Positions 1 to 49,090 of a stretch of DNA of 49,090 bases are shown piece after piece. How positions within the stretch are numbered: the stretch's first letter is position 1; every line of letters starts with the position of its first letter. The position numbers and the translations under genes are program-made. The notes under the pieces were generated by a model. That model was not told the origin of the DNA, did no database searches, and saw nothing but the letters and a program-made list of their open reading frames with translations. The stretch covers positions 137,050-186,139 of the forward strand of contig JAWCKG010000001.1 in NCBI GenBank assembly GCA_038852285.1. Direction: 5' to 3'. Source of the DNA: Candidatus Bathyarchaeia archaeon (GTDB lineage Archaea; Thermoproteota; Bathyarchaeia; 40CM-2-53-6; DTGE01).

Positions 1-435
1 GAGAAGGGAGCTTGGCCCTTCGAAAGGAATTTCTGAGCGCAGGGCTAGGTGGGATCCTTGAATCTGAGCGTTCGCCACGATCTTCGCATCTAATCCCTTG
101 TCAATAGCCACGATGGGCGGCGTTGCCCCCACATATGCGACGTCTAGGTCACCAGCCAACATCGCCTGCATCTCCGGGGGACCTGAGGGAAACTCATATT
201 CCAGAACCTCCTCAATCCCATAGCTGGAAAGTTCCCTCATCCACCAACCCTTCGCCATGGCCGTCATGTGAGCCAATTGATGCGTGCTAGGCTGATATCC
301 TATCCTCAGCACACGCTTCCTATAACGGGCTTTCTGGTACTGAGAATACCCATAATAGGCCACTACCGCCCCCACCGCCAAACCCACAGCGTATATCAAG
401 TACGATCTTCTCGAGAACCCCCCTTTCATCGACAT
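1..435 (-). CDS. ABC-type substrate-binding protein, NMT1/SsuA-like (5' part only)
   Basis: The first 145 codons of a gene that runs off the left edge, starting at an ATG at 435. Residues 9-10 are a twin arginine (SRRSYL) followed by a hydrophobic stretch of about 15 residues, so the protein is probably membrane anchored, perhaps through Tat. The next part (LRIGYQPSTHQLAHM, AKGWW, FPSGPPEMQAMLAGDLDVAYVG) matches the start of nitrate/sulfonate/taurine-type binding proteins of the NMT1/THI5-like family. It would capture a small organic ligand outside the cell for an ABC importer. The permease and ATPase are not visible and the ligand cannot be told. It is divergent from the cysteine hydrolase at 518. 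Confidence 0.8.
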   Translation of the reverse strand, partial: MSMKGGFSRRSYLIYAVGLAVGAVVAYYGYSQYQKARYRKRVLRIGYQPSTHQLAHMTAMAKGWWMRELSSYGIEEVLEYEFPSGPPEMQAMLAGDLDVAYVGATPPIVAIDKGLDAKIVANAQIQGSHLALRSEIPFEGPSSLL

Positions 436-517
436 GTAAACCACCATCGTAGGGCTAAGCGGCCACGCCTACAAGCCTTATATTCCGAATGAAAACTAAT
501 ACTAGCTGTGACGTTAT

Positions 518-1171
518 ATGAAGGTTTCTAAGGAGCTTTTGCGGGAGCGGGTTGATCCAGAACACACCGCCCTGTTAGTGATCGATATGCAAAATGACTT
601 CGTACATGAGCAGGGAAGGTTTACCGAGTTTGGCTTCGACACCTCCATGGTGAGGGAGGCTGCGTCTTGGGTGAGAAGGGTTTTGGAGAGAGCTCGTAGG
701 CGGGGTTTGCTCATCGTGCACACTAGGATGATTAACGACGAGAGGCAGAACCCTCCCAGCTGGCTAGCCTTTTGGGGTAAGCCCACGGTCACTGTTGAAG
801 GAACATGGGGCGCCGACTTTTTCCAAGGCTTCGAGCCTCTGTCAGAGGAGGTTGTGTTAACCAAATACACCTATGGGGCGTTTCATGGAACAAACCTGGA
901 AAACGTGTTGAGGAACCGCGGCGTAAAAACGGTGGTGGCGGTTGGAACGGGCCCAAACATTTGCTTAGGCGATACGGTTCACGAAGCCTTCGCCCGGGGC
1001 TATCATGTAGTTGTTCCCGAGGAGGCCGTGGCCGCCTTTTCTAAGCATGGTCGAGACTTCACGAAGAAGGTGAAAGAAGTTGGACTCTACATCATCGAAA
1101 ACCATTATGGAATTGTATGTTCAGTTGAGGAGCTATTGGAAGCCTGGAGCCAAAGCCCGGTTAAGGCTTAA
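518..1171 (+). CDS. Isochorismatase-like cysteine hydrolase
   Basis: 217 residues, close to the usual size of the family. The catalytic triad is visible: Asp23 in LLVIDMQNDF, Lys116 in VLTKYTYGAFHGT and Cys149 in GPNICLGDTVHEAFARGY. These enzymes hydrolyse amide or ester bonds (isochorismate, nicotinamide, N-carbamoylsarcosine, ureidoacrylate, biuret); the substrate here is unknown. The next gene, a creatininase-family amidohydrolase, starts 22 bp downstream, then a zinc dehydrogenase, so the three may act on one nitrogen- or carbonyl-containing compound. The family is certain from the triad; the specific reaction is not. It is a different protein from the nicotinamidase at 43.5-44.2 kb. Confidence 0.88.
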   Translation: MKVSKELLRERVDPEHTALLVIDMQNDFVHEQGRFTEFGFDTSMVREAASWVRRVLERARRRGLLIVHTRMINDERQNPPSWLAFWGKPTVTVEGTWGADFFQGFEPLSEEVVLTKYTYGAFHGTNLENVLRNRGVKTVVAVGTGPNICLGDTVHEAFARGYHVVVPEEAVAAFSKHGRDFTKKVKEVGLYIIENHYGIVCSVEELLEAWSQSPVKA

Positions 1172-1193
1172 GCCCGACGGCTAAACGGACGGT

Positions 1194-1943
1194 ATGGAAC
1201 TACAAGTTGTGGTGAGGGAATTGCTCTCATACGAGAACACATATAAGGAGGTTAGTGAGTCTGGGGTTAAAATAGTCATTCTGCCCATTGGCTCCCATGA
1301 GCAACACAGCCTACACCTCCCCTACTGCACGGACACCGTAATCATTTCCTCAGTAGCTAATGAAGTTGCGAGGAGGATGAACGCGTTTCTCCTTCCCTGC
1401 CTCTCCTACAGCTCTTCCATGGAGCATAGGGGGTTCATCGGCTCCGTTTGGTTGACGCCAAGCACATTGAGGCTGGTCGTCCAAGACATCGTGAAATCCC
1501 TGTACTTCCATGAAGTGAGGAAAATCGTGATTATGAACGGGCATGGTGGGAACTTTGTGTTGAAGCCGACAGTTAGGGAGTTAAACTTCCGGCTTAAAGG
1601 TTTGAAGCTCATCCTTGTGGACTTTGGATTCATGACTTCAACTGGAGTGGACGGCGACATCCACTCTGGGGAGTTCGAAACATCCCTCATGTTATATCTG
1701 AGGCCGGACTTGGTGAAGGGATCTGGCGTCGACTACGTTCCCTCTGGGCCTCGAAACTACCTAGACTACCTTGGTTTAAAGCAACTATCCGAGCAAGGGG
1801 TTTGGGGCTACCCCACTAAAGCTTCGAGGTCGAAGGGTGAAAAATACTTCAGCGACCTCGTTGAAAAAGCAATAAAATACGTTCAGAAGGCCTTCGAAGT
1901 CCTAGACCTTCATGAGGAGCGAAAACCCGCCAATACGTCCTGA
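1194..1943 (+). CDS. Creatininase-family metal-dependent amidohydrolase
   Basis: 249 residues with the family's metal-binding signatures in order: ILPIGSHEQH (Glu36, His38), CTD with Asp47, MNGHGGN at 116-120, and HSGEFETS at 157-164. Members include creatinine amidohydrolase, FAPy deformylase, MftE peptidase and the inositol-pathway hydrolase IolN, all using two divalent metals. The gene lies between a cysteine hydrolase and a zinc-dependent dehydrogenase. A dehydrogenase beside a creatininase recalls IolM-IolN of Thermotoga maritima, but no other inositol gene is seen here. A second family member lies at 17001-17819. Confidence 0.87.
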   Translation: MELQVVVRELLSYENTYKEVSESGVKIVILPIGSHEQHSLHLPYCTDTVIISSVANEVARRMNAFLLPCLSYSSSMEHRGFIGSVWLTPSTLRLVVQDIVKSLYFHEVRKIVIMNGHGGNFVLKPTVRELNFRLKGLKLILVDFGFMTSTGVDGDIHSGEFETSLMLYLRPDLVKGSGVDYVPSGPRNYLDYLGLKQLSEQGVWGYPTKASRSKGEKYFSDLVEKAIKYVQKAFEVLDLHEERKPANTS

Positions 1944-2024
1944 AAATCCTTTGAGCATGAACCTTAATAGCCGATGACCTGTAACAATGGTTGGAGTTCC
2001 AGTGAGAAAGGTGGGGGATGCCCA

Positions 2025-3119
2025 TTGACCGTAAGGTTGGACCTGGATTATAGGGCGGCTGTCCTAATAGGTTCTAGGGATGTGCGGATAGAAAGGCTAC
2101 GGATGAAGAACTTGGAGGACGATGAGGTTGTCGTCAAGGTTTCATGCTGCACTCTGTGCCCGACCGATGTCAGGAAGTATTTAGGATATACGGAGATTCC
2201 TGGACCCTTAATCTTGGGGCATGAAATTAGCGGAACCGTTGCATACCCGGGTAGAAGGGCGGAGAAGTTTAGGGAGGGAGACTCCGTCACCGTCATGTCC
2301 ATAATCTCCTGTGGATATTGTAGATACTGTGTTCTCGGTATGCCCGAGCTATGCGACCACCTGGTAGGATTAGGAGGAAGCGCCGGCCCCTTACAGCGGT
2401 ACCGAATATTGTTCGAGGAGAAAGGCTGGGGGGGCGGATTAGCCGAATACATTAAAGTGCCCCAGAAAATCGTGGTCAAGTTAATGGAAGGCGTCCCAGC
2501 GAGGAACGCCAGCTTAGTTGAACCCTTCGCAAACGTTTTGAAGGGTCAGCAGGCCTGTGACCCATCCCCCACTCAGGTTGAAGTCATATTCGGGGGAGGT
2601 CCGATAGGAATTCTTCACCTCATCGCCGCTAAGGCCCTGGGGGTTAACAAGGTAATCCTGGTGGAGCCCTACCAAGATCGTAGAATGATCGCCTTGGAAT
2701 ATGGGGCCTCCCATGTGATAGACCCAGAGGAGGAAGATCCTGTGGAGAGGGTTCGAGAGCTCACAGATGGCGTAGGCGCTGACATTGTGATCGTGGCGAC
2801 TGGTTGGAGTGCTGAGGCGAAGTGTACCGAGCTGGCCGTTGAGCTGGCGGCGAAAGGTGGCCGCGTAAACATATTCGCCGCCACGCATCCTCAGACCATG
2901 CTTCATATAGACCCAAACCTCATCCACTACAAGGAGTTGAAGATCTTAGGATCCTTCGAGCATCACCCTATCCACTACTACGAGGCCATGGAACTTATCT
3001 CCTCCAAGAAAATAGACTTCGACAAAATCGTCTACCCACGTGTGCCATTGGAGAAGGTGGCGGAGGCGTTCGAGCTTTACGGTAAGCCCGGATCCATGAA
3101 GGTGGCCGTTGAGCCTTAG
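2025..3119 (+). CDS. Zinc-dependent medium-chain alcohol/polyol dehydrogenase
   Basis: NAD(P)-dependent MDR family enzyme. I prefer the TTG at 2025 because a GGTGGGGG ribosome site lies 7-8 bp upstream; an in-frame ATG at 1974 would add 17 non-conserved residues. From the TTG, the catalytic zinc ligands are Cys45 (LCPTD), His66-Glu67 (LGHE) and probably Glu166 (VEPFAN). The structural zinc lobe has Cys96, 99, 102 and 110 (SCGYCRYC...LC), and the Rossmann glycines GGGPIG are at 190-195. Length (364 residues) is typical. It would oxidise an alcohol or polyol to a ketone or aldehyde. It is third in the cysteine hydrolase-creatininase cluster, so the three may form a short catabolic route. Substrate unknown. 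Confidence 0.88.
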   Translation: MTVRLDLDYRAAVLIGSRDVRIERLRMKNLEDDEVVVKVSCCTLCPTDVRKYLGYTEIPGPLILGHEISGTVAYPGRRAEKFREGDSVTVMSIISCGYCRYCVLGMPELCDHLVGLGGSAGPLQRYRILFEEKGWGGGLAEYIKVPQKIVVKLMEGVPARNASLVEPFANVLKGQQACDPSPTQVEVIFGGGPIGILHLIAAKALGVNKVILVEPYQDRRMIALEYGASHVIDPEEEDPVERVRELTDGVGADIVIVATGWSAEAKCTELAVELAAKGGRVNIFAATHPQTMLHIDPNLIHYKELKILGSFEHHPIHYYEAMELISSKKIDFDKIVYPRVPLEKVAEAFELYGKPGSMKVAVEP

Positions 3120-3143
3120 CCTTTAAACCTGCCTTTGATAACC

Positions 3144-3824
3144 CTACACGATGGTGGACAGATATCTCCCCAAATCCTCGTAAACCACATTGCCGACGAT
3201 GATGGTGGCATGCCTTGACATTTCCAAAGCCCTCTCCATGGAGTCGATTCCACCCCCGTAAAACAACGCCGCCTGACCCATCGACCGCTTCACCTTCGCC
3301 ACCAACCTAGGATCCCCATATCTGCCGCTGTATTCTAAGTACACGATGGGGACCCTCAGTAACCGGTCAGCGAACAAGGCGTAAGCGATTACATCTTCAT
3401 CCTCAAGGTTTGTGTCGGATTTAGTGACCCTGGCGACAGCGGAATCTTGGTTCAAAACAATGTAGGCTTCGCACACAATCTTCTCCCAGTCACGGCTACC
3501 CGCTTCCAGAAGAGAGCGCCTTAGCCAATCCCTATGGGCCTCAATAAACCACCACCGCTCCGTGGCGTTTAACACCATGGGAACGAACACATAGTCCACA
3601 TCAAACCTCACCAAATCCTTATGAGACGGCTCCAACACCACAGGTTTCGGACTATCCTTCAATAACCTCAACAGGTAATCAACCTTTCCCGGTGTAACAT
3701 CCTGGGTGCCGCTGACCATGATGGCGTCTGTTCCACTTTCCATCACAGCGGCTACTAGAGAGCGCGTATTTCTCTTGTCTGGGTCAAGCTTGGTTATATG
3801 CTTCCATTCGCTCCAAGGAGTCAT
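3144..3824 (-). CDS. Geranylgeranylglyceryl phosphate synthase family (PcrB/GGGPS)
   Basis: 226 residues with the PcrB/GGGPS TIM-barrel hallmarks: WKHITKLDPDK (Asp14 region, Mg-pyrophosphate site), VVLEPSH at 62-68, YLEYSGRYGD at 162-171 and YGGGI at 189-193, which together bind glycerol-1-phosphate. The archaeal enzyme makes the first ether bond of membrane lipids from sn-glycerol-1-phosphate and GGPP. Sequence style resembles the PcrB-like group of the family; prenyl chain length cannot be read here. No strong Shine-Dalgarno precedes the ATG at 3824. It is downstream of serA on the same strand, 121 bp away. The HMG-CoA synthase at 24.8-26.3 kb would supply isoprenoids. Confidence 0.85.
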   Translation of the reverse strand: MTPWSEWKHITKLDPDKRNTRSLVAAVMESGTDAIMVSGTQDVTPGKVDYLLRLLKDSPKPVVLEPSHKDLVRFDVDYVFVPMVLNATERWWFIEAHRDWLRRSLLEAGSRDWEKIVCEAYIVLNQDSAVARVTKSDTNLEDEDVIAYALFADRLLRVPIVYLEYSGRYGDPRLVAKVKRSMGQAALFYGGGIDSMERALEMSRHATIIVGNVVYEDLGRYLSTIV

Positions 3825-3945
3825 GAAGAAACCAGCCTATTTTACATCTTCCCAATTAGATGCCATTTTTTCTGACATTTACGGGGGGCCGAATGCATTA
3901 CTATTGGAAGAGAGGGATTCAAGCCATGCTCATCCACCATCGATT

Positions 3946-4890
3946 TTAACCTGCCTTCAACGCTTTAAGGATTTCCTCGAAGACTGTTTTGGAAGCTTTC
4001 CTCTGAGCCTCCAAAGTTTGGGAGCCGATGTGGCATGTACATACAGAGCGGCCATCAGGTAGTCCTATAAGCTCTCTCTCCCATCCATCGATGGGAGGCT
4101 CCCTATGGTAGACATCTAGGCCGACGCCTGAAAGCTTACCCCGCTTTAAAGCCTCAAGGACTGCAATGCCGTCTATGATATCTCCTCGAGAGGTGTTGAT
4201 TAGCACGGCTCCATCCTTCATAGCCTGGATCCTCGAACGGTCTATGAGGTGATGGGTTTTAGCCGTGTAAGGAATGTGTAAGGTAACTATATCTGACTCT
4301 GACAAGAGTTGGTCCAGGGTTTGAGCGACCTCCATCCCGATGAGCTTAGCCTTCTCCTTTAGATCCACTATATCGAATCCGATTACCCTGACGTTGAAGC
4401 CATTCCTCAATATTTTCGCCACCTCAAACCCAATCCGACCCGCAGCCCCCACAACACCAACCGTCTTGCCCGAGAGCTCAAACCCCAAAATACTTCCCTT
4501 AGGCCAGTTTCCCTTCTTCATCTCAGCGTCCACATAGGGTATGCTTCTTAACACAGAGAGCATCAACGCCACCGTCAGCTCGGCAACGCTGGTTGTCGGG
4601 GCGTCTGGTGATGAAACAATTTTTATACCCTTAACCTCAGCGTATTCCACATCGATGTTATCCAAACCAACCCCTACCCGACCTATCACCCTCAGGTTCC
4701 GAGCCGCGTCTATGATCTCCCGATCTACCTTGGTGCGACTTCGAACGACAATGCCTTCAAACTCTTCAACCCGTGTTTTCAAGGCTTTACGATCGATTTC
4801 AGGCTCATAAACCACATCTACACCCTCCGCTTTCAAGGCTTCTAACCCTTCCCTGTCGATTGGATCACACACCAACACCCGCAACCCCAT
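3946..4890 (-). CDS. serA: D-3-phosphoglycerate dehydrogenase, short form
   Basis: D-2-hydroxyacid dehydrogenase that oxidises 3-phosphoglycerate for serine synthesis. Visible features, numbered from the GTG at 4893: NAD-binding GAAGRIG at 149-155, catalytic Arg236 (NTSRGDI), Glu265 (YHREPP) and His288 (CTCHIG). At about 314 residues it lacks the C-terminal ACT regulatory domain of longer SerA proteins, so serine feedback through ACT is not expected. I prefer the ATG at 4890 over the GTG at 4893 because of the GGTGG spacing. A clear TATA element lies at 4931-4950. Related 2-hydroxyacid dehydrogenases cannot be excluded, but the RVGVGLDNID motif favours SerA. Confidence 0.85.
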   Translation of the reverse strand: MGLRVLVCDPIDREGLEALKAEGVDVVYEPEIDRKALKTRVEEFEGIVVRSRTKVDREIIDAARNLRVIGRVGVGLDNIDVEYAEVKGIKIVSSPDAPTTSVAELTVALMLSVLRSIPYVDAEMKKGNWPKGSILGFELSGKTVGVVGAAGRIGFEVAKILRNGFNVRVIGFDIVDLKEKAKLIGMEVAQTLDQLLSESDIVTLHIPYTAKTHHLIDRSRIQAMKDGAVLINTSRGDIIDGIAVLEALKRGKLSGVGLDVYHREPPIDGWERELIGLPDGRSVCTCHIGSQTLEAQRKASKTVFEEILKALKAG

Positions 4891-4930
4891 CACCCACCAG
4901 CCGCCTAAACCACGCTACACAGAACAAATG

Positions 4931-4950
4931 TTATATAAAATTATTTAAAT
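4931..4950 (-). promoter_or_regulatory. TATA-type promoter of serA
   Basis: On the minus strand two overlapping A/T boxes, ATTTAAATAA then TTATATAA, lie 41-60 bp before the serA ATG. This is the strongest archaeal box A candidate in the intergenic space. The transcription start is inferred, not seen. Confidence 0.5.
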
Positions 4951-5126
4951 AGGCGTTTGGATTTACAGCCGAAACGGATCGACCCTTGGATCCTGAACGT
5001 TTCTAATCTTTCTTTTAGTGGGAGTAGAGGCCCTAAGCAGTTCCCTTGACCGAAAGAACTTGACTAATCGGCCAAGAGACCGAAAAACATAATTCTCAAT
5101 AAACGCTGACAAATTATTGATAGAAA

Positions 5127-5282
5127 ATGGCGCAAAAAGGCTCTATCCCACTATGCCCGAGATGTGGTGGCGTTATGACCTTTTACGCCAGTAACCCGGA
5201 TAGAGAAGAATACTATTGTCTCGAATGCAAACAATTTCTCAGAGTGGAGAGGGGAGCATCCTTCTACGGTGTCGCCGTTTAA
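5127..5282 (+). CDS. Small zinc-ribbon protein (51 aa)
   Basis: A short open frame, ATG at 5127 to TAA at 5280-5282. It carries CPRCGG near residue 10 and CLEC near residue 31, two CxxC knuckles 18 residues apart that would hold one zinc as a rubredoxin-like ribbon. The rest is polar (NPDREEYY, RVERGASF). Reading frame, spacing and charge look like a real gene, though the Shine-Dalgarno is weak and a short leader is possible. Function unknown; such proteins are often transcription or RNA accessory factors in archaea, but nothing here shows which. It stands alone between serA and the QueT-like gene. Confidence 0.6.
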   Translation: MAQKGSIPLCPRCGGVMTFYASNPDREEYYCLECKQFLRVERGASFYGVAV

Positions 5283-5523
5283 CAGCTTAAACCTACGCAT
5301 CCACGCTCGTTCACCCAGTCGTTGCTTCCACTACGCGATTTTCTCATAGCATGGGTTGATCTCCATCTCTGGCGATGACACCTAATAATAACTGCGTATA
5401 GGGTTTCCCAAGTTTCCATCATGCTTATTAAGGTCTAGGCGTAGTGTTGCGTGGTGGCGCGTGAGTGGGGCCTCCCACCCGTTGCGCCTAACAAACCCCG
5501 GTGTAGGGAGGTGTTCAACCGAG

Positions 5524-6051
5524 TTGAGGTTTAAGTCCATCAAAGAAGCAGCTTTAAGCTTTGTTTTCGCCGCGCTGTACGTTGTAGCTGTCGTGGCTTT
5601 GGCCCCAATCAGCTTCACCGTATTCCAAGTCAGAGTTGGAGACGCCTTACTCCCTCTCGCCATAATGTTCGGGTGGCCCTCTGTGATGGGTTTAACGGTG
5701 GGGGCCGCCGTGGCAAACATCTTCGGAGGGCTGGGCCCCGTCGACATAATAGGCGGTTCGCTAGCCAATTTTCTCGCTACATGGCTAGGTTGGAAGGTTA
5801 GTCGAAGAGGCTTCCGAAATGGATGGATCCTCGCATTAACCCTCCAAGTGATGTTGGTGACCGCGATCGTGGGAAGCTATCTTAGCCTCCTTTTATCCAT
5901 CCCAGTAGCATTCTCGATACTCGGTGTATTCATTGGAAGCGTCATAGCCATCGGTATATTAGGATCTCTCTTATTAGCGGCGCTCTCTAGACCTGTGATA
6001 ACAAGGACCCTGCAAGCCCTCGGCGTAAAAGTATATCTAAAAGAGAGGTAA
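5524..6051 (+). CDS. queT: QueT-like integral membrane transporter (ECF S component)
   Basis: About 175 residues with five or six hydrophobic helices. The segment SFTVFQVRVGDALLPLA, then GAAVANIFGG and GPVDIIGGSLANFLAT, matches the QueT family, S components of energy-coupling-factor transporters predicted to import queuosine precursors. I place the start at the TTG at 5524, 10 bp after a GGAGGTG ribosome site at 5507-5513; a GTG at 5461 would add 21 non-conserved residues. In archaea a 7-deazaguanine such as preQ0 for archaeosine is a plausible cargo. No ECF ATPase or T component is nearby. Family assignment is fair; substrate is inferred. Confidence 0.75.
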   Translation: MRFKSIKEAALSFVFAALYVVAVVALAPISFTVFQVRVGDALLPLAIMFGWPSVMGLTVGAAVANIFGGLGPVDIIGGSLANFLATWLGWKVSRRGFRNGWILALTLQVMLVTAIVGSYLSLLLSIPVAFSILGVFIGSVIAIGILGSLLLAALSRPVITRTLQALGVKVYLKER

Positions 6052-6073
6052 ACGTTGAAAATTTAGGCGGACG

Positions 6074-6086
6074 AAAGTTTTATATT
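6074..6086 (+). promoter_or_regulatory. TATA-type promoter before the 116-aa protein
   Basis: AAAGTTTTATATT lies about 38 bp before the ATG at 6119, the right place for an archaeal TATA box with a leader of around 10 nt. Confidence 0.5.
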
Positions 6087-6118
6087 CATTTTCGAGCCCT
6101 AAAAATCCCTAGTTCGAG

Positions 6119-6469
6119 ATGACTCTGTGCGACGATATCTTAGCCTTGGACGAGAGAATCAGGCTTGTGGCGCATCTTAGCGAAGACTTTAAGCTTCTGG
6201 AAATGAAACAGAGAGCCGGAGTGAAATCCCCGACGGATGAAAAGACTGACCGAGAATTTTACTCCCTCATTGAGCCAATTATCCTGGGGGCTTGCTCGAG
6301 GCTAGAGCCCACCTTGGGTAGGCTGAAGACCGTGAGAATCAAGTATGAAAATGTTTCCATCGTGTTCTTCAGGTTGCCCCACGCCGTGGTGGGACTATCC
6401 ATGGAGCCTGGACCCACCACACCCCTCATCGAAAAGGTAGGGAAACGATTCAAACTGAGTTTAGCTTAG
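6119..6469 (+). CDS. Conserved hypothetical protein, DUF6659-like
   Basis: 116 residues, soluble, alpha/beta in appearance. It opens with LALDERIRLVAHLSEDFKLL and ends with a strand-like VRIKYENVSIVFFRLPHAVVGLSM, a pattern I associate with small archaeal proteins of the DUF6659 group that look like roadblock/profilin-type sensor folds. No catalytic motif, transmembrane segment or metal ligand cluster is seen. It has its own TATA element and no close operon partner. Function unknown; family name is tentative. Confidence 0.7.
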   Translation: MTLCDDILALDERIRLVAHLSEDFKLLEMKQRAGVKSPTDEKTDREFYSLIEPIILGACSRLEPTLGRLKTVRIKYENVSIVFFRLPHAVVGLSMEPGPTTPLIEKVGKRFKLSLA

Positions 6470-6648
6470 GATTAACTTGGAGCAGTCATCGCCAGTCATT
6501 CAGATAAGAATTGAGTTTCATAGATGGGCCTAAACTCGGGTAGATGTTGGAAGATGCTCTCGTTGTCCGTTAGCCTACAACTTGGATGTGGTAATAACTA
6601 CGGTAAGGTGAAATTAGCTAAATCGTTGAGGGCGAAGTTTCAATCGAT

Positions 6649-7875
6649 GTGAGCAGTTTGTATGGGTCTTTAGGTAAGGCTTTAGCGGTAGTGGGCGTCG
6701 ACCCTGGGATGACGCTTGGTGTGGCCGCCCTGGATTTATCGATGAACCCAATCTACGTGAGAAGTTTTAAGCCGGTTGTCTTGGAAGCGGCTGTAAGAGA
6801 GCTTTCAGGGAAATGCAGGCCCATTTTAATCGCTTCAGATGTGAGGGAGGCGCCTGAAGCTGTTAAAAAGATAGCTGCCATGTTCGATGCAGGCCTCTTC
6901 ACGCCTAAAAGAAACCTTTCAGTTCAGGAGAAGGGAGAGATCCTCGAGGAGTACTTGAAGGATAGGCCTCATTTGAGGAGTATCCTGGACGAACACTCCT
7001 CAGACGCCCTTTCCTCAGCCTTAAAAGCCTTCAAAAGCTTTAAGAACAGGTTTCAGAAGATCGACGAGTTCTTTAACTTTCTTTCCTCAAGAGATTTTCA
7101 GGATCGGGTGAAGGCTGATGTGTTAAGGGGTTGTAGCCTCAACAGGGCTTTGAGGAGGGCCTTATTGGAGGAGGCGTCCAGCTTGGAGGACGACAGTCGC
7201 CCCATGGTTGTGAAGATGGATGTCGGAGAGGAGTTGAGAAACATTCGCCGAAGGATGTTGGAGGGCGAAGAGGCTTTGAGGAAGTTGCAGATGGAAAACT
7301 TGAAGTTAAGGTCTAGGCTTAAAGAAGCCCTAGCGGAGAGTGAGAAGTTGAGATCGAGTCAAGCGGAGTGGAGAAGAGACTTCTCAGAGAGGCTTCTCAA
7401 AGACTCAGCTTACATGAACCAGGTGAGGGAGATTCAGGCTTTGAGGAAGAGACTTCAATTGGCTGAGGCGAAGGTGGAATCTCTCACCTCCACGTTGAAG
7501 CGTTTGGATAAGATCAGGGAGGTGGGGAAGGCAGGTGACCTAATCTTATTAAAGCCCATTCAACACTTCACCGAGGAAGGAGTCGAGGATGCGATACGTA
7601 GAATGGGCATTAAACCCGGCGATCCTCTCTTTATTTTAAACGCGGCGGGAGGTGGACCGTCGACGGCCAAACGGCTGGTGGAGCTAAGGCCGAAGTTCAT
7701 CATCCTGGGAACGGGCATGTCCCATAACGCGGAGGATGTGTTGACGGGAAACGGAATCCCCCTCCTCTCCCTCCGTGAGGTTGAAGTCAAATATATAGAT
7801 GACATGCCAGCGGTTTCCCGGAAGGCGGTGTGGGAGAACCTGAGGTCAAGGGGGTTGGATTCAAACCTTCTTTAA
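6649..7875 (+). CDS. DUF460 protein, RuvC/RNase H-like with coiled coil
   Basis: 408 residues from a GTG. Residues 13-110 form a RNase H/RuvC-like fold beginning VVGVDPGMTLGVAALDL, with the metal-binding Asp in GVDPG and later acidic positions (EHSSDALSSALKA). Residues about 190-290 are a strongly charged coiled coil. Residues 295-400 form the conserved DUF460 tail (FILNAAGGGPSTAKRL, ILGTGMSHNAEDVL). Archaeal DUF460 proteins are usually nearer 650 residues, so this is a short form lacking part of the middle. The family is predicted to act on nucleic acids; no reaction is proven by sequence. Its last 89 bp overlap the convergent membrane-protein gene. Confidence 0.8.
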   Translation: MSSLYGSLGKALAVVGVDPGMTLGVAALDLSMNPIYVRSFKPVVLEAAVRELSGKCRPILIASDVREAPEAVKKIAAMFDAGLFTPKRNLSVQEKGEILEEYLKDRPHLRSILDEHSSDALSSALKAFKSFKNRFQKIDEFFNFLSSRDFQDRVKADVLRGCSLNRALRRALLEEASSLEDDSRPMVVKMDVGEELRNIRRRMLEGEEALRKLQMENLKLRSRLKEALAESEKLRSSQAEWRRDFSERLLKDSAYMNQVREIQALRKRLQLAEAKVESLTSTLKRLDKIREVGKAGDLILLKPIQHFTEEGVEDAIRRMGIKPGDPLFILNAAGGGPSTAKRLVELRPKFIILGTGMSHNAEDVLTGNGIPLLSLREVEVKYIDDMPAVSRKAVWENLRSRGLDSNLL

Positions 7876-8875
7876 ATGTTGATCCCTCCCTAACGCGTTT
7901 CAATGTAGGCGCCAGCCTTGAAATAAGGAGGCCTAATCCCCCTAAGGCGAATGATCCAAGTACGCTGAAGAAATGATAGGATACTCCAAGCCTTAAAGCC
8001 TCTAAGAAGCCCAACCCTAAAGCAGCGTAGATCGCCGACCAATACGCTTCGAAGGATCCTACATAACCGGGGGGAGAGGGCGCCGTTAATGAGAGTTGAA
8101 ACGCCATCATCCCAGCGATCAACCTCACCGGGCCGAGGTGAAACCCAAGCTGTTCCAAGATGATCCAAGAATACGTCAATGAAATTGTCCACGCGCAGGT
8201 GGACAAACCAAAGAGAACGCAACACACCTTAACGCTGGAGAACGGTAGGCTCAGCCCCTCCATGAACGAGGAGATAAAGGCTTCAATCCTCTTCCTCAAT
8301 GAAGCTGGAGCTGCTTGGAGAACCCTGCGGAAAGTCTTCAATCCAACCCCCCACGCCTTTGACACCCGGATTGAGGCTATGACAACCCCTAGCATTAAAG
8401 GTACTAACATGATGATAGGAATGGCTCGATTTGCCTTCATGGCGGTGAGGGAGAATGCAAGCAGACCTATAATGACGACAGCGTCTAAAAACCCCTCCAC
8501 CACCACGCTGCTCAGGGCCTTGGAGATAGTAGCGTGAGGGTTAAGCCTTTTCAACGCGTAGCATCGATAAAGCTCCCCCATCCTAATTGGTAGACTCATC
8601 GAAGCCATGTAACCCATCAATGTGGCCGCCAAAGCGTCCGAGAATCCTACCTCCACCCCGCTTACGCCGAGAATTACCTTCCACCGTATGGTTTTAACGA
8701 CGTAGAAGCACAGATCAATAGCCAATATTTGTAGAAGGAGGATGGTTGAAAGCCTCCTCAACACGCTCCAGAAAGCCTCCACGCCTGTGAATCGGATTAA
8801 CGCCGCGTACAGGCCTAATCCAACGCAGTAAAAGAGGACAGGCCCGAACCTTCTCTTCGCTAACAAAGATTCCAT
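7787..8875 (-). CDS. Flippase-like membrane protein (LPG-synthase TM / UPF0104 family)
   Basis: 362 residues with about eight hydrophobic helices. The helix patterns (VVKTIRWKVIL, SMSLPIRMGELYRCYAL, SVVVEGFLDAVVIIGLLA, LSLTAPSPPGYVGSFEAYWSAIY) are those of the lysylphosphatidylglycerol-synthase transmembrane domain found alone in many archaea as AglD-like or UPF0104 proteins. These are thought to move or modify lipids or lipid-linked sugars. The C-terminal 30 residues (TPLTSGSPTPPSGKP) are low complexity and lie antisense to the end of the DUF460 gene, so the tail may be dispensable. No sugar transferase is adjacent. Specific role unknown. Confidence 0.8.
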   Translation of the reverse strand: MESLLAKRRFGPVLFYCVGLGLYAALIRFTGVEAFWSVLRRLSTILLLQILAIDLCFYVVKTIRWKVILGVSGVEVGFSDALAATLMGYMASMSLPIRMGELYRCYALKRLNPHATISKALSSVVVEGFLDAVVIIGLLAFSLTAMKANRAIPIIMLVPLMLGVVIASIRVSKAWGVGLKTFRRVLQAAPASLRKRIEAFISSFMEGLSLPFSSVKVCCVLFGLSTCAWTISLTYSWIILEQLGFHLGPVRLIAGMMAFQLSLTAPSPPGYVGSFEAYWSAIYAALGLGFLEALRLGVSYHFFSVLGSFALGGLGLLISRLAPTLKRVREGSTFKEGLNPTPLTSGSPTPPSGKPLACHLYI

Positions 8876-9039
8876 AAGGAGTTGGCCTCCAAGCGGTTGA
8901 CGATTACTAATGTTTATCCCAGCTCTTAAGGCGTTAAAATTTTTTCAGCTTATTTAAACCCAATTTGACATGGTGAATTTCACTTTTGCACGTCTAACTC
9001 AAGTATATTCGCCTCGATGACATTACTCCCATACTAAGC

Positions 9040-10017
9040 TTACTGCTGGATTCGTGGACTTGTTTCCGAGACTTCAGTTTCCCGGCGAAGACCCCTAGAA
9101 GGCTGCTTAATCACCATTAAATCTCCGATTCGCTTACAGTAGGCGCAGACAGGGTTTGAGGAGGGCATACCGCACACTTGGCATTCCAAGAGGGGTTTTT
9201 GAGGCAGCTTCGACTCGACTATGGGGATTAGCCTCGCCAGGAAGAGGGAAAGCGTTTGCTGTCTGAAGTGGGCGTTTCCCTTTGAAAGCTCTTCCAACAA
9301 CCGCTTTGAACGCCGAGAATGGGTCCCCCTCGAGTGTGGACAATTTAAGCTTCTGAACGGCACGTCGAAGAAGCAACAGTAAATGAGGTTTTCGAACTCA
9401 GGGGTTTTAATTAACGGTTTCACCTTCACATTTTGACTTGGATGTTTCGGCGCTAAGACCGGTTTCAACCTAGACAATTGAAGTAAGTCCCCTGAGAAAA
9501 ACGTGGTTAACATCGTTCCCACCACGTCGTCTAGGTTATGGCCCGTGGCCTGAACGGTCGCGGAGAGGTCTTGAACAACCCTGTCCAATATATGTCTTTT
9601 CACTAAACCGCAAATTGAGCACATCTTACTTTTAAATCGGGTTTTCTGGAAGTCGTCGATGGTGTATCCATAGTCCTCAAGCTTCACAACCTTCAGCTTA
9701 ACGTTTAACGAGTCAGTGAGCTCTTCTACCCGAGTCTGACAATGATCAGAATATTTTTTGATGCCTAAGTTCAGGTGCACCGCCACCATGTCCTGGTTTG
9801 GATAAACGCTCCTTAAAGCGTGCAGTAAGGCTCCGCTGTCCTTTCCCCCAGACACAGCTACAGCCACGCGATCGCCCCGCTTAAACATCTTAAACTCCTC
9901 AACGGTCTTCTTAACCCTGTTCCAGTAGAAGTCTTTAAAGCAGTTAGAGCATAGGCTTAGGCCAGCGTATGGTAAATATATCTCCGCCCTGTTCAAGCAT
10001 CTCTTACAGCTTGACAA
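9040..10017 (-). CDS. tRNA 2-thiolation enzyme, TtuA/NcsA (TtcA-like) family
   Basis: 325 residues with every landmark of the family: N-terminal zinc finger Cys4/7/23/26, ATP pyrophosphatase PP-loop SGGKDS at 56-61, iron-sulfur ligands Cys133, Cys136 (KMCSICG) and Cys226 (SLNCPHS), and a second zinc finger at Cys279/282/291/294. The enzyme adenylates and thiolates uridine in tRNA, either U54 (TtuA) or wobble U34 (NcsA), taking sulfur from a ubiquitin-like carrier. The sequence alone does not settle which site. A TTG at 10017 is the apparent start. It is monocistronic. Confidence 0.88.
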   Translation of the reverse strand: MSSCKRCLNRAEIYLPYAGLSLCSNCFKDFYWNRVKKTVEEFKMFKRGDRVAVAVSGGKDSGALLHALRSVYPNQDMVAVHLNLGIKKYSDHCQTRVEELTDSLNVKLKVVKLEDYGYTIDDFQKTRFKSKMCSICGLVKRHILDRVVQDLSATVQATGHNLDDVVGTMLTTFFSGDLLQLSRLKPVLAPKHPSQNVKVKPLIKTPEFENLIYCCFFDVPFRSLNCPHSRGTHSRRSKRLLEELSKGNAHFRQQTLSLFLARLIPIVESKLPQKPLLECQVCGMPSSNPVCAYCKRIGDLMVIKQPSRGLRRETEVSETSPRIQQ

Positions 10018-10259
10018 CAGGACCGCCAGCGTTCAATGGGGTTCAATACCCTAAGATACCGCACTCAACCCTCATATTTCTAGGTTTCTAGACCATTTAT
10101 CATCGCTAGAAGCCAGTCATGTTTAAAGATCCAACTGAGGGTAAAGGAACGGTACGGTCAGTGTCTTTCCCATGTTCCGAATAGGGCTAAAATTAATATA
10201 CTACTTTTTAAAAAGACGACCCCCTCCCATACATGTAGTTAAAAGGTGGGAAAACCACA

Positions 10260-11528
10260 TTGGATGTCGAGAAGAGCTCTGTGAGTAGGTGGATGTTTGT
10301 GGTCGCTGGCCTGGTGATTAACCTATGCTTGGGGACAGTTTACGCTTGGAGCGTGTTCAGACCTCCTTTACATCAACCACCTTACAACTTATCTGCCGCC
10401 GAGTCGGTAGCTCCCTTCAGCGTCTTCCTACTGATGTTCGGGGTTACCTTCGCTTTCTCTGGGAGAATGATAGGTAAGGTGGGACCGAGGCGTCCGGCTC
10501 TCATTGGTGCCGTCCTGCTGGGCGTTGGGTATCTTTTAAGCTACATCATAGCGTGGGCGCCGGAGCTATCCTTCTGGATTACCATCGTTACTTTTGGGTT
10601 TATAGCGGGCACAGGTTGCGGATACGCCTATAATCCGCCGATAGCGGTGTCCGGGCGCTGGTTTCCGGATAAACGTGGATTAGCGTTGGGGCTTACGGTA
10701 ATGGGCTTCGGCCTTTCAGCGTTGATCACCGCTCCCGCAATTTCCATGATGATATCCAAGCTTGGGGTGCCTAACACCTTCCTTGTTCTTGGCGTGGTGT
10801 TCCTGATAACCCTCATGGCTCTAGGATACCTGCTTCGCTTCCCACCTCCCGGTTGGCAACCTCCAAAGCCTCCAGCTTCCGCTGAAACCAAACGTTGGAT
10901 CGAACGTGGAGTGGATTTGGATTTCACTACTCGAGAAATGGTGCGAACTACCACATTTTACCTTTCATGGTTTACATTCCTCATCGGAGCAGGAGCAGGA
11001 TTGATGGTCATCGGATACGCGAAGCTCATCGCTACCGACATTACGGGGCTAAAGGATAGCTTGGAGTGGCTGGCGGTTTTGGCTGTTTCCGTACTATCAG
11101 CCTCAAACGCCGTTGGGCGGCCACTGTTCGGCGGCCTATGCGACCGAATAGGGCCTAAGAAAACCCTACTCCTCATGGAGGGCATTCAACTGGCATGCCT
11201 ACTGGTTCTTTTCCCCACTTCCCAGTCGGTTCCAATGCTCTACCTCTCCGTCGCGCTATTCGGCGCTACCTTTGGCGCGTACCTCGCGGTTATGCCTACC
11301 CTCGCATCCTATTTCTTCGGCGGAAAAAACCTTGGCCCCAACTATGGCCTTTACCTCAGCGCCTACGGAGTGGGAGGAGTGGTATGCCCGATGTTGATGG
11401 CTTTCATCGTCGGATCAAATCCCACCTACACCAGCTATGTACAGGGATTCTACGCGACAGCGGCCCTCGTCTTCATCGCCCTCATCCTGACAGTATTGAT
11501 GAAGCCTCCTAAACTTCGCGACACCTAG
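10260..11528 (+). CDS. OFA-family MFS transporter (oxalate/formate antiporter-like)
   Basis: 422 residues, 12 predicted helices. The N-terminus (RWMFVVAGLVINLCLGTVYAWSVFRPPL) is the signature of the oxalate/formate antiporter family, and helix 4-5 holds GCGYAYNPPIAVSGRWFPDKRGLALGL, also typical. The TTG start at 10260 is supported by AAAGGTGGG 10 bp upstream; a TATA-like TTTTTAAAAAG lies near 10205-10215. The family exchanges small carboxylates across the membrane. The usual oxalate genes (oxalyl-CoA decarboxylase, formyl-CoA transferase) are not nearby, so the cargo is open. Confidence 0.85.
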   Translation: MDVEKSSVSRWMFVVAGLVINLCLGTVYAWSVFRPPLHQPPYNLSAAESVAPFSVFLLMFGVTFAFSGRMIGKVGPRRPALIGAVLLGVGYLLSYIIAWAPELSFWITIVTFGFIAGTGCGYAYNPPIAVSGRWFPDKRGLALGLTVMGFGLSALITAPAISMMISKLGVPNTFLVLGVVFLITLMALGYLLRFPPPGWQPPKPPASAETKRWIERGVDLDFTTREMVRTTTFYLSWFTFLIGAGAGLMVIGYAKLIATDITGLKDSLEWLAVLAVSVLSASNAVGRPLFGGLCDRIGPKKTLLLMEGIQLACLLVLFPTSQSVPMLYLSVALFGATFGAYLAVMPTLASYFFGGKNLGPNYGLYLSAYGVGGVVCPMLMAFIVGSNPTYTSYVQGFYATAALVFIALILTVLMKPPKLRDT

Positions 11529-11782
11529 TAAAACGTGAAGCGCATCCCCCATTCGTTAACTTTTCAACCGGAAAACTCTCCGGATAAATATCCTGAGCCT
11601 CTCCTTTAGGCCGACTTGAAGTGACCCCATGCCCTGCATGTTTAAGTAAAGGAGTCCATTGAAGATGGATGAACGTATTCCTTCCGGGGTGGAGAAGGCT
11701 TTTTAAAAACTCCGCGTAAATTTACTTGAGAAGCCTCCTTAAGATTTGGTTTGATGAGTAGCGTTTTTGAGGTGTATGCTCG

Positions 11783-14098
11783 TTGAGGTTGAAGGTTTGG
11801 GTTTTAGATCTAGATCATGAAGTTATCGATGGTCGATCCATGGTTAGGATTTGGGGAATTACAGGTGAGGGGAATAGAGTAGTCCTCTTGGACGAGTTTC
11901 ACCCTTACTTCTACTTGATCATCGATAAGGGAATTGATGTCGACTCCTTCATTAAGCGGTTTGAGGGACACGCGGCCCCAGGGTTCAGGGTTGAGCTTAA
12001 CCGTGAGAAGCTTCGCTTTCGCGGAGTGGAGGCGGAGTCGGTTAAGGTGGTATGTCGAAACCCGGAGGAGCTGCAAAAACTGTCTTCCACGCTTCAAAAG
12101 GCTGAAGGAGTGGTGGAAACGTCTCTGGACGACTTAAGGCCTACAATCCTCTACATGATGGATAAGGGGCTTTGCCCCTGCGCGTGGATTACAGCGGAAG
12201 TTGAACCTATTGAATACAGGTTTCAACCAGCTTACAGGCTGATACTGGTTGAAGACGTAAACCTTGGGGATAATCCTCCTCCTTTGAGGTTGATGTGCTT
12301 CAAGGTTTTTTGCTTAGGTTCTTTTGGCACCCCCAGCCCTGATTCGGATCCAGTTCTCATGATCTCCGCTAACAGGTGGGGTGAATTTATTCAATTTGAG
12401 TTAAAAGATGGTGAGGGGGAGTTGATTCAGAAGTTCATCGACTACGTTCGAAGCGTTGACCCTGACGTGATGGCGGGTTTCGGCTCAAACGTCTTCGACG
12501 TTCCTTACCTGTTAGAAAGGGGATCTAGGATTAACCGTCCTTTTAAGGTTTCCAGAGCTGGATCTGAGCCTCACCAAAGCGTTTACGGCCACTTCTCGGT
12601 TGCGGGCCGTCTTCACGTGGATCTGAAGGACTTGGTTGAGGATATTCAGGAAATAGAGTTAAAGGATCTAGACTCCGCGGCTGAGTTCTTCGGCATACCC
12701 TTATTAGAAAAGGTGGAGGTCTCGGAGTTCGAGGCTGAGGAGCTGTGGAGAAGTCGAAGGGATGAGTTGAGGAAACGAGAGAGGATGGCGGTAGAGGTAG
12801 TGAGGGAGATGTTGATGAGAAACATGGATTTCATGATCACTCTTTCACAGCTCACCGGACTCCCCCTCGACCATGTCCTCACCGCCGCCGTGGGTTTCAG
12901 GGTTGACTCCTACCTGGTTAAGGAAGCATTCCACATAGGCGAGCTTCCTCCTAGGAGGAGGGAGCAACGATACATGGCTTACACGGGTGGGCTGGTGTTA
13001 AAACCGAAGCCTGGAGTCCATGAGAACATAGCCGTCATGGACTTCAAGTCCATGTACCCAACCCTCATGCTACGCTACAACATCTCACCCGACACCTTGG
13101 TGGAGGAAAACCCCCCTCCAGAAGCCCAAATCGAAGGGTTACCATATGGGTTTAAACGAGACAAACCCGGATTATACGCATCCGCGATATCCAAGTTGCT
13201 CAACCTCCGAGCGGAGTTGAAGCGTATGTTGAGCCGTCTGGAGGGCGCCGAGGCTAGAATACTGGCGGAGAGGGAGCGCGCCGTCAAGGTATTAACCAAC
13301 GCCATATACGGTTACGCAGGTTGGCCGGGTGCCAGATGGTACTGTAGAGAGGTGGCTGAAGCCACAGCCCACTTGGGCAGGGAGATGATTAAAAAGGTCG
13401 TAAATAAATGCCATACCATGGGGTTAGAGGTCATCTACGGCGACACAGACAGCGTGTTTGTAAAACATGACGCCTCTAAGCTGACTGAATTGGGTAAATG
13501 GGTGGAGGAGGAGTTTAAGCTTGAGATAAAAGTGGATAAAATCTACCGGAGGTTGATGTTCACCGAGTCCAAGAAAAAGTACGCTGGGTTAACCGAAGGC
13601 GGCTCAGTCGACATCGTAGGAATGGAGGCGGTGAGGAGTGACTGGCCCCAAGCTGCGCGAAACGCGCAGAGGTCGGTCTTAACCGCCATCCTCAGGAGCC
13701 AACGGCACGAAGAAGCGTTGAGGAAAGCTCGGGAAGCGGTCTTAAACTTGAAGACTGGAAAGGTTGAGAAGGGAGAATGGATCATCTGGAAGGCCATCAC
13801 TAAGCCCTTAGAGGAGTACGTTGTGAAGGCCCCTCACGTCGAGGTCGCTCGAAAGCTTGTCGAGAAGGGATGGAAGATGAAGCCTGGAGGCAAGGTTGGA
13901 TACATCATCAAGAGGGGAGCTGGGAGGTTGCATGAAAAGGCCGCCCCCTATATGGAGGTTCGGATGGAAGAGGTGGACCGTGAGTATTATGTGGAGAACC
14001 TAGTTATCCCAGCGGTGATGAGGGCCCTAACCGTTTTAGGGTTCACTCGAGATGACCTCGAGGCGAAGCCTGAGACTAGAAGGCTGACAGACTTCTAG
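11783..14098 (+). CDS. polB: Family B DNA polymerase with degenerate exonuclease site
   Basis: 771 residues from a TTG, with GAGGTG 8 bp upstream. Polymerase motifs are intact: YxGG (YTGG near 400), motif A DFKSMYP at 420-426, motif B KVLTNAIYGY at 502-511 and motif C YGDTDS at 552-557. The 3'-5' exonuclease is not. At ExoI the usual FDIE reads FKVF (173-176), so both metal-binding acids are gone; ExoII keeps only one Asp (GFGSNVFD, 232-239); at ExoIII the YxxxD position reads AVEVV (336-340). It should copy DNA but not proofread. It could be a specialised second PolB; the replicative enzyme may lie elsewhere. Neighbours do not form a replication operon. Confidence 0.92.
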   Translation: MRLKVWVLDLDHEVIDGRSMVRIWGITGEGNRVVLLDEFHPYFYLIIDKGIDVDSFIKRFEGHAAPGFRVELNREKLRFRGVEAESVKVVCRNPEELQKLSSTLQKAEGVVETSLDDLRPTILYMMDKGLCPCAWITAEVEPIEYRFQPAYRLILVEDVNLGDNPPPLRLMCFKVFCLGSFGTPSPDSDPVLMISANRWGEFIQFELKDGEGELIQKFIDYVRSVDPDVMAGFGSNVFDVPYLLERGSRINRPFKVSRAGSEPHQSVYGHFSVAGRLHVDLKDLVEDIQEIELKDLDSAAEFFGIPLLEKVEVSEFEAEELWRSRRDELRKRERMAVEVVREMLMRNMDFMITLSQLTGLPLDHVLTAAVGFRVDSYLVKEAFHIGELPPRRREQRYMAYTGGLVLKPKPGVHENIAVMDFKSMYPTLMLRYNISPDTLVEENPPPEAQIEGLPYGFKRDKPGLYASAISKLLNLRAELKRMLSRLEGAEARILAERERAVKVLTNAIYGYAGWPGARWYCREVAEATAHLGREMIKKVVNKCHTMGLEVIYGDTDSVFVKHDASKLTELGKWVEEEFKLEIKVDKIYRRLMFTESKKKYAGLTEGGSVDIVGMEAVRSDWPQAARNAQRSVLTAILRSQRHEEALRKAREAVLNLKTGKVEKGEWIIWKAITKPLEEYVVKAPHVEVARKLVEKGWKMKPGGKVGYIIKRGAGRLHEKAAPYMEVRMEEVDREYYVENLVIPAVMRALTVLGFTRDDLEAKPETRRLTDF

Positions 14099-14139
14099 CC
14101 CGTTGGAAAAGCATTTAAACCCTTTAAAGCGCATGGTTA

Positions 14140-14649
14140 ATGCGGGTGTGGAGCTTGGATGCTTTAGAAGCCATTCGTAGAAGGAGGAGTGTGAGAAGGT
14201 TTAAACCCGATCCCATACCGAAGGAAACGATTGAGAAGTTAGTGGACGCGGGTAGATGGGCTCCTTCAGGTATGAACGTTCAACCCTGGGAGTTCATCGC
14301 CGTTACTAACCCCGAAACCCGTAGAAGGATCGCTGGCATCACAGACTATGGGAAGTTCATCGCACAAGCCCCACTTTGCATCGCCGTTTTCTGTAAAGAC
14401 ACCAAATACTACTTGGAGGATGGATGCGCCGCCGTTGAGAACATCCTTATAGCCGCCACCGCCCTAGGTTTGGGTTCATGCTGGGTAGCTGGCGACAAGA
14501 AAAGATACGTCGACCAGGTTCGAGAGATGCTGAACGTTCCACGAGGATACAAGCTGGTGGCTTTGATCGCCATCGGATACCCATTGGATGGGCCGAGTGA
14601 GAGGAGGAGAAGAGACCTGAAGGAAATTCTACACTACGAGAGTTTTTAA
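14140..14649 (+). CDS. Nitroreductase-family flavoprotein
   Basis: 169 residues, a compact FMN-binding nitroreductase. The N-terminal AIRRRRSVRRFKPDPIP with the phosphate-contacting Arg cluster, the APSGMNVQPWEF loop and LGLGSCWVAG (FMN site) are all visible. The start is an ATG 41 bp after polB, so co-transcription is possible. Family members reduce nitro groups, quinones or flavins with NAD(P)H, and some act in cofactor chemistry; nothing here points to one substrate. The length is at the short end but complete. Confidence 0.83.
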   Translation: MRVWSLDALEAIRRRRSVRRFKPDPIPKETIEKLVDAGRWAPSGMNVQPWEFIAVTNPETRRRIAGITDYGKFIAQAPLCIAVFCKDTKYYLEDGCAAVENILIAATALGLGSCWVAGDKKRYVDQVREMLNVPRGYKLVALIAIGYPLDGPSERRRRDLKEILHYESF

Positions 14650-14741
14650 AGAACGTAAACACTCTTGCCTCTTAATAAATTGTTGTCGCTGTTAACTTAT
14701 GCTGATCTCGTTTCTCTAAAGCCTTAGAGTGAAACGTTAAA

Positions 14742-14752
14742 TCTTTAAAGGT
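14742..14752 (+). promoter_or_regulatory. TATA-like element before the flavoprotein
   Basis: CTTTAAAG about 32 bp before the ATG at 14780, within an A/T-rich stretch, is a plausible box A for the flavoprotein and 2Fe-2S gene pair. Weak sequence evidence only. Confidence 0.35.
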
Positions 14753-14779
14753 AAACCCACCGTATTTTTAATTAAGGAA

Positions 14780-16522
14780 ATGGATAGTGATGGAAAGTTG
14801 GAGTTTAATTGTCATATCACTGATGTTGTCGTCGTAGGTGGGGCTGGAGCGGGATGTAGGGCCGCCATCGCCGCCGCCGAGGAAGACGTAGACGTAGTCT
14901 TACTGGATAAGGGTGTGATCGGCAGATCAGGGGCTACTCCATGCGCCTTGTGGAGCATACAAGCACCCTTCGGTGAGAGGGGTGTGGATCCCAGGGACTC
15001 GCCTGAGCAAATGTTTAGGGACATGGTTGTGGCGGGAAGGTATCTGGGGGATCAGAACATCGTGGAGGTCATTACTCAAACCGCCTGCGATAGGATTCTC
15101 GACCTTGAAAGATACGGGGTAAGGTTCAAGAAGACCCCTGAAGGAAGGTTTTATCAAACTCCGATGCCTGGTCAAACCTATCCACGCTCTTGCTTCATGA
15201 TCGAGAATGGTCACAGCCTATCCACTATACTGGCCAAGGAGGTTTCTCGGCATCGAAACATATGGCCGAGAAACGACTTCATGAGCTATGCCGTCATCAC
15301 CAAGGGGAGGAGGGCTGTAGGCGTTTTAGGGTTAGATCTGCAAACCGGATGCTTAGAGGCGGTGTTAGCGAAGTCCACGATTCTAGCTTCTGGTGGTTAC
15401 ACTTCGATCTGGGAGTTCTCCGACAATCCACCAACCATGACAGGAGACGCGGTGGCTATGGCCTACAGGGCTGGAGCTGACATCGTAGACTTGGAGTTCA
15501 ACCAGTTCTATGGAACCGATGTGATCTGGCCGCCCAGCGTGAAGGGCACCGTTGTCCTCTACGAGTTGCTCGCTGAACCCTTCGCCGACGCCAATGTATA
15601 CAATAACAAGGGGGAGCCTGTGTTCCCGAAACCCTTGCCCATCAGGGATGAGGCCATCAGAATCATGTACAAGGAGATTCGAGAGGGTCGGGGAACGCCT
15701 CACGGAGGCCTCTGGTACGATGTTACCAAGTCTCCTAAGGGTAAGGAGGAGGTGAGAAGGATCTTCGAGGAGATGACGCCGAAGCATTACAGGTTCCTGA
15801 TCGAGGCTGGTGGAATCGACTTGGTTGAAGAGCCGTTGGAGGTGGCTCCCGCCTCCCACTATCAATGCGGAGGCGTGTACATTAATGAGAAGGGCGAGAC
15901 CACCGTGGCCGGCCTGTACGCGTGCGGTGAATGCTCAGGAAACTATCAGGGAGCCAACAGGCTGGCTGGAAGCGCGTTGGCGGACACTCAGACGATGGGG
16001 GCTCAAGCCGGTAAACACGCCGCCCTTGCGGCTAAGGCTGGGAAAACGCCTAAACCAACCCTAACTCAAACCAATGTGAAGAAGATTTTGAAGAGGGCGA
16101 CCATGTTCACTAAGGCTAAGAGGGGGGGTGTTAAGGCCCAGGTGGTGAAGGATCGGATAAAGAATCTCGTGGGCGAATACGTAGCCCCCATCAGGGATGA
16201 AAGGGGATTGAGGAAGGCTTTGACGGGTTTGAAGGCCGTGGAGGCGAAGACGTTGAAGAGGATCAACGTCCCAGATCTCGGGAACTATAACCTTGAGTGG
16301 TGCGAGGCGTTGGAAGCGGACCTTATGCTCGACACCGCCACCCTCACCGTGCTTTCATGCCTCTTCCGAAAGGAGTCGAGGGGCCACCACTTCAGGTTAG
16401 ACTATCCGGATCAAGACGACCGAAGCTGGCTGAAGCATACGGTGATCCGGATGAGAAATGGGAAACCCTACCTGACAACCAAGCCTGTAAAGTACACGAA
16501 GATGCCTCCGGCGAGGGGGTGA
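14780..16522 (+). CDS. Fumarate reductase/succinate dehydrogenase-like flavoprotein
   Basis: 580 residues. FAD-binding GGAGAG is at 20-25, the second FAD strand is VLLDKG, and GRSGAT follows where the covalent-FAD histidine of SdhA would be, so FAD is probably non-covalent. The capping region and PASHYQCGGVYINEKG, with the conserved His, and GLYACGECSGNYQGANRLAG match fumarate reductase, aspartate oxidase and AprA relatives. The Fe-S subunit overlaps its stop codon or starts 8 bp after it, so the two probably form one enzyme. No membrane anchor genes follow. The substrate may not be fumarate; the linked creatininase and sugar kinase suggest another organic acid. Confidence 0.85.
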   Translation: MDSDGKLEFNCHITDVVVVGGAGAGCRAAIAAAEEDVDVVLLDKGVIGRSGATPCALWSIQAPFGERGVDPRDSPEQMFRDMVVAGRYLGDQNIVEVITQTACDRILDLERYGVRFKKTPEGRFYQTPMPGQTYPRSCFMIENGHSLSTILAKEVSRHRNIWPRNDFMSYAVITKGRRAVGVLGLDLQTGCLEAVLAKSTILASGGYTSIWEFSDNPPTMTGDAVAMAYRAGADIVDLEFNQFYGTDVIWPPSVKGTVVLYELLAEPFADANVYNNKGEPVFPKPLPIRDEAIRIMYKEIREGRGTPHGGLWYDVTKSPKGKEEVRRIFEEMTPKHYRFLIEAGGIDLVEEPLEVAPASHYQCGGVYINEKGETTVAGLYACGECSGNYQGANRLAGSALADTQTMGAQAGKHAALAAKAGKTPKPTLTQTNVKKILKRATMFTKAKRGGVKAQVVKDRIKNLVGEYVAPIRDERGLRKALTGLKAVEAKTLKRINVPDLGNYNLEWCEALEADLMLDTATLTVLSCLFRKESRGHHFRLDYPDQDDRSWLKHTVIRMRNGKPYLTTKPVKYTKMPPARG

Positions 16523-16941
16523 AAACCGCTTTGAACAAGGAACAGAAGGGTAAAATTGTCGCTAGAGTGTTCCGGTTTAACCCAACCAGGGACACCAAGC
16601 CTCGATACGGCGTGTACGAAGTGCCGGCTGACGAGCCCATGACCATACTGACGATGTTGAAATATATCAGAACGCGGCTGGACTCAACCCTCGCCTTCAG
16701 AGACTACATATGCTATAAGGGGATCTGCGCCAACTGCATGGTCAGAGTCAACGGGAAGCCTGTGAGAGCGTGTTCAACTAGGGTGAGCCCGGGGGAAGAG
16801 GTAACGGTTGAACCCTTGGCCCAGCATCCCGTAATCCGGGATCTGGTCGTCGACTTCGGTGCCGCCACCCAAGGCGATGAAGCCTCCTACATCCTTCGAA
16901 GAGGAGTGGTTGTAGACATCGTCAAGCCTGGCAAGGAGTAG
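16519..16941 (+). CDS. Short 2Fe-2S subunit, SdhB/FrdB N-terminal domain only
   Basis: About 136-140 residues. The start is either a GTG at 16519 that overlaps the flavoprotein stop (GTGA) or a TTG at 16531 preceded 8 bp upstream by GGGGGTGA. The protein follows the SdhB N-terminal ferredoxin fold: LAFRDY, then four cluster cysteines 61, 66, 69 and 81 counted from the TTG (CYKGICANC...AC), then VEPLAQHPVIRDLVVDF. It stops where normal SdhB (about 240 residues) continues with the 4Fe-4S and 3Fe-4S domain. The open frame extends back to 16297, but that part is antiphase overlap with the flavoprotein. It can pass one electron at a time to a soluble partner, not to quinone in the usual way. Confidence 0.85.
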   Translation: MKTALNKEQKGKIVARVFRFNPTRDTKPRYGVYEVPADEPMTILTMLKYIRTRLDSTLAFRDYICYKGICANCMVRVNGKPVRACSTRVSPGEEVTVEPLAQHPVIRDLVVDFGAATQGDEASYILRRGVVVDIVKPGKE

Positions 16942-16963
16942 GTTGATGAAAACGTGAAACCTA

Positions 16964-16972
16964 TTTTTATAA
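16964..16972 (+). promoter_or_regulatory. TATA box of the second creatininase gene
   Basis: TTTTTATAA lies 29-37 bp before the GTG at 17001, suggesting its own promoter and a very short leader. Confidence 0.5.
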
Positions 16973-17000
16973 CCGTTCAACGCACATAAATGATTGAAGA

Positions 17001-17819
17001 GTGATTTGGTTGACAGCTGGTAAAAAGTTGTGGTGGCAGGAGCATACGAGGCCTGAAATCCTAGAACGCGCACGAAAATGCGACATAGCTATGCTTCCTA
17101 TCGGAGCGATTGAGCAACATGGAGAGCATTTAACCACTGGGGAGGATTGCTGGCACGCCATCAAAATCGCTGAGAGGGTTGCGGAGAAAACGGATGTAAT
17201 GTTGCTGCCATGCCCCTGGTATGGAGCGCATCCTTACCTCCACTGGTTTTACCCTGGAACCATACCCCTACGATTTGAAACCTTCATGAACCTACTCGTC
17301 GACGTCGTCCGAGGCGCAGCTGTAGCGGGATATAATAAATTCATCATCTTCAACTGCCATGGAGAGGAGTGGGCTGTTCCACCGGTTGTACAGCAACTGG
17401 GCCTAGAAGGATACTTCGTGGTCGCCCCAACATTGTGGGAGATCGCTAAAACCACGTTAAATGAGGTTTTGGAAACCCCCTTCATGCACGCTGACGAGGC
17501 TGAAACCTCCCTAGGCCTGTACTTGGTGCCGGACCTGGTGGACATGAGCAAAGCCAAAGACGAAACACCTGATTATTTAATAGAGAAAAAATGGTTTGTA
17601 GGTCCAGGAGGCATCATCCAGGACAAGATGCCCTGGTATGTGGCTACCTTCACCCAGCCTGAATACAAGCATTTAAAGCATGGCGTAGTGGGACATGCTA
17701 CCCGAGGAACGGCTGAGAAGGGTCGTAAAGTAGTGGAAGCCGCTGTTCAATGGCTCGTCACCTTCATAGAAGAGTTGAAGGCAAAGTATCCTCCAGGCGT
17801 CAAGCCGCCCGTAAAGTAA
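17001..17819 (+). CDS. Creatininase-family metal-dependent hydrolase (second copy)
   Basis: 272 residues. Motifs run MLPIGAIEQHGEHL, GEDCWHA (metal Asp), FNCHGEEW in place of the common NGHGGN, and MHADEAETS. The change from GHGGN to CHGEE beside the metal site marks it as divergent from the copy at 1194-1943 and probably different in substrate. The start may be GTG 17001 or TTG 17010. It follows the flavoprotein/2Fe-2S pair by 59 bp but has its own TATA box. It could be an amidohydrolase or, as in IolN, a hydrolase of a cyclic ketone. It converges with the sugar kinase gene. Confidence 0.85.
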   Translation: MIWLTAGKKLWWQEHTRPEILERARKCDIAMLPIGAIEQHGEHLTTGEDCWHAIKIAERVAEKTDVMLLPCPWYGAHPYLHWFYPGTIPLRFETFMNLLVDVVRGAAVAGYNKFIIFNCHGEEWAVPPVVQQLGLEGYFVVAPTLWEIAKTTLNEVLETPFMHADEAETSLGLYLVPDLVDMSKAKDETPDYLIEKKWFVGPGGIIQDKMPWYVATFTQPEYKHLKHGVVGHATRGTAEKGRKVVEAAVQWLVTFIEELKAKYPPGVKPPVK

Positions 17820-17837
17820 AACTTAACCACTCCAACA

Positions 17838-17853
17838 TTTTTTTGAAATTTTT
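17838..17853 (+). terminator. T-tract terminator between convergent genes
   Basis: A run of seven T, three A and five more T lies 19 bp after the creatininase stop, the form of an archaeal intrinsic terminator. No hairpin is needed or seen. Confidence 0.45.
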
Positions 17854-17888
17854 AATTCGAAAAGTGTTATTCTAAACCCAAATTTAGC

Positions 17889-19457
17889 TTAAAAGGATCG
17901 GTTTGGAGCCCTGGGCAATCGCTCCAGCAGCCGGTGAAGTTTTCCGGCTATCGACGCTGTGGCGTCGTGAACCTCCTTGTACAACGCGTAAAGCTCCTCG
18001 TACAGGATGTGGACTTCCGGATCCGGCGCAATGACATCGATTATCTTGACGCATCGATCCACGCCTTCGCATAGGTTTTTGAAGGCGGATACTCCCACGC
18101 CGGCTAGGATGGCTGATCCGAAGGATGAGTCTTCACCAGAGGTCTTCAAACCCCTAATCCCGAGGATGTCGCATAGGATTCGCCTCCACAGTCGGCTTTT
18201 AGCGCCTCCACCGATCAACCGCGCCTCAACCAGCTTCAACCCCAACTCCTGAAATACGGATAGAGAATCCCGAATGGAGAGCGCAACCCCCTCCAACACG
18301 GATCGGCAGAAGTGGGCGCGCTTGTGGCGTAGGGTGAAGCCGAAGAAGCTGCCTTTCAGATGTGGATCCCAGTATGGGGAGCCCTCACCCATCAAGTATG
18401 GATGGTAAAGCAGGCCCTCGGAGCAGGGCGGAGCCTGCTCGGCGAGCTCATCCATTAGCTGGAACGCGGTTTTCCCAAGCTTCCCAGCGTGCTCAACCTC
18501 CAAGGGGCAGAAGACATCTCTGAACCATCGGTAAGAGGAGCCGCAGGACAGTGTAGCCGTCTTCGTAAACCAGGCTTCAGCCTTCTCCCCAACTGTGGGA
18601 AGGCAGTAGGTGACGGTTCTACCTAGGGGGTCCGGCTTAGGCGCCTGAGTGATGATGGAGATCACGCCAGCCGTGGCTAGTTTCACGAAGCCTTCACCAG
18701 GCCTCACAGTTCCAGCCGCCAGGTTTTCCATGGAAGGGTCGTGAGCGCCATTAACAACGGGCACTCCTTCCGGTAAACACAGGGCTTTAGCCGCACTCCG
18801 CGTCACGACTCCTACAACGGCGGCTGAAGGCTTTACCTCGGGCAGTTTCTCCACTTCTATCTCAGCGGCGTCGCATATTTCTTGGGACCATTGGAATGCG
18901 ACGCCGTCGTAGAGGTAGGTGCCAAGGGCGTCGGTGGGATCTGTAAGCCATCCCTCCCCTGTGATCTTCTGGCGGACATAGTCCTTAGCTATCATCAGCT
19001 TGTAGGTTTTCCTCCAGACGTCGGGTTGATGCTCCTTCACCCATAGGATTTGGGGAAGGGTGAAGGCAGTGTTCAATGGGTTGAAGGTGCGTTTCGCAGC
19101 CTCTTCCGGGATCCTTTTCTTCAGAAGCTTCACCTGCGGACCGCTTCTGGTGTCGGTCCAGGGTATGGCTGGATAGAGCACGTTTCCATGCTGGTCTGTA
19201 AAGACTGGGGTGTGTGGTTGTCCGTCCAAGCATAGTCCGATGATGTGAGCTTTCAGGTCATCGTCAATGCGTTTACAGGTTTTAGCCAACGCATTCAACC
19301 AGTCCTCAGGGTTTTGCTCAGCCCATCCAGGTCGGGGGTAATAGGTGGGGTATTCCTCCATCGAAGCCGCCGCCACGTCTCCCTCCAATGTTATGAGAGT
19401 AACCTTACATCCGCCCGTTCCAATGTCCACGCCGAGAAGTAGCTCAGGCACTGCCAT
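17889..19457 (-). CDS. FGGY-family carbohydrate kinase, xylulokinase-like
   Basis: 522 residues from an ATG. Actin-fold landmarks: LLGVDIGTGGCKVTL (phosphate-1 loop), PAIPWTDTRSG, the catalytic Asp in VNGAHDPSMENLAAG where GGGD is usual, KLATAGVI (phosphate-2) and ARLIGGGAKSRLW (adenosine loop). It phosphorylates a ketose or polyol with ATP; xylulose is the nearest match, but FGGY specificity is hard to read from sequence. It converges on the creatininase gene and is followed on the same strand by no sugar gene. The organism would need isomerases from elsewhere to use the product. Confidence 0.87.
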   Translation of the reverse strand: MAVPELLLGVDIGTGGCKVTLITLEGDVAAASMEEYPTYYPRPGWAEQNPEDWLNALAKTCKRIDDDLKAHIIGLCLDGQPHTPVFTDQHGNVLYPAIPWTDTRSGPQVKLLKKRIPEEAAKRTFNPLNTAFTLPQILWVKEHQPDVWRKTYKLMIAKDYVRQKITGEGWLTDPTDALGTYLYDGVAFQWSQEICDAAEIEVEKLPEVKPSAAVVGVVTRSAAKALCLPEGVPVVNGAHDPSMENLAAGTVRPGEGFVKLATAGVISIITQAPKPDPLGRTVTYCLPTVGEKAEAWFTKTATLSCGSSYRWFRDVFCPLEVEHAGKLGKTAFQLMDELAEQAPPCSEGLLYHPYLMGEGSPYWDPHLKGSFFGFTLRHKRAHFCRSVLEGVALSIRDSLSVFQELGLKLVEARLIGGGAKSRLWRRILCDILGIRGLKTSGEDSSFGSAILAGVGVSAFKNLCEGVDRCVKIIDVIAPDPEVHILYEELYALYKEVHDATASIAGKLHRLLERLPRAPNRSF

Positions 19458-19824
19458 GGAATAATCTACCTATACTCATTTCAGAACTCTTCTGAGCATA
19501 TAACGGTTTTCACATCAATCTGTCAAATCGAAAAGCAAGCGATGAAATTGTGACATTAATAGGCAGCAATGCTGCAAACAGACTAATGAATTACGCATTA
19601 AAGTTCTTATAGCATTTAGGGATGCCTGAGTGGGTTGCCATACATTAATTCTAATTTATTAAGCAATCTTTACTTTCCTGTCATTGCTTCGAGGCTTAAT
19701 ACCTACCAACCTTCTCAAGTTACGTTCCGATTTTTCCTTTGAGTCATTTCTCAGGGATCTGAGCGCTGTCATTTAACCCTCGATTCGAAATGTTTGAATC
19801 CTCTCTCACCATATTTCTGTTTCA
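19458..19824. other. A/T-rich intergenic region without a gene
   Basis: About 370 bp between the sugar kinase start and the ferritin-like stop. I see only frames too short or too biased to be genes and no hairpin or repeat worth naming. It should hold the sugar-kinase promoter, but no single TATA box stands out. No encapsulin-like sequence is visible. Confidence 0.5.
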
Positions 19825-20103
19825 TCAGTCGCTTAGCTCTTCGACTTCCTTTTTGCCTTTTTCTAACTCTTTTTCCTGTTCCTTATCTTTCACCAACAAA
19901 AGAGCTTGAAATTCGCCCACGTGTGTTTTCTCTTCTTTGGCTATATCTAAGAGAACCCTCTTAATATTCTCGTTTTCAGCCATATCTGCCATCTGCTCAT
20001 AAAGATTTACGGCGTCCAATTCGGCGATAATTCCAGCTCTAAGTATCTCCCTATCCAAGTTATCCTTGCCGATTCTTTTAAGATTTATTGGAATTTTTGA
20101 CAA
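19825..20103 (-). CDS. Stand-alone encapsulated-ferritin-like protein
   Basis: About 92 residues. The core (EILRAGIIAELDAVNLYEQMA, then VLLDIAKEEKTHVGEFQALLL) is the two-helix ferritin-like domain with ligands Glu32, Glu62 and His65 (numbered from the upstream GTG at 20115). From memory it closely matches the domain fused to the front of the Pyrococcus furiosus encapsulin shell. Such domains pair to build a di-iron ferroxidase site and store iron inside encapsulins. The shell domain is absent here and no encapsulin gene lies nearby. I choose the TTG at 20103, 7 bp after GAGGTGAT; the GTG at 20115 sits inside that ribosome site. The charged tail (KEQEKELEKGKKEVEEL) may be a short cargo peptide or helix. 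Confidence 0.85.
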   Translation of the reverse strand: MSKIPINLKRIGKDNLDREILRAGIIAELDAVNLYEQMADMAENENIKRVLLDIAKEEKTHVGEFQALLLVKDKEQEKELEKGKKEVEELSD

Positions 20104-20115
20104 CAACCTTATCAC

Positions 20116-20488
20116 CTCTTTCCTTTAATTATGAATATTAACACTACGGTTCGATAATTTAAAACTTCTTAGCGAAGCGGTAGGAGAAATGCGATTCGAA
20201 TCCATGAAGTCGTTTTCTTCGGGTCGCGATTCCGTTCATATAAGCCATGGTACGCTTGACTCACCACCTTTCCCTAAGATGTTCTCACGTTCTGCTAGTA
20301 ACTGTAAAATCTTACCCATCACATTGAATATCCTATTCTAATGCATACAAAATTAAGCGTTGAATTGCATTTTCATTCTAGATTCAGCGAGCAAAATTTA
20401 CTTCTCGAAGGGGGCAGTTTTAATTGCTAACCAGAAAGCTAAAACATTAAAGTTAGTTTAAGCCTTCAATTTTACCATACTTCAACGC
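20116..20488. other. Gene-poor A/T-rich stretch
   Basis: About 370 bp upstream of the ferritin-like gene. A TTTTAAAT box on the minus strand near 20157-20166 could be its promoter. Otherwise nothing that I can support as a gene or RNA. Confidence 0.4.
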
Positions 20489-20635
20489 TTAGTCCTTAAT
20501 CCGTTTGAAGTGTTCTATGTTTCTTGTGAGCAGTGTGCGTCCATTAAGTAAAGCTACTCCAGCTATAATTGCCTCTTTTAAATCCATAGGCTCTCCTTTA
20601 TGGAGGGGTTCGAAGAGGATTTCGCTCAACTTGAA
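20489..20635 (-). pseudogene. C-terminal fragment of a PIN-domain (VapC-like) protein
   Basis: Reading the minus strand, 48 codons end at a TAA at 20489-20491. The segments KGEPMDLKEAIIAGVALLNG and RTLLTRNIEHFKRIKD match the end of PIN ribonuclease toxins (D-IIA-A, TLVTRN, HF-RI). No start codon with the N-terminal catalytic Asp region lies upstream; instead the frame runs into the tRNA-3'-end-like sequence at 20646. This is best read as a broken toxin gene. No VapB antitoxin is visible. Confidence 0.6.
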
Positions 20636-20640
20636 TCTCG

Positions 20641-20672
20641 AAATGTGCGGGGGGTGGGATTTCAGCCCGAAT
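20641..20672 (-). repeat. Copy of a tRNA-Leu 3' end (possible attachment-site scar)
   Basis: TGCGGGGGGTGGGATT at 20646-20661 is identical to 21236-21251, the acceptor and T-stem end of the tRNA-Leu gene, in the same orientation. The A-rich flank (AAATG) is shared with a one-base gap, and similarity fades into the T loop. The rest of the tRNA is missing. The copies are 590 bp apart, with the partial copy beyond the tRNA 3' end, where an integrated element would leave its second att site. Confidence 0.6.
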
Positions 20673-21232
20673 TTACGGGTAAAATATTTTTAATATTGAT
20701 GGGTCGGCCGAAGCTGGTTACCGCTTGGGTGATGTGCGCATTTCATGCCTAAGCTTTGCCCCAGAGCTAAGGTGCGTTTTAGATTCATTAAGGAGGTTCA
20801 TGTTGAGGAGGATTGTGTAAGCGCATTTGTAGAACATTATTCATAGAGGACATTTAGGCGAGTTAAAATTAAAACCTAAGCCAGCATGGTGGGTTAGGGT
20901 TGAAGCAGTTCTCCTCGATCTGGAACCCATCAAATAACGAAAATTGATTGGAGGGGAAGGAGCTTAAATCTAAAAAATATATCGGATTTCAACATATACT
21001 TTTATATATTGAATATAAAGGATTTTCTAATCCTTTTCCCCTTTAGGCCTTAGGGAAAATGCCTCGCGCGAGGCCTGAAAAAAATGAGCTTGTTATCTTG
21101 ACGAAATACTATAACATGAGTCTTTAAAGGAAGAAGAGTATTCTCAATCTCCACGCCATTAACGTGGATGCTTTTCATCCATCATTCAATAAGGCACCTC
21201 GACTAAGCGTAGCTTAAGTTTTACCGGTAAAA
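20673..21232. other. Degenerate stretch between tRNA-Leu and its copied 3' end
   Basis: About 560 bp, markedly A/T-rich near 20970-21030. A 34-codon frame from an ATG at 20745 (MPKLCPRAKVRFRF onward) is the best short frame but is not recognised. A perfect 14-bp palindrome GCCTCGCGCGAGGC lies at 21061-21074. No integrase, replication or transfer gene is visible. Consistent with the worn remains of a small integrated element. Confidence 0.4.
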
Positions 21233-21379
21233 TGGTGCGGGGGGTGGGATTCGAACCCACGAAGGCCTACGCCACGGGATAACCCACGGGCGCTGTCTTG
21301 AGTGTGGCGCGCGCGGTCAGGCGCGGCCCGCCCATTTGACCTTTAGAGGCGCTTGATGCGCAGGCTCTGGGACCCCCGC
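21233..21379 (-). tRNA. tRNA-Leu(CAA) with three bulge-helix-bulge introns
   Basis: The 5' end GCGGGGG at 21379-21373 pairs with CCCCCGC at 21243-21237; discriminator A is 21236 and CCA (21235-21233) is encoded. The T arm is GTGGG-TTCGAAT-CCCAC. Removing 21343-21362 (20 nt, D loop), 21304-21326 (23 nt, between positions 30 and 31) and 21281-21296 (16 nt, after position 37) leaves D stem CCA/TGG, anticodon stem CGGGA/TCCCG with loop CTCAAGA (anticodon CAA at 21300-21298), and a class II variable arm. Each junction fits a BHB motif: central helices AGAG/CUCU, GGCG/CGCC and CUCA/UGGG with three-base bulges cut CC^U/AA^A, GG^C/AC^A and AG^A/UU^A. The first two are non-canonical intron sites. Confidence 0.88.
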
Positions 21380-21677
21380 TCACGTTTATTTAAGGGCTAC
21401 TTGACACTTAATCTTTTTGTTAGCGTGGTCTGCCAGTCCATCTTTGAAGCATCTCTCCAACCACGGCCGCCACTAGAATTTTGGGTTTGCTCCCTTAACC
21501 CTTTCTTCAGCTTATTTAAGATCGCCTTTAATTATGCTAGCCGCTTCTAACCTACAAACAATGCCCTTAAATTGCGGTTTTTTCTCGGCCGCGTACCGTG
21601 TGATATCGGCTTCATGATTAAATTGTTTCTGGAAAAAAGTAAGATTCGATTGATTTAGAGATAAGTGGCGCTAGCTT

Positions 21678-23627
21678 TCATGTGGTGATGACGACCTTTT
21701 TAAGCTTTTCAACCGCCTCCGGATTCTGCAGAGTGGTGACGTCTCCAACTTCTTCTTTCACGACGATCCTGCGGAGTATGCGCCTCATGATTTTGCCGCT
21801 TCGGGTTTTAGGCAGCTCGTCCACGAAGTATATTTTTTCAGGTCTCGCCGTTGGGCCTATGACCTTTTCAACCTGCTTCACAAGCTCCTGCTCCAAGTTG
21901 GGTGATGGCTCTCCTCCAGCCAGCACCACGAAGGCAACCGGCACCTCCCCCTTAATTTCATGGGGGGCTCCTACAACGGCGCTTTCAGCCACCAATTCAT
22001 GCCGGTTTAACGCGTCCTCCACCTCGGCCGTTGAAAGCCTGTGGCCCGCCACCTTCAACACGTCGTCTACCCGGCCTGTTATGCGGATGTTTCCCATATC
22101 ATCGTAGATTCTAGCGCCGTCTCCCGTAAAATAATATTTTTCGCCGAACCTGCTGAAATATTGCTCTTTATACCTTTCAGGATCCTTATACACGGTTCTC
22201 AGGAGACTAGGCGCGAATGGGCTTACCTGAACCAAGTATCCGGCCTCGCTTTCCTTCCCCTCCTCGTCAAGAATGATATGCCGTGTTCCTGGGAAGCTTC
22301 TACCGGCCACTGTGGGTATGAATGGACCGATCCCCGGTAACGAGTTTATTAGGGTTCCACCGGTCTCCGTCTGCCACCATGTGTCGATGATCGGGCATCT
22401 CCCACCGCCTATCTTTTTGAAGTACCACATCCACGAGTCATAGTCTATCGGCTCCCCCACGGTGCCTAGGATCCTTATGGATGAGAGGTCATGGCCTTTA
22501 AGCCACTCGTCACCCCATTGAATGAACATTCTTATCGCCGTGGGGGCGGTGTAGAAAACTGTGACACCGTATTTTTCAACGATCTCCCACCACCTATCCG
22601 GCTTAGGGTAGTCTGGGGCACCCTCGAACTCGAGCATCGTGGCCCCATTTAGTAAAGGGCCATAGCATCCATAGGTGTGGCCTGTAACCCATCCTATGTC
22701 AGCGGTGCACCAGAATAAATCCTCGTCATGTAGGTCGAAGTCCCATTTCGCGGTCCAGTAGGCCTGAACGGCGTAGCCGCCGGTGTGGTGGACAATGCCC
22801 TTTGGCTTACCAGTGGTGCCACTGGTATAGAGTATGTATAGAGGATCCTCGCTGTCCATTACCTCGGGCTCACATATTGGAGAGGAATCTTTCATCAGGT
22901 CATGCCACCATAGGTCTCTGCCTTCAACCATGGTCACCGGTGTGCCTGTTCGCCGGACGACGACCACGTGCTCAACGCTGGTTCCTTCAACGCCTTGATC
23001 GGCCTTCGACTTTAAGTCCAGGGGCTTTCCCCTTCTATAGTATCCGTCGGAGGTGACCAAGACCTTCGGCTCGGCGTCGAGCACTCTTCCTTTCAGCGAT
23101 TCGGCGCTGAACGCGGAGAAGACGACGCTGTGAACCGCGCCTATTCTAGCGCAGGCCAGCATCGCGACTTGAACCTCAGGGATCATGGGGAGGTATATGG
23201 CTACTCTATCCCCTTTTTTAACCCCCAGCTTCTTTAAGACGTTGGCGAATTTGCAGACCTCTCGATGCAATTCAAAATACGTGATGATCCTCGAAGGCTC
23301 ACCTACGGGCTCGGGCTCCCAGATGATGGCGGCTTTATTCCTCCTCCAGCCTTCAACATGCCTGTCCAACGCGTTGTAGGAGATGTTAAGTTTCCCATCT
23401 ACGAACCACTTGTAAAAAGGAGGCTCCCACCTGTAGGTTTCCGACCACCGTTTAAACCACACTAACCCTTCCTCAGCTTTTTCAGCCCAAAATCCAACAG
23501 GGTCTTTGGACGCTTTTTCATATATGGATGGATCTGAAACCCAAGCCATCTTCTTCATTTCTTCCGAAGGCCAGTAAACGCCTTTATTCTTCGGATCCTC
23601 GACAACCCACTTCTTCGCTTCTCGCAT
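21678..23627 (-). CDS. acs: Acetyl-CoA synthetase (AMP-forming)
   Basis: About 649 residues, the usual length. ANL-family motifs, numbered from the GTG: YTSGTTGKPK at 271-280 (ATP phosphates), DTWWQTETGG, YFTGDGARIYDDMGNIRITGRVDD (hinge) and TRSGKIMRR with the catalytic Lys near the C-terminus. It makes acetyl-CoA from acetate, ATP and CoA. An ATG at 23627 has GGTGA 8 bp before it; the GTG at 23639 lies inside that site and would add four residues. A TTTAAATA box near 23680 gives a probable promoter. A propionyl or broader acyl specificity is possible. It lies just beyond the tRNA-Leu gene. Confidence 0.92.
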   Translation of the reverse strand: MREAKKWVVEDPKNKGVYWPSEEMKKMAWVSDPSIYEKASKDPVGFWAEKAEEGLVWFKRWSETYRWEPPFYKWFVDGKLNISYNALDRHVEGWRRNKAAIIWEPEPVGEPSRIITYFELHREVCKFANVLKKLGVKKGDRVAIYLPMIPEVQVAMLACARIGAVHSVVFSAFSAESLKGRVLDAEPKVLVTSDGYYRRGKPLDLKSKADQGVEGTSVEHVVVVRRTGTPVTMVEGRDLWWHDLMKDSSPICEPEVMDSEDPLYILYTSGTTGKPKGIVHHTGGYAVQAYWTAKWDFDLHDEDLFWCTADIGWVTGHTYGCYGPLLNGATMLEFEGAPDYPKPDRWWEIVEKYGVTVFYTAPTAIRMFIQWGDEWLKGHDLSSIRILGTVGEPIDYDSWMWYFKKIGGGRCPIIDTWWQTETGGTLINSLPGIGPFIPTVAGRSFPGTRHIILDEEGKESEAGYLVQVSPFAPSLLRTVYKDPERYKEQYFSRFGEKYYFTGDGARIYDDMGNIRITGRVDDVLKVAGHRLSTAEVEDALNRHELVAESAVVGAPHEIKGEVPVAFVVLAGGEPSPNLEQELVKQVEKVIGPTARPEKIYFVDELPKTRSGKIMRRILRRIVVKEEVGDVTTLQNPEAVEKLKKVVITT

Positions 23628-23927
23628 TAACGCTTTCACCGTTTATTTTATTGAATGCGAAGGCAACTATGCGAAAAAATATTTAAAGGTATCGCGACTC
23701 AACGCTCGCCGAACCGAAAGCCTATTAAATCAACCTCAGGTGTTCGACGCGTAAAACGGCTAAAAAGGATTTCACACGTTGGCTTACTTCACTTACACCG
23801 TATCCTCCTTACGCTACCTATGCGAAATCTCCTGTTCTACGGACCCTAACATGCGTCGCATGGGTTCAAGGTTGGCTTTAAACCATCGTGCGCTGGGTTT
23901 CCCTGGCTTGATGAGGCTTATCACGGG

Positions 23928-24101
23928 TTAGGGAAATCGGTATTTCCATTTCGATATGTATCCATGGAAGGGGCAGAGCCATCGGTTTCTCGGTTCCCAA
24001 TATAAAATGTGGCCGCAGTATGGGCAGAGGTAGGCTCTAGGTGGAAGCTGGCCTGGTCTGAAGTATAGGGGGTAAAGGTACGGGTATGGATAGAGGTACA
24101 T
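23928..24101 (-). CDS. Small aromatic-rich zinc-binding protein (57 aa)
   Basis: ATG at 24101 with a strong GAGGTGA ribosome site 6 bp upstream, TAA at 23928-23930. The N-terminal 16 residues alternate Tyr/Leu with Pro (MYLYPYPYLYPLYF). The C-terminal half has YLCPYCGH and LCPFHG, a CxxC...CxxH zinc knuckle. The excellent Shine-Dalgarno and ordered motif argue that it is real although short. It may be co-transcribed with the two small membrane proteins upstream (gap 132 bp). Function unknown. Confidence 0.7.
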   Translation of the reverse strand: MYLYPYPYLYPLYFRPGQLPPRAYLCPYCGHILYWEPRNRWLCPFHGYISKWKYRFP

Positions 24102-24233
24102 AGTACTTCACCTCAAACTATATTGCCCACTTATATTAATTGATGTGAGGTTGAGGCTAAAAGCTTTTATCGAACCGTTGGTCGACTTCGAGACGTGAAA
24201 AGAAAGGGGGCGTTTGTTTTTTTAGGTTTTTCG

Positions 24234-24527
24234 CTACTTTCTAGGGGTGGCTAACATTATTATAAGTGATCCTATGAGCAGGGATACGACGCCTGTGATG
24301 ATCCATGAACTCCATTTGGATAAGTATGTGCTTAAAAAATCCACGAGCCCGATCCAGATGAAGAGTAATCCTATGCCGGCCAATAGGCCTCCTATCATCG
24401 CCTTCAAAAAGGTTTTTATGAGCCCTGACACGTATTTTTTGAGGCCCTTAGCGATCGCGTTCGCTACTTGGTTTTTAATGAAGGTTTCTACGGCTTCCCA
24501 CAGGGATTTGCCCTCTTGACGAGACAA
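24234..24527 (-). CDS. Small two-helix membrane protein with amphipathic N-terminus
   Basis: 97 residues from a TTG. Residues 10-35 look amphipathic (LWEAVETFIKNQVANAIAKGLKKYV), followed by two hydrophobic helices (AMIGGLLAGIGLLFIWIGLV and WIITGVVSLLIGSLIIML). It resembles DUF1469/holin-superfamily small membrane proteins only in layout. It starts 5 bp after the neighbouring 71-residue membrane protein ends, so the two are likely made together and may form a complex. Function unknown. Confidence 0.7.
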   Translation of the reverse strand: MSRQEGKSLWEAVETFIKNQVANAIAKGLKKYVSGLIKTFLKAMIGGLLAGIGLLFIWIGLVDFLSTYLSKWSSWIITGVVSLLIGSLIIMLATPRK

Positions 24528-24532
24528 GGGGT

Positions 24533-24748
24533 TTACTCCCTTCTCTTAGCTATGGCGATGCCGAAGCCCAGCCCTATGAGGAAGGCTATGCCGAGGGCGA
24601 TTAACTGGGCGTTGTCGATTTCCCCGTATCCTCCAACCTTCTCAACCATGCCCTTCAGGCCGGAGAGCTTCTCCTCGGCGATTTTCCTTATCTCCTGGAT
24701 AACCTGTTTGGAGAGGCCTCTCGTCTTAGAGGCGCCTTCTTCACTCAA
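24533..24748 (-). CDS. Small single-helix membrane protein
   Basis: 71 residues from a TTG with GGAGGTTTAAAGG upstream. A charged helical N-terminal half (VIQEIRKIAEEKLSGLKGMVEKVGG) is followed by one hydrophobic helix (LIALGIAFLIGLGFGIAIA) and a basic KRRE end, which places the N-terminus outside or the tail in the cytoplasm by the positive-inside rule. It is part of a run HMG-CoA synthase - this gene - the 97-residue protein, with gaps of 41 and 5 bp. No family recognised. Confidence 0.7.
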   Translation of the reverse strand: MSEEGASKTRGLSKQVIQEIRKIAEEKLSGLKGMVEKVGGYGEIDNAQLIALGIAFLIGLGFGIAIAKRRE

Positions 24749-24789
24749 CCTTTAAACCTCCCATCATAGGTTTTTCCTCATCCTTCTAT

Positions 24790-26337
24790 TTAAATGGATG
24801 TGGTTAAGGCTTTTCTGAATAGGGGTCGGTAGCATGGCCCGTATTGAATGATGCCCTCTCTCCCCTCGTAGTTTAGCCTGCGGATGACCAGCTCGACCGG
24901 CATGTTCTTTCTCAACTCGTCCAACTCACAGTCCACTAGAAGAACTTGTCCGCCCTTATAGAAGCTGTAATTTGACTTGAACCTTTCATGGATCTCTATG
25001 GGGCGGTATTCTTTCAGGATTCCAGTCCTCGGATACTTTAACGTTGTGAGGGCTTTCTCGCATTCCCATCGGAGACATCTTTTCCTAGGAGGGTAGTATA
25101 TTCTTTTACAGCCTTCGCATATCTGCGCTTCAACGAACACAGCTTCTTCCACCCCCTCCACAACCCCAATTATCCTGGAGCGCATGAAGAACCTTTTAGC
25201 GCCAGTCATTCGTTCCCTAATATGGTTCAGATAGATATTTAACGGGATCTCTCGACGTCTGTTTATATAATCCTCCACCTTAGGGGTTAGCCCACGCTTC
25301 TTCTCGATCTCATCTTTCACCTTAAACCACATCGCCACAGAGTAGGCGCCCGATCCATATGATACGGCTAGTATGTTCTGGCCAGGTTGAGCGTTGTCGA
25401 GGATCGCGGCTAGGGTGATAGGGGTTGAAGCCGCATACGTGTTGCCCATGTCCAGAACCTTCAGCCACGGTTTTACCTTGTTGTCGACATCCTCCTCGGT
25501 TAACTTCATTCTCTCCGCTATCTCTTCCCCAAAGACGTTTGGGTCAGGCTCGGATAAGGTTCTACAAGTCTTCAGTGGAAGATATCCTGAGGGTTGATGG
25601 AAGGTTATCGCGTCGAAGTCGGATAACTTCAACCCTTTATGGCGTTCCAAAAGGCCCTTTATCGCTCCTGTGACATGTGTGATGTAAGCGTCCACGGTGG
25701 TTTTACCGAAGTGGCTGGGAACGGGCACGCCCTCCCTTCTCCAGAAATCCATGTACAGCGAGGAGTAGGGGGCTACGTCCACTATGTCAGCTATTGTTTT
25801 ATCCCTACCGATCACGTAGGCGGCGGCTCCTGAGCCGCAGGCATATTCCAATGGATCTCCTATAGGGGCTTGAGCGATATCTGAGCCGATTACAAGTCCA
25901 TAATCAATCTCAAGGGCCTCAACCTGATTTTTCACGAAGTCCATGCCTTGCATAGCGGAGTTACAGGCTCCCTCCAAGTCGGATACGTAAACCCTTTCCC
26001 CTATGCCGACGAAGGACGCGGCATGCCTGGCTGAAGACCCCACCGCGTAGGGCTTAGACTCTGAGCCTAATACAACGGTGCCAATTTTTTTAGGGTCAAT
26101 ATCAGCCATGGCTAAGGCGTTTTCAGAGGCCTCCGTCGCCATCGTCGTCACGTCTTCCGAGTAGTCGGCGATGGATTTATACCTGAGCAGTAAACCGTCT
26201 CTAACCTTTTCCACGAGGCCTTGGAGGTCTGGGCGACCCTGCTCCCTAGCCTTGACTATAACTTCGGTTTCTATCCTCTTAACTGGTATGTAGACCCCGT
26301 ATCCCACTATGCCCGCTGGATTCCTCTTCAAAAGCAT
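24790..26337 (-). CDS. HMG-CoA synthase fused to a DUF35-type zinc-ribbon/OB domain
   Basis: 515 residues, against about 350 for archaeal HMG-CoA synthase. Residues 1-345 are the thiolase-fold synthase: Glu61 region (SEDVTTMA), nucleophile Cys125 (LEGACNSAMQ) and His247 (ITFHQPSGYLPLKT). Residues about 385-515 resemble DUF35: a four-Cys zinc ribbon (Cys407, 410, 421, 426), then an OB-like beta region. In methanogens DUF35 is a separate protein bridging acetoacetyl-CoA thiolase and HMG-CoA synthase; here it is part of the same chain. The product feeds the mevalonate pathway to archaeal lipids. The thiolase is not in the window. GGAGGACG sits just before the ATG. Confidence 0.9.
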   Translation of the reverse strand: MLLKRNPAGIVGYGVYIPVKRIETEVIVKAREQGRPDLQGLVEKVRDGLLLRYKSIADYSEDVTTMATEASENALAMADIDPKKIGTVVLGSESKPYAVGSSARHAASFVGIGERVYVSDLEGACNSAMQGMDFVKNQVEALEIDYGLVIGSDIAQAPIGDPLEYACGSGAAAYVIGRDKTIADIVDVAPYSSLYMDFWRREGVPVPSHFGKTTVDAYITHVTGAIKGLLERHKGLKLSDFDAITFHQPSGYLPLKTCRTLSEPDPNVFGEEIAERMKLTEEDVDNKVKPWLKVLDMGNTYAASTPITLAAILDNAQPGQNILAVSYGSGAYSVAMWFKVKDEIEKKRGLTPKVEDYINRRREIPLNIYLNHIRERMTGAKRFFMRSRIIGVVEGVEEAVFVEAQICEGCKRIYYPPRKRCLRWECEKALTTLKYPRTGILKEYRPIEIHERFKSNYSFYKGGQVLLVDCELDELRKNMPVELVIRRLNYEGREGIIQYGPCYRPLFRKALTTSI

Positions 26338-26416
26338 CGTCCTCCAGGCCTGCGGCTTCGAAGAACTAGCGATTCATCGGTATTTAAACTTCACCGCTCG
26401 ATTATCCAACACTCCT

Positions 26417-26677
26417 CTACTGTTTCACGCCGCACCTGTAACAGTACTTGGCCTTAGGCTCCAGCTCCATCCCGCATCTAAAGCAGTATCTTCTCGTAGC
26501 TGTCACAGGCTTCTCAGCTTCTTCAAGCTTGCCTGAAACCTTCAAATCGTGATTTTTAATGTAATCATATATTCCCTTCGTGATTTCAGCGTAACTCACC
26601 AAGGAACCCTTCCTCACACCAATGACCTTTGAAAGATTATCGTCCACCTTAATAACCCTCTTCACAAACGAGCTCAT
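26417..26677 (-). CDS. SWIB/MDM2-like domain protein with C-terminal zinc ribbon
   Basis: 86 residues from the ATG at 26677, which has GGGGTGTGAGG just upstream; a TTG at 26698 would add seven residues. Residues 4-47 (VIKVDDNLSKVIGVRKGSLVSYAEITKGIYDYIKNHDL, read in two parts) follow the SWIB pattern of LS-xx-IG...S..EI...I..YIK...L. The C-terminus carries YCFRCGMELEPKAKYCYRCG, a double CxxC zinc ribbon. SWIB domains are best known from chromatin remodellers in eukaryotes and from chlamydial proteins, so a protein or DNA contact role is possible. It lies 79 bp upstream of the HMG-CoA synthase on the same strand. Confidence 0.75.
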   Translation of the reverse strand: MSSFVKRVIKVDDNLSKVIGVRKGSLVSYAEITKGIYDYIKNHDLKVSGKLEEAEKPVTATRRYCFRCGMELEPKAKYCYRCGVKQ

Positions 26678-26912
26678 ACCCTCACACCCCGTAGCCAAAA
26701 AAGGTTTTAATGTCTATTTACATTTAAATGTATGCCTCTGGGGTTTAAACCAGGCCAACGCCCCTCTACTACGTCACTGATATTAGTTTCACAATCGAGC
26801 ATCATTCTCTTTAAGAGGCTTTAAAGTGGAACCAACCATCTATAACCATTAGACATGGGAGAGAAAATTTTAATAGGCTAAATACCGATCAAGTCATCTA
26901 GGGGAAAGTCTT

Positions 26913-27875
26913 ATGAGTCTAGCTAAACTAAGGTTATCGATGATCGGCACCATAACTCTGATCATAGCTGTTTCCACGCTGTTCTTTACAGTTTTACTAA
27001 GCTGGTTAGGCTCCTTCGACCTTCTAAGCCTATTCACGATGGTTGCAGGTTTCAACATCGCGCAATGGCTTTTCGCCCCTTACCTCATAGACGGCATGTA
27101 CAAGGTTAAGGAGATCCCAAAGGAGAGGCTACCATGGCTGCAGCGGGTTGTGGAATCAGTAGCGAGAAAGACGGGAATGAAGGCTCCTAAATTGATGGTG
27201 GCGCAAATACCATTGCCCAACGCCTTCGCTTACGGGTCCCCTCTAGCTGGAAACCGAGTCGCCGTCACCGAAGGTTTACTGAGGGAGCTGCAGGAGGAAG
27301 AGGTGGAAGCCGTGGTGGGCCACGAGCTGGGACACCTGAATCATAAGGACGTACAGGTAATGATGTTCGCATCCCTTCTACCAGCCATCTTCTACTACAT
27401 TGGGAACTCGTTCCTATACTCCTCCATGTACGGTGGCACGCAAAGGGACAGAGGGCAAGGCGCCAGCTCCCTTATAGGGATGGGGTCCATAGCCGCATAC
27501 TGGATTCTCAACCTATTCGTCCTCGGGTTAAGCAGGTTGAGGGAATACTACGCAGATCAGTTCAGCGCCCAAAACATAGAGGACGGGGCTAGAAAACTGT
27601 CAGAGGCCTTGGCTAAAATCGCGACCAAGACCAGCGAGGCTAAAAGAAAGACTGGAGGCCTCGGCGCGATTACGAGCTTTAAGGCGTTGATGATCGAGGA
27701 CCCAGATAGAGCCGACGCCACAGTGGCCGCGATGTCCCGATACGTTGTAAGCGACTCCGAGCTTGTTAGAAGCATCCTCAGCCGAAAGGTTTCCTTCCTA
27801 GACCGGTTGAACGAAGTCTTCTCCACCCACCCGAACATCGTTAAAAGGTTAAGGGCCCTACAAGAGCTCGCTTAA
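26913..27875 (+). CDS. htpX: HtpX-family membrane zinc metalloprotease
   Basis: 320 residues. Two N-terminal hydrophobic helices (residues 10-60), the zinc-binding HELGH at 137-141 (VVGHELGHLNHKD), two further hydrophobic segments (residues about 150-205) and the third zinc ligand Glu in LREYYADQFSA. HtpX-type M48 proteases degrade misfolded membrane proteins with the active site facing the cytoplasm. A TATA-like ATTTTAATA at 26867-26875 and AGGGGAAAG before the ATG support the start. It is monocistronic and convergent with the ABC permease gene. Confidence 0.92.
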   Translation: MSLAKLRLSMIGTITLIIAVSTLFFTVLLSWLGSFDLLSLFTMVAGFNIAQWLFAPYLIDGMYKVKEIPKERLPWLQRVVESVARKTGMKAPKLMVAQIPLPNAFAYGSPLAGNRVAVTEGLLRELQEEEVEAVVGHELGHLNHKDVQVMMFASLLPAIFYYIGNSFLYSSMYGGTQRDRGQGASSLIGMGSIAAYWILNLFVLGLSRLREYYADQFSAQNIEDGARKLSEALAKIATKTSEAKRKTGGLGAITSFKALMIEDPDRADATVAAMSRYVVSDSELVRSILSRKVSFLDRLNEVFSTHPNIVKRLRALQELA

Positions 27876-27903
27876 ACCCTTTCAACCAACCCCAACTTCG
27901 AGG

Positions 27904-29139
27904 TTATTCTTTCCTCAACGCGACGACAGGATCTAGTTTAGCTGCCCTCCAAGCAGGGTATATGCCGGAAAGCAAGCTTAAGGCAATGCTGAAGGCTAAA
28001 ACCGCAAGGAACATGTCAATGGTGAATATGGGCGGCGTATAACCGAAGGTGATGAACTCAGTGGCTGTTTTTTCCCTCGATTTAGCTATGAGGATGGCTA
28101 GGATGTGGGCTAGTCCGACTCCCCCTATGTTTCCCACGGCTCCACCGATCAAACCTATAATCAATGCTTCGTTCAAAAAAAGCGTGACCAGAGATCGATT
28201 CTTCATTCCAAGGGCTTTGAGCAAACCGATCTCCTTTGTGCGCTCCAACACCGCCGTGTATAGGGATGCTAAGATGCCGACGGCGGCTACCAGCAGGGAC
28301 ACGGCGGCGACGCCGCTCATCATCATTCGGATGGAACCCATTATGTTCTGGGCTGTTTGAATGATCGTCTTCGAGCTGTAGATCTCCACATTCGTAGTGT
28401 AAAGGCGTCTAATATCCTCCACCACCTTCTCAACCAGGTCTTGACTTTCAGCCACGACGAACATTCCATCGTAGGATCCCCCTCTTTCGAAAAGAGCGTT
28501 AGCCGCCGATAAAGAGATGCTGGCCATTCTATCCACTGGGATGAAGAGGGCTGAGGAGCCGATGTAGTTTAACACGCCCCTCACCCTGAAGGTTTTCTTA
28601 TGCTGAACGACCCTACCGTCAGGTTGCTGTTGGACGAAGCTAATCGTCACCGATGACCCGTAGGTGGCGAAGGGCTTTGATTTACCCGTTGGGTACGCGA
28701 TCAAGTTTCCTAGAATTATACCTGTTGAATCATGGGATGGCACTAACGCGCCTTCTTCCAGGGAGAGGCTGGGGAAGATTAGGGGGAGCTTGGATTGCTC
28801 AATGCCTATTAGAAAGATCCTCTTCGACTCACCTCCCACGGACGCCAGGACCGTTTGTTGGATAAACGGAACCGCCTCGACGACTCCAGGACGCGTTATG
28901 ATCCTTTCCCTCACGCCTTGAGTCAACTTAAACCCAGGGGAGCTGGGAAGCACGATGATGACGTTGGCCCCCAGCAGGCTAAACTGGCCCACCACGTAAT
29001 GGTATGTTCCCGCCGTCATCCCCCTTAAAGCAGTAACCAAGCTGGCCCCTATTACCACCATTAGTATGGTTAACGCCGACCTCACCTTCCTCTCTTTAAA
29101 CGCGTTAAAGGATAGGTGAAATACGTCATACAACCTCAT
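27904..29139 (-). CDS. MacB/FtsX-type ABC transporter permease
   Basis: 411 residues. One N-terminal helix (ALTILMVVIGASLVTAL), a large extracellular domain (residues about 45-270) and three C-terminal helices, the last near SIALSLLSGIYPAWRAAKLDPVVALR, a signature of the FtsX/MacB permease family. The ATPase gene ends at 29140, directly before this start, so the two are translated together. Such type VII ABC systems act as mechanotransmitters that export peptides, lipoproteins or drugs; no outer-membrane or MacA adaptor is expected in archaea and none is seen. Cargo unknown. Confidence 0.88.
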   Translation of the reverse strand: MRLYDVFHLSFNAFKERKVRSALTILMVVIGASLVTALRGMTAGTYHYVVGQFSLLGANVIIVLPSSPGFKLTQGVRERIITRPGVVEAVPFIQQTVLASVGGESKRIFLIGIEQSKLPLIFPSLSLEEGALVPSHDSTGIILGNLIAYPTGKSKPFATYGSSVTISFVQQQPDGRVVQHKKTFRVRGVLNYIGSSALFIPVDRMASISLSAANALFERGGSYDGMFVVAESQDLVEKVVEDIRRLYTTNVEIYSSKTIIQTAQNIMGSIRMMMSGVAAVSLLVAAVGILASLYTAVLERTKEIGLLKALGMKNRSLVTLFLNEALIIGLIGGAVGNIGGVGLAHILAILIAKSREKTATEFITFGYTPPIFTIDMFLAVLAFSIALSLLSGIYPAWRAAKLDPVVALRKE

Positions 29140-29859
29140 TCAAATCGCCTCCCCATGCGGAGCCTCCTCGCTTTGAACAAGTCCGTCCCTTAGATAAACG
29201 ATCCTATTCGTGGCATGGGCCACCATTGGATCGTGAGTGACCAATAGTATCGTCGTGTTTAGATCTTTGTTTATGGATTTAAGCAGTGAAACAACCTCCA
29301 TGCCCGTCTTCGAGTCTAAGTTCCCAGTCACCTCATCTCCGAGAATGATGGAGGGCTCATTAACGATAGCCCGAGCGATGGCCACCCTCTGTTGCTCCCC
29401 GCCGCTAAGCTCATTAGGCCTCCGAAACGCCTTGTCCCCTAAACCCACCAGTCGAAGCACATCCATCGATTTCCTCAACCTATATCTAGGAGGAAGCCCG
29501 CCTATGGTGAGAGGTAGCTCTACGTTTCTTAGAACAGTAGTTCTCATAACGAGGTTGTAGGATTGAAAAATGAACCCAACCTTCCTGTTCCTAAACTCCG
29601 CCAATCCATCGTCCTTCAGCTTGAAGATGTCGACCCCATCGATGTACACTTTTCCACCCGTGGGTCGATCCAAAGCGCCGATCAGGTTTAGCAAAGTGGA
29701 TTTCCCGCTGCCTGAAGGGCCCATGATGGAGAGAAATTCCCCTCGACCAACCTTCAGGTTGACACCTCTCAACGCCGGGTACAGAATCCCATTTACCCTA
29801 TAGGCTTTACGTAAATCCACCACCTCCACCGCGGTCGCTGCAGTGCCCACCGAGCCCAC
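29140..29859 (-). CDS. LolD/MacB-type ABC transporter ATPase
   Basis: 239 residues. Walker [10 protein letters not shown] at 47-55, Q-loop FQSYNL, signature LSGGEQQR at 151-158, Walker [13 protein letters not shown] at 171-182 and switch His in VTHD. The usual Pro after the Walker B Glu is Val here (DEV for DEP), which leaves the catalytic Glu in place. It energises the permease encoded immediately downstream. The promoter lies in the short divergent space shared with the PRC-barrel gene. Confidence 0.9.
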
Positions 29860-29945
29860 CCAGTTTAGGTGAAATTCACTTTAAACGATTCAAATTAAAA
29901 CATTTTAAATTCATCCGTTCATAACTATTATCGGAGTTGATGTTG

Positions 29946-30329
29946 ATGAGTAGGGAAAAGCAGAGCACGTTAGTTAGGAACCTTTTGGGAAAGCAAGTGA
30001 TCGACATCAAGGGATCGTTGTTGGGATCTTTAAAGGATTTGAAGTTAACGGTGGGTGGGCAGGAGGTTGAAGCCGTGGTTGAGTTGAAGACGGGCGGTTT
30101 GGTGAGCATTCCCTGGTCGGATGTCCAATCAGTGGAAGACTTTGTGTTAGTTAAAAAGCCTATGAAGGTCAAGGAGGTTGAGAAAAAGGTGGAAGAGGTA
30201 ACTGAGGCCCAGGAGGTTAAGGTTGAGGCCCCACCTCCGCCCCCACCACTCTTAATCTGCCCCAACTGTGGAGCCAAGGCGCCTAGTCACGCAAAATTCT
30301 GTCCTAAGTGCGGTAAAAAACTCCAGTAG
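29946..30329 (+). CDS. PRC-barrel protein with C-terminal zinc ribbon
   Basis: About 127 residues from the ATG at 29946, with GGAG 9 bp upstream; TTG/ATG codons at 29937-29945 are also in frame. Residues 10-70 are a PRC-barrel (NLLGKQVIDIKGSLLGSLKD...SIPWSDVQSVEDFVLV), a fold seen in RimM and photosynthetic reaction-centre H subunits. A Val/Glu/Lys-rich linker and six prolines lead to CPNCGAKAPSHAKFCPKCG, a zinc ribbon. Archaeal PRC-barrel proteins have been tied to RNA metabolism and, as CdpB, to cell division; this one cannot be assigned. It is followed 27 bp later by the R15P isomerase gene. Confidence 0.82.
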   Translation: MSREKQSTLVRNLLGKQVIDIKGSLLGSLKDLKLTVGGQEVEAVVELKTGGLVSIPWSDVQSVEDFVLVKKPMKVKEVEKKVEEVTEAQEVKVEAPPPPPPLLICPNCGAKAPSHAKFCPKCGKKLQ

Positions 30330-30356
30330 ACACTCTACTGAGCATGAGGCTACGCC

Positions 30357-31349
30357 ATGGGGATAAGCGAGCTGGAATCTGTGGTTGAAGAAGCCCGCCA
30401 AGCCATCTCCGACATGAAGGTTAGGGGCGCGGGGGAGATTGCGAGGTTCGCCGTGAAAACGTTGATGCGGGTATCCGAGTTATCCGAGGCGGAAAACCCT
30501 GAGGCCTTCATGAGAGATTTAAACTACGCTTCATCCAGGCTTCTATCCTCTAGGCCTACAGCCGTCTCCCTACCCAACGGCATACGATACGTGATGTTGA
30601 AGGCGAAACATCTCCTCAAGAAGGGCGCGGATCTGGATGCTCTTAAAAAAGCCGTGTGCTCCGCTGGGATGAAGTTCATCGACAGATCCCTTGAGGCCGT
30701 GAATTTAATCGCCAGGTTCGGGTCTAAACGAATAATGAACGGCGATGTTGTGATGACCCACTGCAACAGCGCGGCTGTTACATCCATCTTGATTGAAGCC
30801 CATAGGCTTGGCAGGAGCTTCGACGTCTACGTGACAGAGACTAGGCCTAGGTATCAAGGCAGGATTACGGTTAGGGAGCTATTGGACGTGGGGATTCCAT
30901 GCACGTTAATAGTTGACTCCGCGATGAGGCATTTCATGAAGGACGTGGATAAGGTGATGGTGGGGGCCGACGCCGTGGCCGCTAATGGCGCCTTGGTGAA
31001 TAAGGTTGGAACCTCGCTCATGGCCCTAGCCGCCAGGGAGGCTAGGGCGGAGTTCCTTGTGGCCGCTGAAACCTATAAGTTCAGCCCGGAAACATTGACA
31101 GGCCAACTCGTGTGGATCGAGGAAAGGCCCACCGAAGAGGTGTTGCCTGAGGCTGAAAGAAGTGGACTATGGTCTGCGAAGGTGCGGAACCCATCCTTCG
31201 ACGTTACGCCACCGGATTACGTGGACGCGATTATCACGGAGTTAGGGGTCATCCCACCTCAAGCCGCTTTCTGGGTGTTACAGAAGGTTTATGGATCTTT
31301 GTCTCCAGAGGAGTTGGCGTCTTACTCCACCATCCACCCCACGGAATAG
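30357..31349 (+). CDS. Ribose-1,5-bisphosphate isomerase (eIF2B-like)
   Basis: 330 residues. Catalytic Cys136 (MTHCNSAAV) and Asp205 (MVGADAVAANGALVNKVGT) are present, along with TETRPRYQG, as in the archaeal R15P isomerase and its relative methylthioribose-1-phosphate isomerase. It converts ribose-1,5-bisphosphate to ribulose-1,5-bisphosphate, the substrate of type III RubisCO. The adjacent AMP phosphorylase makes its substrate, which favours R15Pi over an eIF2B subunit. The two genes are 27 bp apart and evidently one unit. Confidence 0.9.
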   Translation: MGISELESVVEEARQAISDMKVRGAGEIARFAVKTLMRVSELSEAENPEAFMRDLNYASSRLLSSRPTAVSLPNGIRYVMLKAKHLLKKGADLDALKKAVCSAGMKFIDRSLEAVNLIARFGSKRIMNGDVVMTHCNSAAVTSILIEAHRLGRSFDVYVTETRPRYQGRITVRELLDVGIPCTLIVDSAMRHFMKDVDKVMVGADAVAANGALVNKVGTSLMALAAREARAEFLVAAETYKFSPETLTGQLVWIEERPTEEVLPEAERSGLWSAKVRNPSFDVTPPDYVDAIITELGVIPPQAAFWVLQKVYGSLSPEELASYSTIHPTE

Positions 31350-31376
31350 CAGGCAAAGTATCAGGGGGAGAGGGAT

Positions 31377-32924
31377 TTGAAGCTTAGGGTCAAGCTCATG
31401 GGCTTGGAAGCTGGGGGAAAACTGATCGCGATCCTGAACCGTGATGATGCTGAGGAAATGGGCGCCCACAGTCAGGGGCGGTTAAACATCTCCCATAGAG
31501 GAGAGCAAGCGACCGCGATAATAAACACAGCTAGAAGGTATGTGGGGAAAGGGGAGATAGGCGTTTTCCACGAGCTGGCTGAGAAGCTGAAGGTTAAGGA
31601 AGGCGACTCCGTGGAGGCTCAGATCTCTAAGCCTCTTCGATCCACTACGTACATTAAGAACCGCATGACTGGTCGAAAGTTAAGCAGGGAGGAGATTTTT
31701 GAAATCGTGAAAGACGTAGTTTCCGGTAGGTTAAGCGAAATCGAGATCGCCGCATTCGTCACCTCCCTATGCCACCACTCCTTGGATTTAGAGGAGGCTT
31801 TAAACCTCAGCTTGGCGATGGTTGAAACTGGAAAAACCCTCGAGTTCGAAAGCGGGTTAAAGGTCGTGGATAAACACTCCATAGGAGGGGTTCCCGGAGA
31901 CAAGACAACCCTCATCGCCGTACCCATCATCGCGGCCTACGGGCTTACGATTCCTAAATGCTCCTCCAGGGCGATAACCTCAGCCGCTGGAACCGCTGAC
32001 AGGGCGGAGACGTTGATGCCGGTGGAGTTTGACTTAGAGGAGGTAAAGAAAATTGTTGATAAGACCAACGGATGCGTTGTTTGGGGTGGGGCCCTCCAAC
32101 TCTCTCCAGCCGACGACATCTTCATCCAAGTTGAATTCCCCCTCTCCATCGACCCACTACTTCTACCCTCCATCATGAGCAAGAAGAAGGCCATCGGCTC
32201 AAGATACGTGGTGATAGACATACCCTGTGGCTCGGGGGCGAAGATAAAAACCTTGAACCAGGCGAACCTGCTCGCGCGAGACTTCATAGAGCTGGGGGGC
32301 AGACTGGGAATGAAGGTTAGATGCGCAGTCACGTATGGAAGCCAGCCGGTCGGCTACGCTATAGGCCCAGCATTAGAGGCTAGGGAGGCCCTGATAAACC
32401 TCGAGCAGGGGGCTGGAAGCCCTGACCTCCTGGATAAGGCGACGGACATAGCGGGGATGATAATTGAAATGGTTGAGGGAGGCAACGGGAAAGCTGAAGC
32501 CGTTTCCATCCTGAAAACGGGAAAGGCGGAGGCGAAGCTTAGGGAGATCATCGAAGCCCAAGGCGGAAACCCCAACATAACGCCAGAAGACATACCAATA
32601 GGAGAACACGCTTTCACGGTGAAGTCGGACATGTCAGGTTATATCCTTTGGATAGACAACGACGCCGTGGTTGATATAGCTAGGTCCGCAGGCGCCCCTA
32701 GAGACAAAGGAGCAGGCGTACAGTTATACCGAAAAGTCGGCGACTCCGTGAAAGCAGGGGACCCATTGTTCACGATATACTCTGAGAAAGAAAGCAGGCT
32801 TGACCAAGCCCTTTCAACCTTACAGGCATCTAAACCCATTGGTGTGGGGGAGAGGATGGAGATGCTGATGGGCGTGGTCAAAGCTCCTGAACTCGCCTTA
32901 GAGAAATTTATCTTAGAAAGGTAA
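31377..32924 (+). CDS. deoA: AMP phosphorylase
   Basis: 515 residues, matching archaeal AMP phosphorylase, which has an extra N-terminal domain (residues 1-85) relative to bacterial thymidine phosphorylase. KHSIGGVPGDKTTL binds phosphate, and the CSSRAITSAAGTADRAE and CVVWGGALQLSPADD segments are characteristic. It splits AMP and other NMPs with phosphate to the base and ribose-1,5-bisphosphate. The TTG at 31377 follows a GGGGGAGAGGG ribosome site. Together with the preceding isomerase it forms the first two steps of the archaeal nucleoside monophosphate pathway; RubisCO is not in the window. Confidence 0.92.
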   Translation: MKLRVKLMGLEAGGKLIAILNRDDAEEMGAHSQGRLNISHRGEQATAIINTARRYVGKGEIGVFHELAEKLKVKEGDSVEAQISKPLRSTTYIKNRMTGRKLSREEIFEIVKDVVSGRLSEIEIAAFVTSLCHHSLDLEEALNLSLAMVETGKTLEFESGLKVVDKHSIGGVPGDKTTLIAVPIIAAYGLTIPKCSSRAITSAAGTADRAETLMPVEFDLEEVKKIVDKTNGCVVWGGALQLSPADDIFIQVEFPLSIDPLLLPSIMSKKKAIGSRYVVIDIPCGSGAKIKTLNQANLLARDFIELGGRLGMKVRCAVTYGSQPVGYAIGPALEAREALINLEQGAGSPDLLDKATDIAGMIIEMVEGGNGKAEAVSILKTGKAEAKLREIIEAQGGNPNITPEDIPIGEHAFTVKSDMSGYILWIDNDAVVDIARSAGAPRDKGAGVQLYRKVGDSVKAGDPLFTIYSEKESRLDQALSTLQASKPIGVGERMEMLMGVVKAPELALEKFILER

Positions 32925-32941
32925 TGGGACGCTAAACGCGG

Positions 32942-33769
32942 ATGATGGTTAAGAAGGCCTCTGGAGCTCTGGAACCATACAGTAGAGGCAAACTGTTAAG
33001 GTCGTGCGTCAAAGCGGGGCTAAACCCCATCCAAGCCAGACAGGTAGCTTCACAGGTTGAGAGAAACCTCTACGACGGAGTTGAAACCCGAGAAATCTAC
33101 CGCTTGATGGTTGACGCCATAAAGAAGCTTAACCCAGCCACCGCCTCCAAATACACTTTGAAACAGGCCATCATGAGCCTAGGCCCAACGGGCTTCCCGT
33201 TCGAAACCTATGTATGCAGGATCCTAGAGGCGTATGGTTACAGGGCTAGGTTGAGGACGAAGATTAAAGGTCGATGCGTCGAGCATGAAGTAGATGTGCT
33301 CGCGGAGAAACAGTCCCTTACAAGGGTGAGGATAATGGTTGAATGTAAATACCATAACGCCCCCGGGGTCTATACTGGCTTAAAGGAAGCCATGTACACT
33401 TACGCTAGATTCCTAGACTTGCAGGAAGGAAGCCGATTAGGGTTATGTGAACCCATCCACCAAGCCTGGCTAGTCTCCAACACCAAGTGCTCCGAGGAAG
33501 CGAAAGCCTACGCGAAATGCCAAGGCCTCAAGATCATCGCGTGGAAGTACCCTCCAGATGGAGGCTTAGAGAAGATGGTTCAACGCAAAAAACTATATCC
33601 AATCACAATTCTCGGAGACCTCAGCCCGGAGCAGCTTGAAAGGCTCTCCGAAAACCATGTTATGCTCACAGAGGATTTGATTCGAATGGACGCTGAAACC
33701 CTCGCAAAATCAACACACATACCTATGCGGAAAATTCTGGAAATGAAGCGTTTCGCCTCCACCCTCTAA
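32942..33769 (+). CDS. ATP-cone domain fused to a PD-(D/E)XK nuclease
   Basis: 275 residues, 17 bp after the AMP phosphorylase gene. Residues 1-80 are an ATP-cone (VKKASGALEPYSRGKLLRS...VETREIYRLMVDAIKKL), the ATP/dATP-sensing module of NrdR and ribonucleotide reductases. Residues 85-200 resemble an Mrr-type restriction endonuclease: EVDVLAEK with Asp118, then VECKYHN with Glu134 and Lys136, the PD-(D/E)XK triad. Residues 225-275 look like a helix-hairpin-helix-type DNA-contact tail (LSPEQLERLSENHVMLTEDLIRM). I infer a nucleotide-gated nuclease. The protein pattern is seen in archaea but, to my knowledge, has no assigned function. Confidence 0.82.
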   Translation: MMVKKASGALEPYSRGKLLRSCVKAGLNPIQARQVASQVERNLYDGVETREIYRLMVDAIKKLNPATASKYTLKQAIMSLGPTGFPFETYVCRILEAYGYRARLRTKIKGRCVEHEVDVLAEKQSLTRVRIMVECKYHNAPGVYTGLKEAMYTYARFLDLQEGSRLGLCEPIHQAWLVSNTKCSEEAKAYAKCQGLKIIAWKYPPDGGLEKMVQRKKLYPITILGDLSPEQLERLSENHVMLTEDLIRMDAETLAKSTHIPMRKILEMKRFASTL

Positions 33770-33889
33770 CCTAACCCTCCTCGATCCCAATTACCGTTTA
33801 AAGCCCGAGTCTTACAGACCGAAAAGCGATAAGGGCAGGTAAACCCTTCTTCTTTTTATCTTCTATCTAGGATTTTAAGGTGACCTTAC

Positions 33890-34534
33890 ATGAGGATTGT
33901 GGCGGGCGTAGATGACGCTGGAAGGGGTCCCGTATTGGGGCCGATGGTCATCGCAGGGGTAGCGATTCCGGAAGGTTCGGATGGAAAGCTGCAAGCAATG
34001 GGTGTGAAGGATTCAAAACTGCTCTCACCTCATCGAAGAGCACAACTCTATGATGAAATCGTTAAATTCGGCGATGTCCACTATGAAGTGGTCCCCCCAA
34101 GTTTGATAGACATGTACGTGAAAAGGAGGAGGAAGTTTCTGGGGTTAAACTTGTTGGAGGCTGAGATGATGGCTAAGATTATTGAGAAGTTGAAGCCTGA
34201 TTTAGCGATTGTCGACGCCTCTGACATCGAAGAGCAGAGGTTTAGTGAAATGATCGCTGAGCGACTCCCGATGAAAATAAAGATCTTGGCGGAGCATAAA
34301 GCCGATTTAAAGTACCCAGTGGTTTCCGCGGCCAGCATCGTCGCTAAAGTTGTGAGGGATAGAATCATAGAGGATTTGAAACGCGATTACGGAGACTTTG
34401 GATCCGGATACGCCGCTGATCCTAAAACCATCGCCTTCCTGAAAGAATACTACGTGAGGAATAGAGCGTTTCCACCTATGACGAGGATGTCGTGGAAAAC
34501 CGTCGCTAGAATGGAAAAAGAGCTCGCTACCTAG
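33890..34534 (+). CDS. rnhB: Ribonuclease HII
   Basis: 214 residues. The N-terminal motif is VDDAGRGPVLGPMVIAG, with Asp where many family members have Glu in DEAGRG; this Asp variant occurs in archaea and keeps a metal ligand. The other acids lie in AIVDASDI and HKADLKYPVVSAASIVAKV. It removes RNA from RNA-DNA hybrids and single ribonucleotides from DNA. AAGGTGACC lies about 6 bp before the ATG. It stands alone after the ATP-cone nuclease gene (120 bp). Confidence 0.92.
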   Translation: MRIVAGVDDAGRGPVLGPMVIAGVAIPEGSDGKLQAMGVKDSKLLSPHRRAQLYDEIVKFGDVHYEVVPPSLIDMYVKRRRKFLGLNLLEAEMMAKIIEKLKPDLAIVDASDIEEQRFSEMIAERLPMKIKILAEHKADLKYPVVSAASIVAKVVRDRIIEDLKRDYGDFGSGYAADPKTIAFLKEYYVRNRAFPPMTRMSWKTVARMEKELAT

Positions 34535-34624
34535 AAATACGTCAACTACGGCGCATATTGTTCGTATTGAAACTACGCTTTTAAAGATTTGATATGGCTC
34601 AACTTTACAATCTATCCTTATGAG

Positions 34625-35767
34625 TTAGAGTGTTGACGCGATATTTTTCGCTTTAGAGGCTACGGCGTCCCCGACCTCGGATGTTTTAGAAGAGCCCCCT
34701 AAATCTTGTGTTCTCGTTTTTCCTTCCTTTAAAACCTGTTTCACGGCCTCTTCAACCACCTGGGAGGCTTTAACCTCTCCTAAATGCTCCAGCATCAAGC
34801 CAGCGGCCAAAATCGACGCAACCGGGTTCGCCCTCCCCATGCCCTTATATTTTGGAGCAGAGCCGTGTATGGGCTCAAACATGGATGTTCCCTCCGGGTT
34901 GACGTTGGCGCCCGCCGCGACTCCTAGGCCTCCCTGAATCATGGCTCCGAGGTCTGTGATGATGTCACCGAACATGTTGGGGGCGACCACCATTTGAAAC
35001 CACTCCGGGTTCTTCACGAACCACATCGTAACGGCGTCAACGTAGGTGTACTCGAATTGAATTTCAGGGTAGCTTCGCGCGACTTGCTCGAAAACGCTCC
35101 TCCACAGGCTGTAGGCTTCAGTTAACACGTTGGCCTTGTCGACGCTGGTCACCTTCCTCCTATTTTGGCTTCGGCATCTCTCAAACGCGTATCGAATCAC
35201 CCTTTCAGCGCCCTTCCTGCTGATCACCATGAGTTGATAGGCGATCTCATCATGGTCAGAGTCCACGTCTAAACCGAACTTAATGTTATAGAGCTTTCTC
35301 TTCAATTCGTGTTCAAATCGGTTTTTTCCCTTAAAGGCCCTGTTTCCTAACCCAACGTACATGTCCTCAGTGTTCTCCCTTACCACGTCGAAGTTTATGT
35401 CCTCTGGACCCTTATCTCTCAAAGGTGTTGGAACACCTTCGAATAGTTTGACGGGCCTAAGGTTGATGTACTCGTCAAAATAGAATCTAATCGCTAGGAG
35501 TATTCCCCTCTCCAACACGCCTGGTGGAACTCGAGGATCGCCCACGGCGCCCATGTAGATGGCTTTGTAGGCTGACAACTCCTTCAACTCGTTTTCGCCG
35601 ATTAAGCAGCCGGTTTTAAGGTAGTGATCTGCCCCATAGGGTAAAGTAATCCAGTTCACCTCAAACCCTAACGCCTCCGAAACAGCGTCCACAACCTTCA
35701 CACCCTCCTTAACCACTTCGGGGCCTATTCCGTCGCCAGGCATAACTGGAATATCATAGCTTACCAT
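34625..35767 (-). CDS. Isopropylmalate/tartrate-type beta-decarboxylating dehydrogenase
   Basis: 380 residues from the ATG at 35767, which has AGGTG 6 bp upstream; a GTG three codons earlier falls inside that site. Family landmarks: PVMPGDGIGPEV, the metal Asp cluster NMFGDIITDLGAMIQGGLG, and GTSMFEPIHGSAPKYKGMGRANPVA. The substrate loop reads INLRPVKLFEGVPTPL, closer to 3-isopropylmalate and tartrate dehydrogenases than to isocitrate dehydrogenase. It oxidatively decarboxylates a 3-substituted malate with NAD. No leuA, leuC or leuD gene is nearby, so the exact substrate stays open. Confidence 0.87.
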   Translation of the reverse strand: MVSYDIPVMPGDGIGPEVVKEGVKVVDAVSEALGFEVNWITLPYGADHYLKTGCLIGENELKELSAYKAIYMGAVGDPRVPPGVLERGILLAIRFYFDEYINLRPVKLFEGVPTPLRDKGPEDINFDVVRENTEDMYVGLGNRAFKGKNRFEHELKRKLYNIKFGLDVDSDHDEIAYQLMVISRKGAERVIRYAFERCRSQNRRKVTSVDKANVLTEAYSLWRSVFEQVARSYPEIQFEYTYVDAVTMWFVKNPEWFQMVVAPNMFGDIITDLGAMIQGGLGVAAGANVNPEGTSMFEPIHGSAPKYKGMGRANPVASILAAGLMLEHLGEVKASQVVEEAVKQVLKEGKTRTQDLGGSSKTSEVGDAVASKAKNIASTL

Positions 35768-35843
35768 AAACGGCACCTGTAGTTGAATGAGCTTGTGGCC
35801 CTTAAAAACATCGTCTTTAAGCCTTCAACTTATGCTTGTTCCG

Positions 35844-36968
35844 CTAGCCGGGTCCAGCCGCTAGATCTACGATTCGGCTGATCTCATCCTCCAAGTGTTT
35901 AGGTAGGCCCATTATGCTGACGTCCATGAATCCTCTGATGATTGTTGAAACCGCTTGGTCTCTAGTCATTTTCCTCGTCATCAAATAGATGATTTCTGTT
36001 TCAGAGATTTTTCCAATGGCGGCTTCATGGGTGATTTCGACCCCCTTTTTCCTGGCTATGAGCTCGGGTATGGAGTGGATGAGTGATTTCTCGTCCAAGA
36101 TGAGCCCCCTACATTCTAAATGTCCCTTGGATCCAACGCTGTTTCCCTCAATCATACCTCTAACGGTGATCTCGCAGGAATTTCCGGCGACCGCTCGGGT
36201 GATCAGCTCGGCGCGGCTTTCCTCTCCGTTTAGGACGGCCCTAGACCCGATGTCCATATGTGAGTCTTCATGCCCGTAGAGGATTGTGTTAAAGCTTACC
36301 CTCGATTTTTCACCCTCACAGATGGCTGTCGGATACATTTGAACGTCTTTAACGGGTTTTAAGCATAGATAGTTTGAGATGAAGGACCCATTTTCCTCTA
36401 TTAACGCGGAGGTTCTAGGCCTCACCAAGGTTTCCTTACCCCAGTCATGGATCATTGTGAAGTTTAATGTAGCCTCTTTTTTCACGTATATCTCCGTCAC
36501 CCCGATGTGGGAAGCTGAGTTAACGTTGGAGTGTTGAAGGCATCCTGTTATTAAATGCGCTTTAGAGCCTTCTTCCGCGAGGACGACGTTATGGATTCTT
36601 TGCTCTAATCCTTCCTCTGTGATCATCAAGCAGGATTGTATTGGGAAGGTTACCTCGGCGTGTGGCAGGATCCTCATAAAGTATCCTCCGCTGAACCGTT
36701 CAGCCACCTTCTTCGTATACTCGTCTTTGTACTCGTCAATGAGTTTCCATTGCATGTCCTTCAACCATGGATATTCCATTAGCGCTTTCTTCATATCCAT
36801 TAGCTCTAGCTTTCCTTCGAAAACCTCATTTATCTTCGAGTAGATCGTGTTCTGATCGATGTGCAGGAAGGTCCCTGATCGATCTTCTTCGCTAGGGTTA
36901 AGTCCAACTCTAGTAGCCTCAGCTAAGATTTGATGGGGTATTCTAGTCAACTCGCTTTTCTCAACCAT
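35844..36968 (-). CDS. sufB: SufB/SufD-family Fe-S cluster scaffold
   Basis: 374 residues from the ATG at 36968; the frame is open to 37079 but those codons lie inside sufC. The C-terminal beta-helix is typical (IGSRAVLNGEESRAELITRAV, then IRGMIEG and KGHLECRGLILDE), followed by GVEITHEAAIGKISETEIIYLMTRKM with the conserved His. At this size it is a single SufB/D-like protein, as in minimal archaeal SufBC systems that lack SufS, SufE and SufU. It overlaps the end of sufC by 8 bp, so translation is coupled. It builds and hands over Fe-S clusters with SufC. Confidence 0.88.
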   Translation of the reverse strand: MVEKSELTRIPHQILAEATRVGLNPSEEDRSGTFLHIDQNTIYSKINEVFEGKLELMDMKKALMEYPWLKDMQWKLIDEYKDEYTKKVAERFSGGYFMRILPHAEVTFPIQSCLMITEEGLEQRIHNVVLAEEGSKAHLITGCLQHSNVNSASHIGVTEIYVKKEATLNFTMIHDWGKETLVRPRTSALIEENGSFISNYLCLKPVKDVQMYPTAICEGEKSRVSFNTILYGHEDSHMDIGSRAVLNGEESRAELITRAVAGNSCEITVRGMIEGNSVGSKGHLECRGLILDEKSLIHSIPELIARKKGVEITHEAAIGKISETEIIYLMTRKMTRDQAVSTIIRGFMDVSIMGLPKHLEDEISRIVDLAAGPG

Positions 36969-37710
36969 TCCGCCATCCCACGGCTTTCCTTCTCTGACAG
37001 GTAATGCATTGCTCGTAGCCCAAGCTTTTGATCTGCTCAAATATTTCTTTTGGGTTTGGGAAGCAATGCGTCCTCCCATCTAGGAGGACACAGGCGTGCT
37101 CCGCCTTGATGTGCTCTAAAATATCCCCCTTATGGGTGACGATTAACGCTGAGCTCCCTGTTGACTCGGTGTATTGTTGTAATTCGCTGGCGATCAGCCT
37201 TAAGCTCTCCACGTCAACGCCTGAATCAGGTTCATCGAGTAGCAGGAGCTTTGGCTTGAGAAAAAGCATTTGCAAAATCTCAGCCCTCTTCCGCTCCCCC
37301 CCTGAGAATCCGACGTTGACGTCTCGATCCAACATTTCAGTCAACCTAAAGGCCTCTATAAGCTTCCAATCCTCTTCGTTAAATTCGCTTTTCCCAGAGC
37401 ATAGCTTTAGCAGGCTTGAAAACTTGAGGCCTCTGATTTCAGGCGGATTTTGGAATCCCATCGATATGCCAAGCCTTGCCCGTTCATCAGCGGATAAACC
37501 TGTGATGTCGACACCATTGAAAATAATCTTTCCTTTCGCTATCTCGTATAAGGGAACGCCCATCAATGCGTTGAGAAGGGTTGTCTTACCTGAGCCGTTT
37601 GGGCCGAACAGCACATAGTTTTCGCCGCGCTTTAAATTGAACGATACATCCTCTAAGATCGCTTTTTCACCTATCTTCACCATTAACCCTTCAACTTTAA
37701 GGAAGCTCAT
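36961..37710 (-). CDS. sufC: Fe-S assembly ATPase SufC
   Basis: 249 residues. Walker A GPNGSGKTT at 36-44, the SufC-type FQNPPEI, signature GFSGGERKR at 133-141, Walker B LLLLDEPDSGVD and switch His in VTHKGDIL. AAAGAGGA precedes the ATG by 7 bp. SufC drives shape changes in SufB during cluster assembly. Gene order sufC-sufB with an 8-bp overlap is the usual minimal archaeal unit. Several Fe-S proteins in this window (2Fe-2S subunit, tRNA thiolase, the AOR fragment) would depend on such a system. Confidence 0.92.
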   Translation of the reverse strand: MSFLKVEGLMVKIGEKAILEDVSFNLKRGENYVLFGPNGSGKTTLLNALMGVPLYEIAKGKIIFNGVDITGLSADERARLGISMGFQNPPEIRGLKFSSLLKLCSGKSEFNEEDWKLIEAFRLTEMLDRDVNVGFSGGERKRAEILQMLFLKPKLLLLDEPDSGVDVESLRLIASELQQYTESTGSSALIVTHKGDILEHIKAEHACVLLDGRTHCFPNPKEIFEQIKSLGYEQCITCQRRKAVGWRNG

Positions 37711-37953
37711 GGATATTCCTCTTTTCGGCGCTTGAAACCTTGATTCAGCCTAACCAGTTAAACCACAGGGGTTAACAAGATAAAGAGTCCTTTTTATCCT
37801 TTTAGGATGCCAAGAGAACAACCCGCTCAATTTGAATCAGTTGAGAATGGGAGATAATGGTCCGAATCTGGCTTAATCGGCTTTAATTGAGACAAGCATG
37901 AATCTGTCAAATGTAGGCGAAGATTAGGAAATGGAAGACATCATTCTGAATTT

Positions 37954-40900
37954 TTACGTTGTAGGAGGTTGTTGCGCGCCGCATTTAGGGCAGAATGTTG
38001 CTTCTTCTGAGATGGGGCTTCCGCAATTTATGCAATATTTTACTGAAGGCTTGGTTTTAATCGCTTTTTCGCTTGGTAGAGGTGGGATGGCTTTGATTGT
38101 TTTCGGCATCCTAAGGCGGTTGGTTTTAATCATGTAAGCGCAGACGGCTACGGCGATTACTATGAGGAGAATTGCAGCGATGACGTGGGTATAGGTGGTG
38201 GATGTGGATTTCTCCTGCCAGATCGCCTCAACATTTTTCGGTGAATCCATCAGTACTTCGAATGTTGGTTCTTGAGATTGTATGTCGCCTTTCCAGCCTT
38301 TGAAGATGTATTCTAATCCTTGTTTGTCTTTGAACACCGTCTTCTCAATGGAGATCTTTGCGGTTGATCCAGGATCATACCATCCAGCGCCCTCTACCTT
38401 ACTGTAATTTGAAGTTGCATGAAGCAGATACTGTTTTTTGAAGACGACTTCCAGGATGCGGTCCGAATTCGCTTGTAACTCTTTCTTGTCGCTGTAAAAC
38501 TGAATTCCTACCTCTTCGTATGTCGTAGGGGATTTGATTAACAGTCGGTGTGATGATCCTAAATCGAATATCAGCAACGTGTATCGGTCACCGCTGAGAG
38601 GGACTGGGTTAACCCCATCCACGTAGACCAAGGTTTTCGCCTGAGCTGGAAGATCTACCGGGTTAACGATCGTCACGTATCCTTTTTTCGGCGTGGATAG
38701 TTCAAGGGAAAACTGCTTCATAAGATAGTTAACACTTAGATCGATGAAAGATAGTTCGTCCTTCCTTAAGGTCATTGGGGTGCTTTTTATCTGGATGGTG
38801 GTGGAGGCGGAGGATATTTCTGCGTGTAGGTAATAGTTTCCGTCATCTATACCTTTAACCACCAGTTTGTAACGCGCGATGTTTGCGTCGGGAATGGGAT
38901 TGTAAATTAAGATTTGAAAGGCGTTGTCAGGGGTTAAAAAGTAGGAGTTCGGTATCTCTGAGAGAGTTTTTCCAAGGTGATCTATGCCTGTGAATCTCCC
39001 GTTGGTATCGCAGAGGCCTAGGATCTTCATGTTTTGAATTACGTTTACAGCGTGTGCGGCGGAGCTTTGAGCTGGGCGGGGTGATGTGGAGTCCCCTCCT
39101 AAGGTTGGATCGGCTATCTCGATGATTCTTTTTTCAGGCGCTTTGATAGATTGTTCCTTTGGTGGTTCGGTCCATGTTTCTCTGGCCCATTTATTCCATT
39201 GATCCGTTGTTTTCGCTGCGAAATCGATTACGCCTTCGTATTGACTTTTCGCATGTTCAGGGAGGCCTTCTTTCGTCGCTACAGTTACTCCGCCAATGAA
39301 TAGCGGGGTTTCGGCGACTTGCATGGCGATGTTCGTGGTAAGCGCCCCTCCGGTATAATATATTTTTTGCAGATTGTTGAGGTCTGATCTGCTCCAAATC
39401 TTTTTACTATCCGCCCAACTATCTGTGGTTGTTTGAATCACGTTGACGATTCTAACGAGCCTTTTTCCAGTTTCAGGTGCGGTTCGAACGATGAATTGGT
39501 ATGCGTTTGGATAGTTCTCTTTGTAATATTGATTAGCTATTCCGATCTCATCGCATATGCTCTCGTAAGCCATATTCGCTGTTTCGAACACATTTTCGAC
39601 TTTCTTGAAGGCGTTGTAGAGTGGATTTTCACCTTCAATTATTGTTGCCGGGTCAAGCGTTATTCCGTTTCCAACGTTCGTTTGTGTTGAGAGGGAGAGG
39701 GTTGTTCCATATTCTCCTGCGCCTAGGAATGGGCTGTCGGGGGATGCTATTAAAGCGTTGCATATGCTTCCTTCAGATTCTCCGATCGGGATGTTGGCGC
39801 CTGATGATCCGCCTTTTGTGATGAACTGTCCCGAGATCCAAGTTCCTACATGTCCTTTTGGATGGATGGACAGCCACGCGGTGCCTTTGTAGGTGTCATA
39901 TTTCTTCTCCGTATATGTTTTGGTTTTTGAGATTTCAAGTGAGAGTATGATGTTTTCAACTTGTTGTTCGGGTATGAGTACGATATCGCCCGCCGCGACA
40001 TCCTTTCTTATCGATTCTTTGTTGTTTTCTGTTAATCCCTCTATGGTGTCTAAATCCTTGATGTTCTCTTTTGTGATCGATTTTATGTTTACTCCTCTTT
40101 CCCGCGCGGTTTTAATGATATGCGTAGTGGAGATGGGTGGGGTGGAGTAGAAGAAGTTGACGAGACCTCCTTCGAGGGCGGAGGCGTAGCAGCTTAAAAG
40201 AAAGTTAGCTACGTACTCTTCTTTATAAATTTCCTTTTCTTTGATGTATTCGCCACGATCATTTTTTAATATGGAGTCCCATCGATGCGCTTTTATATCT
40301 ATGGTGGGGGTCATTCCAGTAACGGTTTCAGGTTTATTTTGCGAGTATTTTATTTGCGGGGTTAATCCAAATTGAAGCTCCATTGGCATTTTTGGACATG
40401 TTTTGACTTTGGACTGTTTATCTCTAAAAGACAGATAAGAATAGTATGATGAGAGGTATCGTGAAATGAACTGTTGTTTTAAGAGTTCGCCAGCGATGTG
40501 ATCGTTTATGAAGGGGATCTCTTTTACGTTTGGTGTGCTTAAATACTCGGCAAGACCTTTGATGAATTCCGTTCTGTCAGATTCGATTTCAGGTATATTA
40601 ATGAACGCTAAGTAGATTATGTAGTAGCCTCCGGCTACCGCGCTGTGAGTGATTTCATCGAATTTACGCCATCCAGCAAATTTTATGTTTACATGATAGG
40701 TAAGTGAGCACCCTACATCCACAGGATCGCCGACATATATCGGCAAACCTTCCAGCAGCAGTGTTGGGACCAGCTTTATCTGGCTTAAGGGCGCCTTGGC
40801 TAATCCACCATATTTCTTAATAACGTTTGCCGAATTCTCGTCCGCCGGTGGAAAGGTCAGGGTTAGGCGTAAACCCGCTATCATGGACGTGGTTAAATTG

Positions 40901-41967
40901 AAGGAGTAGAAACCGGTTTTCTCCATGCTGTTTGGGAATTTGAACTCGATTAAGGTCATGTAATAAGGATTTTTTATAGCTGCGTACTCCCATTGTACGT
41001 TCTTAATCTTAGGCGTTTCAAATTTGTTGATTGGAATGATTTTTCGCTCTCCGAAGAGGCCTACCACTTTTTGGGGATCTGCCTGTTTTAAATAATCAAT
41101 AAGAGCCAGCGATGATGCCTCTCCAGTATTCTCTAGGTCAAAGGAGTTGGCAATTTCCATTTCTCCATTTTCTCTTCGGATCATTCCAAGTAAACTAATT
41201 TCCGGGACGACTTCATAACGCTTATAACTCGGATCCATGGATACCCATTTGTTTTCAATGTAGGCTTTAACCCAAACATGTTCGATGTCTATGCTTCCTT
41301 TTTCAAAGTGGACCAGATGATCGATCCCAACGGTTCTGAGTACTCGGCTGGCCGCGTTGAGTGTTTCCACATCAAGCCAGTTGGTAACTTCTTCCTCAGA
41401 GAGAGTGATATTTCCTTGCTGATACCGGGCGGGTATACCTACGGCTCGAAATAACGATATTAAGAGGGACGCTTGATCGACATCATTACCTGCCTTCTCC
41501 ATTAAGGTTTCATGAGCGCCGAGGACGGAGCCGAAATAAGGAACATAATCAACAGTATTCCTTACGTAGAGAAAGATCTTGAGCGGATCTCTTCCTATCG
41601 TCTTATCGACAAGAGATCTGATTGAAGGTGTAATACGGGTTTCAACCGATTCTCGTAGATCTTCACTCGTTACATCCTCGCCTCTTTCAACGTCTAAAGA
41701 TATGTCAAGACCCGGAGACGTTTTTACGGCATCTAGGAATATCTCTTGGGAACCTCTCTCTTCACTCCGCTCCATAGAAACTAGAAAGTTCCGTGAATCG
41801 GGTACTTCAGATGGGTTAGAATCGTATTTTGAGGCCAGCGTTGAAGCGAATAAAATTGATGCGCTCATCGTTAGACATATTAGGATAAGCCCAATCCCTG
41901 CTATTTTCATCTTTGGCGTAAATTTTTTAAAGGAAACCTGCGATAACAGATTTGAAAAATTACTCAA
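37954..41967 (-). CDS. Giant surface protein: Cys-less transglutaminase-like domain, InlB-type repeat, zinc-ribbon tail
   Basis: 1337 residues. A hydrophobic N-terminal segment (22-45) is a signal or anchor. Residues about 120-250 are transglutaminase-like: AGNDVDQASLLISLFRAVGIPARY, later IEHVWVKAYIENKWVSMDPSY with His230 and Asp245, but the nucleophilic Cys expected near 162-165 is absent. The long middle (250-1150) is unassigned and probably extracellular. Residues 1180-1255 look like a divergent InlB-type repeat (GWYDPGSTAKISI...FKGWKGD). A transmembrane helix (1260-1280) precedes a cytoplasmic zinc ribbon (Cys1312, 1315, 1326, 1329). The TTG start overlaps the stop of a 7-codon leader frame. 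Perhaps a peptidoglycan-free cell-surface binding or adhesion protein; function unknown. Confidence 0.82.
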   Translation of the reverse strand: MSNFSNLLSQVSFKKFTPKMKIAGIGLILICLTMSASILFASTLASKYDSNPSEVPDSRNFLVSMERSEERGSQEIFLDAVKTSPGLDISLDVERGEDVTSEDLRESVETRITPSIRSLVDKTIGRDPLKIFLYVRNTVDYVPYFGSVLGAHETLMEKAGNDVDQASLLISLFRAVGIPARYQQGNITLSEEEVTNWLDVETLNAASRVLRTVGIDHLVHFEKGSIDIEHVWVKAYIENKWVSMDPSYKRYEVVPEISLLGMIRRENGEMEIANSFDLENTGEASSLALIDYLKQADPQKVVGLFGERKIIPINKFETPKIKNVQWEYAAIKNPYYMTLIEFKFPNSMEKTGFYSFNLTTSMIAGLRLTLTFPPADENSANVIKKYGGLAKAPLSQIKLVPTLLLEGLPIYVGDPVDVGCSLTYHVNIKFAGWRKFDEITHSAVAGGYYIIYLAFINIPEIESDRTEFIKGLAEYLSTPNVKEIPFINDHIAGELLKQQFISRYLSSYYSYLSFRDKQSKVKTCPKMPMELQFGLTPQIKYSQNKPETVTGMTPTIDIKAHRWDSILKNDRGEYIKEKEIYKEEYVANFLLSCYASALEGGLVNFFYSTPPISTTHIIKTARERGVNIKSITKENIKDLDTIEGLTENNKESIRKDVAAGDIVLIPEQQVENIILSLEISKTKTYTEKKYDTYKGTAWLSIHPKGHVGTWISGQFITKGGSSGANIPIGESEGSICNALIASPDSPFLGAGEYGTTLSLSTQTNVGNGITLDPATIIEGENPLYNAFKKVENVFETANMAYESICDEIGIANQYYKENYPNAYQFIVRTAPETGKRLVRIVNVIQTTTDSWADSKKIWSRSDLNNLQKIYYTGGALTTNIAMQVAETPLFIGGVTVATKEGLPEHAKSQYEGVIDFAAKTTDQWNKWARETWTEPPKEQSIKAPEKRIIEIADPTLGGDSTSPRPAQSSAAHAVNVIQNMKILGLCDTNGRFTGIDHLGKTLSEIPNSYFLTPDNAFQILIYNPIPDANIARYKLVVKGIDDGNYYLHAEISSASTTIQIKSTPMTLRKDELSFIDLSVNYLMKQFSLELSTPKKGYVTIVNPVDLPAQAKTLVYVDGVNPVPLSGDRYTLLIFDLGSSHRLLIKSPTTYEEVGIQFYSDKKELQANSDRILEVVFKKQYLLHATSNYSKVEGAGWYDPGSTAKISIEKTVFKDKQGLEYIFKGWKGDIQSQEPTFEVLMDSPKNVEAIWQEKSTSTTYTHVIAAILLIVIAVAVCAYMIKTNRLRMPKTIKAIPPLPSEKAIKTKPSVKYCINCGSPISEEATFCPKCGAQQPPTT

Positions 41968-41987
41968 ATGCCCACATCTTCACGCAT
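41964..41987 (-). promoter_or_regulatory. Seven-codon leader ORF overlapping the giant protein's start
   Basis: ATG at 41987 follows a GAGGAG ribosome site (42001-41996) by 8 bp and encodes MREDVGI before TGA at 41966-41964. That stop overlaps the TTG start at 41967 in another frame (TTGA). This is the best Shine-Dalgarno in the region, so coupled translation through the mini-ORF is likely. Confidence 0.4.
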
Positions 41988-42017
41988 GAATCCTACTCCT
42001 CAAGTTAAATAGTAAAG

Positions 42018-42026
42018 CTTTATAAA
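42018..42026 (-). promoter_or_regulatory. TATA box of the giant surface-protein gene
   Basis: TTTATAAAG on the minus strand, about 31-39 bp before the leader ATG. The predicted start of transcription would fall near 41996, close to the ribosome site, so the leader is very short. Confidence 0.5.
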
Positions 42027-42396
42027 CCTGTTGTCCATTTTTCGTGATCTCGCCTCAAAACTACTCATCTGTTTGGAAGCTTATTGAGTACAAGAGAAGG
42101 GGTGTAATGCTTTTAGGGTTCATCACCCCCTGCGGAAACCTAGAAAGGGGACCATCTTCTTATTATTAGCAGCAATCCAACTCAACCTTCGGTCCCTGTG
42201 AAGAATAGAGCAGAACTGGCGGGGTTTTAAAAAACTCATCTAAGAGGCGATGTCGTACGACGTTGATCAAAAACAACCTCATTGTAATAGCAAAGCTTAA
42301 AATAATTCTCGAAACATTAATTCTCATCGAGCTGGAGAAAAACAAATGCCTACCATGAAATGTCATTACGAAGAGGAAACGCGTTCTAACCTTTAA
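42027..42396. other. Intergenic region without a recognised gene
   Basis: About 370 bp between the surface-protein promoter and tRNA-Gly. The longest frame (66 codons on the minus strand) has no family likeness, ribosome site or sensible composition. I see no repeat or clear RNA structure. Confidence 0.4.
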
Positions 42397-42471
42397 GCGG
42401 CCGTAGTCTAGCCTGGCCTAGGACATTGGCCTTCCAAGCCAACAGCCCGGGTTCGAATCCCGGCGGCCGCA
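42397..42471 (+). tRNA. tRNA-Gly(TCC)
   Basis: A 75-nt cloverleaf without intron. Acceptor GCGGCCG pairs with CGGCCGC (discriminator A at 42471). D arm is GTCTAGCCTGGCCTAGGAC, anticodon stem TTGGC/GCCAA with loop CTTCCAA (anticodon TCC at 42433-42435), T arm CCGGG-TTCGAAT-CCCGG. The 3' CCA is only partly encoded (CCT), so CCA must be added after transcription, unlike the tRNA-Leu gene. Confidence 0.95.
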
Positions 42472-42600
42472 CCTTAAGATCTAAGGCTATAAATTAACTG
42501 ATCCGTTTTGCTGATCATCCAAACTTGATTTAAACTTACTGGCCTCAAAAAGAAAATCTTAATTCCGTAGGTCGCTTAGTTGGTTTAGAGGTTAAATGAT

Positions 42601-43395
42601 GTGGAGCTGAAACCTATACAAGAGCTTCTTTCGCTGAAAGGAAAAAGAGCCATGATAACGGGCTCAGCCTCAGGCATCGGCAGATGTATTGCCTACAGGT
42701 TCGCTGAGGCTGGCGCCGATCTAGAGGTCGTCGACTTGAACGAAGCGGGATTAAAACAGTTGGTAAACGATCTTTCAAAATTCCAGGTCGAGGTTAACGC
42801 GCACAGGGTGGATTTGTCGAAGGAAGAGGAGGTGGACCTCCTATGGTCTGGCTTAAAGGACAAAATTCCGGACATACTGGTTAACAACGCGGGCGTCTAC
42901 CCATTTAAGAAATTTCTAAGCGTAGACCGGAGATTTCTGGAAAACGCGTTAAACGTAAACTTAACATCGGTTTTCTGGATGTGCCAACACATGATTAGGC
43001 GAAGAGCGAGGAGAGGCGGAGTCATCATCAACGTAGGCTCCATCGAAGCCATATTACCCTTCCAAGACGATATGGTCCACTACGATGTGAGCAAAGCAGG
43101 GGTTATCGCCCTCACCAGGGCCCTGGCTAAGGAGTATGGGAAACGTGGATTCAGGGTCAACGCGATCATACCTGGCGGAATAACAACACCTGGAGTGATG
43201 AGGGCGGCGAAGAACATCATTAGACTCCATTTTGGACTCATCAAGTCTTGGGTTCAGTTTAAGTGGAGACTTCCAATGGGGAGACTCGGCCATCCAGATG
43301 AAGTCGCTCGAATGGCCTTGGTTCTCGCAAGCGACCTATCAAGCTATGTTCAAGGAGCGTTAATAGTCGTCGATGGAGGGTTCCTATCAGCCTAA
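42601..43395 (+). CDS. Short-chain dehydrogenase/reductase
   Basis: 264 residues from a GTG with AGAGGTTA 6-7 bp upstream. The Rossmann TGSASGIGR, NNAGVYP, the catalytic Ser in NVGSIEAI and the YxxxK motif (HYDVSKAG) are all present, as is the C-terminal RLGHPDEVARMALVLASD and VDGGF of classical SDRs. It reduces or oxidises a carbonyl/alcohol with NAD(P)(H). Best general likeness is to 3-oxoacyl reductase and sugar/polyol dehydrogenases; the substrate is unknown. It lies just after tRNA-Gly, with no operon partner. Confidence 0.88.
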   Translation: MELKPIQELLSLKGKRAMITGSASGIGRCIAYRFAEAGADLEVVDLNEAGLKQLVNDLSKFQVEVNAHRVDLSKEEEVDLLWSGLKDKIPDILVNNAGVYPFKKFLSVDRRFLENALNVNLTSVFWMCQHMIRRRARRGGVIINVGSIEAILPFQDDMVHYDVSKAGVIALTRALAKEYGKRGFRVNAIIPGGITTPGVMRAAKNIIRLHFGLIKSWVQFKWRLPMGRLGHPDEVARMALVLASDLSSYVQGALIVVDGGFLSA

Positions 43396-43518
43396 CCAAT
43401 TATTGGCCGAAGATGAACAGCTTTCGTCAAAGTTCCTAAAGATGAGAGATAAAAACTTCGGTTCCCCAATATTAATAGCGACGGTTGAAAATCCATGTCA
43501 ACCCGGGTTTAATGGGTG

Positions 43519-44187
43519 TTACTGTATGATATTCGACTTCGTGAATTGAACGCCTCTCTGAACCATGAACTCTAATGCCTGGGAGAGTTGCTCCGGAGGA
43601 AAGTTAACGGGCTTCGTCAGGTCGATGGGCACGACAACTTCTAATCCAAGGGTCCTGGCGTCTATTGCGGAGTAGTAAACGCAGTAGTCCAATGCCAATC
43701 CGCATAAGTATACTCGTTTTACTTTGAAGGTGTTTAAATACCCCGCTAATCCGGTAGGGGTTTTCTTGTCGTTTTCAAAGAAGGCGGAGTAGCTGTCTAC
43801 TTCTAGCCGGTACCCCTTCCTGATAATGGCCCCAGCGTACTGTGTGTTTACTTGGGGGTGGAACTCAGCTCCCAACGTGCCTTGCACGCAGTGGTCAGGC
43901 CACAGAACTGGACCAATTCCCTCAGACTCGTACCTCTCATATGGTTTTCTTCCATGGGCGCTGGCGAAGGATCGGTGACCTGGAGGATGCCAATCCTGAA
44001 TCATGACGACTACGTGGCCGCGTCGATTGAAAACATCCGCGAGCATATTCGTAGGCTCGATAATTTCGTTTCCCCCCTCCACAGGCAAGGCCCCACCGGG
44101 CATAAAGTCCCTTTGCAAGTCCACGATGATTAAAGCGTCTCCCCGTGTGAGCTTAGGCTTTACGAGCTTCAGATCCTCAACCCTCAT
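43519..44187 (-). CDS. pncA: Nicotinamidase
   Basis: 222 residues. Catalytic Asp in LIIVDLQRDFMPGGALPV, Lys in IIRKGYRLEVDSYSAF and Cys in GLALDYCVYYSA, with the metal-binding DWHPPGHRSF. All match PncA, which hydrolyses nicotinamide to nicotinate for NAD salvage. GGAGGAGAG precedes the ATG. This is a separate member of the isochorismatase fold from the protein at 518-1171, which lacks the DWHPPGH metal motif. The closest same-strand neighbour upstream is lpdA, 114 bp away, so a shared transcript is possible. Confidence 0.92.
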   Translation of the reverse strand: MRVEDLKLVKPKLTRGDALIIVDLQRDFMPGGALPVEGGNEIIEPTNMLADVFNRRGHVVVMIQDWHPPGHRSFASAHGRKPYERYESEGIGPVLWPDHCVQGTLGAEFHPQVNTQYAGAIIRKGYRLEVDSYSAFFENDKKTPTGLAGYLNTFKVKRVYLCGLALDYCVYYSAIDARTLGLEVVVPIDLTKPVNFPPEQLSQALEFMVQRGVQFTKSNIIQ

Positions 44188-44301
44188 CTTCTCTCCTCCA
44201 TAAACTGCACACGGCTAAACCCTTAAACCATTTTTCACCGACTTTACCCATTCACATCGTTATATTTAATTGATCTAGGTGAAAGAGTTTAAGGGTTTAG
44301 T

Positions 44302-45699
44302 TTAGATGTGAATGGGTCTGTTTAAAGCTTTGAGGCTTACTTCCCGGTTGATTTCAGAGAGGGTTGGGTGGGCGTGCACCATACCCGCCACTTCTTCGAG
44401 GGTGGCTTCAAGCTTCATCGCCATCGCCAGCTGATGGATCAACTCGCTAGCCTCAGGGGCGATAATCTGGGCTCCTAGGATCTGTCCAAGATTCTTCTCG
44501 TAGAGGATCTTGATCAATCCCTCCCTCTCATCCATGGTTACTGCTCGACCGTTCGCGATTATGGGAAAAGTGGCGGCCGCTGTTTCCCCATAAGCCTTTT
44601 TCGCTTGAGCTTCCGTTAAACCAACCGCCGCGAATTCGGGCAATGTGTAGACGCATCTTGGGATAAACCTATAATCGATCCTGGTGTCTAAGCCCACGAT
44701 GTTTTCCGAGGCTACTATGCCCTCTTGCATGGCTACGTGGGCCAGCATCCACTCGTTGGCCACATCGCCTACGGCGTATATGTTGGGCACGGTGGTCCTT
44801 AAACGCTCGTCAACCTTCACCCTACCAGCCTCAACCTTTATTCCAACCTCCTCGAAGCCCATGTCTTTAATGTTCGCAGCTCTACCTGTGGCGACCATAA
44901 CCATGCCCACGGAGAGTACGCGGCTGGATCCCGCCTCTTCGTATGTGAGCTCTAGGTTCCCCCAGCCCCCTGAGATCTTTTTCACCAGGACCCCGTTAAC
45001 GATGTTGATGCCCTTTCTCTCCAGGATCTTTTTCAGATGCTCGGAAGCCTCTTCATCTTCCCTAGGTAGGATAGATGGCATCGCCTCCAGAACCGTAACT
45101 TCGGCTCCAAAGGCTTTGAAGATGGAGGCGAACTCCAATCCTATGGCGCCTCCACCAATGATTCCTACCCTCTCGGGGAGGTGGTCCAGGCTGAAGGCCT
45201 CATCGCTTGTAATGACGCCGTCTTCTTCCACGCCTTCGATTGGAGGCTTAGTGGGATGAGACCCGCTGGCGATAATGATGTTCTCGGCTTCGATGAGTCG
45301 ATGTCCCCCGCCGGTTAGCTCTACATCTACTAGGTTTTGGCTTTTAAGCCGAGCAAACCCCTCCACAACCTCAACTCCATTCTTGTTCAATAAGTGTTTA
45401 ACGCCTTTTGAAAGCCTAGCTACAGCCGATTTCGCCCAAGTTAGCGAAGAAGTGTAATCCGCCTCGTATTTTTCAACCTTTATACCGAATTTATCCGATT
45501 TCTCAAGGGCTTCCAAAATCCCGCCGACGTAAAGGAGGGATTTGGTGGGTATGCATCCGATATTAGTGCATACGCCTCCTAAATTTGACTTCTCGATCAG
45601 GGAAACGTGGGCTCCCAGCTGGGCGGCCCTGATGGCGGCGACGTATCCTCCTGGTCCTCCTCCAATCACCGCAACGTTGACTTTCCCCTCTGCAGACAA
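44302..45699 (-). CDS. lpdA: Dihydrolipoamide dehydrogenase
   Basis: 465 residues. FAD GxGxxG (VIGGGPGGYVAA, 11-22), redox pair Cys44-Cys49 (GGVCTNIGCIPTKSLL), NAD site GIIGGGAIGLEFAS, GDVANEWMLAHVAMQEG and the C-terminal HAHPTLSE active-site His-Glu. It reoxidises dihydrolipoamide of 2-oxoacid dehydrogenases or the glycine cleavage system with NAD. Neither partner complex is in the window. The TTG at 45699 is 6 bp after AGGTGG. Other flavin disulfide reductases (mercuric or CoA-disulfide reductase) are less likely given the full motif set. Confidence 0.92.
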   Translation of the reverse strand: MSAEGKVNVAVIGGGPGGYVAAIRAAQLGAHVSLIEKSNLGGVCTNIGCIPTKSLLYVGGILEALEKSDKFGIKVEKYEADYTSSLTWAKSAVARLSKGVKHLLNKNGVEVVEGFARLKSQNLVDVELTGGGHRLIEAENIIIASGSHPTKPPIEGVEEDGVITSDEAFSLDHLPERVGIIGGGAIGLEFASIFKAFGAEVTVLEAMPSILPREDEEASEHLKKILERKGINIVNGVLVKKISGGWGNLELTYEEAGSSRVLSVGMVMVATGRAANIKDMGFEEVGIKVEAGRVKVDERLRTTVPNIYAVGDVANEWMLAHVAMQEGIVASENIVGLDTRIDYRFIPRCVYTLPEFAAVGLTEAQAKKAYGETAAATFPIIANGRAVTMDEREGLIKILYEKNLGQILGAQIIAPEASELIHQLAMAMKLEATLEEVAGMVHAHPTLSEINREVSLKALNRPIHI

Positions 45700-45751
45700 C
45701 TTGAACCACCTATCTATGGATTAAAAAACCGTTTAATTCAGGTGGCGGGTT

Positions 45752-46582
45752 TTATGTAGCTTCCTGTTCGACGATGGCGAAGGCCCTGGTCCAGCCGGCG
45801 CTGGCCCCCTCTATAACGACCGGAGCTCCTACGAAGATGAATCCATATGGCACAGGTATTTTATCCAGGTTGGCCAGCCTTTCATAGTGGATGAATTCCC
45901 TATCTTTTCCTACGAAGTGCGCTGGCCATAGGTATCGTTTGTCTCCGGTTCTTTTGTAGTCGTCGCCCATGGCTTTGAATGGTCTGTCGAAGCCGAAGGT
46001 ATCTACGCCGATGTTTACGATTCCTTGATCTAGTAGATATGAGGTGGCTTCGGCGCTCATCCCTGGGTGATCCTCGAAGTATGTTCTTTTACCCCACTTC
46101 TTGTCCCAGTCGGTTCTGATGAGAACTATATCGTATGGTTTCAGCTGATAGTTGATTTTCTTCAAGGCTTTGATGATGTCGTCTTTGGTTATGAACTGCC
46201 TAGGTTTTTTATGAGTTAAGTTAAGAACAACCCCATCGCCCACCGTCCAATCTAGTGGAACTTTGTCGATGGTTTTAGCAGGCTTGCCTGCAGTTGTAGG
46301 ATAGTAGTGGTATGGTGAGTCTAAATGGGTGCCTAGGTGGGTGGTTAACGTAGCCTCTTCCCAAGCCTGGCCCATCCCTTCAGGGAAGTCCTCAGGGTCC
46401 ACGCCCGCGGGCACCGAGTTAAGCCTAGCCCCCTCAACGTGACCCCATTTACAAACCTTTGGGAACCCAACGAAGTCTTGGTGAAAGGGGTATATGGGCA
46501 AGGTTAAATCTATTATCCTCCATTTCGCCCTATCGAACTGTAGCATTTCTATCACATCCCCTGTAAAACTCCTTATCTCCAT
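45752..46582 (-). CDS. Cyclase-family metal hydrolase (kynurenine-formamidase-like)
   Basis: 276 residues. The metal motif HLGTHLDSPYHY is present (HxGTHxDxPxH), along with VVLNLTHKKP and IVLIRTDWDKKWG, the layout of the cyclase/KynB superfamily. Members hydrolyse formamides, lactones or cyclic acyl compounds such as isatin. GVDTFGFDRPF near the active site is typical of the broader group rather than of KynB. It precedes lpdA on the same strand (52 bp gap). Substrate unknown; no tryptophan catabolic genes are seen. Confidence 0.85.
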   Translation of the reverse strand: MEIRSFTGDVIEMLQFDRAKWRIIDLTLPIYPFHQDFVGFPKVCKWGHVEGARLNSVPAGVDPEDFPEGMGQAWEEATLTTHLGTHLDSPYHYYPTTAGKPAKTIDKVPLDWTVGDGVVLNLTHKKPRQFITKDDIIKALKKINYQLKPYDIVLIRTDWDKKWGKRTYFEDHPGMSAEATSYLLDQGIVNIGVDTFGFDRPFKAMGDDYKRTGDKRYLWPAHFVGKDREFIHYERLANLDKIPVPYGFIFVGAPVVIEGASAGWTRAFAIVEQEAT

Positions 46583-46711
46583 CTTCGAATATTAAACCTT
46601 TCCACACGGCTGTTTCCAGTCATGGATGATTGATGAAGCGTTCTCCCTGATATTCAAGCGAATAGCTAAAAATTTCACTAAGCCTTTCGCTCCTATCGCT
46701 TCTATTGAAAA

Positions 46712-46720
46712 CATATAAAG
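46712..46720 (+). promoter_or_regulatory. TATA box of the HPr-kinase-like gene
   Basis: CATATAAAG lies about 41-49 bp before the ATG at 46761, leaving a short leader that carries the GGAGGAG ribosome site. Confidence 0.5.
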
Positions 46721-46760
46721 GCGTGTTGATTGTAGAAAACGTTGTTTGGAGGAGTAATTA

Positions 46761-47648
46761 ATGGTGACGTTGTCAGAGGAATATTATGTGGAGGACGCTC
46801 GAGTTAGGTTGGACTGCCTCGCCGAAAAGGAAGCTGACCAAATATTGACTAATACCTCCTTCTTAACGTATATCATAGCCGGCGTTAAAGTTTTTAAGGG
46901 AAAGACGAAGCCTAGGCCCGATATGCTGTGGCATCGCGTCCCTGAGACGAGGAGCCTGAGCTATCGCGAAGGAATGTTAACGATTCGCGGCGAATGGGGC
47001 GAGGGAGAGGTTCAGAAGCTCATGATCCCCTTATTGAGGAGGGAGCTGGAAAGACAGGGGCTTCACGCGTTCCACGCAGCCGTGGCCAAGTATAAGGGTA
47101 GGAACATCATGTTCATGACCGGGGAGGAAAACCATGGGAAAACCATGTGTTTGATCGAGTGTTGCCGCAGGGGTGGCCGCATGGTGGGAGCGGAGTCCAT
47201 CATATGCGATGAGAAAGGAGAGATTAAGTTGGCCTCTAAGAGGGTTTTCCTGGAAAGCGAGGAGCGTTCCAAGGGAACTGAGAGGATCGACAAGCCCTCA
47301 AGCCATCAAGGGGTGAGGAAGTTCTTCGGATCCATGCCGGATTTAAACCCCATTGAAGGCGAGAAGAGAATCGACCTGGTAATCCTCCCGGACATCGATG
47401 GAAACTATGACACCTTTACAGCTGAAATGGGCTCTTTCGAAAAACAGTATCAAACCTTCCAATGCCTAAGCTACCTTTACTTTCTACCAGCAATCATCGC
47501 TCCCAGTTTGCCTATGCCAATATTCGACGACGAGGAGTTGAGGCGAAGAAGGGCCAGGTTCGCCGCCGATTTCTCTGAAAAGCCCTTCTACTTCATCAGG
47601 GGAAGTAAGCCTCAAGTCATCTTGGATGAGGTTGAAAAGATTCTATAG
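46761..47648 (+). CDS. HPr-kinase-like P-loop protein of unknown function
   Basis: 295 residues behind a GGAGGAG ribosome site. Residues 98-150 follow the HprK C-terminal pattern: HAFHAAVAKYKGRNIMFMTG, P-loop GEENHGKT at 121-128, then an alpha helix and GGRMVGAESIICDEKGEI where HprK has its Asp-Asp strand. The N-terminal 90 residues and the Arg-rich C-terminus (DDEELRRRRARFAADFSEKPF) are not recognised. HPr and phosphotransferase proteins are not seen here, so the target is something else; related P-loop proteins occur in peptide-modification clusters. Stands between divergent cyclase and convergent MFS genes. Confidence 0.75.
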   Translation: MVTLSEEYYVEDARVRLDCLAEKEADQILTNTSFLTYIIAGVKVFKGKTKPRPDMLWHRVPETRSLSYREGMLTIRGEWGEGEVQKLMIPLLRRELERQGLHAFHAAVAKYKGRNIMFMTGEENHGKTMCLIECCRRGGRMVGAESIICDEKGEIKLASKRVFLESEERSKGTERIDKPSSHQGVRKFFGSMPDLNPIEGEKRIDLVILPDIDGNYDTFTAEMGSFEKQYQTFQCLSYLYFLPAIIAPSLPMPIFDDEELRRRRARFAADFSEKPFYFIRGSKPQVILDEVEKIL

Positions 47649-47663
47649 ACGCTGAGTAAATGC

Positions 47664-48848
47664 TCAGCCTCTTTCACTCAGTACGAGGGCTAAGGAGCCC
47701 AATAACCCTAAAACGGATATGGCGGCGATTGTGAGGAATACGAGGTTAAAGCTTCGAGTGGCCTCCAGAACAAGCCCAGTGATGGCCGCGGTGATGGACG
47801 ACCCTATGAAGCTCAACGTGTTGAATACGCCGAAACCCATACCCACATATTCGTTTTTCACCGCGCTGGGGATCGAGCCGAAGGTGGGGCCGAAGTACAT
47901 CATGATGGCCCAGCCCGCCAGCACGCTCACCGCGAACACCTCTAAGGTTGAGTGAGAGTAGGCCAGGAAAATGGGCGTAACGACACATAACGCCATCGAG
48001 GCTAAGATAACCTTTCCTCCACCGATTTTACCGGAGAGGGTTCCGCCGACGTATGAGGCGATCAACACCATGAGTCCCATGACAGCCGTCGCATAACCAA
48101 CTTGAATTAACGTGAAATCCCGCTCTTTGAGCAGGAACAGAGGCATCCAGGTGAGGATGCCGGTGAACATCGAGAGAGACGTGACGTTGAAGGATGTCAA
48201 TAAAAGAAGCTTCCCCGTGACGACACGCTTTAAATCGGTCAGCCTCATCATTGTAGCTTTAGGTGAACCTTTCAACTCAGCTCTTTCCCTCAGGTAGAGG
48301 AAGCTGATGGCCGCCGCCAGCAGGGTTAGGGCTGAAACGAAGCTTAGGCTGAGACGCCAACCGTAGAGTGAAACAGCTAAAGGTATGGCGAGCAACGTGA
48401 CGAATGTCGCTACGCCTTGACCTGATCCATAGATGCCCATGGCCTTGTCGTATTCATCTGCGTTGAACCAAGCTGGCAGCAACCTCATGGTGGAGGGTAA
48501 TAAGGATCCGCCGCTTAAGCCCATCAAGACCCTCGCCGCCAACGCTAATTGATAGCTGGGCGTAAAGGCGAGGAGTAGCCCAGAAAGGCCGAGGATGAGC
48601 ATCGATGTTGAGGCGATCTTGCTTCCGCCGACCCGGTCACTGGCGACCCCGGTTGGGATCTGAACCACCGCGTAGAATATTGAGAAAACGGACATGAGCA
48701 ACCCGATTTGAGCGTAGTTTAAACCAATCTCCTTAGCCATACTGTCCGAAACCACGGGAAAAACTGAGAAGTTGATCATTAACGCTATGAAAGAGTAGGT
48801 AGCTACAGCCAAGATCAGCCAACGGTATGATGGATTTTCACCGCGCAT
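47664..48848 (-). CDS. MFS transporter
   Basis: 394 residues and 12 predicted helices. The loop 2-3 motif reads GVASDRVGGSKIAS, a standard MFS A-motif, and helix 4 carries RVLMGLSGGSLLPSTMRLLPAWF, as in the anion:cation symporter and hexuronate/phthalate-type groups. It probably imports an organic acid or sugar acid with protons. It converges with the HPr-kinase-like gene (15 bp apart) and is divergent from the AOR gene, so substrate uptake for the AOR is possible but unproven. Distinct from the OFA transporter at 10.3 kb. Confidence 0.87.
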   Translation of the reverse strand: MRGENPSYRWLILAVATYSFIALMINFSVFPVVSDSMAKEIGLNYAQIGLLMSVFSIFYAVVQIPTGVASDRVGGSKIASTSMLILGLSGLLLAFTPSYQLALAARVLMGLSGGSLLPSTMRLLPAWFNADEYDKAMGIYGSGQGVATFVTLLAIPLAVSLYGWRLSLSFVSALTLLAAAISFLYLRERAELKGSPKATMMRLTDLKRVVTGKLLLLTSFNVTSLSMFTGILTWMPLFLLKERDFTLIQVGYATAVMGLMVLIASYVGGTLSGKIGGGKVILASMALCVVTPIFLAYSHSTLEVFAVSVLAGWAIMMYFGPTFGSIPSAVKNEYVGMGFGVFNTLSFIGSSITAAITGLVLEATRSFNLVFLTIAAISVLGLLGSLALVLSERG

Positions 48849-48955
48849 AGCCTGTGAATGACCGTTGAATGCTTAAAAATTTATCCTTAATCTCCACCGC
48901 GAATACGAATTAACCTTATCTAAAACATCGACCCATCTCTCGTATTGGTGACTAC

Positions 48956-49090
48956 ATGTTTAAAGGAGGATATATGAACAGAATCCTGAAGGTTGATTTA
49001 AACAAGGAGAAAGTAGACTACGAGGTGATCAACGAGGAATACGCCTTAAACTACATCGGCGGGGCAGGCTACGCAGCCAGGATCCTTTAC
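48956..49090 (+). CDS. Aldehyde:ferredoxin oxidoreductase family (N-terminal part only)
   Basis: 45 codons before the right edge. From the ATG at 48956 the protein begins FKGGYMNRILKVDLNKEKV and continues NYIGGAGYAARILY, the first strands of tungsten AOR enzymes, where GGY-x-x-RIL-VDL and the GG-G-A-LL segment bind the pterin cofactor. An ATG at 48974 also has GGAGGA upstream but would cut the conserved GGY. AOR enzymes oxidise aldehydes to acids and reduce ferredoxin. Subfamily cannot be told from this piece. Confidence 0.85.
   Translation, partial: MFKGGYMNRILKVDLNKEKVDYEVINEEYALNYIGGAGYAARILY

Follow-up and report, generated by a model that had tools for sequence, protein, structure and literature searches.

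The window analyzed here, a stretch of 49,090 nucleotides, carries on its minus strand a class II tRNA-Leu(CAA) gene (21379-21233) interrupted by three introns of 20, 23 and 16 nt. In gene coordinates the exons occupy nucleotides 1-17, 38-53, 77-83 and 100-147. Excision of the introns restores a canonical tRNA of 85 nt followed by an encoded CCA, GCGGGGG TC CCAG AGCCAGGTCAA ATGG G CGGGA CTCAAGA TCCCG TGGCGTAGGCCTTC GTGGG TTCGAAT CCCAC CCCCCGC A CCA, with the long variable arm, CAA anticodon and A73 of a class II tRNA-Leu(CAA). Exon 1 (21363..21379, tRNA positions 1-17) is followed by intron 1, TGCGCATCAAGCGCCTCTAA (21343..21362), which lies in the D-loop at site 17/17a. Exon 2 (21327..21342, positions 17a-30) precedes intron 2, CCGCGCCTGACCGCGCGCGCCAC (21304..21326), which splits the anticodon stem at 30/31. 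Exon 3, ACTCAAG (21297..21303, positions 31-37), holds the anticodon at 21298-21300, and intron 3, ACAGCGCCCGTGGGTT (21281..21296), occupies the canonical site 37/38. Exon 4 (21236..21280, positions 38-73) supplies the variable arm, T-arm and 3' acceptor, and the CCA end is encoded at 21233..21235. The gene, its coordinates and the lengths and positions of the introns had been proposed in a preliminary description, and both a reading of the sequence and a purpose-written solver reproduce them exactly to the base.

That description also gave each junction a four-base-pair central helix with three-base bulges, and a BHB motif of this form (3-nt bulge, 4-bp helix, 3-nt bulge) is found at all three. 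Intron 1 has the central helix AGAG/CUCU, flanked by an inner helix GCGC/GCGC and an outer helix CC/GG. Introns 2 and 3 have motifs of relaxed form, each with one weak flanking helix. At 30/31 the central helix GGCG/CGCC is joined to an inner helix, CGCGC/GCGCG, and to an outer helix of 1 bp only (relaxed HBh' type). At 37/38 the central helix CUCA/UGGG includes one G-U pair and the inner helix is a single base pair, while the outer helix is the 5-bp anticodon stem itself, CGGGA/UCCCG.

The genome encodes the enzymes that such a precursor would need. The preliminary description had predicted a heteromeric EndA and proposed a search for its two subunits, and separate genes for a catalytic alpha and a structural beta subunit are present (L031 and L032). 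The alpha subunit, a 187-aa frame, matches Aeropyrum pernix EndA alpha with E 7.6e-50; its score against 2zyz is lower than those against the A. pernix chains (3p1z, 3ajv) and 2cv8. It alone carries the full Tyr/His/Lys triad, and the 171-aa beta-like protein lacks the His and Lys. By eye, K40 of the alpha frame aligns with K44 in the crenarchaea-specific loop of A. pernix alpha, a lysine whose function is described in PMC6379350, where broad-specificity EndA cuts relaxed BHB motifs. An RtcB gene is also present. The RtcB frames of four relatives (G031, G019, G005 and G016; the first two at L302 and L304) are about 1000 aa long, with an insert of about 500 aa near residue 110 that is possibly an intein.

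We infer that the locus is transcribed and that a heteromeric (alpha-beta)2 EndA would cut each junction two nucleotides into the 3-nt bulges, after which RtcB ligase would join the exons. The BHB of intron 1 uses nt 10-19 and that of intron 2 uses nt 24-32; since these exon nucleotides are separate, either of introns 1 and 2 could leave before the other. The outer helix of intron 3 takes up nt 27-31 and the central helix nt 32-35; the structures of introns 2 and 3 therefore share exon nucleotides and are mutually exclusive in the precursor. Intron 2 would leave first, allowing the anticodon stem, the sole strong flanking helix of intron 3, to form. Because that stem is blocked until intron 2 is gone, intron 3 is probably cut after it. 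The general principle, that the formation of one BHB may depend on the earlier loss of another intron, has been published for archaeal tRNAs (PMC8450103).

Neither intron 2 nor intron 3 showed its BHB when the bare precursor was folded with RNAfold, and we give the folding result less weight than the comparative data. At 37 C in the full precursor, forming these BHBs costs 3.3 kcal/mol (ddG) for intron 2 and 5.6 kcal/mol for intron 3; the cost for intron 3 falls to 4.0 kcal/mol without intron 2 and to 3.6 kcal/mol without introns 1 and 2. This lends weak support to a fixed order with intron 2 before intron 3: the direction of the change fits, and its size is no proof. The order of removal suggested in the preliminary description thus follows from the shared nucleotides, while the energetic effect (5.6 to 4.0 kcal/mol) is only modest. 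Removal may instead be free, with intron 3 cut before intron 2 by way of its central helix alone or of other pairings. The energy gap between the states is only about 1.6-2 kcal/mol and broad-specificity EndA accepts relaxed BHB motifs (PMC6379350), whereas nt 25-30, taken up by the central helix and bulge at intron 2, overlap the anticodon stem at 27-31, and the inner helix of intron 3 is nearly absent in this genome. We regard a free order as a serious but less probable alternative to the removal of intron 2 before intron 3.

ARAGORN and Rfam cmscan both missed the tRNA-Leu(CAA) in the window; ARAGORN reported there only a tRNA-Gly(TCC), with which Rfam agrees. When 300 bases around the gene were scanned permissively, the T-arm alone was detected, matching other families weakly. 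Inventories of tRNAs in such genomes can therefore look incomplete when they rely on the general finders used here. We wrote a BHB solver that removes up to three introns, at BHB-like sites only, and scores the resulting cloverleaf. Its first-ranked solution consists of exactly the three introns described above and stands 6.4 score units above the second. None of 300 dinucleotide shuffles of the gene body, with the acceptor unchanged, reached the score of 28.9 (null mean 17.1, maximum 26.1), in a test that is not fully blind, the solver's ranking having been altered once after a poorly ranked beam missed the parse. The second-best solution places introns 2 and 3 some 2 nt away, and the GC-rich repeats permit alternative pairings. 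Splicing at other junctions, shifted by 1-2 nt or with another set of introns that yields another anticodon, is nevertheless very improbable given this score difference and the agreement of intronless relatives, position for position, with the predicted product.

Those relatives belong to other orders of the class. Three of them have an intronless tRNA-Leu(CAA) (G039, G046 and G094; loci L102, L238 and L245) and a fourth has a single intron at 21/22 (G049, locus L241), so the predicted splice product can be seen directly, with the same length and layout. Within the GTDB order of this genome, a search of 38 genomes gave tRNA-Leu(CAA) genes from six families, f1 to f6. The parsed set comprises 32 distinct pre-tRNAs including one outgroup sequence, and 31 of them, this gene included, contain introns. 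With the solver limited to CAA parses, all 31 yield nearly the same mature tRNA. One 30/31 intron was placed one base off by the solver (L073, the same gene as L234), and positions are consistent elsewhere. Together with the intronless relatives, these sequences bear out the identity, junctions and splicing model put forward in the preliminary description.

Across the families the exons are almost constant, while the introns vary in length and sequence. The 30/31 and 37/38 introns are common to the whole order. The 17/17a intron was found beside them in three families only: f1 (this genome and G001), f3 and f4. Genes of f2 (L055-L072) also have three introns, with the D-loop intron at 21/22 (11-17 nt, central helix GGUC/GACY), and f5 and f6 keep 30/31 and 37/38 with no intron in the D-loop. 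In an RtcB tree f1 groups with f4, f3 and f6 are unresolved beside them, and f2 stands apart. This topology fits a single gain of the 17/17a intron and does not prove it.

Compensatory changes are found at the splice sites. At 30/31, 24 sequences have G at nt 25 and 7 have C; this swap is matched by changes in the intron partner of nt 25 and in nt 10, with which nt 25 pairs in the mature D-stem. The 17/17a inner helices occur as four sequences, all of them paired (GCGC/GCGC, GCTT/AAGC, ACGCCT/AGGCGT and GCCCG/CGGGC). Four of the six 17/17a copies have A-G as one of the four central pairs; the four-pair rule at this site holds in this genome and is relaxed in relatives. At 37/38, f2 sequences have a U-U mismatch in the central helix and a stronger inner helix.

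Upstream of the gene lies a TATA-like motif, TTAAATAA (21386-21393, minus strand), about 7-14 nt from the tRNA 5' end. This spacing is tighter than that of many tRNA genes elsewhere in the genome and counts against the reading that we favor. Neighboring proteins found no match in flanks of about 1.5 kb around the orthologues, and a search of a plasmid collection gave none either. Directly after the CCA is a palindrome, TTTTACCGGTAAAA (21219-21232), which may signal termination or processing; tRNA-Leu(UAA) and tRNA-Leu(GAG) of this genome have similar trailers. In a gene-poor stretch 590 bases downstream of the tRNA gene, positions 20645-20668 (plus strand) repeat 24 nt of the tRNA-Leu 3' end (21235-21258) at 88% identity. 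TTTTACCCGTAAA adjoins this fragment, which is possibly a scar left by an element that had integrated at the tRNA.

A decaying pseudogene that has accumulated insertions, with UUG read by another tRNA, could account for the unusual TATA spacing, and tRNA-Leu(UAA) could read UUG by wobble; this reading is hardly credible against the nearly invariant exons of f1-f6 beside drifting introns, the compensatory changes and a 99%-complete genome in which a second copy was not found. A second intact, intronless tRNA-Leu(CAA), with this locus silent, was one of the observations that the preliminary description had said would undermine its account; when the spliced tRNA was used to search the genome, no second intact gene was found. 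We put at about 95% the probability that the locus is a functional tRNA-Leu(CAA) gene, the only one detected, whose precursor contains three protein-spliced BHB introns cut by EndA and joined by RtcB.

The same solver was run on nearly all of the genome, for introns outside the T-arm. Introns are carried by 34 of the 38 tRNA genes found, and the raw output contains 59, a count in which several low-scoring parses are unsure and tRNA-Leu(UAA) should contribute three rather than four. The reversed-sequence control gave 1 candidate, as compared to 45. Introns at 30/31 also occur in several other tRNAs of this genome. The four-intron parse of its tRNA-Leu(UAA) was rejected on manual reading and comparison with relatives; the gene (G000:C27, L193, minus strand) has three, at 15/16, 30/31 and 37/38, an arrangement found in several families (L083, L088, L091, L097 and L101).

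Four introns are predicted in tRNA-Lys(UUU) (G000:C14:27057-27217; L175 7357-7517, plus strand; L249), at 17/17a, 30/31, 37/38 and 43/44, and four also in its counterpart in G001 (L251), at 9/10, 30/31, 37/38 and 43/44. Relatives lack the 43/44 intron (G028), the 17/17a and 30/31 introns (G030) or the 30/31 intron (G033), and splicing of all three leads to almost identical mature tRNAs. In this genome the BHB at 43/44 has a relaxed form, with three central pairs and an A-C. The published maximum is three introns per tRNA gene (PMC8450103, PMC4033280), and a literature search for four-intron tRNAs found nothing relevant. As predicted from its sequence, tRNA-Lys(UUU) exceeds that maximum and is a more novel observation than tRNA-Leu(CAA). 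A partial copy of tRNA-Lys(UUU), 98% identical, ends at a contig edge (G000:C17:41656-41745; L270) and represents a second copy or an assembly repeat. tRNA-Lys(CUU) (G000:C31, L221 from 98, L273; and G000:C14, L175) has three introns and shares its 17/17a intron, AGACCTTCACGGTCCTGAAA, letter for letter with tRNA-Lys(UUU). The tRNA-Lys 17/17a intron has a 1+4+5+4+4+2 layout, as does intron 1 of tRNA-Leu(CAA). The identical introns and shared layout suggest transposition of introns between tRNA genes of this genome.

The genome belongs to the same order as the soil MAGs Crenarchaeota archaeon 13_1_40CM_3_52_10 and _17 (loci L049 and L050), whose hit coordinates are identical to those of two genomes of the order (G004 and G003). 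We take these MAGs to be Bathyarchaeia; NCBI lists 13_1_40CM_3_52_10 as unclassified Thermoproteota, and a literature search found no class assignment for the 13_1_40CM_3_52 MAGs. Bathyarchaeia include an order 40CM-2-53-6 that has been tied to soils, in papers that do not name these MAGs (PMC9534799, PMC11631310). The host thus probably lies outside Thermoproteales. Earlier work describes tRNA sets rich in introns as a Thermoproteales trend (PMC4033280, PMC4390854). The preliminary remark that three-intron tRNAs are known mainly from Thermoproteales agrees with that literature; this genome appears to lie elsewhere, and such tRNAs are common in its order. Across the more than 30 related genomes compared, predicted multi-intron tRNAs are routine in this lineage. 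It is highly probable that an order outside Thermoproteales, including the soil MAGs and probably in class Bathyarchaeia, has undergone a Pyrobaculum-like expansion of tRNA introns, with three introns the norm for several isotypes and four in tRNA-Lys(UUU) of two genera.

A second order with a similar intron load, soil relatives included, and an EndA that has the crenarchaeal-loop lysine would provide an independent natural experiment on the co-evolution of EndA specificity and the gain of tRNA introns, to which introns gained or lost singly among close relatives add. The 17/17a and 21/22 introns, in the same D-loop, offer comparable gains for testing intron transposition.

The three-intron tRNA-Leu(CAA) is a known kind of gene in an unexpected lineage. 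Its candidate splicing enzyme resembles the (alpha-beta)2 EndA of A. pernix (PDB 3p1z, 3ajv; PMC6379350) in having two genes and an alpha subunit with the triad and loop lysine, and differs in being known from sequence alone. Non-canonical 30/31 introns of other archaea (PMC4090602) share the position and a relaxed BHB; here the intron is order-wide in tRNA-Leu(CAA) and is accompanied by further introns. The closest parallels are the three-intron pre-tRNAs of Pyrobaculum, tRNA-Glu(UUC) of P. calidifontis and tRNA-Pro(UGG) of P. islandicum (PMC4390854, PMC4090602), which likewise place three short BHB introns in one gene with EndA processing expected; the P. islandicum gene also mixes the canonical 37/38 site with non-canonical ones. 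The gene described here differs in its isotype, a class II tRNA-Leu, in its combination of sites (17/17a, 30/31 and 37/38) and in its lineage, apparently outside Thermoproteales.
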